A stretch of DNA of 38,797 nt from assembly GCA_013152895.1 (NCBI GenBank), contig JAADFN010000172.1, positions 1 through 38,797 on the forward strand, written 5' to 3'. The DNA is from Acidobacteriota bacterium (GTDB lineage: Bacteria; Acidobacteriota; Thermoanaerobaculia; Thermoanaerobaculales; Sulfomarinibacteraceae). Under the pieces are notes generated by a model, which was given only the letters and a program-made list of their open reading frames with translations, did not search any database and was not told where the DNA came from. The position numbers were made by a program, and so were the translations under genes. Below, piece after piece: positions 1-38,797 of this stretch. Within the stretch, counting starts at the first letter, position 1, and each line of letters starts with the position of its first letter.

Positions 1-3
1 TCT

Positions 4-2043
4 CTACATCGAAATCTCTGGGCCGGCGCCCTCGTCTGCATTTGCCCTGGAGGCATCCCAGATGACGTAGACCGCCAGGAGACAGAACATGCCGAGGCCG
101 AGCCAATTCCCGAGGTTGTGCACGTTGTCGAGGCTCGGGATGATGGCGTGCCGCCAGTCGGCGACCATCCGTATGACGCCGTCCGCGACGCCGGCCAGGG
201 CGCCACCGGCGATGAGGCCCGAGGCGATCAACGTTCCCCGGTTCCCCCTGGCCTTGCGGGATGCCTCGTCGGGGGATTTGTGGTGCACGTACCCGGCGAC
301 AAGCGCGCCAAGGAGTATGGGGGTGTTGAGCTCGATCGGGAGATACATGCCGAGGGCGAAAGCCAGAGACGAGATGCCGAGCATTTCCACGATGACGGCG
401 ATCACCGCGCCAACGCCGTACAACAACCACGGCGCGCGGGTGGCGCTCATGACGCTTTGGATGACCGCGGCCATTGCGTTGGCCTGGGGCGCGGGCATCG
501 GGTTTGGATGGGCCGCGGAGGGAACGTAGCCGTACACCTTGGCAAACAGCATGATCATCGCCGTTACGGTGATCGATGCCATCGCAGCGCCGAAGATGTT
601 GGCCCACTCGATGCGACGCGGGGTCGCGCCAAGCCAGTAGCCGATCTTGAACTGGGTCACCAGGGAGCCTGTCATCGACAACGCCGTGCAGACGACACCG
701 CCGATGAGGAGCGCCGCAAGCATCCCTTCCTTCCCCGTCAGTCCCATCTTGGCCAGGAGCAGCGCCGCGACGATCAGGGTCGTCAGCGTCATGCCGGAGA
801 TCGGGGTCACCGAGATCATCGCCACGGCCCACGCTGATACAGCCGCAAACAGGAAGGAGATGACCAGCGTCAGGACCAGGGCGAGCAGGGCGAGGCGGCC
901 GGCGCCGTGCATGTCGACCAAGACGGAAAACCGGAAGTAGGCCCAGATCGCAAGGATCGTAGCAACGAGCAGAATCCCGACGACGCTCATCGGGATGTCG
1001 GCATCGACCCTCTCGACCTTCTCCTGCTTCAGCCCACCGGAGAACATCCGGCGGATCTCGGTGAAAGCCTTGGCCAACGCCTGGCCCATGACCGGAAGCA
1101 TCTTGAGGATCGACAAGATCCCAGCCATGAAGATGCCACCGATGCCGATGTAACGGACGTAGTTATCAAAGATACCGGTGGCAGACATTGCCGAGATGGG
1201 TGGCAGGCCGGCACCCAGCGAACCGGGGATGTGGGCACCGAGCCATGCGACGAGCGGGATCAGGACGAAGTAGGCCAAGAACGATCCCGCGCAGATGATC
1301 GAGGCGTATCGGACGCCGATGATGTAACCGAGTCCAAGGACCGCGGCCGAGGTATTGAGCGCAAAGACGGCCTTGACCTTGTTCGTCAGGAATCCCAGCG
1401 GCTTGATCAACGACGTGGTGAAGACGTCGCGCCAGGCGCCGAAGGTCAACGCAACGAGGTCGAACACGAAGCCAAGTCCCATGGCCGAGACCAGGACCTT
1501 GGCCTGCTGGCCGCCACGTTCCCCGGTCATCAGGATCTCGGTCGTCGCGGTCGCCTCGGGGAAGGGGAGCTTCCCGTGCATGTCGGCGACGAAGTAGCGC
1601 CTGAAAGGTATCAGGAACAGGACACCCAGGACGGCGCCGAGGAATGGCACGATGAAGATCTGGAAGAATGATGAGAGCGAGTCCAGGTGCAGCACGTAGA
1701 TCGCAGGCATCGTGAAAACCGAGCCGCCGACCAGGATGCCCGATGTGGCCCCGATCGCGAGGATGTTGACGTTTTCGAGCAAGGTCGACTTTCGCGCCAT
1801 CAGGGCGGAGGCGCCGATGGCCAGGATCGAGATGGGGATGGCGGACTCGATGCCCTGGCCGAGCTTCAGAGCGATGTATGCGGCCGCCGCCGAGAAGATG
1901 ATTCCCATCAGCAGGCCCATCCCGATCGACCGCAACGTCACCTCGAGAACGCTCTTTTCCGAGGTGATCACGGGCGTATAGGTCTCACCCGGCTTGAGCT
2001 CGCGGTACGCGTTTTCTGGAAGTTTGAGTGGTTTCTCGACCAT
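4..2043 (-). CDS. OPT family oligopeptide/metal-chelate transporter
   Basis: Predicted inner-membrane secondary transporter of the OPT superfamily, whose known members import oligopeptides or metal chelates, usually with protons. The 679-residue protein is almost entirely hydrophobic, with about 14-16 likely membrane segments, and has the usual length for bacterial OPT proteins, so it looks complete. The N-terminal stretch after the ELKPGETYTPVI segment matches the usual start of bacterial members. I chose ATG at 2043 because it follows a GGGGGG stretch; an in-frame GTG at 2061 would add six residues (MPWGVL). The gene diverges from the histidine kinase across about 270 bp, which might point to control by it. 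The substrate cannot be read from the sequence; the family call is firm. Confidence 0.85.
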   Translation of the reverse strand: MVEKPLKLPENAYRELKPGETYTPVITSEKSVLEVTLRSIGMGLLMGIIFSAAAAYIALKLGQGIESAIPISILAIGASALMARKSTLLENVNILAIGATSGILVGGSVFTMPAIYVLHLDSLSSFFQIFIVPFLGAVLGVLFLIPFRRYFVADMHGKLPFPEATATTEILMTGERGGQQAKVLVSAMGLGFVFDLVALTFGAWRDVFTTSLIKPLGFLTNKVKAVFALNTSAAVLGLGYIIGVRYASIICAGSFLAYFVLIPLVAWLGAHIPGSLGAGLPPISAMSATGIFDNYVRYIGIGGIFMAGILSILKMLPVMGQALAKAFTEIRRMFSGGLKQEKVERVDADIPMSVVGILLVATILAIWAYFRFSVLVDMHGAGRLALLALVLTLVISFLFAAVSAWAVAMISVTPISGMTLTTLIVAALLLAKMGLTGKEGMLAALLIGGVVCTALSMTGSLVTQFKIGYWLGATPRRIEWANIFGAAMASITVTAMIMLFAKVYGYVPSAAHPNPMPAPQANAMAAVIQSVMSATRAPWLLYGVGAVIAVIVEMLGISSLAFALGMYLPIELNTPILLGALVAGYVHHKSPDEASRKARGNRGTLIASGLIAGGALAGVADGVIRMVADWRHAIIPSLDNVHNLGNWLGLGMFCLLAVYVIWDASRANADEGAGPEISM

Positions 2044-2072
2044 CAGGACCCCCCAAGGCACATGATGGCCGG

Positions 2073-2100
2073 CATTCTACACCCGTTCTGGAGTAGAATG
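2073..2100. promoter_or_regulatory. Inverted repeat containing opposed TAGAAT -10-like hexamers
   Basis: CATTCTAC (2073-2080) and GTAGAATG (2093-2100) form a perfect 8-bp inverted repeat with a 12-base spacer. Each arm contains TAGAAT, a -10-like hexamer: one reads toward the OPT transporter on the minus strand, the other toward the histidine kinase. The minus-strand hexamer would give a transcript starting near 2067, about 24 bases before the transporter ATG. It could be two divergent promoters, an operator, or both. Confidence 0.4.
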
Positions 2101-2155
2101 AGAGCCGTCATCGGTTCATTCCCAGGTATTGGTCGAGAGGGGTGAAGGGAGAGTG

Positions 2156-2302
2156 ATGGCGAGAATCCATCCAGTATCACGGCGCCGCAGGGAGGCCTCC
2201 GGGCGATCTCCTTGGGCGCCGTTCAGTGGCTTTTGGCTGGTGGGAAACGCGGCGGGGGTTGGGGCGCCGGTTGCCTGTGATGATCTGTCCGTACAGCGAT
2301 GA
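2156..2302 (+). CDS. Candidate small ORF (48 aa) before the histidine kinase
   Basis: ATG at 2156 follows a good Shine-Dalgarno-like GAAGGGAGAG and opens 48 codons ending in TGA at 2300-2302. The stop overlaps the GAAGGGAG that serves the kinase gene downstream, so translation could be coupled. The peptide starts MARIHPVSRRRREASG, is basic at the N-terminus and has a short hydrophobic middle. I recognise no family. It could be a leader peptide, a real small protein, or chance. Confidence 0.25.
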   Translation: MARIHPVSRRRREASGRSPWAPFSGFWLVGNAAGVGAPVACDDLSVQR

Positions 2303-2314
2303 AGGGAGCATGCC

Positions 2315-5308
2315 GTGCATTTCGTTCTCGATGTCATGATGGGTGTCGTCGCGGTTGGTGTCTTTGGCCTGGCGTGGGTCGCGCTGCGGTTGCTCCGGCG
2401 GCGGTTGAGCCAGGAAGAACGTTTTCTCTCGACCGTGCTCTCCACGATGAACGCCCTCGTGGTCGTCCTGGACGCGGAGGGCAGAATCGTCAGGTTCAAC
2501 GCGGCGTGCGAGCGGCTCACCGGGTACTCCGAAGCTGAGGTCAAGGGGAAGAAACCGTGGGAGCATTTCGTCCCTGAACGCGAACGGCACGCCGTGACCT
2601 CGGTTTTCAAGCAGTTGAAAGGCGGTAGCTTCCAGGAAGAGTTCGAGAATCACTGGATCGGCAGGGATGGCCGGGAGCGTTTGATCGCCTGGAGGAACGC
2701 CAGCGTCATCGACGAGAGGGATACCGTCCAGCTTGTCGTTGCGACGGGGATCGATATCACCGAGCAACGCCGTATGGACCTGGCACGGCACGCTCTGTAT
2801 ACGGTTTCGGAGGCGGCTCAACAGGTCTCGACGCCCGATGAGCTCTATCCCGTGATTCACCGGGCGCTTGGGGGCGTCATGGACGTCCGGAACTTCTTCG
2901 TCGCCTTGTACGACAGGCAGGCAGACCTGCTACGCTTCCCTTACTTCGCCGATGAAAGGATGGAACGGCCCAAACCGATGCCTCCAGGAAGGACCCTCAC
3001 GGGCTATGTCTTGAGGACCGGCAGGCCGCTTCTGACGAGCCCACAGGTTTTCGAGAAGCTCGTCAGCTCGGGCGAGGTGGAGCTCGTGGGCGAGCCCGCG
3101 GTCGACTGGCTCGGCGTGCCACTCCGCATCCAGGACGAAATAGCCGGCGTCATGGCCGTCCAGTCGTACGATGAAACGATCCGGTTCAGCAAGGATGATC
3201 TCGGTCTCGTGGCCTTCGTCGCGGGAGAGGTAGCCCGGTCGCTCGAGCGGGTCAAAGCGTCTCTGGCCCTCCGTGAGCGGGAGGCCAGGTATCGCCAGCT
3301 CTTCGAGCAGGCGCCCGTCGGTATTTTCCATTACGGTAGAGACTTGGTCTTCACGGCGTGCAATACGGCGATGGCGGAGATGCTTGGCAGCACGCCCGAG
3401 CGTATCGTCGGTCTTTCGATGTACCAGCTCCGTGACCGGAAGTTCCTGCCGGCCATCGAGGCTGCCCTCGCGGGCGAAAACGGGTTTTACGAGGGGTGGT
3501 ACCAGCCGACGACAGGGGATCGTGTGATCTGGGGCGTTCTGCGAACCACGCCCGCGCTGGATGCGGAAGGACGGATCACGGGCGGGATCGCGATCGTGGA
3601 GGATGAGACCCGGCGCAAGGATGCAGAGCAGACATTGGCCCGCCGGAACGCCATTCTCGAGGCGGTCAGCAGCGCCGGCCTGCGTTTCCTGGAGAGCCCC
3701 AACCCGGAGGACGCCATCGCGGACGTGTTGGAGGGGCTTGGCGAAGCGACGGGCGTCAGCGGGGTTCATGTCTTCAAGAACCTCACGGCGCCCGATGGCG
3801 GGGTCATGTCGAGGCACATTGTGAGCTGGATGATGGACACGACGCTGCTCCCTGACCGAACAGCCCGTGTTCTGACAACCGATCTCAGTCCACGGCGGCT
3901 CGGGTTTGCCCGTTGGGAACGGCTCATGAGCGCCGGAGAGACGATCCATGGGCCTGTGGCCACCCTGCCGGTGTCGGAACGCCGTCTCTTCAGGGGGCTC
4001 GGAATCCGCTCCGTCGCTGCCTTTCCGATCCTCGTGAACGGGGGGTGGTGGGGATTTCTGCTCTTCGAGGATCGTCAGCAGGAGCGGGACTGGACGGAGC
4101 TCGAGGTCGGCGCGTTGCAGCTCGCAGCCGAAACGCTTGGCGTGGCCATGCAACACAGGATCATGGAGACGCAGCTCGAAGGCGCCCGCAAGATGGAAGC
4201 GATCGGACAGCTCGCCGGCGGGATCGCCCACGATTTCAACAATCTCCTGATGGCGATTCGCGGGGCCGTGGAACGTCTCGAGGGCAGGGGAGGCCTGGAT
4301 TCCGAAATGGGAGAGGGGCTCCGGCTGATTGAAGAGATGACGGAACGCGCGGCGGCCATGACGCGCCGGCTCCTCGCCTTCGCCAGGCGGCAGGTGATCG
4401 AGCTTACACCCATCCAGCTCAATCAGCTGCTCGAACGGTTCGTCCCGGCCATTCGGCGGATGATCCCCGAGAACATATCGATTGACGTGATTCCCGCACG
4501 GGATCTCGGCTGGGTCATGGCGGATCCGAACCAGATGGAGCAGATACTTATGAATCTCTGTATCAACGCTCGCGATGCGATGCCCCAGGGCGGCACGATC
4601 ACGATCGAGACGGAAAACGTCGTGGTGAACGGGGAGTTCGTCGCCACACATCCGTGGGCAGTCAAGGGCCGCTACGTGCTGTTCAGCGTCACGGATACGG
4701 GTCTCGGCATGGACGAGGAAACACGCAGGCGTGCATTTGAGCCGTTTTATACGACCAAGCCGCAGGGAAAGGGGACGGGCATGGGGCTTGCCACGGTCTA
4801 CGGCATCGTCAAGCAACACGGTGGCATGGTTCATATTTACAGTGAGCGGGGAGAGGGCACGACGATCAAGGTTTACTTGCCGCAGAGCGAGAGGAGGGCG
4901 GCCGAGGTAGGAAACAAGATCGAAGGGCCTGTCGTCGGCGGCAGCGAGGCCATGCTCATCGTGGAGGACGATCCCGCCGTCCGGGAGGTCATGGAAGGCC
5001 TGCTGAGCGACCTGGGGTACGAGGTGCTCGTCGCGGAGGATGGGCGCGAGGCGCTCGAGACCCTTCGGGTGAGACGGGGGCGCATCGATCTGATTATTTC
5101 CGATATCGTCATGCCGGCCATGGGCGGCAAGGAGCTTTTCGACCGGGCCAACGAGCTCTGGCCAGGCATCCCGTTCCTCTTTACGACCGGCTACAGCGAA
5201 AACGTGATCCACAATCAGTTCGTGAAGAAGGAGGGAATCTCCTTCCTGACGAAGCCGTTTGGCCGCGATGTACTGGCGCGCAAGGTCCGCGAGATGCTGG
5301 AGCGATAA
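2315..5308 (+). CDS. Hybrid sensor histidine kinase (PAS-GAF-PAS-GAF-HisKA-HATPase-REC)
   Basis: Membrane-anchored hybrid sensor kinase of 997 residues. Order: one N-terminal membrane helix (about 4-26), PAS (40-155), GAF (170-310), PAS (325-445), GAF (460-620), HisKA with phospho-acceptor His639 in the AHDFNNLL box, HATPase (about 735-855; N-box NLCINARDAM, G-boxes DTGLGM and GKGTGMGLA), and a C-terminal receiver with acceptor Asp930 in ISDIVMP and a TKPF motif. The AHDFNNLL box is typical of NtrB/FixL-like kinases with several sensory domains. Autophosphorylation followed by transfer to its own receiver is expected; no separate output regulator lies nearby. GTG start at 2315 is supported by AAGGGAG six bases upstream. 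The signal is unknown; two GAF domains suggest small-molecule or redox ligands. Confidence 0.9.
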   Translation: MHFVLDVMMGVVAVGVFGLAWVALRLLRRRLSQEERFLSTVLSTMNALVVVLDAEGRIVRFNAACERLTGYSEAEVKGKKPWEHFVPERERHAVTSVFKQLKGGSFQEEFENHWIGRDGRERLIAWRNASVIDERDTVQLVVATGIDITEQRRMDLARHALYTVSEAAQQVSTPDELYPVIHRALGGVMDVRNFFVALYDRQADLLRFPYFADERMERPKPMPPGRTLTGYVLRTGRPLLTSPQVFEKLVSSGEVELVGEPAVDWLGVPLRIQDEIAGVMAVQSYDETIRFSKDDLGLVAFVAGEVARSLERVKASLALREREARYRQLFEQAPVGIFHYGRDLVFTACNTAMAEMLGSTPERIVGLSMYQLRDRKFLPAIEAALAGENGFYEGWYQPTTGDRVIWGVLRTTPALDAEGRITGGIAIVEDETRRKDAEQTLARRNAILEAVSSAGLRFLESPNPEDAIADVLEGLGEATGVSGVHVFKNLTAPDGGVMSRHIVSWMMDTTLLPDRTARVLTTDLSPRRLGFARWERLMSAGETIHGPVATLPVSERRLFRGLGIRSVAAFPILVNGGWWGFLLFEDRQQERDWTELEVGALQLAAETLGVAMQHRIMETQLEGARKMEAIGQLAGGIAHDFNNLLMAIRGAVERLEGRGGLDSEMGEGLRLIEEMTERAAAMTRRLLAFARRQVIELTPIQLNQLLERFVPAIRRMIPENISIDVIPARDLGWVMADPNQMEQILMNLCINARDAMPQGGTITIETENVVVNGEFVATHPWAVKGRYVLFSVTDTGLGMDEETRRRAFEPFYTTKPQGKGTGMGLATVYGIVKQHGGMVHIYSERGEGTTIKVYLPQSERRAAEVGNKIEGPVVGGSEAMLIVEDDPAVREVMEGLLSDLGYEVLVAEDGREALETLRVRRGRIDLIISDIVMPAMGGKELFDRANELWPGIPFLFTTGYSENVIHNQFVKKEGISFLTKPFGRDVLARKVREMLER

Positions 5309-5405
5309 GCGAGTTTTCCGGGATGCCGGATCGCCGCGCTCGCAAGTCGCGATACACCCGAACGCGACACGGGGCAGCGGGAAGCCGATTCGCGGCGCCT
5401 CTTCG

Positions 5406-5425
5406 GCCCCGGATCGCTTCGGGGC
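5406..5425. terminator. Weak hairpin between convergent genes
   Basis: In the 141-bp gap between the convergent kinase and UDP-glucose pyrophosphorylase genes, GCCCCG (5406-5411) and CGGGGC (5420-5425) can form a six-base-pair stem with an 8-base loop. No T-tract follows on either strand, so it is at best a weak or Rho-assisted terminator. Confidence 0.2.
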
Positions 5426-5449
5426 AAGCGCACACGCTTGGAACCCCGC

Positions 5450-6910
5450 CTACGTTTGATAGAGGTGCGTGGCGGAACGTCCAGGTTCCGAGGAGCGGAA
5501 GGTGAGCGTGCCTTCAAGCCGCGTGTGGGCGGGAATCGTGACAGGATCGTCGCCCGCCTCGATCCTCACCCGGCCGAGAGCGACGACGTTCGACCCAAAG
5601 AAGACATTGCCATGAACAACGAAGCTCGAGCAGGACCTCAGGGAAGGGGAACCGGCCGGAAAGCGCTCTTCGAACTGATCGATTCGCGTGTAGAACCGCC
5701 GGTCCAGGTCGATACGCGGCGGTGTCTGGGCCTTCGTGGCGAGGACGACCCTAAAGTCCGGAGCGAGCTCGTAGGCATCCGACCGGACGGCGAGGAGATC
5801 GTTGGTCGTTTTGACAGGCGAGAAGCGAGCCCTCGACACATGAATGGCAGCCGCCTTGGGGAAGAGGGAAACCGCTGCGCCCATGGCGGTTTCGAGCTGG
5901 ATCACCTTCGGGCTCGACGGATCGCGCGGATCGAGCGTTTTCCGGTTGACGATCGTGGTCAGCGGAAGAACGTTCCCGTGGCGCGAAAGGAGATCCTTCA
6001 GGGTGGGCAGGTGGATCCAGATATTGTTCGTGTTGAAGTAACGGTACAGTTGCGTGTCCTGAAACTCGTCCCGCTCGTCTGGTGGCGTCTGAGCGGCTTC
6101 CCGTAGCGCGATACGGCCGTCTTTCAGACGGCAGAGGTGGCCGCCTTTCCGATCGACCTCGCTGCGGCGTGCAACCTCGATCATGAAATCCGCCCCGGTC
6201 CGAGCCATGTACCCGAGCAGCGCCGGGTCCATCACGGCGCCCAGGTTGTCCGCGTTGGACACGAAGGCATACGTGATGCCGCGATCGAGAAAACGCCCGA
6301 GCATGCCCGATGTTGCCAGGGAGGTGTACAGATCGCCATGACCGGGCGGACACCATTCGAGCTCCGGGTCCTTGTCGTGGACAGCCGGAGTCATGGTGGA
6401 TTCCAAGATCTTGGGGACGCGGTGCTGCACGAAGCTCAGCGGGAATCCGTCCAGCTTCAGGCCCTTGTACCGTTCGAGAAGCTCCAGCGTGTCCCGGTCG
6501 GTCCGGAAGCTGTTCATGAAGACGAGCGGAACGGGCGCTCCTGCCTTTTCCCTGAGCCAGAGCGTCTGCCGTACGATCAGATCGAGGAATGTCAATCCGT
6601 TCTTGACCGGAATCAGCGACTTGGCCCGGGAAAGCCCCATGCTCGTTCCCAGGCCTCCGTTCAGCTTGATGAGCGCGACATGGCGCACCATCTTCTCGCC
6701 GGTGGCTCGATACACGTCGAGGCCGTCACCCGTTGGGAGATCGTGGATGGGCTCGATATGCTCGCGGCTCAAGAACCCGGATTCTCCGCATAACAGCCGT
6801 TGAAGGTGAAGCTTGAACGCCTTGACCGCCTCCTCCGGCAGGTTGTGCGAGCGCATCCTTTCGATGAAGGCCCGTTCAGGTTCGTGGGGCGTGTTCGCGT
6901 TCTTACTCAT
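5450..6910 (-). CDS. UTP--glucose-1-phosphate uridylyltransferase (eukaryotic-type UGPase)
   Basis: Makes UDP-glucose from UTP and glucose-1-phosphate in the cytosol, a precursor for polysaccharides, LPS sugars and glucosyl compatible solutes. The 486-residue protein belongs to the eukaryotic-type UDPGP family, not the short GalU type. It has the nucleotide-binding LNGGLGTSMG motif (83-92), a SRAKSLIPV stretch, VSNADNLGA, FNTNNIWI, and a C-terminal left-handed beta-helix-like tail. The ATG at 6910 has no Shine-Dalgarno, but a TATTAT hexamer ends nine bases upstream, suggesting a leaderless or near-leaderless mRNA. A longer in-frame start at 7006 would run into the transglycosylase gene and adds only low-complexity residues. 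The gene diverges from the transglycosylase across 20 bp. Confidence 0.9.
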   Translation of the reverse strand: MSKNANTPHEPERAFIERMRSHNLPEEAVKAFKLHLQRLLCGESGFLSREHIEPIHDLPTGDGLDVYRATGEKMVRHVALIKLNGGLGTSMGLSRAKSLIPVKNGLTFLDLIVRQTLWLREKAGAPVPLVFMNSFRTDRDTLELLERYKGLKLDGFPLSFVQHRVPKILESTMTPAVHDKDPELEWCPPGHGDLYTSLATSGMLGRFLDRGITYAFVSNADNLGAVMDPALLGYMARTGADFMIEVARRSEVDRKGGHLCRLKDGRIALREAAQTPPDERDEFQDTQLYRYFNTNNIWIHLPTLKDLLSRHGNVLPLTTIVNRKTLDPRDPSSPKVIQLETAMGAAVSLFPKAAAIHVSRARFSPVKTTNDLLAVRSDAYELAPDFRVVLATKAQTPPRIDLDRRFYTRIDQFEERFPAGSPSLRSCSSFVVHGNVFFGSNVVALGRVRIEAGDDPVTIPAHTRLEGTLTFRSSEPGRSATHLYQT

Positions 6911-6918
6911 GACGACGA

Positions 6919-6925
6919 TATAATA
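6919..6925. promoter_or_regulatory. Overlapping divergent -10 elements (TATAAT + / TATTAT -)
   Basis: The 20-bp space between the UGPase ATG (6910, minus) and the transglycosylase ATG (6931, plus) holds TATAAT on the plus strand (6919-6924), a perfect -10 consensus ending six bases before ATG. TATTAT lies on the minus strand (6925-6920), ending nine bases before the UGPase ATG. Start sites 6-9 bases downstream would fall at or within three bases of each ATG. I see no good -35 for either. Both promoters cannot easily be occupied at once. Confidence 0.6.
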
Positions 6926-6930
6926 ACGGT

Positions 6931-7614
6931 ATGAGCACGTTTGGTCGAACCGTCGCGATGGTAGGGCTGGCCATGGTGCTGGCCGTAGAGGTGGGCTACG
7001 GCGCATCGCCGTCGCCGGCGGGGCTGCCCATCGCCGTGCAACGGGGGACGCCCAGGCGAAGCCTCAGGAACTTGATCACGCGAATCAGTGTCGAGCGGGG
7101 TGTCGATCCGCGCCTGGTGCATGCGCTGGTCCGCGTGGAATCCGCGTATAACCCGAGGGCGATCAGTCCGCGAGGCGCCATGGGCCTGATGCAGATCATG
7201 CCCGCCACGGCCAGGCGCTTGAAGGTTCGAAACCCGTTCGATCCGGTCGAGAACGTTCGAGCCGGGGTCCGTGAGCTCGGCCGATTGATTCAACGGTATG
7301 CGGGAGACGTGCCGCGGGCACTGGCGGCGTACAACGCTGGTGAGAACGCAGTGAGCCGTTACGGTGGTATTCCGCCGTACCGTGAAACCCGCCGCTACGT
7401 GGCAAAGATCATGTCCCTCTACACTGGACAGCCGTACCGCATGGGCCAGGCAGGTGTTCGCGCGCCCGTACGGCTGGTGCGCGACAGCGCTTCGGGAGAA
7501 GTGGTTATTACGAATTCTGGCGGCGAGCAGGAGCAGCCCCCGATCCACATGGAAGGCGGTTTCTTCCGGCACACATCGTTCCACTCGCGTCTTTCCGGCG
7601 GCTTTGGACGTTAG
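6931..7614 (+). CDS. Secreted lytic transglycosylase (SLT/Slt70-like)
   Basis: Peptidoglycan-cleaving lytic transglycosylase, probably periplasmic. The 227-residue protein has an N-terminal signal sequence (hydrophobic 8-24) and one SLT domain (about 45-165): catalytic Glu70 in RVESAYNP, then SPRGAMGLMQIMPATA, NVRAGVRELG and ALAAYNAGENAV, all hallmarks of the goose-lysozyme-like fold. The last 60 residues are unassigned and contain a SASGEVVITNSGG segment. ATG at 6931 has no Shine-Dalgarno and sits six bases after a perfect TATAAT, so the message is predicted to be leaderless. There is no LysM or other cell-wall-binding domain. Confidence 0.88.
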   Translation: MSTFGRTVAMVGLAMVLAVEVGYGASPSPAGLPIAVQRGTPRRSLRNLITRISVERGVDPRLVHALVRVESAYNPRAISPRGAMGLMQIMPATARRLKVRNPFDPVENVRAGVRELGRLIQRYAGDVPRALAAYNAGENAVSRYGGIPPYRETRRYVAKIMSLYTGQPYRMGQAGVRAPVRLVRDSASGEVVITNSGGEQEQPPIHMEGGFFRHTSFHSRLSGGFGR

Positions 7615-7634
7615 CCCGGGTTTCCCCGGACTTT

Positions 7635-7704
7635 CGTCGCGAGACCGGGGAGAGAGGCCCTGTCGGTGTGGCATTTCGACCAGGGCGGGACCGAGGCGTG
7701 CGTG
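7635..7704 (+). repeat. Intergenic repeat, type 1, copy A
   Basis: This stretch between the transglycosylase and the M50 protease shares about 70 bp with 14730-14797 in the same orientation. Identical blocks occur in the same order: CGTCGCGAGA (7635), GTCGGTGTGG (7662) and TTTCGACCA (7674), with near-identical sequence between. Neither copy encodes an evident protein. It ends about 28 bases before the -10 of the protease gene. Confidence 0.55.
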
Positions 7705-7732
7705 AGCCGGCACGGGTGCGCCGGTTCTCGTG

Positions 7733-7738
7733 TATCAT
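7733..7738 (+). promoter_or_regulatory. -10 element TATCAT for a leaderless M50 protease mRNA
   Basis: TATCAT at 7733-7738 ends exactly six bases before ATG at 7745, preceded by GTG. There is no Shine-Dalgarno between. The spacing is the same as at the transglycosylase start. Confidence 0.5.
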
Positions 7739-7744
7739 ATCGGC

Positions 7745-8431
7745 ATGTTGGCCGTTACCGAGCTCGCAAAGATCATTCTGGATCTGGCAGCTCTCCTGTT
7801 GTCGGTTTCTCTTCACGAAATCGCACACGGGAGGGTCGCCCTTGCATTGGGAGATACGACGGCGCGGGACCTGGGGCGTCTTTCGCTCAATCCCGTCCGC
7901 CACATTGATCTGTTTGGCAGCATCATCGTTCCGGCGACGCTGGCGATCGCCGGAGCGCCCATTTTCGGCTGGGCCAAACCGGTCCCGGTCAGGCCCGACA
8001 GGTTCGCCGAGCCGCGGCGCGGAATGGCTCTCGTCTCGATCGCTGGGCCCCTGACGAACCTCGTGCTGGCCGCCGTGTCGTTGGCGTGCCTGAGACTGCT
8101 TGAAGCCGTGGTGCCGCACACCCGCGATGTAGCCCTCATGAGTCTCGAAAGTGGGGCGCACCAGCCCATCGGTCTTTTCTGGGCCATGTCCACCTTCCTC
8201 GTAGCCATGCTCCTGATCAACATGATTCTCGGCGTTTTCAACCTGCTTCCCATCCCTCCGTTGGACGGGGCTGGCATCGTGTCCGGCTTCCTTCCGGAGC
8301 CGGTCGCCCAGCGCTACGGACAGCTCGGGAAGATCGGTTTCTTCCTCATCGTGGTCTTGCTCTGGATTGGGGCGTTCGACGTCGTGTTTCGCCCGTTCAT
8401 GATTCTGATTTTCAAGTTAATCGCCGGGTGA
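7745..8431 (+). CDS. Site-2 protease family (M50) membrane metalloprotease
   Basis: Intramembrane zinc metalloprotease of the short YwhC/Rv-type M50 group. In 228 residues there are about five to six membrane segments. The zinc-binding HEIAH (24-28) lies in the first helix, and the third ligand Asp lies in NLLPIPPLDGAGI near the C-terminus. Family members without PDZ domains have few known substrates. I chose ATG at 7745 rather than the in-frame GTG at 7730, because the GTG lies inside the predicted -10. The stop is one base before the scpA ATG, so it probably forms an operon with scpAB, an arrangement seen in many bacteria. Confidence 0.88.
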   Translation: MLAVTELAKIILDLAALLLSVSLHEIAHGRVALALGDTTARDLGRLSLNPVRHIDLFGSIIVPATLAIAGAPIFGWAKPVPVRPDRFAEPRRGMALVSIAGPLTNLVLAAVSLACLRLLEAVVPHTRDVALMSLESGAHQPIGLFWAMSTFLVAMLLINMILGVFNLLPIPPLDGAGIVSGFLPEPVAQRYGQLGKIGFFLIVVLLWIGAFDVVFRPFMILIFKLIAG

Positions 8432-8432
8432 G

Positions 8433-9230
8433 ATGAGCGAGACGCCCGTGGCCGTGCCCGCTTCATCCCTGGCCCCCGTGGAGCTTCCAAGCTTTAACGG
8501 ACCGCTCGATCTGCTGCTTCATCTGATCCAAAAGAACAAGGTCTCGATCTACGACATCCCCGTGGCTCGTATTTGCGATCAATACCATGCATTCTTGACC
8601 GAAATGACGGAGCTCGACATCGAAATTGCCGGCGAGTTCATCTGGATGGCCTCGTGGCTGGTGCAGCTGAAATCTCGAATGTTGCTTCCCAGGGTGATCG
8701 AGGAGGAGAACGACCCGCGGGCCGAGCTCGTTGAACGCCTCCTGGAATACAGGAAGATCAAGGAAGCGGCCGCCGTCCTTGCGGAGCGGCAATCCGTCCG
8801 CCGCACTCTTTGGCCAGCGCACATCGCGCGTATCGTCGACAACGACGAGGATCCTGGTCTCGACTGGGAAGACATCGACCTGGAAGTCCTCGCCCAGGCC
8901 TATCAGGCGGTGATGGTTCGTTTCTCAGAGGAACATCCTCCGCCCCTCGATATTCATCCCTTGAAGTACTCGCTTGAAGAAAAGATGCTCGCCGTCCAGG
9001 AGCTGGTCTGGAACACGGGCCTTGTTCAGCTTCTCAAACACATTCACTCCACGCTCGAGCTCGAAGAAGCCGTGACGGTCATTGTGGCGGCGCTGGAGCT
9101 CGCACGTCTCGGCGCCGTCCGGACGGAACAACGGCGCACGTTTTCAGAGATTTATCTTCGTCCCGGGAGCCGCCAAGTCGATCCCAAGCTCATCGGGGAA
9201 GACACCGGAGGGGAGTCGGATGACGCGTGA
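8433..9230 (+). CDS. scpA: Segregation and condensation protein A
   Basis: Kleisin subunit that joins SMC heads with ScpB in chromosome condensation. The 265-residue protein has the typical N-terminal FNGPLDLLLHLIQKNKVSIYDIPV segment (from about residue 20), the LVQLKSRMLLPR segment, and a C-terminal winged-helix region (about 185-250). The ATG follows the M50 stop after one base and has GGGTGAG just upstream. The scpB ATG lies inside the last codons of this gene, an 11-base overlap. No smc gene is in the window. Confidence 0.92.
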   Translation: MSETPVAVPASSLAPVELPSFNGPLDLLLHLIQKNKVSIYDIPVARICDQYHAFLTEMTELDIEIAGEFIWMASWLVQLKSRMLLPRVIEEENDPRAELVERLLEYRKIKEAAAVLAERQSVRRTLWPAHIARIVDNDEDPGLDWEDIDLEVLAQAYQAVMVRFSEEHPPPLDIHPLKYSLEEKMLAVQELVWNTGLVQLLKHIHSTLELEEAVTVIVAALELARLGAVRTEQRRTFSEIYLRPGSRQVDPKLIGEDTGGESDDA

Positions 9231-9777
9231 CGACCTGGCACCCATCATCGAAGCCATCCTGATGACATCGCACGAACCGGTCAAAACCGGGCAGATGCTC
9301 GAAGCTCTCCAGTCCGATGGTGCGACTGTCGATGATATCGAGGCAGTCTTGGCGAGCCTGCAACGGGAGTATGCATCACCTGGTCGTGGCATCAGGCTGG
9401 AACGGGCAGCCGGGGGCTGGCGAGTCGTCACGGCCTCTGGCCTGGACACGTACCTCAGGGCTTTTCACGGTGCCGCGTCGCGGCAGAAACTTTCGCAGGC
9501 CGCCCTGGAGGTCCTCGCCATCGCCGCATACCGGCAACCGGTCACCCTTCCGGAAATCAATTTCATTCGGGGTGTCAACTCCGCAGGAGTCTTGCGAACG
9601 CTCATCGACCGGAAGCTCCTCCGGGTCGCCGGGCGGAAGAAAGTCGTCGGAAAACCGTTTCTGTATCGTACGACCAGGGAGTTCCTGGTTCACTTCGGCC
9701 TCGACAAGCCGGAAGACCTTCCAGAGCCGGACGAGATCACGCGCGAAGCGTCGTCGTTTTCCCCAAACGGAGGCTGA
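9220..9777 (+). CDS. scpB: Segregation and condensation protein B
   Basis: Dimeric winged-helix partner of ScpA in the SMC complex. It has 185 residues with the family signatures GWRVVTASGLDTYLR, LSQAALEVLAIAAYRQPVT, EINFIRGVNS and GKPFLYRTTREFLVHFGL. ATG at 9220 is preceded by GGAGGGGAG at about five bases; an open frame upstream inside scpA is not part of the protein. It is followed within ten bases by the palindromic element at 9788, which may act as its transcription terminator. Confidence 0.92.
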   Translation: MTRDDLAPIIEAILMTSHEPVKTGQMLEALQSDGATVDDIEAVLASLQREYASPGRGIRLERAAGGWRVVTASGLDTYLRAFHGAASRQKLSQAALEVLAIAAYRQPVTLPEINFIRGVNSAGVLRTLIDRKLLRVAGRKKVVGKPFLYRTTREFLVHFGLDKPEDLPEPDEITREASSFSPNGG

Positions 9778-9787
9778 GCCGCTCAGA

Positions 9788-9943
9788 CCCAAGATGAGCG
9801 ATCCTGCCGGATGAGATGTGCCAAGATCTTGATGCTGTGGTGCGTGCGACGAGCGGAGGCATACCCAGAGGTATGTCGAGCATCGTCGCACGTGGAGCGC
9901 AAGAGATTGGTGCAGATCGCCGGTAAGAATCGCTCATCTTAGG
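9788..9943. mobile_element. Palindromic MITE-like element with 5-bp flanking direct repeats
   Basis: A 156-bp element with terminal inverted repeats: CCCAAGATGAGCGAT on the left and the complement of CCTAAGATGAGCGAT on the right (14 of 15 match). The two halves stay similar inward: GCCAAGATCTTG against ACCAATCTCTTG, GTGCGACGA in both, and GCATAC against ACATAC at the centre. The whole therefore folds into one long imperfect hairpin. TCAGA flanks it on both sides (9783-9787 and 9944-9948), the pattern of a target-site duplication. It encodes nothing. It sits between convergent genes, where the hairpin could also work as a bidirectional terminator. No transposase for it is in the window. Confidence 0.65.
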
Positions 9944-10513
9944 TCAGAGAAAGGGTGCCTCGACCGGGAGAACCTGCGCCGGCGCCGCCGGCCAGAGTGC
10001 AAGGCCAAGGTCCTCGGTCAGGCGGCGCAGACGGGTCCCGAAAGCTTGCATCGCCAGTTCCCTGGTGAAAACGGCCCACATCGATCCGGCCGCAAGGGTC
10101 GCGATTCCCGCGGGAATGCCCGTCATCAGACCTCCGGTGAGCCATGCGGCGACCGAAAGCATCAGGACGCCGGCCATGCCGACGGCATGGGCCCGATGTG
10201 TCGCATCTGGCAGGCACCTCACGCGCAGAGCGAGGTCGAGCGGTTCTTTCGTGACGATCTGGATGTGGATCACCTCCTCGAGCTGTCTCGAGATGACCCC
10301 GAAAACCCGTGTGCTGTACGGCAGCGTGACCCGCCACGACATGGGGCCGGTGCTCGTGACGGACGTTGCATGCGCCGCAGCCAACGCTTCGAGAAGCCGT
10401 TGCCTCATCATGGCAGGGGGCACGGGAGCGTTTTGCAAAGCTCCATACTCGAGCTCAAACCGGGTCAGGGGTCTTGAACGAATGATTTCTGGGACCCACA
10501 GTTTCCTATGCAT
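9944..10513 (-). CDS. Unknown two-helix membrane protein
   Basis: I do not recognise this 189-residue protein. Residues 1-105 are a soluble region rich in Arg and Glu that starts MHRKLWVPEIIRSRPLTRFE. Two membrane helices follow (about 110-128 and 130-150, joined by a short Gly/Pro loop), then a 35-residue tail. ATG at 10513 lacks a Shine-Dalgarno; TAAACT ends seven bases upstream. Its stop codon lies in the TCAGA repeat flanking the palindromic element, so the insertion just missed the frame or fixed its last codon. It diverges from the thioesterase gene. A true gene is likely from its open frame, promoter and membrane pattern. Confidence 0.6.
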   Translation of the reverse strand: MHRKLWVPEIIRSRPLTRFELEYGALQNAPVPPAMMRQRLLEALAAAHATSVTSTGPMSWRVTLPYSTRVFGVISRQLEEVIHIQIVTKEPLDLALRVRCLPDATHRAHAVGMAGVLMLSVAAWLTGGLMTGIPAGIATLAAGSMWAVFTRELAMQAFGTRLRRLTEDLGLALWPAAPAQVLPVEAPFL

Positions 10514-10520
10514 CGTGCCG

Positions 10521-10535
10521 AGTTTACTCCGGTTC
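10521..10535 (-). promoter_or_regulatory. Promoter motif GAACCGGAGTAAACT
   Basis: On the minus strand TAAACT (10526-10521) ends seven bases before the ATG at 10513. The 15-base stretch including it, GAACCGGAGTAAACT, is nearly the same as GAGCCGGTGTAAACT upstream of the LptF-LptG gene (13 of 15 bases). This suggests a shared promoter or operator type. Confidence 0.45.
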
Positions 10536-10631
10536 GATAGAATCGATCGAGCTCACGTACCGGGACACATCGCGATGTTCCCGGTATACACTGTGAATGA
10601 TGCGATGATGCGCGAGGGGAGGAGATGGCCC

Positions 10632-11033
10632 ATGCAACACGCTTCTTCGATACGGGAACCGGCCATTCGAGTTCTCATGATGCCCCGTGACACGAACCCC
10701 AGCGGAACGATTTTCGGCGGGGTCATCCTCTCTTACATCGACCAGGCCGGCGCAGAGGAGGCCAAGCTCCACGGGGCGAAGCGGCTCCTCACGGTCGCGA
10801 TGAAATCGGTCGAATTTCACGAGCCCGTGTTTGTCGGGGATCTCGTTTCGTTCTTCACGGAGCTCGTTCGTGTTGGAAGAACTTCCGTGACGGTTCGGGT
10901 CAAGGTCCGGGCGGCCAGGTACTGGGACCGGGATGAAATCGCCGACGTCACCGCCGCGGAGATCACGTATGTCAACGTTGGGGATGACCACCGCCCGATG
11001 GTGATCGAGAGACACAGTGCTCAAACGGCGTGA
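10632..11033 (+). CDS. Acyl-CoA thioesterase, YciA-like hotdog
   Basis: Cytosolic acyl-CoA hydrolase of the hotdog fold (YciA/BACH type), 133 residues. It shows PRDTNPSGTIFGGVILSYIDQAG (catalytic Asp in YIDQAG), VEFHEPVFVGDL and the long strand VTVRVKVRAARYW. I chose ATG at 10632 because GAGGGGAGGAG sits seven bases upstream; the frame is open further upstream but reads across the intergenic region. A weak -10-like TATACA lies at 10585. Its last 17 bases overlap the next gene, so the two are probably cotranscribed. Confidence 0.85.
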   Translation: MQHASSIREPAIRVLMMPRDTNPSGTIFGGVILSYIDQAGAEEAKLHGAKRLLTVAMKSVEFHEPVFVGDLVSFFTELVRVGRTSVTVRVKVRAARYWDRDEIADVTAAEITYVNVGDDHRPMVIERHSAQTA

Positions 11034-12159
11034 TGCATCCTCCTTCCATCGGTCACCGTCGGCTCCCGTCATCGAGGATCTGATAGGAAGGGGTATTGCG
11101 GCCGGCCTCTTTCCAGGGGGCGTTGCCGCGTGGGGCAGGGGAGGACAGCCGCCTGCCGAGAGCGCCGCGGGATGGGCCAGCCTCCGGCCACAGCCCACGA
11201 TGACACATCCCGGGACCCTGTACGATCTTGCCTCCCTGACGAAGCCGCTCGCGGTCGTTCCCCTCTTTCTTGTGGCGCAGCGGTCGGGGCGGCTGACGGT
11301 GACACACCGCGTGGGCGCCGTTCTTCCGGAGCTCGACGGATCCCCGGTCGGGCAGGTATCGTGTCAGAGTTTGCTGACCCACACGAGTGGGCTTCCGGCG
11401 TGGTGGCCCCTGTATGCCGAAACACGGGGCGATCCCTCGCGTACGCTCCAGGTTTTCAGATCGATACCGCTTCGCCCCCCTCGGGATGACGGCCCGGTCG
11501 TCTATTCGTGTCTCGGGTACATCCTCCTCGGTTTCATGTTGGAACGTGTTTTCGACCGAGCTCTGCGTGATCTCTTCATCGAGCGTATCGCGCGGCCGCT
11601 TGGGTTGGAAAACAATATTGGTTTCCTTCCCGCCGGGGGACCGATCGCGTCCGGCGCCCATGCTCCCGATGCGGAACGAGAGCTCCTCCGCCAACTGTCC
11701 CGCGAACGGGACATCCAGTTCATACCTCGGCTCGAGGACCGCATGCCTGATGACGGGAACGCCCGGTTTCTCGGCGGTGTTTCCGGAAACGCGGGTCTGT
11801 TCGGGACGGCCCGCGCCGTGTTCGTGCTCGCGTCTCAGTTCATCGCCAGCGTGTCCCGGTTGTTGTCACCCGAGGAGATTCGTCTTGCTACCTCTGACTT
11901 CACGCCGAGGGACCACGAGCAGGGGAGGGGGCTCGGGTGGCAACTCGCACGTTCACGGGGGTGCTCTGCAGGGCCGGCCTTGAGCCTCTCGGCATTTGGC
12001 CATACCGGCTTCACGGGCACATCTGTGTGGATCGATCCCGAGGACCGCGTGGTTTCTGTCTTCCTCGCCAATCGTCACCACCCCGCCCACCGGGACGTTG
12101 ACCTTCATCCATTTCGCCGCCGGTACAACGCACTGGTTACGGAGCTTTGCAAAGCCTGA
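11017..12159 (+). CDS. Serine hydrolase / beta-lactamase-fold protein
   Basis: Member of the class C beta-lactamase/DD-peptidase-like serine hydrolase family, 380 residues, with no clear signal peptide, so perhaps cytosolic. The nucleophile motif SLTK gives Ser73 and Lys76. The second motif reads YSC in VVYSCLGYILLG, where most relatives have YSN or YSD. The third (KTG box) reads HTG in FGHTGFTGTSVWIDP, as is usual for esterase-like members. GTG at 11017 overlaps the thioesterase end by 17 bases, with GAGAGA upstream. The substrate could be a peptide, ester or amide. It converges with the LptF-LptG gene across 25 bp. Confidence 0.82.
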   Translation: MLKRRDASSFHRSPSAPVIEDLIGRGIAAGLFPGGVAAWGRGGQPPAESAAGWASLRPQPTMTHPGTLYDLASLTKPLAVVPLFLVAQRSGRLTVTHRVGAVLPELDGSPVGQVSCQSLLTHTSGLPAWWPLYAETRGDPSRTLQVFRSIPLRPPRDDGPVVYSCLGYILLGFMLERVFDRALRDLFIERIARPLGLENNIGFLPAGGPIASGAHAPDAERELLRQLSRERDIQFIPRLEDRMPDDGNARFLGGVSGNAGLFGTARAVFVLASQFIASVSRLLSPEEIRLATSDFTPRDHEQGRGLGWQLARSRGCSAGPALSLSAFGHTGFTGTSVWIDPEDRVVSVFLANRHHPAHRDVDLHPFRRRYNALVTELCKA

Positions 12160-12184
12160 ACGGCCACGGGCCGGCCCACGGCGG

Positions 12185-14671
12185 TCAGGTCCGAACCGTT
12201 GTCAGCCGGTTCGCGGCAAAAAGCCCCGCAAGGAGAAGCGGCATCCATGCGCCGAGGAGAGGCGGGATGGCGTTTGCCTCACCGAGCTTTCCGAAAACGG
12301 CGACGAGAAGGAAGTAGAGCATGCCGAGCCCAAGTCCCCACGCGATACCGTGCATCGGGCTGACGCGCCGCCCGCCGCTCCGGTTCAAACCGAACGGGAG
12401 TGCCAGGAACACCATGACGAATGCCGAGAGGGGATACGTGATTTTCTGATACAGCTGAACGATCAGTTGAATCGGCCTGTACCCCGAGATATTGAGCTCC
12501 CGAATATACCTGCGCAGCTCCCCAAAGGACATTTCCGAGGGTGTTCTCGTATCGTTGGAGAAGTACCTGGGGGTTTCAGGGACATCCAGCTCCATCGGTT
12601 GCGTGATCTTGTGAAAGCTGTCCGTTCCGTCGGGAAAAATCTGGCGAAACCAGCCGGAATCAGCGATCCAACCGCCGTGCTCGTACCGTGCACGATCCGC
12701 AAACAGGATGAACCGCAAATCTCCTTCCTCGTCGAAACGATACAGCGAGAACCGGTACAACGTTTGAGAGGTCCTGTCGTACCGCAACAGGTTATAAAGC
12801 GTTGAGCCATCACGGGAGAAGAGCCATTGCCTGTCAGTACCCATGAATGAGCGGGCGCCCGTTCGCCCCTTGATCCTGTTGAGCAGGACCTTCGCCTCGC
12901 GGTTGCTCCTCGGCACGACCGACTCCTGGAGCACGGCGAGGCTCACGGCAGCAATACTCGCGACAACGAGGACGGGAATCATCACGCGGTACAACGAAAT
13001 ACCCCCGGCCTTCATTGCCGTGAGCTCCATTCGTCGCTCAAGAACCACGAAGAGCAGCAAAACGGCGATCATCAGTGCGAGCGGAGCGACATCGAGGATG
13101 ACCTGTGGAATCAGGTTCCAGTAATAGGCGATGAATACCCCCAACGATGCCTTGTGCTTGGCGAGCTCGTCGAGCTTGTCCGCAAAATCGACCACGATGT
13201 AGAGCAATGCCGTACTCGACAAAACAAGCGCGAGCGGCCAGATCAACTGCGAAACCAGATACCTGTCCAAGAGACTTGGAAAAGCGACAAACACCTTTCG
13301 CCTCTGCAAAGCAACCGGGATCGATCCCGTCACCTTCCCCTCGGCGACCTTGTCCTTGCCGCGTTTCGGTCTTTCCATCGCACGACGGACCAGCGCAACG
13401 AGTCGATTGAGCGTCCTTCGCGTCAATCCGCCTCTCCGCGTTCGCTCGCCAATCCAACGACCGCTTCGGCGTAACAAGACGATCCCGATCCCTCCAACCA
13501 AGACGTTCGGGATCCACACCCCAAGCCACGCGGGGATCTGCCCCTCCCTGGACAGCAGCTCCCCGTGGTTGAGCGCGATGTAGTACGCGAGAATCACCCC
13601 GAGCGAAACCAGGAATCCGCGCCCCCGGCCTTCCGACCGCGAACGCATCGCAAGCGGAAGGCCGATCAGACCGAAAACGAAGCAGGCGGCCGGAATCGCC
13701 AGTCTTTTCTGAAGCTCGACGATGGCCAGTCGCCTCGTTTGCGCTTCCGCCGCGACGGCCGCCGCGGTCCTGCGTGCAGAAGGGGAGGGGGCCGCTCGCA
13801 TCTTGACGAGATGGATCAGCTCTCCCGTCGATCTGGCCCGCATGCCTCCGGAGTACCGCACCTTTTCGTTGGCGTGTTCCGGCTCGAGCCGGATGAGCTG
13901 ACTTTCGTTCACGTTCACGCGGAAGAGCTGTGGCTTGCTTTCATTGATCTGATGGGTGACGACGCCATCCAAGAGCAGCCACGGTGCGCTTTTCTCCGCC
14001 GTACCCTCGTGACCTGGAAGGGACGCTGAAGCGCCACCGGGCCCGACCCCAGCATTGACAAGCTGTCCGCTCTTCGCGACGACCAAGCTCTCTTCGGAAT
14101 TCTTTCCCCGCTGAAAGAGGAGAACACCCTTCCAGATCCCCGTTGACCTGCTGACATTCTTGACGTACAGAAGCGTCCCAGGGAGGATTTCGTAGAAGAT
14201 CTTTGGCTCGATCTCCCCCAGGTTCTTCGCCGATGCGAATAGCTTCACTTTAAGCCCGAGCAGCTGCTGGTTCGCCCTTGGCATCACGCGCAAAGTCAGG
14301 TAGGCGTTCAGGCCGGCCAAGAGAACCCCGAGCATCAGGATCGGTACGAGAATTCGCCGCAGCGACATGCCTCCGGCTTGCAGCGCGATGATTTCATTCT
14401 CGCCGTTCATCCTCCCGATACCGAGGAGAACCCCGAACAAGAAGCTCATCGGAAGCGTCAGCACAACAACGTGCGGCAACGAGAGCAACAGGAGAAGCCC
14501 CGCGTCCCGCGCCGATACTCCCCGGACGAGAATCTGTTCCAGGATCACGAAAACGGCGCGAAGCAGGAGCAAGAACGTATAGGTAAAAAACCCGATCACC
14601 GTCGGGACGAATACTTCCCGTACGACGTAGGTGTGAACCTTCAACGGCATCAACCGGCGAATCTCAATCAT
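12185..14671 (-). CDS. Fused LptF-LptG LPS-export permease
   Basis: Membrane half of the ABC transporter that pulls lipopolysaccharide from the inner membrane. The 828-residue chain contains two YjgP/YjgQ-type units. The first (about 1-400) has VFVPTVIGFFTYTFLLLLRAV, GENEIIALQAGGMSLRRIL and a periplasmic beta-jellyroll. The second (about 470-828) has DRYLVSQLIWPLALVLSS, RMELTAMKAGGISLYRVM, a second jellyroll and a closing four-helix bundle. A basic linker (about 400-465) joins them. E. coli LptF and LptG are separate proteins of about 360 residues. ATG at 14671 lacks a Shine-Dalgarno and follows TAAACT by nine bases. The LptB and LptC/LptA partners lie 12 kb away in the window. Confidence 0.88.
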   Translation of the reverse strand: MIEIRRLMPLKVHTYVVREVFVPTVIGFFTYTFLLLLRAVFVILEQILVRGVSARDAGLLLLLSLPHVVVLTLPMSFLFGVLLGIGRMNGENEIIALQAGGMSLRRILVPILMLGVLLAGLNAYLTLRVMPRANQQLLGLKVKLFASAKNLGEIEPKIFYEILPGTLLYVKNVSRSTGIWKGVLLFQRGKNSEESLVVAKSGQLVNAGVGPGGASASLPGHEGTAEKSAPWLLLDGVVTHQINESKPQLFRVNVNESQLIRLEPEHANEKVRYSGGMRARSTGELIHLVKMRAAPSPSARRTAAAVAAEAQTRRLAIVELQKRLAIPAACFVFGLIGLPLAMRSRSEGRGRGFLVSLGVILAYYIALNHGELLSREGQIPAWLGVWIPNVLVGGIGIVLLRRSGRWIGERTRRGGLTRRTLNRLVALVRRAMERPKRGKDKVAEGKVTGSIPVALQRRKVFVAFPSLLDRYLVSQLIWPLALVLSSTALLYIVVDFADKLDELAKHKASLGVFIAYYWNLIPQVILDVAPLALMIAVLLLFVVLERRMELTAMKAGGISLYRVMIPVLVVASIAAVSLAVLQESVVPRSNREAKVLLNRIKGRTGARSFMGTDRQWLFSRDGSTLYNLLRYDRTSQTLYRFSLYRFDEEGDLRFILFADRARYEHGGWIADSGWFRQIFPDGTDSFHKITQPMELDVPETPRYFSNDTRTPSEMSFGELRRYIRELNISGYRPIQLIVQLYQKITYPLSAFVMVFLALPFGLNRSGGRRVSPMHGIAWGLGLGMLYFLLVAVFGKLGEANAIPPLLGAWMPLLLAGLFAANRLTTVRT

Positions 14672-14680
14672 ACGGCCACA

Positions 14681-14695
14681 AGTTTACACCGGCTC
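14681..14695 (-). promoter_or_regulatory. Promoter motif GAGCCGGTGTAAACT of the LptF-LptG gene
   Basis: TAAACT (14686-14681 on the minus strand) ends nine bases before ATG at 14671. The preceding bases GAGCCGGTG match those before the unknown membrane protein gene at 10513, apart from two positions. Confidence 0.45.
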
Positions 14696-14729
14696 AACAC
14701 GAACGCGCGGGGGCGTCTTGACGGCCTTC

Positions 14730-14797
14730 CGTCGCGAGATCGTGGAGGCGCCCGTCGGTGTGGTGTTTCGACCATGGTCGGGCCGGGGTGGCGTGCT
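14730..14797 (+). repeat. Intergenic repeat, type 1, copy B
   Basis: Second copy of the element at 7635-7704, same strand, with CGTCGCGAGA (14730), GTCGGTGTGG (14754) and TTTCGACCA (14766). This copy also contains the perfect 12-bp palindrome CGACCATGGTCG at 14769-14780, which is degenerate in copy A. Confidence 0.55.
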
Positions 14798-14891
14798 TTG
14801 GGCGACGTTGTCGGCGTCGTTGCCGTTACGAGACCCCCTCCGCAATGGCGGCCCCTTCACGGTCACGGGAGGAGAGGCGATGATTCACAAC

Positions 14892-14921
14892 TTTTCCACA
14901 GGGCTTGGTTTTTCCACAGGG
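14892..14921 (+). promoter_or_regulatory. Two DnaA-box-like direct repeats (TTTTCCACAGGG)
   Basis: TTTTCCACAGGG occurs at 14892-14903 and 14910-14921. TTTTCCACA differs at one base from the DnaA box TTATCCACA. An AT-rich stretch follows about 25 bases later, and parAB is next door. The arrangement fits either a replication origin or a DnaA-bound regulatory site. No dnaA, dnaN, rpmH or gidB is in the window. Confidence 0.4.
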
Positions 14922-15027
14922 AAACCCGTCTACTGCAATGTCCGATAAGATATATTATGTAAACCAACTATGAAAACGGAGCTGTGAAACGGCGGTGCGC
15001 ACGCTTCGATGTGACCGGAACGCCCGG

Positions 15028-15972
15028 TCAACCTTGCTTCAAGCTCTCGGATTCCTGGCGACGGATGTCGGCGATAAGCTCTTCGAGCGCGGAGATGATC
15101 TGGCCGGGACCGGGCGGGTCCTCGGATTCGGTCCGGAAACGCAGCGAGATGCTGAATCGTTTGTCGGGATGCCGGTAGCGGATCACGAACGGCTTCGAGC
15201 GGGTTGGCCCACCGTGTCCCTTGACACCGGCGTCCTCATCGCCCGATCCGGTCGGCCCCCCGGGGGCTGCGTCCGAATCCTTTCCGCTTGCGAGGTGTTT
15301 TCGGAGGGCGCGGAGATCGGAGCGATCGAGGCCTTCGGCCGTGTACCTCTCGATGAGACGTAACATCGATGCCCGATCCGGCGCCTTCGCGATCTCGAGC
15401 AGGACGCCCTTGGCGGTGATGTCGGCATGCCGACATGCATCACGCACCTCCTGGGGTAAGGAAAGAAGCTGGAGGGTTTCCGTCACGGTGACGCGCGACC
15501 GGCCGACCGCCTTCGCGACCTGTTGGTGGGTATAACCGTACTTGTCGATCAACGTCTGGAAACCTTCGGCTTCCTCGAGCGGCCCAAGGTCCTTGCGCTG
15601 GAGGTTTTCAATCAGCGCAATTTCGAGGGCGTGCTGGTTGCTGACGTCAAGTTCGATGCAGGGAACCTCGGTCAGGCCCACCTCGAGCGCCGCATGGAAA
15701 CGGCGCTCGCCGGAAATGAGCTCGTAGCATCCCGGGTCATCCGGCCGCTTGCGGATCAAGAGTGGTTCGAGGATGCCGTGCGTCCGGATACTGGCGACGA
15801 GATCGTCGATCGCACCGAGGGCCGAGCGCGGTTGATCCTGGTTGCTCGTAATGCTCGCGATGGGGATCATCCGGCCGATCCCCTCCCCCATCCGTTGCGC
15901 CAGCTCCTCGACGAAGTGGCGGTCGTGACGCATTCGGCGTTGAGGCGGTAGACCACGCTTAGGCACCGACAC
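15028..15972 (-). CDS. parB: Chromosome partitioning protein ParB
   Basis: Centromere-binding CTPase switch that spreads from parS and loads SMC. It has 314 residues: an N-terminal CTP-binding domain with the GERRFHAA box (usual form GERRxRAA, here with His in the final Arg position) and ENLQRKDL, then a helix-turn-helix (about 140-200; HQQVAKAVGRSRVTVTETL), a Gly/Asp-rich linker, and a C-terminal dimerisation region that is less typical. I chose GTG at 15972: GGAGG lies nine bases upstream and the protein then begins MSVPKRGL. The first 14 bases overlap the end of parA, so translation is likely coupled. Confidence 0.9.
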   Translation of the reverse strand: MSVPKRGLPPQRRMRHDRHFVEELAQRMGEGIGRMIPIASITSNQDQPRSALGAIDDLVASIRTHGILEPLLIRKRPDDPGCYELISGERRFHAALEVGLTEVPCIELDVSNQHALEIALIENLQRKDLGPLEEAEGFQTLIDKYGYTHQQVAKAVGRSRVTVTETLQLLSLPQEVRDACRHADITAKGVLLEIAKAPDRASMLRLIERYTAEGLDRSDLRALRKHLASGKDSDAAPGGPTGSGDEDAGVKGHGGPTRSKPFVIRYRHPDKRFSISLRFRTESEDPPGPGQIISALEELIADIRRQESESLKQG

Positions 15973-16717
15973 GTTCAAGAACCTCCTCGCAGAGTTGGTA
16001 ATACTCGTACGCTCCGCTGGAATTCGGCGCATGCTCGAAGATGCTGAGATGGTGGGCCGGCGCCTCTTCGAGACGCACCGATTTTGTAATGACCGTGTCG
16101 AAGGACAAGTCGCCAAAAACCTCGCGGATCTCATCTGCAACTTGACGGGACAGCACGGTTCGCTTGTCAAAAAGGGTGATCAAAACTCCCAGCAGGCGAA
16201 GCTCGGTGTTGGCGCGAGCCTTGATCTTGTCAATGGTCTCGAGGAGATCATCGGTTCCCTCAAGGGCGAAATAGGATGCCTGGATCGGGATCAGCACGTG
16301 GGTTGCGGCGACGAAAGCGTTGACGGTGGTCAGGCCCAGGGTTGGCGGCGTGTCGATGACGATCGTATCGTACTCGAGGGAACAGGCCTTGAGCCGATCG
16401 GCCAGGCGAAATGGAGCGTCGATCTCGCCGGCAAGGGCGCCCTCGAATTTCGCCATCGAGATCGCGGCAGGTGCAACCCAGAGGTTCGGTATTTCGGCCG
16501 GGCGGATGATGTCGTCGAGAGTGGTGTTGGCCAGCATAACGTCATAGATTGTCGTGTTTATGGCGTGTGGGTCAAGGAACGACATCGTGGAATTGGCCTG
16601 AGGGTCGAGATCGATCAAGAGCGTCCGGAGTTGTTTCTGGGCAAAGGCGGCAGAGAGGTTGATGGCGGTGGTTGTCTTGCCAACACCACCCTTTTGATTC
16701 GTGATTGCGATGATCAT
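15959..16717 (-). CDS. parA: Chromosome partitioning ATPase ParA/Soj
   Basis: Walker-type ATPase that moves ParB-parS complexes over the nucleoid. It has 252 residues with the deviant Walker A KGGVGKTT (9-16), DLDPQANST in the A' motif, and VIDTPPTLGLTT in Walker B. ATG at 16717 starts MIIAITNQKGG and has both GGAGG and AGGAAA upstream; a longer in-frame start at 16750 would lie at the predicted transcription start. It forms a two-gene operon with parB behind a canonical promoter at 16750-16779. Confidence 0.95.
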   Translation of the reverse strand: MIIAITNQKGGVGKTTTAINLSAAFAQKQLRTLLIDLDPQANSTMSFLDPHAINTTIYDVMLANTTLDDIIRPAEIPNLWVAPAAISMAKFEGALAGEIDAPFRLADRLKACSLEYDTIVIDTPPTLGLTTVNAFVAATHVLIPIQASYFALEGTDDLLETIDKIKARANTELRLLGVLITLFDKRTVLSRQVADEIREVFGDLSFDTVITKSVRLEEAPAHHLSIFEHAPNSSGAYEYYQLCEEVLERVGA

Positions 16718-16749
16718 CTGATTTCCTGACCTCCTCGTAAGGCCGATCA

Positions 16750-16779
16750 ATTATGGGCTGGCCGATCGGAGAGTGTCAA
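16750..16779 (-). promoter_or_regulatory. Sigma-70-type promoter of parAB
   Basis: On the minus strand TTGACA (16779-16774) is followed after 18 bases by CATAAT (16755-16750). Transcription would start near 16743 and give a leader of about 25 bases carrying a GAGGAGG Shine-Dalgarno. It is the only clear -35/-10 pair I found in the window. Confidence 0.65.
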
Positions 16780-16833
16780 CCAGGACCCGTCCGGAGTCGT
16801 CGGGGAATGAGTCCATGAGACCTCGAGGCGAGA

Positions 16834-18132
16834 TCACAGAATATGGCCGTAGAGGGAGTGAGGTCCTGCTCGCACGATTGTGACTTTGACAGAATCACCG
16901 ATCGAGTCTCCGGGGCGTTTTGGAAAATTGACGACCCGGTTGCAGGCGGTTCTCCCCTGCCAGTCCTCCGGTGAGCGGCGGCTGCTTCCGTCGATAAGGA
17001 CGTCCACGGTCGTATTCACGAGAGCCGTGTTCAATTCGAGCGCTATACGGTCGGTAAGGGCAAAAAGCGCCTGAAGACGTTCTTTCTTGGTGGTTTCCGG
17101 CACCTGGTCCTCGTAACGTGCGGCGGGCGTTCCCGGACGAGGGGAAAAGGCGAAGGCGAAAACCTGGCCGAATTTGACATCTGCGAGCAGTGCCATCGTG
17201 TCGTCAAAGTCCTGATCCGTTTCGCCTGGGAATCCGACGATGATGTCGGTGGAAAGATTGATGTGCGGAATGGCGGCGCGGATATCGCTCACGAGCTGAA
17301 GGTACATTTCACGCGTATAACGGCGATGCATTCGCTTGAGAATGGCCGTTGATCCGGACTGGAGCGGGAGGTGGAGGTACGGTGCAACGTTCGGATGGTC
17401 AGCCATCGCTTGAATGAGCTTTGCGTTGAAATACCGTGGATGGGACGTGAGAAACCGGACGCGCCGGATGCCGTCGATACCCGCTGCGAGCGTCAGAAGA
17501 TCGGCGAGATCGGAGTGGGTCTTGGGGCATCGGTAGGAGTTGACCGTTTGCCCGAGGATTTCGACCTCTGGAATCCCCTGCTCCGCCAGGGACTGGATCT
17601 CTGCGAGGATCGTGTCGAGTGGCCGGCTGAGCTCAGGACCACGGGTATATGGCACGATGCAATACGTGCAGTGTTCGTTACAGCCTTCAATCGCGGTGAC
17701 CATGCCGCGAGTTCGGTTGGATCGGACGATCGAGTCAAAATCGTCCGGCTCGGTGGAGTTGAAGCCGGAGAAGACTGAACGCGTATCCTGTTCGAGTAAC
17801 CTGACCGCCTCGGGGAGACGGTTGATCTGACCTGGCCCGAGAACGAAACCTATCGAAGGCGTTGTCTTGAGGATCGAGCCGTGCATCTGCTCGGCGACGC
17901 AACCACACAGGCCGATGGCCGCGCGGCTGTTCGCATGGGCAAGCTCGCCGATGCGACTCTTGACTTTCTGAACTGCCTTTTCGCGAACGGAACAGGTATT
18001 CAGAAGAATCAGATCCGCCGTATCAACGTTCTCGGTCTGCTCGTATCCTTCGGCGACCAGCAGCCCAGCCAGACGTTCGCTGTCATGACGATTCATCTGG
18101 CAGCCCCAGGTTTCGATGAAGAAGGTCTTCAT
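16834..18132 (-). CDS. miaB: tRNA-2-methylthio-N6-dimethylallyladenosine synthase MiaB
   Basis: Radical-SAM methylthiotransferase that adds a methylthio group at A37 of tRNAs reading U-starting codons. It has 432 residues. The N-terminal UPF0004 domain supplies Cys11, Cys47 and Cys78 for the auxiliary cluster; the radical-SAM motif is Cys151, Cys155 and Cys158 in CNEHCTYCIVPYTRG; a TRAM domain ends the protein. The start MKTFFIETWGCQMN is standard. RimO, its ribosomal paralogue, is at the right edge of the window. A TAGAAT hexamer (18228-18223) and a 10-bp palindrome lie in the upstream gap. Confidence 0.93.
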   Translation of the reverse strand: MKTFFIETWGCQMNRHDSERLAGLLVAEGYEQTENVDTADLILLNTCSVREKAVQKVKSRIGELAHANSRAAIGLCGCVAEQMHGSILKTTPSIGFVLGPGQINRLPEAVRLLEQDTRSVFSGFNSTEPDDFDSIVRSNRTRGMVTAIEGCNEHCTYCIVPYTRGPELSRPLDTILAEIQSLAEQGIPEVEILGQTVNSYRCPKTHSDLADLLTLAAGIDGIRRVRFLTSHPRYFNAKLIQAMADHPNVAPYLHLPLQSGSTAILKRMHRRYTREMYLQLVSDIRAAIPHINLSTDIIVGFPGETDQDFDDTMALLADVKFGQVFAFAFSPRPGTPAARYEDQVPETTKKERLQALFALTDRIALELNTALVNTTVDVLIDGSSRRSPEDWQGRTACNRVVNFPKRPGDSIGDSVKVTIVRAGPHSLYGHIL

Positions 18133-18187
18133 GGTCGTGAACCCCTACCGCAAAGGGCGTGAAACGTGTGCCGTATTCCGGTCATGT

Positions 18188-18208
18188 CCCAGGCGGCGGC
18201 CGCCTGGG
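18188..18208. promoter_or_regulatory. Perfect 10-bp palindrome in the miaB leader
   Basis: CCCAGGCGGC (18188-18197) and GCCGCCTGGG (18199-18208) are perfect inverse copies around a single G. It lies between a TAGAAT -10-like hexamer (18223-18228, minus) and the miaB ATG. The one-base centre is too tight for an RNA hairpin without losing pairs, and no T-tract follows, so a DNA-binding site is at least as likely as a terminator for the gene upstream. Confidence 0.4.
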
Positions 18209-18271
18209 GGCGCGCCCGCGAAATTCTAACACCTCTTTCTTGTTCAGCGGCCGGTTTGAGGGAAAACCCGG

Positions 18272-18937
18272 TCAGTGATGGGGAGATGATGCGCCCGTCT
18301 TCGAGGAACGGGGCGATTGGTCCCTGAGCCCGCGGAACCAGCCGGGCGGAACGTTGTTTCTTCGCGCCGCTTCGAAAAACTTGGGAAGCGCCTTCTCTTC
18401 CCGGAGTAGCTGAGCCTTCACTTTTTTCCTGGCGGCGAGAGCCGCGTCGAGTTTGGGCTTGATGACTGCATCACGGTACGCGGGATCATCCCAGGCGTAG
18501 AACTGGTTCCAGAGTCGGGGAATCTCGTTGTCAAGCCGTGCCAGCCGTTTCTTGAGGGCCGCGATGCGATCCAGGTGCGAACGGTAACGAGTCTGCCAGT
18601 ACTCTTTTTTCGTACGTGCAGGGGTGGCTGCCACCGCGGTTCCGGGAGAAGGTACGGTGGACGCGGCCGGAGACGTGACGGTTGTCAGGCCGCCACGGCT
18701 GGAAAACGAGCGAATGTTCTTGTTCGTGATGAGGACCCTGCGATGACGGGGCCAGCGGAGGCGGATATGACGGGCGGCATCCCCAAGGGTCCGTGGTCGT
18801 GGGGACGGCTGAGAGGTTTGCGGAGCTTGACTGGCGAGCGCCTGTCGTGCGCCGTCGTTGCCGCCGAAGAGAAACGGAGTCCCGGCGATCAGGAACGCGA
18901 GCGCGACGAACGGCGATCGTGGTGGCTGTTTCAACAT
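18272..18937 (-). CDS. Secreted coiled-coil protein of unknown function
   Basis: 221-residue protein with a signal sequence (hydrophobic FVALAFLIAGTPFLFGG near the N-terminus). After a Pro/Ser-rich stretch it has a short VLITNKNIRSF segment. It then has a Lys/Arg-rich helical region (about 110-190, EYWQTRYRSHLDRIAALKKRL and onward) likely to form a coiled coil, and a PPGWFRG tail. Proteins with this order (signal, ITN segment, YW helix, PPGW end) are common in my recollection of Acidobacteriota genomes and have no known function. GGGAGG supports the ATG at 18937. It follows the cupin gene by 38 bp on the same strand. Confidence 0.65.
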   Translation of the reverse strand: MLKQPPRSPFVALAFLIAGTPFLFGGNDGARQALASQAPQTSQPSPRPRTLGDAARHIRLRWPRHRRVLITNKNIRSFSSRGGLTTVTSPAASTVPSPGTAVAATPARTKKEYWQTRYRSHLDRIAALKKRLARLDNEIPRLWNQFYAWDDPAYRDAVIKPKLDAALAARKKVKAQLLREEKALPKFFEAARRNNVPPGWFRGLRDQSPRSSKTGASSPHH

Positions 18938-18975
18938 GATACCTCCCGTGGATCATACCACCGGAGGTTGCATCT

Positions 18976-19347
18976 TTACGGACGGTTTGTTCCCTCCCTG
19001 CCATACCGGTCTTCGAGCCTGACGACGTCTTCGAGCTGAGGCGTCGAGACTTCGAGCACGTGGGTGTCGGCGGTGGCGATCATCCGGTGAATCGTCATGG
19101 GAGGGAGATGATAGACAGCTCCGGGCGTCAGCCGGATCGTTCTAAGGTCTTTACGGCGGGTCCCAACCACGAGCTCGAGCTCTCCATCGAGGATCCGGAT
19201 TGTTTCGTCCTTTTCCCGGTGAAACTGGAGGCTCAGGGCTTCGCCGGACCTGATGAAGAGTACTTTCCCGACGTACGAATCCGTATGTGCGAATATCTCT
19301 TCATGGCCCCATGGCTTGGTGATCTTCTGAACGGTGACGATGGGCAT
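18976..19347 (-). CDS. Cupin, mannose-6-phosphate isomerase type II-like
   Basis: A 123-residue single-domain cupin. The segments KPWGHEEIFAHTD, LSLQFHREKDETIRILDGELEL and PPMTIHRM match the C-terminal sugar-phosphate isomerase/cupin domain of type II phosphomannose isomerases and of stand-alone relatives. Metal ligands would be the His and Glu of QFHREKDE and the His of IHRM. ATG at 19347 has GGAGGA upstream; a longer frame would overlap ptsI. It starts 16 bases after the ptsI stop, so it probably belongs to the PTS operon and may act on a phosphorylated sugar. Confidence 0.78.
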   Translation of the reverse strand: MPIVTVQKITKPWGHEEIFAHTDSYVGKVLFIRSGEALSLQFHREKDETIRILDGELELVVGTRRKDLRTIRLTPGAVYHLPPMTIHRMIATADTHVLEVSTPQLEDVVRLEDRYGREGTNRP

Positions 19348-19363
19348 CGTTCCTCCAGGTTCG

Positions 19364-21130
19364 TTAGATGCGAATCTTGATTTTTGCAAAAAGAATCGCG
19401 AGCCTCTCGAGGAGGTATTCCTCGACGGCTCGTGCTGTTGTCATTTTCAGCGCTTCACGCGCGATATGTGCGGACTCCCGGTACGAGAGGTGACGGACGA
19501 GATGTCGAACAACGGGAATCGCTTGGGGGTTCATGCTGAAATTCGTCAGGCCCAGGCCAACCAGCAGCGGAACCATGAGCGGATCCGCCGCCGTCTCTCC
19601 GCACATGGCGACGTCGATACCCTCGGCGGCCCCCGCGAGGATGATCCGGTGAACGAGCCGCAAGATTGCTGGATGGCTCGGCTGGTAGAGGTTAGCAACC
19701 ATCTCGTTTGCCCTGTCCACCGCGATCGTATATTGAATAAGGTCGTTCGTTCCGATCGATAGAAAATCTGCCTCGTGGGCGAGCTCGGTTGCCATCAAGG
19801 CGGCAGACGGGACTTCAACCATGGCCCCCAAGGGCACATGCTCGGGAACGGCGAATCCCTCGGCGCGGAGCTCGTCCGCGGTTTGTTGGACGAACAGACG
19901 CGTCACCCGGAATTCTTCGATCCCGGAGATGAGGGGGATCATGATGCGGACCCGGCCCTCGGGCTCCTCGCCGGCGAGCCGGAGGAGCGCCCGGAGTTGC
20001 GTCCGGAAAAAGTCTGGTTTCGAAAGGCAGAGGCGAATCCCTCGCAATCCAAGAACGGGGTTCGCCTCGGGGCTCCCGATGATGTCCCGGGCCAGCTTTT
20101 TCCCGCCCAGATCGAACGTTCGAATCGTTACCGGACGGGGTTCCATCCTCCGGACCAGGTCGCGATAGAACCGGAGATGGTCCATCTCGGAGGGGAGCGC
20201 GGGGCTCATCTTCATGTACAAGAACTCTGAGCGATGCAGCCCGATCCCATCGACGTTCCACTGACGCGCGAGGTCGACCTCCATGGGAAGATCGACATTG
20301 GCGAGCAGGCGGAGCTTCCGGCCATCCCGCGTGACCGCTGGAAGATTTCGAACGTGGAGCAGCTGAGCCTGCTGCTCTTGATAATTGCGCTTCTTGGATT
20401 CATAGGCGCGGATCTCGGCGGGATCAGGATCGAAAACGATCTTGCCCTCGAAGGCATCCAGCGCGATGAGGTTGGAATCCATCGCCTCCCTGCACGCGCC
20501 ATGGAGCCCAACGGTCGTGGGGATGCCGAAGGAGCGGGCGATGATCGTCGTATGTGAGCTCGGGCCACCCATTTCGAGGGCGAATCCGAGGATCTTGTCC
20601 AGGGGAAGCTGGACCGCGAGTGAAGGGGGAAGCTCGTCGGCAACCAGAATCACGGGGTCCGTGAGATCGTTGAGGCGATCGATGTCCTGTCCCTGAAGCA
20701 TCCGAAGAATCTGCGTGGCTACATCGAGAAAATCGAGGCGCCGGTCAGCGAAATAGAGATCCCCGAGGTTCTCGAACCGCGACACGACACTCGAGACGAC
20801 CTGTTCGAGGGCCCACTCGGCATTGACGCGCTCGCTGCGAATGATTTCCTCGACCGGGGAAGAGATCGCCGGATCGGTTGCGATCAACCGGTGCGCTTCG
20901 AAAATCGCTGCATATTCATGACCAAGGGTCTTCTCGGCACGTTTCTGGTTCTCGCGGATGCGGGACGAAACCGCCTTGACGGCTCGATGGAAACGCCTGA
21001 TTTCTTCGGAAATCTTGTCCGGGGAGAGTGGAATACGTAACGCCGGAATCGGCCTCGTTTCCTGGACCACGGCCTTCCCGATGGCGATCCCTGGGCTGAC
21101 GCCCGAGCCGGTGATCTCTTTCCGGCTCAT
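19364..21130 (-). CDS. ptsI: PTS enzyme I (phosphoenolpyruvate-protein phosphotransferase)
   Basis: Takes phosphate from phosphoenolpyruvate and passes it to HPr. It has 588 residues, the normal length for sugar-type enzyme I with no GAF domain, so it is not the PtsP form. Phospho-acceptor His193 lies in GGPSSHTTIIARSFGIP. The C-terminal PEP-binding barrel has the LGTNDLIQYT-like SIGTNDLIQYTIAVDR and the active-site Cys in VAMCGETAAD. The start overlaps the HPr stop by four bases (ATGA). Confidence 0.95.
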   Translation of the reverse strand: MSRKEITGSGVSPGIAIGKAVVQETRPIPALRIPLSPDKISEEIRRFHRAVKAVSSRIRENQKRAEKTLGHEYAAIFEAHRLIATDPAISSPVEEIIRSERVNAEWALEQVVSSVVSRFENLGDLYFADRRLDFLDVATQILRMLQGQDIDRLNDLTDPVILVADELPPSLAVQLPLDKILGFALEMGGPSSHTTIIARSFGIPTTVGLHGACREAMDSNLIALDAFEGKIVFDPDPAEIRAYESKKRNYQEQQAQLLHVRNLPAVTRDGRKLRLLANVDLPMEVDLARQWNVDGIGLHRSEFLYMKMSPALPSEMDHLRFYRDLVRRMEPRPVTIRTFDLGGKKLARDIIGSPEANPVLGLRGIRLCLSKPDFFRTQLRALLRLAGEEPEGRVRIMIPLISGIEEFRVTRLFVQQTADELRAEGFAVPEHVPLGAMVEVPSAALMATELAHEADFLSIGTNDLIQYTIAVDRANEMVANLYQPSHPAILRLVHRIILAGAAEGIDVAMCGETAADPLMVPLLVGLGLTNFSMNPQAIPVVRHLVRHLSYRESAHIAREALKMTTARAVEEYLLERLAILFAKIKIRI

Positions 21131-21396
21131 TCCGATTCCCCGAACCTGTTGCCAATAAGCTCAATCAATGTTTGCACAGCTTGCGGCGCATCCTCCCCGT
21201 CCGCAATGACAGTTATTCTCGTTCCCTTCGAAGCTGCCAGCGTCAACAGCCCGAGGATAGATTTTGCATTGACCTCCTCGTCATTCGAACGGATGACGAT
21301 CGAGGATGTGAACTGGTTCGCAGCGTGGACGACCTTCGCCGCCGCCCGTGCGTGAAGGCCCAGCTTGTTGATGATCACCGCGTCTTGCCGTTCCAT
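21127..21396 (-). CDS. ptsH: Phosphocarrier protein HPr
   Basis: Small cytosolic phosphocarrier, 89 residues. It has His15 in LGLHARAAAK for transfer from enzyme I, and Ser46 in NAKSILGLL, the site phosphorylated by HPr kinase. Both residues are present, so HPr can be a true substrate of the hprK product encoded upstream. It overlaps ptsI by four bases. Confidence 0.95.
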   Translation of the reverse strand: MERQDAVIINKLGLHARAAAKVVHAANQFTSSIVIRSNDEEVNAKSILGLLTLAASKGTRITVIADGEDAPQAVQTLIELIGNRFGESE

Positions 21397-21407
21397 CTCG
21401 CGTTTTC

Positions 21408-21848
21408 CTATTCGGTGAGGTTGCTGTTCGTGGGATTGCGCCGCGTTTTGAGGAAATCGCTGGCCACATGGATGCTCTTCTGCCCGGCCGCGACGGCCCG
21501 CTCGGCCATGTCGTGCAGCGTCATTCCACGGCCCCTCAGGGTTCCCAGCCGCAACAGCATCGGCAGGTTGGCACCGGTCACAACCTCGACCTTGTCCGGC
21601 TCCAAACGGGGCAACGCGATGTTGGTTGCGGTTCCCCCGAACATGTCCGTCAGCACGAGAACGCCCTCGCCATCCGATTGCATCTCTTTCAGATGCTTCT
21701 CGAGTTGCAGCGCAGCATCGCCGGAATCAACGTCCCAGGGAAGCGGGAGCGCCTCCGAACGCTCTGCAAGATGTGGGTCAATCCTGCTGGCAGCTTCAAG
21801 AAGGTGGAGCGCCAGATCGCCATGCGATAGAACGAGAATCGAAATCAT
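21408..21848 (-). CDS. PTS EIIA component, mannose family
   Basis: Cytosolic EIIA of the mannose/dihydroxyacetone type, 146 residues, with His9 in LSHGDLA as phospho-acceptor and the VLVLTDMFGGTATNIAL loop. ATG at 21848 has GGAGG five bases upstream and overlaps the rapZ stop by four bases (ATGA); a further in-frame start at 21860 lies on the Shine-Dalgarno itself. No EIIB, EIIC or EIID follows, so its phosphate most likely serves a regulatory or dihydroxyacetone-like role. Confidence 0.9.
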   Translation of the reverse strand: MISILVLSHGDLALHLLEAASRIDPHLAERSEALPLPWDVDSGDAALQLEKHLKEMQSDGEGVLVLTDMFGGTATNIALPRLEPDKVEVVTGANLPMLLRLGTLRGRGMTLHDMAERAVAAGQKSIHVASDFLKTRRNPTNSNLTE

Positions 21849-22720
21849 GGATACCTCCATCGGTCCTTGTCCCGATGAACCAGGGAAACGGCATACCCTG
21901 CCGCCTTGATGATATCTGCAAGCTTGGTTGCTACGAAGACAGAGCGGTGCCTGCCTCCCGTGCAGCCAAGCGCGATCGTCAATGAAGTCTTGAGCTCACT
22001 GCCGTACTTGGGTAACAGCTCGAGGGTGAAACGGGCGATCTCGCCGATGGCATCGTGCACTTCCGGAAAACCGTCCAACCATGACGACACCTCGGAGCTA
22101 TCGCCGGGAAGCGCCCGAAGCCCCGGAACGAAGTACGGATTTGGCAAGAACCGTACGTCGTAAACAAGGCTCGCCGTTGGCGGCACACCCTGAAGGTACG
22201 AGAAACTCTCGATGTGAAGTGACATCAGCTCGCGCGGATCGTTGACGCCCCCCAGGCTCAAGGCCTGCCGCCTCAACTCATGGGGGTTGAGGCCGGTCGA
22301 GTCGATCACCACGTTGGCCAGGCCCCGGATCTTTTCGAGCCGCTGTTGCTCCTCGAATATCGCCTCTTCCAGGTTGAGACTTCTGAGCGGATGAGGCCTC
22401 CTGGCGATCGAGTACCTCTGCAGTAAGACGGAGGGAGCAGCCTCGACAAAAACGAGCCGCAGCCTTCCCCACTTCGCGACGGCATCGTTATAGATCGAGG
22501 GAAACCGAGCGGCGAACCCTTCGGCACGGACGTCGAGCACAACGACCAGCCTCTCCAAGTACTCTTTGCTGTGCTCAAACAACTGGGGAAGCAACTCGAG
22601 AGGAATATTGTCGACGCACAGGTATCCAATGTCCTCGAGCGCACGGCTCAAGACGCTCTTTCCTGACCCGGACAGCCCCGTAATGACGAACGGCCCATGG
22701 AATTGCCGCTTATTCTTCAT
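21845..22720 (-). CDS. rapZ: RNase adapter / P-loop protein RapZ (YvcJ family)
   Basis: P-loop nucleotide-binding protein that in E. coli presents a small RNA to RNase E and senses amino-sugar. It has 291 residues with Walker A GLSGSGKS (15-22), the VDNIPLELLP segment, and the conserved C-terminal half (IALGCTGGRHRSVFVATKLAD). ATG at 22720 overlaps the hprK end by 11 bases; the frame upstream is only shadow of hprK. In this phylum its RNA target is unknown. Confidence 0.93.
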   Translation of the reverse strand: MKNKRQFHGPFVITGLSGSGKSVLSRALEDIGYLCVDNIPLELLPQLFEHSKEYLERLVVVLDVRAEGFAARFPSIYNDAVAKWGRLRLVFVEAAPSVLLQRYSIARRPHPLRSLNLEEAIFEEQQRLEKIRGLANVVIDSTGLNPHELRRQALSLGGVNDPRELMSLHIESFSYLQGVPPTASLVYDVRFLPNPYFVPGLRALPGDSSEVSSWLDGFPEVHDAIGEIARFTLELLPKYGSELKTSLTIALGCTGGRHRSVFVATKLADIIKAAGYAVSLVHRDKDRWRYP

Positions 22721-23717
22721 CGTTGGGGGGCTCCCCGGTGACGCCGTTCTGCGCCCTGCGATTGACCGAATCGAGGAAAACACGCTCGTCGTCAACGCCC
22801 CGTTGCGCCAGGAGACACTTCCGGACCGCCGTTTCCACCATGATGGCGAGATCCCTCCCCGGAACAACGGCCATTGTATACAGTGGGATGACCTTGCCAA
22901 GCAGCTCTTTGGTCTGGGCCCAGGCTCCCCCATTCGTCATGAGGGCTTCCCTCCAGCTTCGCTCCATCTCCCGCACCTCATCGTTGAGCTTCATGAGGCG
23001 GATCATCAGGGAAATCCCAACGCTCGGAGTCGTTGCTGTCATGCCGAAGTGTTTTCTCACGTCGATGATTCCAACGCCCCGAAGCTCGAGAAAGTTCTCA
23101 AGCTCCGGGTGTGGCATCCCGACGAGCCCATTGCCGTGAGTCCGTTTCAGGATGACGATGTCGTCTGCCACGAGGCGATGGCCGCGATAGACCAGCTCCA
23201 GTGCGCACTCGCTCTTCCCGATGCCAGCGTCTCCCACGATGAGCGTTCCCAACGAGTACACTTCGACGAGGACGCCGTGAAGCTGGAGCTGGGGCGCCAG
23301 ACGATCCTCGAGGTACAGCGAAATCGCTGAAATCACGTGGGATGTCGGTTTGTGCGTCAGGAGAAATGGCACACCCCTGGATTCGCAAAAAGAAAGGACG
23401 TCCTTGGGTGGCCGGAGGCCTTTTGCCGCAACAAGCGCTGGAAGTCCACGTTGAATCAATAGCTTGAAACGTGAGAGCGCCTCGTGCGGAGGGAGCGTGG
23501 CGAGGTAATCGAACTCCGATTGTCCAAGGATCTGCAGCCTGCCCGGCTTGATATATGGGAAATAGCCAGCGAGAGCCAGGCCTGGCTTTTGAATCCTCGG
23601 GTTCGTGATCATGCTTCGATCGAGGAAATCGCTTCCGACCAGGACATGAAAATCGAGCGACTGGAGGTCGGGGGCTTCCAGCAGCGCGCTCACCGGAACC
23701 GGAGGTTGTTCCTTCAC
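22710..23717 (-). CDS. hprK: HPr kinase/phosphorylase
   Basis: Bifunctional enzyme that phosphorylates or dephosphorylates Ser46 of HPr. It has 335 residues. The N-terminal domain is about 1-130. The catalytic domain has His147 (LHGVLVEVY), Walker A GDAGIGKSE (162-170), RLVADDIV, and the LELRGVGIIDV signature followed by the MIRLMKLNDE region. It sits between ptsN and rapZ with overlaps of four and 11 bases, the classic arrangement of diderm PTS clusters. Confidence 0.95.
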   Translation of the reverse strand: MKEQPPVPVSALLEAPDLQSLDFHVLVGSDFLDRSMITNPRIQKPGLALAGYFPYIKPGRLQILGQSEFDYLATLPPHEALSRFKLLIQRGLPALVAAKGLRPPKDVLSFCESRGVPFLLTHKPTSHVISAISLYLEDRLAPQLQLHGVLVEVYSLGTLIVGDAGIGKSECALELVYRGHRLVADDIVILKRTHGNGLVGMPHPELENFLELRGVGIIDVRKHFGMTATTPSVGISLMIRLMKLNDEVREMERSWREALMTNGGAWAQTKELLGKVIPLYTMAVVPGRDLAIMVETAVRKCLLAQRGVDDERVFLDSVNRRAQNGVTGEPPNDEE

Positions 23718-24178
23718 AAGCCTTCAACCTCGGCAGCATGCCGGACGGCAGCAACCAACGCGTCCGAAGTCTCGGCGGCGAGAAGCTCCTTGCGGAGCTC
23801 CTCCCGTTTGAGGATTCGAGCGATCTGAGAGAGGACTTGCAGATGAGCCGCGGGCTGATCGGGCGGTGAGAGTACAACGAACATCAGGGTCACCGGTTGG
23901 CCATCCACGGCGTGAAACTCGATACCCCCCGGAAACTTTGCGACGATAAGTTGGATCTCGCTGATACCGTGAAGCTTACAGTGTGGTATGGCGAAGCCAT
24001 GGCCGACGCCGGTCGATCCAAGCTCTTCCCGTTCTAGAAGAGCTTGCCTGATGTTCTCGGCCGGGAGGCCAAGATCCCCTGCAATTCTATCTGCGATCTC
24101 CGAAAGCGCCGAGCGGGCGTCCGCCGCTGAAAGCCCCAGAAAAACCCGTTCGGGATGAATGAGCTGTTGAAGTTTCAT
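23714..24178 (-). CDS. ptsN: PTS EIIA-Ntr (fructose-family EIIA)
   Basis: Regulatory EIIA of the PTS-Ntr type, 154 residues, with phospho-acceptor His66 in HGFAIPHCKL and the REELGSTGVG loop. The gene lies beside rpoN and hpf, as in Proteobacteria. The start overlaps the hpf stop by one base (TGATG) and the stop overlaps the hprK ATG by four bases. Confidence 0.93.
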   Translation of the reverse strand: MKLQQLIHPERVFLGLSAADARSALSEIADRIAGDLGLPAENIRQALLEREELGSTGVGHGFAIPHCKLHGISEIQLIVAKFPGGIEFHAVDGQPVTLMFVVLSPPDQPAAHLQVLSQIARILKREELRKELLAAETSDALVAAVRHAAEVEGL

Positions 24179-24723
24179 CAGAGCTCGGGCGTGATCAGAC
24201 CAAGGTTGGAGTCACGCCGCTTGTAGAGGACATTGACCCGGCCGCTGACCGCGTTGAGAAAAACGATAAAGCCATCGCGAGATTTCCCAAGTTGCAGCAT
24301 GGCCTCTTCGATCGTCATGGGCTTGACCTCGATCGTCGTCGTTGTGACGATTCTCGGCTGTCCCGATGTAACGGAATCCGGGGCCAAAACATCAACACTC
24401 CAGTCCGGCGCCGTCATCGGCTCAGCCGCCTGGCGCTTTCTCCCCTTCAACTTGGTCTTGGCTTTCCTGGCCTGCATTTCCAGCTTGTCGACGGCATCCT
24501 GCACCGCGGAGAGGAGATCCTTGTTCTGCGACGTGGCACGCGCATCAAAATCTTTCCCGTTAATGAGAAGATCAACCACGTAAAGGTGTCGCTCCTGGGT
24601 GAACTCGGCCCGGATATCGAGAATCTGGTTGAAGTACTTTTCAAGCTTGGCGAGTTTTTTCTCGGTGAACCTCTTTGCCTTGTCGTTGAGCTCGATCTTT
24701 CGTGCAATGTATTCAATGTTCAT
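24178..24723 (-). CDS. hpf: Ribosome hibernation promoting factor, long form
   Basis: Binds the 30S decoding site and promotes 100S ribosome dimers in slow growth. At 181 residues this is the long form: an N-terminal S30AE domain (about 1-100; MNIEYIARKIELNDKAKRF, VDLLINGKDFDARATS) and a C-terminal dimerisation domain (about 128-178; VKPMTIEEAMLQLGKSRDGFIVFLN). The middle linker carries Lys/Arg. It lies just after rpoN with a 27-base gap. Confidence 0.93.
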   Translation of the reverse strand: MNIEYIARKIELNDKAKRFTEKKLAKLEKYFNQILDIRAEFTQERHLYVVDLLINGKDFDARATSQNKDLLSAVQDAVDKLEMQARKAKTKLKGRKRQAAEPMTAPDWSVDVLAPDSVTSGQPRIVTTTTIEVKPMTIEEAMLQLGKSRDGFIVFLNAVSGRVNVLYKRRDSNLGLITPEL

Positions 24724-24750
24724 ATGTTACCCCCTTCTCACCACAACGAA

Positions 24751-26251
24751 TTACAGGGCCCGTTTACGCTTATCTGATGAGAGAAGACCCAACTCTTCCC
24801 TGTACTTGGCGACTGTACGGCGCGCCAGGCGGATTCCCTCGCGCTGCAACACCTTCATGATAGCCGAATCTGACAGAGGCTTTGCGGAATCCTCGTTCTC
24901 GATGATTTTCTTGATCCGTTCTTTGACAACCAGGGACGACACGTTCTCGCCCCGTGCCGAATCAACTCCCGAGTGAAAAAAGAATTTCATCGGGTACAGA
25001 CCCTGGGGGGTTGACAGGTACTTGTTCGTCACGACCCTGGAGACGGTCGACTCGTGCATCCCGATATCCTCGGCGACCTGCCGCAACACCATCGGGCGAA
25101 GCGCCTCGATACCATGATCGAGAAACCCCCGCTGAAACCGAACGATACTCTCTGCAACCTTGTAGATCGTTCGTTGACGCTGATCAATGCTCTTCATCAA
25201 CCAGACGGCGTTCTTCATCTTGTCTCTCAGGTAGGTGCTCGCCTTCGCATCAAGCGTGCCGCTCTGAAGGAGTCTGAGGTACCGCGAGCTCATCCTGAGC
25301 CTCGGCATCCCGTCGTCGTTGAGAAAGATCTTGTACTCACCGTCGACTTTTCGGACGAACACGTCGGGCTCGACGAAAACATTTCTGCCGGTGACGTATT
25401 TCTGACCCGGTTTCAGCTCGAGTCTCCGGATGACATCCACCAGCTCGTGAAGGAGGCCGTTCGATGGAGAGCGCCCGCGAGATCTCTTCCCATCTCTGAT
25501 GAAGAAGGTCATCCCAGTGATCTCCAATGAGAATCTTCGCGAGCCGAAGGAGCTCCTGTTCTTCATCACCGGATGCTGATTCCCGTATCAAGACATCGAG
25601 TTGTAAAAGGAGACTCTCCTGGATGCTCCGCGCGCCGATCCCCGGGGGATCCAGCGAACGGATCACGGCCATCGCGCGTTGCACCGTTGCAATGTCGGTC
25701 CCCGTGGCGCTGGCGATCTCGTCATCACTGGCCTGCAGGAAACCGCTTTCATCCAGGTTACCGATGATGAAATCGCCCACGTCGGCGACCTTCTTCTCGC
25801 AGTCGACCAGATGAAGTTGCCAGATCAGGTGATCGTAGAGCCCCGACGAGGCGGCCAACATATTCTCGATCGGATCATGACTGAGATCAGTTCCAATGGA
25901 GGAAGCACCCTCGGTCGGTGAGGCCCCGACATAATCCGCGAAGAAAGCCTCAACGTCGATATCCTGGTATGACTCTTCCTCGGTGGGGAGCACCTGATCG
26001 GCATCGAGAGCCGGTTCTGGAACGTCGCCGCTCTCGTCGACTTCTTCCTTTTGCTCCGCTGTCCTTGGGAGATCTTGGAGCTCGTCCTCCTCCGCCTCGA
26101 CTTCCAGCATGGGGTTCGAGAGAATCTCTTGACCGAGGGTTTGCTCGAGCTCGATCCTCGACAACAGCAGCAGCTTGATCGCCTGTTGCAGCGACGGCGT
26201 CATGACCAGACGCTGACTGAGCTTCAAGTGGAGTCGTTGTTCGAGCGCCAT
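24751..26251 (-). pseudogene. rpoN: RNA polymerase sigma-54 factor, split by a 1-base frameshift
   Basis: Sigma-54 recognises -24/-12 promoters and needs an enhancer-binding ATPase. The N-terminal piece (26251 down, frame ending at 25337) begins MALEQRLHLKLSQRLVMTPSLQQAI, the core activator-interaction region, and continues through the core-binding domain. The C-terminal piece (frame 25569-24751) carries LELKPGQKYV, FFHSGVD, the helix-turn-helix and the RpoN box ARRTVAKYREELGLL. They join at about 25451-25459, where one extra base must be skipped to pass from ...LSIER to LHELVDVIRR. A corrected product would have about 499 residues, normal for the family. All motifs are intact, so this may be a recent mutation or a sequence error. 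The C-terminal frame upstream of the junction is not real coding. Confidence 0.85.
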
Positions 26252-26254
26252 GAT

Positions 26255-26989
26255 CTACAGCCGGAAACTCTCCCCGAGGTAAATTCGGCGGACCTCATCG
26301 TTGTTTGCCAGGTCTTCCGGCAAGCCCGATGCAAAAATCCTTCCATCTTTGATTATATAAGTGCGATCCGTGATGTTCAAAGTCTCCCGGACGTTATGGT
26401 CCGTGATCAGCACGCCGATTCCCATCGTCTTGAGACGCCTGACAATCCGTTGCAAGTCCAGGACCGCGATGGGGTCGATCCCGGCGAACGGTTCATCGAG
26501 CAGCATGAACGTCGGATCGATGGCCAGCGCCCGCGCAACCTCGAGGCGGCGCCGCTCTCCACCCGAAAGCGTCCCGGCAGCCTGCTTCCTCCGTTGGGTC
26601 AGGCCGAACTCTTCGAGCAATGCATCGATCCGCCTCATTGCCTCGTGCTGGTTGGGAATGAGCGTTTGCAAGATCATCAGGATATTGTCTTCAACGCTCA
26701 ACGACTTGAAAGAGCTCGGTTCCTGGGGAAGGTATCCGACGCCCATCCTCGCTCGCCGGAACATCGGCAGGTTGGTTATTCTACGGTCGCCGAGGAACAC
26801 GTCTCCCGCCTCCGGCTGAATCAAACCGACGAGCATGTAGAACGTTGTCGTCTTGCCGGCGCCGTTCGGCCCGAGCAGACCGACAATCTCTCCCGGTGAA
26901 ATCTTCAAGGAGATGCTGTCGACGACCCGCCGACCCCCGTACGACTTCCTGAGGCCTCTGGCTGCAAGATCTAAAGCTTTTGGACTCAG
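26255..26989 (-). CDS. lptB: LPS export ABC transporter ATPase LptB, CTG start
   Basis: Cytosolic ATPase that powers LPS extraction through the LptF/LptG permease. With the start proposed here it has 244 residues, close to the 241 of E. coli. Walker A is GPNGAGKT (40-47), the signature is LSGGERRR and Walker B is FMLLDEPF. A shorter TTG start at 26908 would remove [14 protein letters not shown], which contains the conserved first strand. No ATG, GTG or TTG lies in the right place. CTG at 26989-26987, six bases after AGGAGGG and overlapping the upstream stop as CTGA, begins a normal LptB N-terminus ([18 protein letters not shown]). Confidence 0.85.
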
Positions 26990-28974
26990 TGTCTTCCCTC
27001 CTGGTGAATGATCGTTTCCGATGGGGCATTCTTCCCGCCCGAGATAGTGACGGTACCATCGGCCCCATTCCAGGTCAACGAGGTGCCCGTCACGACATTT
27101 CCTTGGGCATCGGTGACGTGCACCGCCTTCCCCTTCAACGTCATGACCTTGCTCTGCAGATCGAAATGAGCCTCGTCGCCGGACATGCGCCTGTTCTCGG
27201 CCAGGTCCACGACATGAACATCACCGGTGGCATCGACGGCCTTGACGTTATCCCTCGTGTCGAAATGAATGGTCAGAACAGCGGCCGAGAGAATACGAAG
27301 GTTATCCGAGTAGCGCACATTCCCCTTGTACACGGCGACACCTGCGCTTTTCTCGAAATCCAACGACCTGGCCACGATCAAGAGCTCGTCCCCCACCCCT
27401 GCACCTTCTTTTTTCTGGATCTCACCGGCAGGAAAGGTCGTCCGAACGTGTCCAAAGGCTTGCAGCGTCCCTTTCGAACGATCAGATATCACCTCGTCAG
27501 CGAGGAGGAGCTTCCCTCCTTCCCACAGGCGGGCGTTCTTCCTCAGGTGGAGCAGGTTTCCACCGTGGCTGACATCGAGGACGTCGGCGGCGAACCGCAC
27601 GGGCGCCGCCCGGCTTGCCTCCCCCGTGGAGAGAAGCCCGTTCCCGCTTACAGCGAACCCAAGAACATTCCCCCGTGCCTCGGCAGCTCCGCCCTTCACG
27701 TTTGACATCTCGATGCGATCGGCCGCGATCTGTGAATCCTTCGAAAACAACGTTGCCCGGATCGTCTTGGCCGGGTTCGAAATCAGGACAAGGCTGGCCG
27801 TGGCCTTGAGCAGCCGCGCCGAGAAACCCGTCGCCCGCATCTGGTCGCTGGACAGACGAACATCGCCAGCAAGCTTGATATCACCGGGCTCTCCCTTGTC
27901 AAACCACACCTTCGCCGTTTTCGCCTCGCCGGTTCTGGGTCCTCCGCTCGGTGGGATCTCCGTTAGACACACGACCGGCCGGCACTCGAAAGAAACGGGG
28001 CCATTCTGGGCGACCACTCCTCCAATTCTCCAGGTTCTCAGGATTTTCAGATCGGTGACCCCGGGAGACCAGATCTCGACCTCGATCCACCTTCCGCTGG
28101 TCGTTCCCGTCACCTGCCACAATCCGTCCCGGTCGCTGTGGGCTGTAAGTTTTTCCATCCACGCCGTGAAGGAAGGACTTCCTGGATCGCCGGGCCCGGT
28201 AATGTCAACCCCGCCGTCGAGCACAAGACTCGAGAACTTTCCCGAATCCCGGTTCATCGTTGCCTGGGCATGGGCGGCTTTGACGAGGCTGCCCCCGATG
28301 TTCAGCACACACCCCGAGGGGAAAATGGCTTGACCGGTGTTCCTGAGATACTGCACCCGAGGGGCGCGCAGGGTTTGTCCCGCCTCCTGGCCGATGACAA
28401 CGCCGCCTTCCAGGAGAAGCTTATCCTTGCTCAAGAGGTAGACGGCTCTCCCAGCCCGTCCAATCATCCCGCCAGAAGAAAAAACGACGCTTGCGTTGGT
28501 GACAAAAGACTGCGATGCAGAGTCGAGGCGGCCCTTGTCCGTATCGATAAAACCGTTTTCGTTCTCGAATGTCAGATGAACGGCGCCTCTGAGCCGCGCA
28601 TCGCGGGTTTGAGGGTTGAACTGTGCGGCGTCGCACGTGAGCGTTCCCTTGTGGACGCCGTTCCGGTACAGCTCGAGTTGAACATTCTGGATATCCTGCC
28701 ACCCGGACGCGAATCCGAGCGTTCGGCTCGCCTTGAGAACGAAGACCGTTTTCCCTGAGAGACTCTCGGTAAATTCGAACCCGTGATAGACGCCTACCGT
28801 CTGGCTCTTCGCCATCTTTCCGGCTGCAGGCGTTGTCTCGGTTTGTACCTTTACCAGCTCGGGATGAAGTCCCCGCCGCATCCTGTGGACGAGCACGGCT
28901 CCAACAGAGCCCAGTGACACGACAATGAGGACGAGGGTCGTTCGCCTGACAAAGCGGAGGAAAGTCTCAGACAT
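26986..28974 (-). CDS. Fused LptC-LptA (OstA-like) LPS bridge protein
   Basis: A 662-residue protein with one N-terminal membrane helix (about 11-31) and a long periplasmic part of repeated beta-jellyroll units. Residues 45-230 resemble LptC ([20 protein letters not shown]), and the C-terminal third resembles LptA/OstA ([40 protein letters not shown]). Between them lie extra OstA-like repeats. In E. coli LptC is about 190 and LptA about 185 residues. A single chain of this length could span the periplasm by itself. The gene sits between accA and lptB; no Shine-Dalgarno is obvious at the ATG 28974. Confidence 0.82.
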
Positions 28975-28981
28975 CGTTCGT

Positions 28982-29935
28982 TCAACGTTCGACGTACTTT
29001 CCCATCGCGCGGAACTTCTTGTACCGTCTATCGATCAGCGCGTCCGGTTTGAGCCGCCGGAGTTGCTTGAGATGACGCCGCAAGGCATCGGCGAGCGTGA
29101 TAGCCATGGCTGGAGGATCCATGTGGGCCCCCCCGCGAGGTTCTTGAAGCACCTCGTCCACCACGCCAAGACGTTTCAGGTCGTTGGCAGTCAAGCGCAA
29201 GGCTTCCGCCGCCTGTTCCGCCCGGCTCTGGTCTTTCCACAGAATCGCAGCGCATCCCTCGGGCGAGATCACGGAATAGATCGCGTGCTCAAGCATTAAA
29301 ATCCGGTCGGCGACACCGAGGGCGAGGGCGCCTCCGGAGCCTCCCTCCCCCGTGATCACGCAGATAACTGGAACGGGGAGCCTGGCCATTTCCCGCAGGT
29401 TCGACGCGATGGCCTCGGCCTGCCCTCGTTCTTCGGCGTCGATTCCAGGGTAGGCGCCGGGCGTATCGATGAACGTGACGACTGGCAACGAAAAGCGTGC
29501 CGCCATCTGCATGATTCTCAGCGCCTTGCGGTACCCTTCGGGACGTGGCATCGCGAAGTTCCGCCGAACCTTTTCCGGGGTGCTTCTCCCCTTCTGGTGT
29601 CCGATCACGGCCACGGGATCCCCGTCAAAAAACGCAAATCCTGCGACGATCGCTGGATCATCCGCGAATCTCCTGTCGCCATGCAGCTCGGTAAACTCCG
29701 TCATGATGCCGTGGATGTAGTCCAGGGTGTAGGGGCGTTCGGGATGACGCGCCAGCTGACACGTCTGCCACGGGCTGAGATCCGTGAAGATGCGATCAAT
29801 GGTGTCGCGGAGCTCCCGCCGGGCCGTTTCAAGCAACTGAGCGGTTTCGAGAGAAGTCTGTTCTTTTTCGAGCTCTCGGATCTTTTGCTGGAGCTCGCCG
29901 ATTGGTTCGAGGAAGGACGATACGGGTGCAGCCAT
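28982..29935 (-). CDS. accA: Acetyl-CoA carboxylase carboxyltransferase subunit alpha
   Basis: Alpha subunit of the carboxyltransferase that makes malonyl-CoA, working with AccD. It has 317 residues with the [13 protein letters not shown]-terminal coiled segment, [57 protein letters not shown] and [13 protein letters not shown], the standard catalytic-core motifs. ATG at 29935 follows TAGAGT by six bases with no Shine-Dalgarno, predicting a leaderless message. It may be the first gene of the long minus-strand operon down to ptsI. AccD is not in the window. Confidence 0.95.
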
Positions 29936-29941
29936 ATGCGG

Positions 29942-29947
29942 ACTCTA
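29942..29947 (-). promoter_or_regulatory. -10 element TAGAGT for accA
   Basis: On the minus strand TAGAGT ends six bases before the accA ATG, with only CCGCAT between. No Shine-Dalgarno is present. It is probably the start of the accA-lpt-rpoN-pts transcript. Confidence 0.45.
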
Positions 29948-30049
29948 TCAAAGACAGCCTCGACTTGCTACACGTGGCCGCTGGAAAAGCGCTGCTGTGG
30001 CGGGGACAGCTTCCAGCCCACAGATCCCTCTAATATCTTGTTGCAACTG

Positions 30050-30098
30050 CGGATACGACCGCCGTTGCCGCGTTTCTCGCGGCGGTTGCGCCGGCAAC
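30050..30098. repeat. Intergenic repeat, type 2, copy C
   Basis: TTTCTCGCGGCGG (30073), three variable bases, then CGCCGGCAAC (30089) form a 26-base block also found at 36493-36518 with 23 identical bases; CGGATA precedes both blocks. Here GTTGCCG and CGGCAAC can pair around a CCGCG/CGCGG stem, giving a strong hairpin. It lies in the gap between the MPGP-type phosphatase and accA. Confidence 0.5.
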
Positions 30099-30101
30099 TC
30101 G

Positions 30102-30899
30102 CTACAGGTTGAGCTCCGCTCTGAAACGTTGAACGGCCTGGACGAAGCCTGCAGGCCCCATTTCAACGATGCGGGCGAGAGAACACGGGACGTCCTTCTT
30201 GGCGACCAGGGTGCCGAGCAAGAAACCGTGATCCACGAGACACAACATGTCGATGTCATTCCAGGCATCTCCGATGCCGGCTCTCGGAAGACTCCCCAAA
30301 CGTGGATACCTCGCTTCGAGAACCTTGACGGCGCCACCCTTGCTGATGCCAGCCCCCAGCACATGCCAAAAACGATCTCCACGAACCGCGCTCGCTCCGA
30401 GCTCCGCGACGCGCCTGCACAGGGCATCGGTGTCAACCTCTGCATCCCGGTGAATGATGAACGGCTCGCTTGCCACGCGATCCATCGCCCTTGCCGCCCC
30501 CGCCATGTTGAGCCCGGAAACGCGGGATACCGTGGCATCATCCATCTGAGACAGACCCGTGACCGGCCAACCTTCCTGCTGGAGCTGTTCCACGACACGA
30601 ACGAGGGTAGCTCGTGGCGGCCCAAGCAACTCCGGGCTTTCCCAGTCGATGACGAGAGCGCCTCCCCCCTCGACGATGGCGACGGGGGCCAGGGGCAAAC
30701 GGCCTCGAAGCCTGGTAACCTCGGGTACCGTTTTGGATGTGACGGGAATGACCAGGACATCGTTCTTCGCGAGGTCCTCGACATGTTCAGCGACCTCCGG
30801 CCCGGGTTCGAATGTCTTCGCATCCACGAGGGTGCCATCGAGATCGGAGTAGATGACGGCGCGCGCCGCCGAGACGGCCGCAAGAACGTGATCGTGCAT
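30102..30899 (-). CDS. HAD phosphatase, mannosyl-3-phosphoglycerate phosphatase (MPGP) family
   Basis: Cytosolic phosphatase of HAD subclass IIB, 265 residues from ATG 30899 (GGAG seven bases upstream). It has the nucleophile motif YSDLDGTLVD (17-26; Asp19, Asp21), VTSKT, SKGGAVKVL and GIGDAWNDIDML. MPGP removes phosphate from mannosyl-3-phosphoglycerate, giving the compatible solute mannosylglycerate; relatives act on glucosyl-3-phosphoglycerate. No mannosyl or glucosyl-3-phosphoglycerate synthase is in the window, so the true substrate is open. It starts two bases after the phosphoglycerate mutase gene, a likely operon. Confidence 0.8.
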   Translation of the reverse strand: MHDHVLAAVSAARAVIYSDLDGTLVDAKTFEPGPEVAEHVEDLAKNDVLVIPVTSKTVPEVTRLRGRLPLAPVAIVEGGGALVIDWESPELLGPPRATLVRVVEQLQQEGWPVTGLSQMDDATVSRVSGLNMAGAARAMDRVASEPFIIHRDAEVDTDALCRRVAELGASAVRGDRFWHVLGAGISKGGAVKVLEARYPRLGSLPRAGIGDAWNDIDMLCLVDHGFLLGTLVAKKDVPCSLARIVEMGPAGFVQAVQRFRAELNL

Positions 30900-30901
30900 G
30901 T

Positions 30902-32125
30902 CTACGCTCCAAATTTCTGAAACTTGTGCGCGTGCGCCAGAGCGAGCGGAAGCAGGTTGATGAGCCGCTGTCTGCCCAGGCCACCGGCGATGCAAGCCCG
31001 CTCGCCGAACGAGTCAACGTTGTCGGGCCGTACGGTTCCAGGCGCCCACAGAAGCGTTGGAACAGGATGCCAGGAGTGGGCCTTGAGGGAAGCGGGGGTC
31101 GAATGGTCCGCAGAGACGACAACGACGTCCGGACCGAGATCCAGAATCCTGGGAATGAACCGGTCGACCTCCTCGATGACCCCCACCTTCCTCTCGAAGT
31201 CTCCATCCTCTCCCGCCTTGTCGGTGTACTTCACGTGAAGGAAGAAGAAGTCGTGCCCTTCCCACTCGGCGCCGAGCGCATCCGGAAGATCCTGAAGCTT
31301 GGCCGGGGCTTGAGGCATATCCATCCCGACCAACCTGGCGAGCCCTCTGTACATCGGGTATTGAGCGATACAGACCGGGCGCAGCTTGAAACGTTCGCTC
31401 AACGATGGAATGTTTGGATGCCTGTCGAACCCGCGCAGGAGGATCCCGTTCGCCTTCGGCTCGCCGGCCAGCACCTCGCCGGCCCTGGCAACGATCTCCC
31501 GGACGATGCTTGCCGTCCGTTCCGACGCTTCATCGTCGCCATGCGCATCAATTGGCGGAACGCCGGTCGCCTGCGGATCGGTGTCGCAAATCGCGGCTCC
31601 CAGTCCCTCCCCACGAAGGACCAGGAGGCCACGGTGCTCACTGACCGTTCTGATAAAGACCTTGACGTCCCCAAAAGCATCTCGGAGCTTTGCGTCCAGG
31701 ATCCCTGTCAATCTCTGGTTTTCCTCGGTGCTGATCCTGCCGGCCCGCCGGTCAACGATTCGGCCGTCCCCGTCGAGCGTGCAGTAGTTAAAACGGGCTG
31801 CAACATCGACCGGTTCGAGAGGAAAATCGATTCCCAGGGCTGCAAGAACGCCCCGGCCGACCAGGAATCTGAGCGGATCGTATCCAAACAGCCCCAGATG
31901 GCCCGGTCCGGATCCCGGCGTGATCCCCGGCGCAACCGGATCGAAGTGCCCGCAGGCGCCCTCGGCCGCCAGGCGATCCAACACGGGAGACTGTGCCGCT
32001 TCGAGCGGTGTCAGACCGTTGGGACCGGGAAGGTCGCCCAACCCGTCAAAGATGAGAAACACGATTCGCGCATCGGTCTGAAGACTCAACTTCCGGTACG
32101 CATGTTCTTCAAGAGACCACGGCAT
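30902..32125 (-). CDS. apgM: 2,3-bisphosphoglycerate-independent phosphoglycerate mutase, archaeal type
   Basis: Interconverts 3- and 2-phosphoglycerate without cofactor. It is the archaeal/apgM alkaline-phosphatase-like form, 407 residues. It has metal and catalytic motifs FLIFDGLGDLP, GSGPGHLGLFGYDP (catalytic Ser in the GSGPGH loop), GVPPIDAHGDDE, FFLHVKYTDKAGEDGD and VVVSADHSTP. I chose ATG 32125 because GGGGAGGT sits seven bases upstream; an in-frame start at 32152 lacks this. A TACAAT hexamer at 32196-32191 on the minus strand may be the promoter. Confidence 0.85.
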   Translation of the reverse strand: MPWSLEEHAYRKLSLQTDARIVFLIFDGLGDLPGPNGLTPLEAAQSPVLDRLAAEGACGHFDPVAPGITPGSGPGHLGLFGYDPLRFLVGRGVLAALGIDFPLEPVDVAARFNYCTLDGDGRIVDRRAGRISTEENQRLTGILDAKLRDAFGDVKVFIRTVSEHRGLLVLRGEGLGAAICDTDPQATGVPPIDAHGDDEASERTASIVREIVARAGEVLAGEPKANGILLRGFDRHPNIPSLSERFKLRPVCIAQYPMYRGLARLVGMDMPQAPAKLQDLPDALGAEWEGHDFFFLHVKYTDKAGEDGDFERKVGVIEEVDRFIPRILDLGPDVVVVSADHSTPASLKAHSWHPVPTLLWAPGTVRPDNVDSFGERACIAGGLGRQRLINLLPLALAHAHKFQKFGA

Positions 32126-32190
32126 CAGGCGACCTCCCCGGGCGCCAGCCAACCTCCGCGATCGTTCGCGGGACCGCCGCCCTCTCCACG

Positions 32191-32196
32191 ATTGTA
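32191..32196 (-). promoter_or_regulatory. -10-like TACAAT before the phosphoglycerate mutase gene
   Basis: TACAAT on the minus strand, preceded by TG, lies in the 75-base gap after the PP2C gene. It would give a leader of about 60 bases that carries a normal Shine-Dalgarno. No -35 is clear. Confidence 0.3.
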
Positions 32197-32200
32197 CAGG

Positions 32201-32959
32201 TTATGAAGCTTCCGCTTTCAACAAGACGACCGTGATATTATCGTTTCCCCCGGCCCGGTTGGCTTCAATGATGAGGTTCCGGCTCGCGTCCTTCAAGGCG
32301 GGATTCTGGGCCAGCACCCGCCCGATCTCCTCGTCCCGGATCATGACGTTCAGACCATCCGAGCACAGCAGGTAGAGGTCGCCCGCGAGAATTGGAACCG
32401 TGTGGATTTCGACTTGCGGTTCGGACCCGCCGCCCAGGGCTTGTGTGACGACGTTCTTCAACGGGTGTTTCCGTGCAGCCTCTTCCGAAAGAAACCCTGC
32501 CGCAACCTGCTCATGGACCCAGGAATGATCCTCGGTCAGGAGCTCGAGCGCACCGTCGCGAAAACGGTACACGCGGCTATCTCCGACATGGGCGATGAAC
32601 AGCTCATGAGTGGGCCGGGGATGAAATGCGACCACAACCGTCGTGCCCATGCCCTTGAGACTGGGATCGCGCCGGACCGCCTCCATGAGTCGTTCGTGGC
32701 CGGAGAGGATGGCAGTTCGCAGCCGGGAGACCGGCGACGCATCCTGCTCCTGCATCCCCGCGGATTCGTGGAGGCTTTCCACGATCCTCTCCGCTGCGAG
32801 CCGGGAGGCCACGTCGCCCGCCGCATGACCTCCCATCCCGTCGGCAACGAGGTACGCCCCGATCTCGTCGTCAATCAGGAAGAAATCTTCGTTGAGCCGG
32901 CGCTTCATCCCCACATCGGTCTGACCCCATGCTGTCAACGAAACCAAAGACGCGCCCAT
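32201..32959 (-). CDS. PP2C-type protein serine/threonine phosphatase
   Basis: Metal-dependent PPM/PP2C phosphatase, 252 residues, cytosolic, with no extra domain. It has metal-binding and family motifs RRLNEDFFLIDDEIGAYLVADGMGGH, MGTTVVVAF, HVGDSRVYRFRDG, LLCSDGL and GGNDNITVVLL. No Hanks-type kinase is in the window, so its partner must be elsewhere. The ATG at 32959 starts MGASLVSLTAWGQTDVG; a GTG at 32965 is also possible, and the long upstream open frame overlaps the DnaJ gene. It follows that gene after 13 bases on the same strand. Confidence 0.85.
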   Translation of the reverse strand: MGASLVSLTAWGQTDVGMKRRLNEDFFLIDDEIGAYLVADGMGGHAAGDVASRLAAERIVESLHESAGMQEQDASPVSRLRTAILSGHERLMEAVRRDPSLKGMGTTVVVAFHPRPTHELFIAHVGDSRVYRFRDGALELLTEDHSWVHEQVAAGFLSEEAARKHPLKNVVTQALGGGSEPQVEIHTVPILAGDLYLLCSDGLNVMIRDEEIGRVLAQNPALKDASRNLIIEANRAGGNDNITVVLLKAEAS

Positions 32960-32972
32960 CCTCACATCCAAT

Positions 32973-33644
32973 CTACGAGCCGCGGCGCTTGAGCCGTCCA
33001 AGCAGGCTGCCGTTATTCTCCTTACCGGGTTCCTCGGTCGAGGCGAGCACCTCGGCCGCGCGGCGATTCGAAGGATCTTGCGCCAGGACCTCTTCAGCCA
33101 GCCGCCTCGCACGCAATTTCATGCCGGAGGACAAGAAGTATGCCGCGGCTTGAGCCTTGAGTGCGATGTCGTTGGGCTCGAGCTGGACCGAACGATCGAT
33201 GTGCCGCAAGCCCGTCCTCTGTTGTCCCGGGATTTTCAGGAGGGTTCGCCCGAGGAAGAAATGAGCCTTCGAGCTCGTCCCATCGAGGTAGACGGCTCGC
33301 TCGAGTGTTTCCCGGGCCGTCACGAGGTCGCCCTCCTTGAGAGCCTGGGCGCCCTTCACGGTGAGCTTCTTGGCCTCCTCGCTGGACTCTGGGATGCCGG
33401 TTGATTGGCTACTCCGATTCATGGAGAGGTCCCGGTCGTACGCATCGCGTGACGCCTGATGGCTCAAGACGTTAAACGCCTCGGTGATCTGTTGAAACCG
33501 CTTTTCGGCGTCCTGGCGTTGCGCGCCCGGGAAGCGATCGGGATGGTATTTTAACGTCAACAGCCGAAACGCCGCCCTGATGTCATCCAGAGTTGCGTCC
33601 TCGGGAACCCCCAAAACGTCATAATACGTTACGCCCTGGCTCAT
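32973..33644 (-). CDS. DnaJ-domain and TPR protein
   Basis: 223-residue protein with an N-terminal J domain (about 5-70; HPD at 34-36, which stimulates Hsp70 ATPase) and two to three tetratricopeptide-like repeats (about 90-195; LKEGDLVTARETLERAVYLDG, AHFFLGRTLLKIPGQQRTGLRHIDRSV). The zinc-finger and C-terminal domains of DnaJ are absent, so it is an accessory co-chaperone. The start has no Shine-Dalgarno. The link to PP2C in a probable operon is not explained by known biology. Confidence 0.8.
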   Translation of the reverse strand: MSQGVTYYDVLGVPEDATLDDIRAAFRLLTLKYHPDRFPGAQRQDAEKRFQQITEAFNVLSHQASRDAYDRDLSMNRSSQSTGIPESSEEAKKLTVKGAQALKEGDLVTARETLERAVYLDGTSSKAHFFLGRTLLKIPGQQRTGLRHIDRSVQLEPNDIALKAQAAAYFLSSGMKLRARRLAEEVLAQDPSNRRAAEVLASTEEPGKENNGSLLGRLKRRGS

Positions 33645-33736
33645 GTTTCAAAAACCGCCTCTTGCTCTTCGTATTTCACATCCGCACCTTCTTTTTACCA
33701 CAAACGCCGGCGCGTAGCACTCTTTTATACTCACAT

Positions 33737-34813
33737 TCATCGCCGTTGAGCGAGGAGTTGTAATGCTCGCTTACGAACCGCCGAGTCGATATTCCGGTTC
33801 ATGCTCATCTTTTTCAAGTGCCGGATATTCAAACGCGGGAGAAGCCTGAGGGCGATCTGGATGGGCGTCTTGGGATTCTCCACCAGGGAATGGATAATCG
33901 GGTACCGCCGTATCCAGCGTGGATTTTGAGCGATCAGCCGGGTGACTTCCTCCGAAGCGCTTCGCAGCGACGCGAATCTCTCAACCTCGCCATCCGTGAG
34001 CTTGGGGCTCGCCAACACGGCACGGACAACGATGCGGTTGCGCGAGTTGACGAGGATGCTCCGTTCTTCCTGGCTTCCCTTCAGAGCACGAATGACCTTT
34101 TCATGGGTGGACATGCGCAACAATCGTGCAAACGCGCCCTCGCCCTTCTTTTCGGCGCGTTCAGCCAGCTCCTCGTCCGGTGTGGGGGGAAGCGGAAGGT
34201 CTTGGGTATTTGGAAGATGAGAGCCGAGTGCCCTGAGAGCTGTCAGCGCCTCTTCAATCGAAGGGCTGGGTTCGATCTCCGTGGCTTCGGGCGCCGCAGC
34301 CGCAGCCTTGACGATGAACTCGTCTTCGAACTCTTTCACCCGCCGCAGTACAACGTTGTTGATCTGTGGATTGGCCCTGAGATCTTCCAGCAATTCGAGA
34401 CAGGACAGGAGCCGGACCTGGTTCGTAACGATGATGTCCTGAACGAGCGCCGAGCCGTGCCTGGCAAGAACTCTCAACGTTTCATCAGCGACGCCTGCGT
34501 GCTGCGCCACGGCCGCCCAAACTTCCTCTTCGTTCCGGATCCGGATGAGAATATCGAGCTCTATGGAGGCCTTGTGGGGGTCTTCGAGCCATTCAAGGAT
34601 GAATGCCACCCCCTCCTGGACAACGGAAGCACGTGCAAGATCGGCGAGCTCCGGATCTGGATCGGCCGAGAGAATGAGCTGAAGACGAAAAACATCCTCG
34701 TGAGATATGGGCAGCAGCCCCTGCGCGGCAAAGAGCCGAACCTGCCTGGCAACCGTTCCGGCGAGAATGCCGTCAACGAGTTGCTCAACCGAACCGATCG
34801 CGCCGTTATTCAT
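33737..34813 (-). CDS. Helical-repeat protein A, downstream of rodZ
   Basis: 358 residues without a signal or membrane segment. I recognise no named family, but it shows a repeated pattern of short helices around NP.TP: LVENPKTPIQIALRLLPRLNIRHLKKMSMNR, LIAQNPRWI, DILIRIRNEEEVWAAVAQH. This suggests an ARM/HEAT or LRV-like solenoid. The middle (about 180-230) is acidic and Pro-rich, probably a linker. Its C-terminus is clearly paralogous to protein B (35630-36367): both end in a hydrophobic segment, a run of RL....L, and an Arg-rich QLL or QLV. The ATG overlaps the rodZ stop by eight bases. Confidence 0.7.
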   Translation of the reverse strand: MNNGAIGSVEQLVDGILAGTVARQVRLFAAQGLLPISHEDVFRLQLILSADPDPELADLARASVVQEGVAFILEWLEDPHKASIELDILIRIRNEEEVWAAVAQHAGVADETLRVLARHGSALVQDIIVTNQVRLLSCLELLEDLRANPQINNVVLRRVKEFEDEFIVKAAAAAPEATEIEPSPSIEEALTALRALGSHLPNTQDLPLPPTPDEELAERAEKKGEGAFARLLRMSTHEKVIRALKGSQEERSILVNSRNRIVVRAVLASPKLTDGEVERFASLRSASEEVTRLIAQNPRWIRRYPIIHSLVENPKTPIQIALRLLPRLNIRHLKKMSMNRNIDSAVRKRALQLLAQRR

Positions 34814-35633
34814 TCTGTGCCGTCGTACGGAGGACCTTCATCTCGCCGCGCCCGGAGATCTCGAGGTTGAGCACCTCCCCCGGATCGCCGAGATCCTCAT
34901 ACGTCTTCTTGCCAACAGAGAGGATGACACCCGCCGCGTTTCCCAAAGTGAGCGTGATCGGCGCCGGAGCATGAATGCGAACGTCTTGGCCTTCCAGGAG
35001 GAGCTGTTGCGCATATTTACCGTTCACATCCCGGTACCGGATCCAGCATTCTCTCCCCGGTTTCACGTGGAGTGAGAATGTGACGGCCCTTCCCTCTTCG
35101 CTCGGCTGGGGGGTGGCCTCGCGCACGGCCGCCGTGGCCCGTGGCACCGGCCGGGTTGCGGCTGACTGCGACCGTTGAACTTTTTCATTCGCCCGCGATA
35201 CCTTCCCGAATGTCCGGGCGCTTCGCTGGTGCCAGATGGCGACTCCAGCGATCAGGATGACGACGCCGATCAGGCTAAGCGGGAGCCAGACCCACCATCT
35301 GAAGGTCCGGCGCGGTGCCTTTGGGACGACGAGGACGGTGGGATGCGTCCCGGAATCGGACAAGAACCGCTCCCATGCGGCATCGAACCAACCGGTCAGC
35401 CGCTCTTCGTCGAACCCGATGATCCGTGCATATTGCCGGACGAAATTCCTCGAGAAAACCCGTTCCGGCAAGTACTGAAACGCGCCATCTTCCAGGGCCT
35501 TGAGAACGCGAACCGACACCTTGGTCTCGGCGGAAATATCCTCCAGGAGCAGCCCGGCGCTCTCGCGCAACCGGCTCAGCTCCTTTCCAAAGGAGCTCGG
35601 ATCCGCCGGGGCTTGGCTTGCTGGCTTCATCAT
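34806..35633 (-). CDS. rodZ: RodZ-like cell-shape protein
   Basis: 275 residues with the RodZ order: an N-terminal cytosolic helix-turn-helix of the HTH_25/Xre type (15-85; GKELSRLRESAGLLLEDISAETKVS, RVFSRNFVRQYARIIG), a membrane helix (about 109-131, WWVWLPLSLIGVVILIAGVAIW), a basic/Ala-rich linker, and a periplasmic DUF4115-like domain (185-265; FSLHVKPGRECWIRYRD). RodZ links MreB to the membrane in rod-shaped cells. TAGAAT ends six bases before the ATG; the same ATG overlaps the stop of repeat protein B by four bases, so translation may also be coupled. Confidence 0.82.
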   Translation of the reverse strand: MMKPASQAPADPSSFGKELSRLRESAGLLLEDISAETKVSVRVLKALEDGAFQYLPERVFSRNFVRQYARIIGFDEERLTGWFDAAWERFLSDSGTHPTVLVVPKAPRRTFRWWVWLPLSLIGVVILIAGVAIWHQRSARTFGKVSRANEKVQRSQSAATRPVPRATAAVREATPQPSEEGRAVTFSLHVKPGRECWIRYRDVNGKYAQQLLLEGQDVRIHAPAPITLTLGNAAGVILSVGKKTYEDLGDPGEVLNLEISGRGEMKVLRTTAQNE

Positions 35634-36367
35634 CGTCGGATTCTACCACCGCTTTGCGTCTCTTCCCGCCGCCGTTGTACCAGTTGCCGCGCACCTCGCT
35701 TGACCTCGGGCGGAGCTTCAATGGCGGAAGAGATCTCTTCCAGGTCTTTCAATGATAGACGCACCAGTATGCTCAGAGAAACGGGAAGCGGAGTATTCGG
35801 ATGAACCGCAACGGCGACCCTGACTTGCGTGTAGTTCCCCCACCGCCTGTGGCCGGAGATGTGGCCGAGAATACCGGGGGGAATGTGCTTTTTTCGCAGA
35901 AGAAACAGGACGTCATTTTCCGCCATTCGAGGATTGTCCAGCAAAGCTTCCAGCACCCGTTCATCCTCCTGATCGGTCAAAAGACGAATCAGAGGTCGAT
36001 GGGCGCACCGGGCCAGAGCGACCAGCTCTCCAAGCGTCAACCCATGCACACGCCGGACAATGACCCTTTCGGCGTTTCGACGGATCAAGGGGGGCGTCCG
36101 TGGATTCTGGGCGACATGTACCAGGGAGAGCCACGGCAATGTTCCCAGCATGTGGAGCGCCGTGCCAAACTCCAGTCCTGGAAAACCAGCGATCCGTTCG
36201 CGTACAGCGTGAGCCTGGAGGTGCTGCTCGCTTTGAAGGATGCTCTCGACAATCGACAGCGAACAGTATGGATTCCTCAGAACTTCAAGCGCCTCGAGCT
36301 GGTCGAGCTCGCGTGTTCGGACAAGCTCCTCGAGCTCCTGGGTCCCCATCTCCCCGATCGGTTTCAT
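35630..36367 (-). CDS. Helical-repeat protein B, upstream of rodZ
   Basis: 245 residues, no signal peptide. It has repeats of the form helix-NP.TP-helix: EVLRNPYCSLSIVESILQ, VAQNPRTPPLIRRNAERVI, EALLDNPRMAENDVLFLLRK, VAVHPNTPLPVSLSILVRL. The C-terminus matches the end of protein A. I chose ATG 36367 because TACCAT ends six bases upstream; the frame is open to 36547, but those 60 residues are Arg/Pro-rich and lie over the type 2 repeat. It starts a tight cluster with rodZ and protein A. A scaffold or binding platform is a guess. Confidence 0.68.
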   Translation of the reverse strand: MKPIGEMGTQELEELVRTRELDQLEALEVLRNPYCSLSIVESILQSEQHLQAHAVRERIAGFPGLEFGTALHMLGTLPWLSLVHVAQNPRTPPLIRRNAERVIVRRVHGLTLGELVALARCAHRPLIRLLTDQEDERVLEALLDNPRMAENDVLFLLRKKHIPPGILGHISGHRRWGNYTQVRVAVAVHPNTPLPVSLSILVRLSLKDLEEISSAIEAPPEVKRGARQLVQRRREETQSGGRIRR

Positions 36368-36373
36368 ATGCCG

Positions 36374-36379
36374 ATGGTA
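36374..36379 (-). promoter_or_regulatory. -10-like TACCAT for a leaderless repeat protein B mRNA
   Basis: TACCAT on the minus strand ends six bases (CGGCAT) before the ATG at 36367. No Shine-Dalgarno lies between. Confidence 0.35.
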
Positions 36380-36473
36380 CCCCATCGCACGGCACGCCCT
36401 CGCCCTTCGTTCGGGGGGTCCAGATGTCAGAAAAGTTCGCCCGCATCTCTCACCGGGCTTCCTGCTGCGACCT

Positions 36474-36518
36474 CGGATATGCCTGCGCGCCGTTTCTCGC
36501 GGCGGCACCGCCGGCAAC
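36474..36518. repeat. Intergenic repeat, type 2, copy D
   Basis: Second copy of the block at 30073-30098, on the same strand: TTTCTCGCGGCGG at 36493 and CGCCGGCAAC at 36509, with CGGATA at 36474. CGGCGG CA CCGCCG forms a perfect inverted repeat here. It lies in the 238-bp gap between the PrsW-like gene and repeat protein B; I see nothing else in that gap but the -10 at 36374. Confidence 0.5.
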
Positions 36519-36605
36519 GTGTCCCGAGCCGGCTCCACCTTGTCCAAACCACGGCACTGACCGACGCCTCCGCGATCCCGCGACGAAAGTCCATGGACAT
36601 GCGGG

Positions 36606-37586
36606 CTAGAGCTCAGGGTTGTCCGAAGGCGCCAGGATGCTTCTCAGGTGTTCCCTGATTTTGACGATTTCCAAGCCTGCAAGCTCACTGCCATCCCTGC
36701 GGTGCGCACGAAGGCTGTATTTCCTAAACGCCAATCTCGACAGCAGGCGCGCCAGCACGGTTCTCTCCCGTCGTTCGGGCCACCAGCGGGAACGGATGCG
36801 GCGCACATAGAAGGGCACAATTTCGGGAACCCATCCGGGGACGACGCCGAGCTCGGCCTCTTCTTCCAGCTCACGCCGAAGGATTCTTCTCTCCCCCCAA
36901 TAAAGCAGGCCCAGGAGCACGCAGACGAGAACGATGACCGCGCCAAGCTCGACAGCCAGGCTGGAGCGCGCAGGAATGTCAAGCCACCTCGCCAACCTTG
37001 GAATACCCAGGGAAATCCCCGCGGCGATCGCAAACGCTCCAACCAGCCAGAGGAGCCGCACAACGAATGAAGAGCGCAGACGGCCGAAGCCCAGCATGGC
37101 GCCCGCCGCGCCAGAGACGAGCATGCTCCACAGCAGGCCAAGAAAGACCTCGCCACTGACATGGGCAAGTGACAGGTTCGCCATCCGGCTCACGTGAGCG
37201 AGCACGACCTGGACCAAGAGCCAGAGCGTCCCGAAGCCAGCCCCCATCACGGCGCCGTACACGAACAGGTCCACCGGGCCATCGGCCCCCCTGCCCAGCC
37301 GTACGATCGCGAGCAAGCCCACGATCTGTAGAATCACCGGGATAAGCCCGGTGACGTGATGGAGAGCAAACCAGCTCAACCCATGCACGCCCGTCAGCCC
37401 GGCGAGCCTCGGCATCAGGATGAAGATCACTTCGACCAGGCCGCCCCACGTGAATGCGACGCCGGCGTCGGCGAGCAGGCCCTCTTCGTACCGGTCAATC
37501 CACCACAGGACGACAAGCACCAGCCAGACCAGGGCCACGGCCTGGGCGAGGATAAGGGCGCTCATGGTAGTCATCGAGATGCTCAT
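36606..37586 (-). CDS. PrsW-like polytopic membrane protein, probably non-catalytic
   Basis: 326 residues with about eight membrane helices and a basic cytosolic tail (about 245-326). It resembles the PrsW/M82 fold: WWIDRYEEGLLADAGVAFTWGG (PrsW proteins have a D-R-x-E-P run here), and GPVDLFVYGAVMGAGFGTLWLL (PrsW: D..VYG...GAGF...EN). The EExxK catalytic box of PrsW is absent; the matching position reads HHVTGLIPVILQIVG, and the EN after GAGF is missing. It may be an inactive relative or another family. The ATG overlaps the ribF stop by four bases (ATGA). Confidence 0.6.
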   Translation of the reverse strand: MSISMTTMSALILAQAVALVWLVLVVLWWIDRYEEGLLADAGVAFTWGGLVEVIFILMPRLAGLTGVHGLSWFALHHVTGLIPVILQIVGLLAIVRLGRGADGPVDLFVYGAVMGAGFGTLWLLVQVVLAHVSRMANLSLAHVSGEVFLGLLWSMLVSGAAGAMLGFGRLRSSFVVRLLWLVGAFAIAAGISLGIPRLARWLDIPARSSLAVELGAVIVLVCVLLGLLYWGERRILRRELEEEAELGVVPGWVPEIVPFYVRRIRSRWWPERRERTVLARLLSRLAFRKYSLRAHRRDGSELAGLEIVKIREHLRSILAPSDNPEL

Positions 37587-38548
37587 AGCGTCACGAGGTC
37601 CAAACGTTCGAGAGGGTGGTTGAGAAACCAGAGGCGCGCGGATGCCACGTCGCGGCGGATCTGGGTCACCAGGTCCATCGGCGACGAAAACACCTTCTCG
37701 TCACGGATCTTCTCAAAAAAGAAGATCCTGACTTTTTCCCGGTACACGTCCGCAGTGAAATCGAGCAGGTGGCTTTCGACCGTTGTCGAGTAGTTCTCAT
37801 ACACCGTGGGGCGTACCCCGATATTGGTCACGGACGGGAAGGTCCGGCCAAACGACGGGATGTACACAGCCGTGATGTAGACGCCGTGAGACGGGTACAG
37901 CTCATTTTCAATCGCAGTGTTGAGCGTCGGAAACCCGAGCTTTCTCCCGAGGCGTTCCCCCGTAAACACCCGTCCATCGATGAAGAGAGGACGACCAAGG
38001 AGCTTCCAGACCACGTCAATCCTTCCCCGGGCAACCTCCCTCCGGATCCGGGTCGATGACACGACCGCCCCGTCGAGAACAACCGGTGCAACGCCGTGAG
38101 CCGTGAACCCGAATTGCCGCCCCATCCGCTGCAGGAGCTCGACATCTCCACCTCGATCGGCGCCAAAGCGGAAGTTTTGCCCGATGTACACATGACTGAC
38201 GGCGAGCCGATCCGCCAGGATGCGCTGAACGAAATCGGCTGCGTCCATCCGCGCCAATCGATGCGTGAACGGTGCGACGATGGCCACGTCGATTCCGTGC
38301 CTTTCGAGGAGCTGGAGCCGCTGGTCCATGGTCGTCATCAATCGCGGTGCATCCTTCGGCTGAAGGAGCTTCAACGGATGGGGATCAAACGTCAACGCGG
38401 CTGCGAGCGTCTCCTCCGCCCTGCTCGTTTCCTTCACCTGGCGGAGGATTTCCTGGTGCCCGATATGTACGCCGTCGAAGTTCCCGATGGTGAGGACGGC
38501 GCCCCGGGGAGGCTCCACACCCAGCAGCGGATCACGAACGATTTGCAC
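37583..38548 (-). CDS. ribF: Bifunctional riboflavin kinase / FAD synthetase
   Basis: Makes FMN and then FAD from riboflavin in the cytosol. 321 residues with the FAD synthetase N-terminal domain (about 15-175; LTIGNFDGVHIGHQE, the nucleotidyltransferase HxGH motif; YIGQNFRFG; VSSTRIRR) and the riboflavin kinase domain (about 180-310; GERLGRKLGFPTLN, GVYITAVYI, VTNIGVRPT, EVESHLLDF-like VESHLLDFTADVY). The start is GTG at 38548, overlapping the rimO stop by 17 bases. Confidence 0.95.
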   Translation of the reverse strand: MQIVRDPLLGVEPPRGAVLTIGNFDGVHIGHQEILRQVKETSRAEETLAAALTFDPHPLKLLQPKDAPRLMTTMDQRLQLLERHGIDVAIVAPFTHRLARMDAADFVQRILADRLAVSHVYIGQNFRFGADRGGDVELLQRMGRQFGFTAHGVAPVVLDGAVVSSTRIRREVARGRIDVVWKLLGRPLFIDGRVFTGERLGRKLGFPTLNTAIENELYPSHGVYITAVYIPSFGRTFPSVTNIGVRPTVYENYSTTVESHLLDFTADVYREKVRIFFFEKIRDEKVFSSPMDLVTQIRRDVASARLWFLNHPLERLDLVTL

Positions 38549-38797
38549 GTGATCCTCCCCGGCCCGTCACGATCCGGAGCGGCCCGCCATCCCCACCCGG
38601 CTCTTCGATGACGGCGACGATCCGTCCGATCACGTCGTACGGATGGGCCTCCGTGATCTCAACCTCGACGAGCGACCCGGCGGGCGCAGACCCATCGTTG
38701 ATGAGCAATCTACCATCGGTTTCCGGCGCCTGCCGGGCAAGACGCCCTTCGGTGAGAAGCTCCATCTCTTCGAGGGGCCCGCACACCAGCGCCTGGC
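38532..38797 (-). CDS. rimO: Ribosomal protein S12 methylthiotransferase RimO, C-terminal part
   Basis: Partial gene running off the right edge; its last 87 codons are visible. The segment ETDGRLLINDGSAPAGSLVEVEITEAHPYDVIGRIV is the C-terminal TRAM domain typical of RimO (beta-methylthiolation of S12 Asp89). The radical-SAM domain lies outside the window. MiaB would be the other candidate, but a full MiaB gene is already present, and the PYDVIGRI ending fits RimO better. It is probably cotranscribed with ribF. Confidence 0.78.
   Translation of the reverse strand, partial: QALVCGPLEEMELLTEGRLARQAPETDGRLLINDGSAPAGSLVEVEITEAHPYDVIGRIVAVIEEPGGDGGPLRIVTGRGGSRANRS

Follow-up and report, generated by a model that had tools for sequence, protein, structure and literature searches.

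A 20-bp divergent gap in an acidobacterial genome, read as a probable shared bidirectional promoter for UGPase and lytic transglycosylase genes

Introduction

How might two divergent genes be transcribed when only 20 bp separates their start codons? The question is raised by the window, by which we mean the whole stretch of 38,797 nucleotides analyzed here (contig JAADFN010000172.1 of the Acidobacteriota assembly GCA_013152895.1), in which a UGPase gene and a small lytic transglycosylase gene are arranged in this way. In the bidirectional promoters that owe their two-way activity to a symmetric −10 element (Warman et al. 2021, as related in PMC10268837 and PMC12825309), both directions share a −10 element, −7T and −11A are reciprocally paired, and the starts on opposite strands lie 18 bp apart, which is the commonest spacing among known bacterial bidirectional promoters. 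Leaderless genes, for their part, have a TA-like signal ~12 bp upstream of the start codon and were predicted in all three of the Acidobacteria examined, at an average of 13.3% (Zheng et al. 2011, PMC3160421).

Results

The gap is exactly 20 bp long and holds two hexamers, TATAAT reading toward the transglycosylase gene (here the forward direction) and TATTAT reading toward the UGPase gene, that have five bases (positions 6920 to 6924) in common. In both respects the preliminary description proved accurate, and its names for the two genes are supported by Pfam matches (Table 1). Transcription starts were placed 7 nt past each −10 hexamer, a prediction from sequence alone, and would fall, as had also been proposed, at one ATG and within 3 nt of the other. 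These predicted starts are 18 bp apart, so that each promoter's −7T pairs with the −11A of its counterpart. The gap thus combines −10 elements on both strands, the reverse one matching at 5/6 positions, with the reciprocal pairing and the predicted spacing of the 18-bp bidirectional class.

Table 1. Coordinates of the genes, promoter elements and predicted starts at the divergent gap
Feature	Position	Strand	Details
UGPase, UTP--glucose-1-phosphate uridylyltransferase, 486 aa	5450..6910	−	Pfam PF01704 UDPGP, E=2.4e-128; ATG at 6910; without Shine-Dalgarno sequence
Divergent intergenic gap, 20 bp	6911..6930	.	GACGACGATATAATAACGGT
Predicted UGPase transcription start (G)	6913	−	7 nt past hexamer; would leave a 3-nt leader
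TATAAT, −10 hexamer of transglycosylase promoter	6919..6924	+	Begins 12 nt upstream of ATG, the leaderless offset
TATTAT, −10 hexamer of UGPase promoter	6920..6925 (read 6925-6920)	−	Begins 15 nt upstream of ATG
Predicted transglycosylase transcription start (A of ATG)	6931	+	7 nt past hexamer; genome-wide peak at equal offset
Small SLT-domain lytic transglycosylase, 227 aa	6931..7614	+	Pfam PF01464 SLT, E=2.4e-29; start codon kept in congener
Weak −35-like TCGACC, UGPase direction	6943..6948	−	4/6, spacer 17; within transglycosylase gene; shared by the congener and by no others

The −35 zone of each promoter had been placed inside the other gene, a claim that found little support. In the forward direction no −35 element is recognizable, the best hexamer at spacers of 16 to 18 matching at only 2/6 positions, and the reverse direction has the weak TCGACC. 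Among 16 aligned family promoters, −35-like sequences in either direction show no conservation outside the window's genus.

The genome from which the window comes is a MAG of 2.99 Mb in 221 contigs, and ~0.94 Mb of stretches from it, containing 747 genes called by a hexamer model, was surveyed for strong −10 elements (at least 5/6 matches to TATAAT, with A2 and T6 fixed). Such elements lie exactly 12 nt upstream of candidate starts in 25 cases, compared with ~4 at other offsets (Poisson P ~1.6e-12), a peak that rests on a home-made gene caller weighing several candidate starts per gene; at internal start codons, strong hexamers at this offset occur at ~0.3 per 1000. The peak is the leaderless signature of Zheng et al. 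(2011, PMC3160421), a −10-like element ~12 nt upstream of a start that has no Shine-Dalgarno sequence, and it is present genome-wide. The transglycosylase hexamer stands at the peak position of 12, and the UGPase hexamer stands at 15. The leaderless peak is small in a 0.33-Mb sample (231 genes) of genome G007.

Signals of this type occur at other genes of the window. The Peptidase_M50 gene that is next along (7745-8431, plus strand) has TATCAT exactly 12 nt upstream of its ATG at 7745 (7733-7745), and near 35633 on the minus strand TAGAAT lies 12 nt upstream of the ATG of a 275-aa open reading frame.

Symmetric −10 pairs of the 18-bp type are enriched in the divergent gaps of the 0.94-Mb sample (7, versus 2.0 in shuffles) and not elsewhere, with 4 versus 3.6 in codirectional gaps and 1 versus 1.3 in convergent ones. 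The layout CAT-N9-ATAATA-N5-ATG has a single exact occurrence in the 2.99-Mb genome; there is no second mismatch-free match, and none of the eight near matches inspected is flanked by two convincing genes. A nucleotide search of plasmids gave no match. A simple sigma-70 promoter scan found 1 site where 0.9 was expected, which is not above chance, and it was therefore left out of the evidence. Judged from the peak at offset 12, the hexamers at the gap are not a product of chance.

The UGPase is 75% identical to that of WGCW01, an acidobacterial MAG that is the nearest named relative; further relatives carry the labels Thermoanaerobaculales, Thermoanaerobaculia or Holophagae. A UGPase of the PF01704 type is present in 19 of 20 family members, in none of 17 sister-family genomes and in 1 of 23 other members of the class, a distribution that suggests either horizontal acquisition or repeated losses.

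Both genes were located in 18 family genomes, and in 15 of these they form the divergent pair; the counts given here for coupled and uncoupled loci come from related loci that are not independent of one another. ATAAT is present in all 15 coupled loci and TATTAT in 14, the exception being G009 with CATTAT. The hexamer lies 12 to 15 nt from the transglycosylase start in 14 of the 15, the exception being G016, where the distance is 21 nt and there is a possible Shine-Dalgarno sequence. Across the 16 aligned family promoters, TG..ATAATA is the main conserved block, with little else in common. TGn precedes NATAAT, forming an extended −10, in every genus except that of the window, whose two species have a full TATAAT instead, which may compensate for the missing TGn.

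The 20-bp, doubly leaderless form is confined to the window's genus, in which one congener has a gap of identical length, CGCGACGATATAATAGCGGC. In the 13 coupled loci outside this genus, a Shine-Dalgarno-like sequence (AGG up to GGAGG/AGGAG) lies before the UGPase start and downstream of TATTAT, and the predicted UGPase leaders are 10 to 96 nt long (24 to 26 nt in 7 of 13). In the two species of the window's genus, the UGPase gene has no Shine-Dalgarno sequence and the predicted leader is 3 nt. Conservation thus holds for both hexamers and not for the exact 20-bp gap, which only the congener shares.

Three family genomes have the two genes apart. One of these, G010, reads TATACTC (reverse match 3/6), and the other two, G002 and G008, retain ATAATA; their retention of it weakens any case for taking the kept TATTAT as proof that UGPase expression is under selection. 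Elsewhere in the class, the loci fetched for the transglycosylase orthologues of other families contain no UGPase match. Most loci of family f7 keep a near-leaderless forward −10 (TGn-TACCAT or TGn-TACGAT, 13 to 18 nt upstream of the start), and in the UGPase-less loci of f7, f12 and f13 the reverse hexamer never reaches 5/6. The symmetric core accompanies the family with the divergent pair, and the reverse hexamer could be partly inherited baggage. The order-mate family f2 fails as an outgroup to polarize the promoter change because no −10 lies near its candidate transglycosylase starts. Several f2 transglycosylase starts (L254, L273-L289) sit behind GGAG-rich sequence typical of a closely trailing gene, which suggests operon expression of these homologues.

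Could the start codons have been misassigned, the real ones lying further inside the genes behind ordinary leaders? Neither ATG is preceded by a Shine-Dalgarno sequence, and a simple gene caller chose 6958 for the transglycosylase. Both ATGs and the codons that follow them are nevertheless kept in the congener, which lacks the candidate ATG at 6958 and reads MSVFGRTVVTGVMA there, and the transglycosylase start stands at an equal −10 offset in most other genera; misassignment is most improbable. A different possibility is that the promoter serves the transglycosylase only, TATTAT being the unavoidable shadow of ATAATA, and that UGPase is transcribed weakly or from elsewhere, for example from inside the transglycosylase gene. 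This would suit a forward promoter that is the older of the two, with its conserved TGn, as well as the persistence of ATAATA in two family members with UGPase elsewhere. It sits less well with the base that follows the hexamer, which is A in 7 of 25 strong offset-12 sites versus 14 of 15 coupled loci, or with the distance from TATTAT to the UGPase start, which clusters at 24 to 26 nt with a Shine-Dalgarno sequence in place. Moreover, the scanned stretch upstream of UGPase holds no second TATTAT-like hexamer, and f7 loci without UGPase are also without the reverse hexamer. We consider a one-way promoter rather unlikely.

The preliminary description had gone further and proposed that the two promoters compete for RNA polymerase, so that mutual exclusion would tie UDP-glucose supply to peptidoglycan turnover, the two being inversely regulated. 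The sites do overlap physically and could not be bound simultaneously, the divergent pairing is kept in most family genomes that have both genes (15/18), and competition can arise when one direction is strong (PMC12825309). At five E. coli bidirectional promoters, however, basal activity did not suffice for competition, which emerged only after one direction had been made strong, and weakening one direction brought the other no gain at the basal level (PMC12825309); the poor −35 elements of the present gap suggest that its activity is modest. We found no operator, no regulator and no functional or metabolic link between the genes. Competition at this gap is accordingly unsupported, as is the metabolic coupling built upon it, and a switch of this kind appears distinctly unlikely.

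Discussion

With the layout, its conservation, the genome-wide leaderless class and the enrichment of symmetric sites as observations, we read the gap as a single genuine promoter of the 18-bp bidirectional class, conserved and driven by its −10 core, a reading to which, on the sequence evidence, we assign a probability of about 0.72. Counting against this reading are the reverse direction, with a 5/6 hexamer and a 4/6 −35 element, and the forward direction, which has no −35 element. RNA polymerase carrying the housekeeping sigma factor would bind the near-symmetric core either way round and open the identical few base pairs. Starting on the first base of the transglycosylase ATG would give a leaderless mRNA, and starting 3 nt upstream of the UGPase ATG would give a nearly leaderless one; transcription, the start sites, leaderless translation and the evolutionary order set out below are all things that we infer. 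The likely outcome would be two-way expression out of one site, occupied by one polymerase at a time, with strong cross-regulation to be expected only if one direction were activated.

The relatives suggest how such a promoter may have arisen. The forward, near-leaderless transglycosylase promoter would be old; in the family its −10 would have become symmetric, firing also toward a divergent UGPase gene that is led by a Shine-Dalgarno sequence in the other genera; and in the window's genus the UGPase leader would have been lost, leaving both genes leaderless. The gap would be 20 bp long because this leader was lost against a fixed shared −10, the direction of change being itself conjectural, and 20 bp would be the limit imposed by two promoter-to-start distances of 12 to 15 nt. 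That the gap is a minimal bidirectional promoter, in which a shared −10 yields two leaderless mRNAs from starts separated by 20 bp, and that relatives preserve the intermediate steps, from a one-way near-leaderless promoter through a symmetric one with a Shine-Dalgarno-led partner to the doubly leaderless form, is a joint proposal that we advance tentatively, at slightly less than even odds.

On that proposal, the orientation of polymerase at one site would set the ratio of both proteins, with no leader for posttranscriptional adjustment. Confirmation would provide a clean, conserved natural series in which a directional promoter gains symmetry, would show a Shine-Dalgarno-led gene turning leaderless on losing its leader against a shared −10, and would add an uncultured group of Acidobacteria to the known range of bidirectional and leaderless promoters. 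It would also supply a 20-bp test piece for whether polymerase orientation alone fixes the expression ratio of two genes.

Bidirectional promoters are already known, as are leaderless genes and pairs of leaderless genes that diverge; the interest of the present case lies in its compactness and its evolutionary series. As far as PMC10268837 and PMC12825309 describe the class of Warman et al. (2021), its members likewise lie between divergent genes and have reciprocal −7T/−11A pairs, whereas the window's gap, known from sequence, has predicted starts no more than 3 nt away from its ATGs, has almost no −35 elements and belongs to a different phylum. The leaderless genes of Zheng et al. (2011, PMC3160421) similarly have a hexamer 12 nt upstream of the start and no Shine-Dalgarno sequence, but the window's two genes face each other and share a hexamer. 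At the EcoRV and CfrBI restriction-modification promoters (modeled in PMC5333194), the polymerase sites of two divergent genes overlap, as they do here; a C protein is in control at EcoRV and the C transcript is not leaderless, whereas we saw no dedicated regulator in the window. A literature search that combined bidirectional promoters with leaderless transcripts did not reveal the combination in titles or abstracts.

Juxtaposed divergent promoters are said to be common in Mycobacterium tuberculosis, in which the divergent neighbors prpD (Rv1130) and Rv1129c both have mapped leaderless mRNAs (Cortes et al. 2013, PMC3898074). Like the window's genes, they are divergent and leaderless, a likeness that leaves aside any overlap of their two −10 elements, and unlike the window's genes they are a regulator/enzyme pair. 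The window's own genome has a second divergent, leaderless-looking pair, at 8051-8081 of L156 (contig C76), where a 29-bp gap separates a MutL-like gene (GTG at 8081) from a carbon-nitrogen-hydrolase-like gene (ATG at 8051, minus strand), both products being named from sequence motifs only. The two −10 elements in this gap form the arms of an inverted repeat, ATGATA-ACGC-TATCAT.
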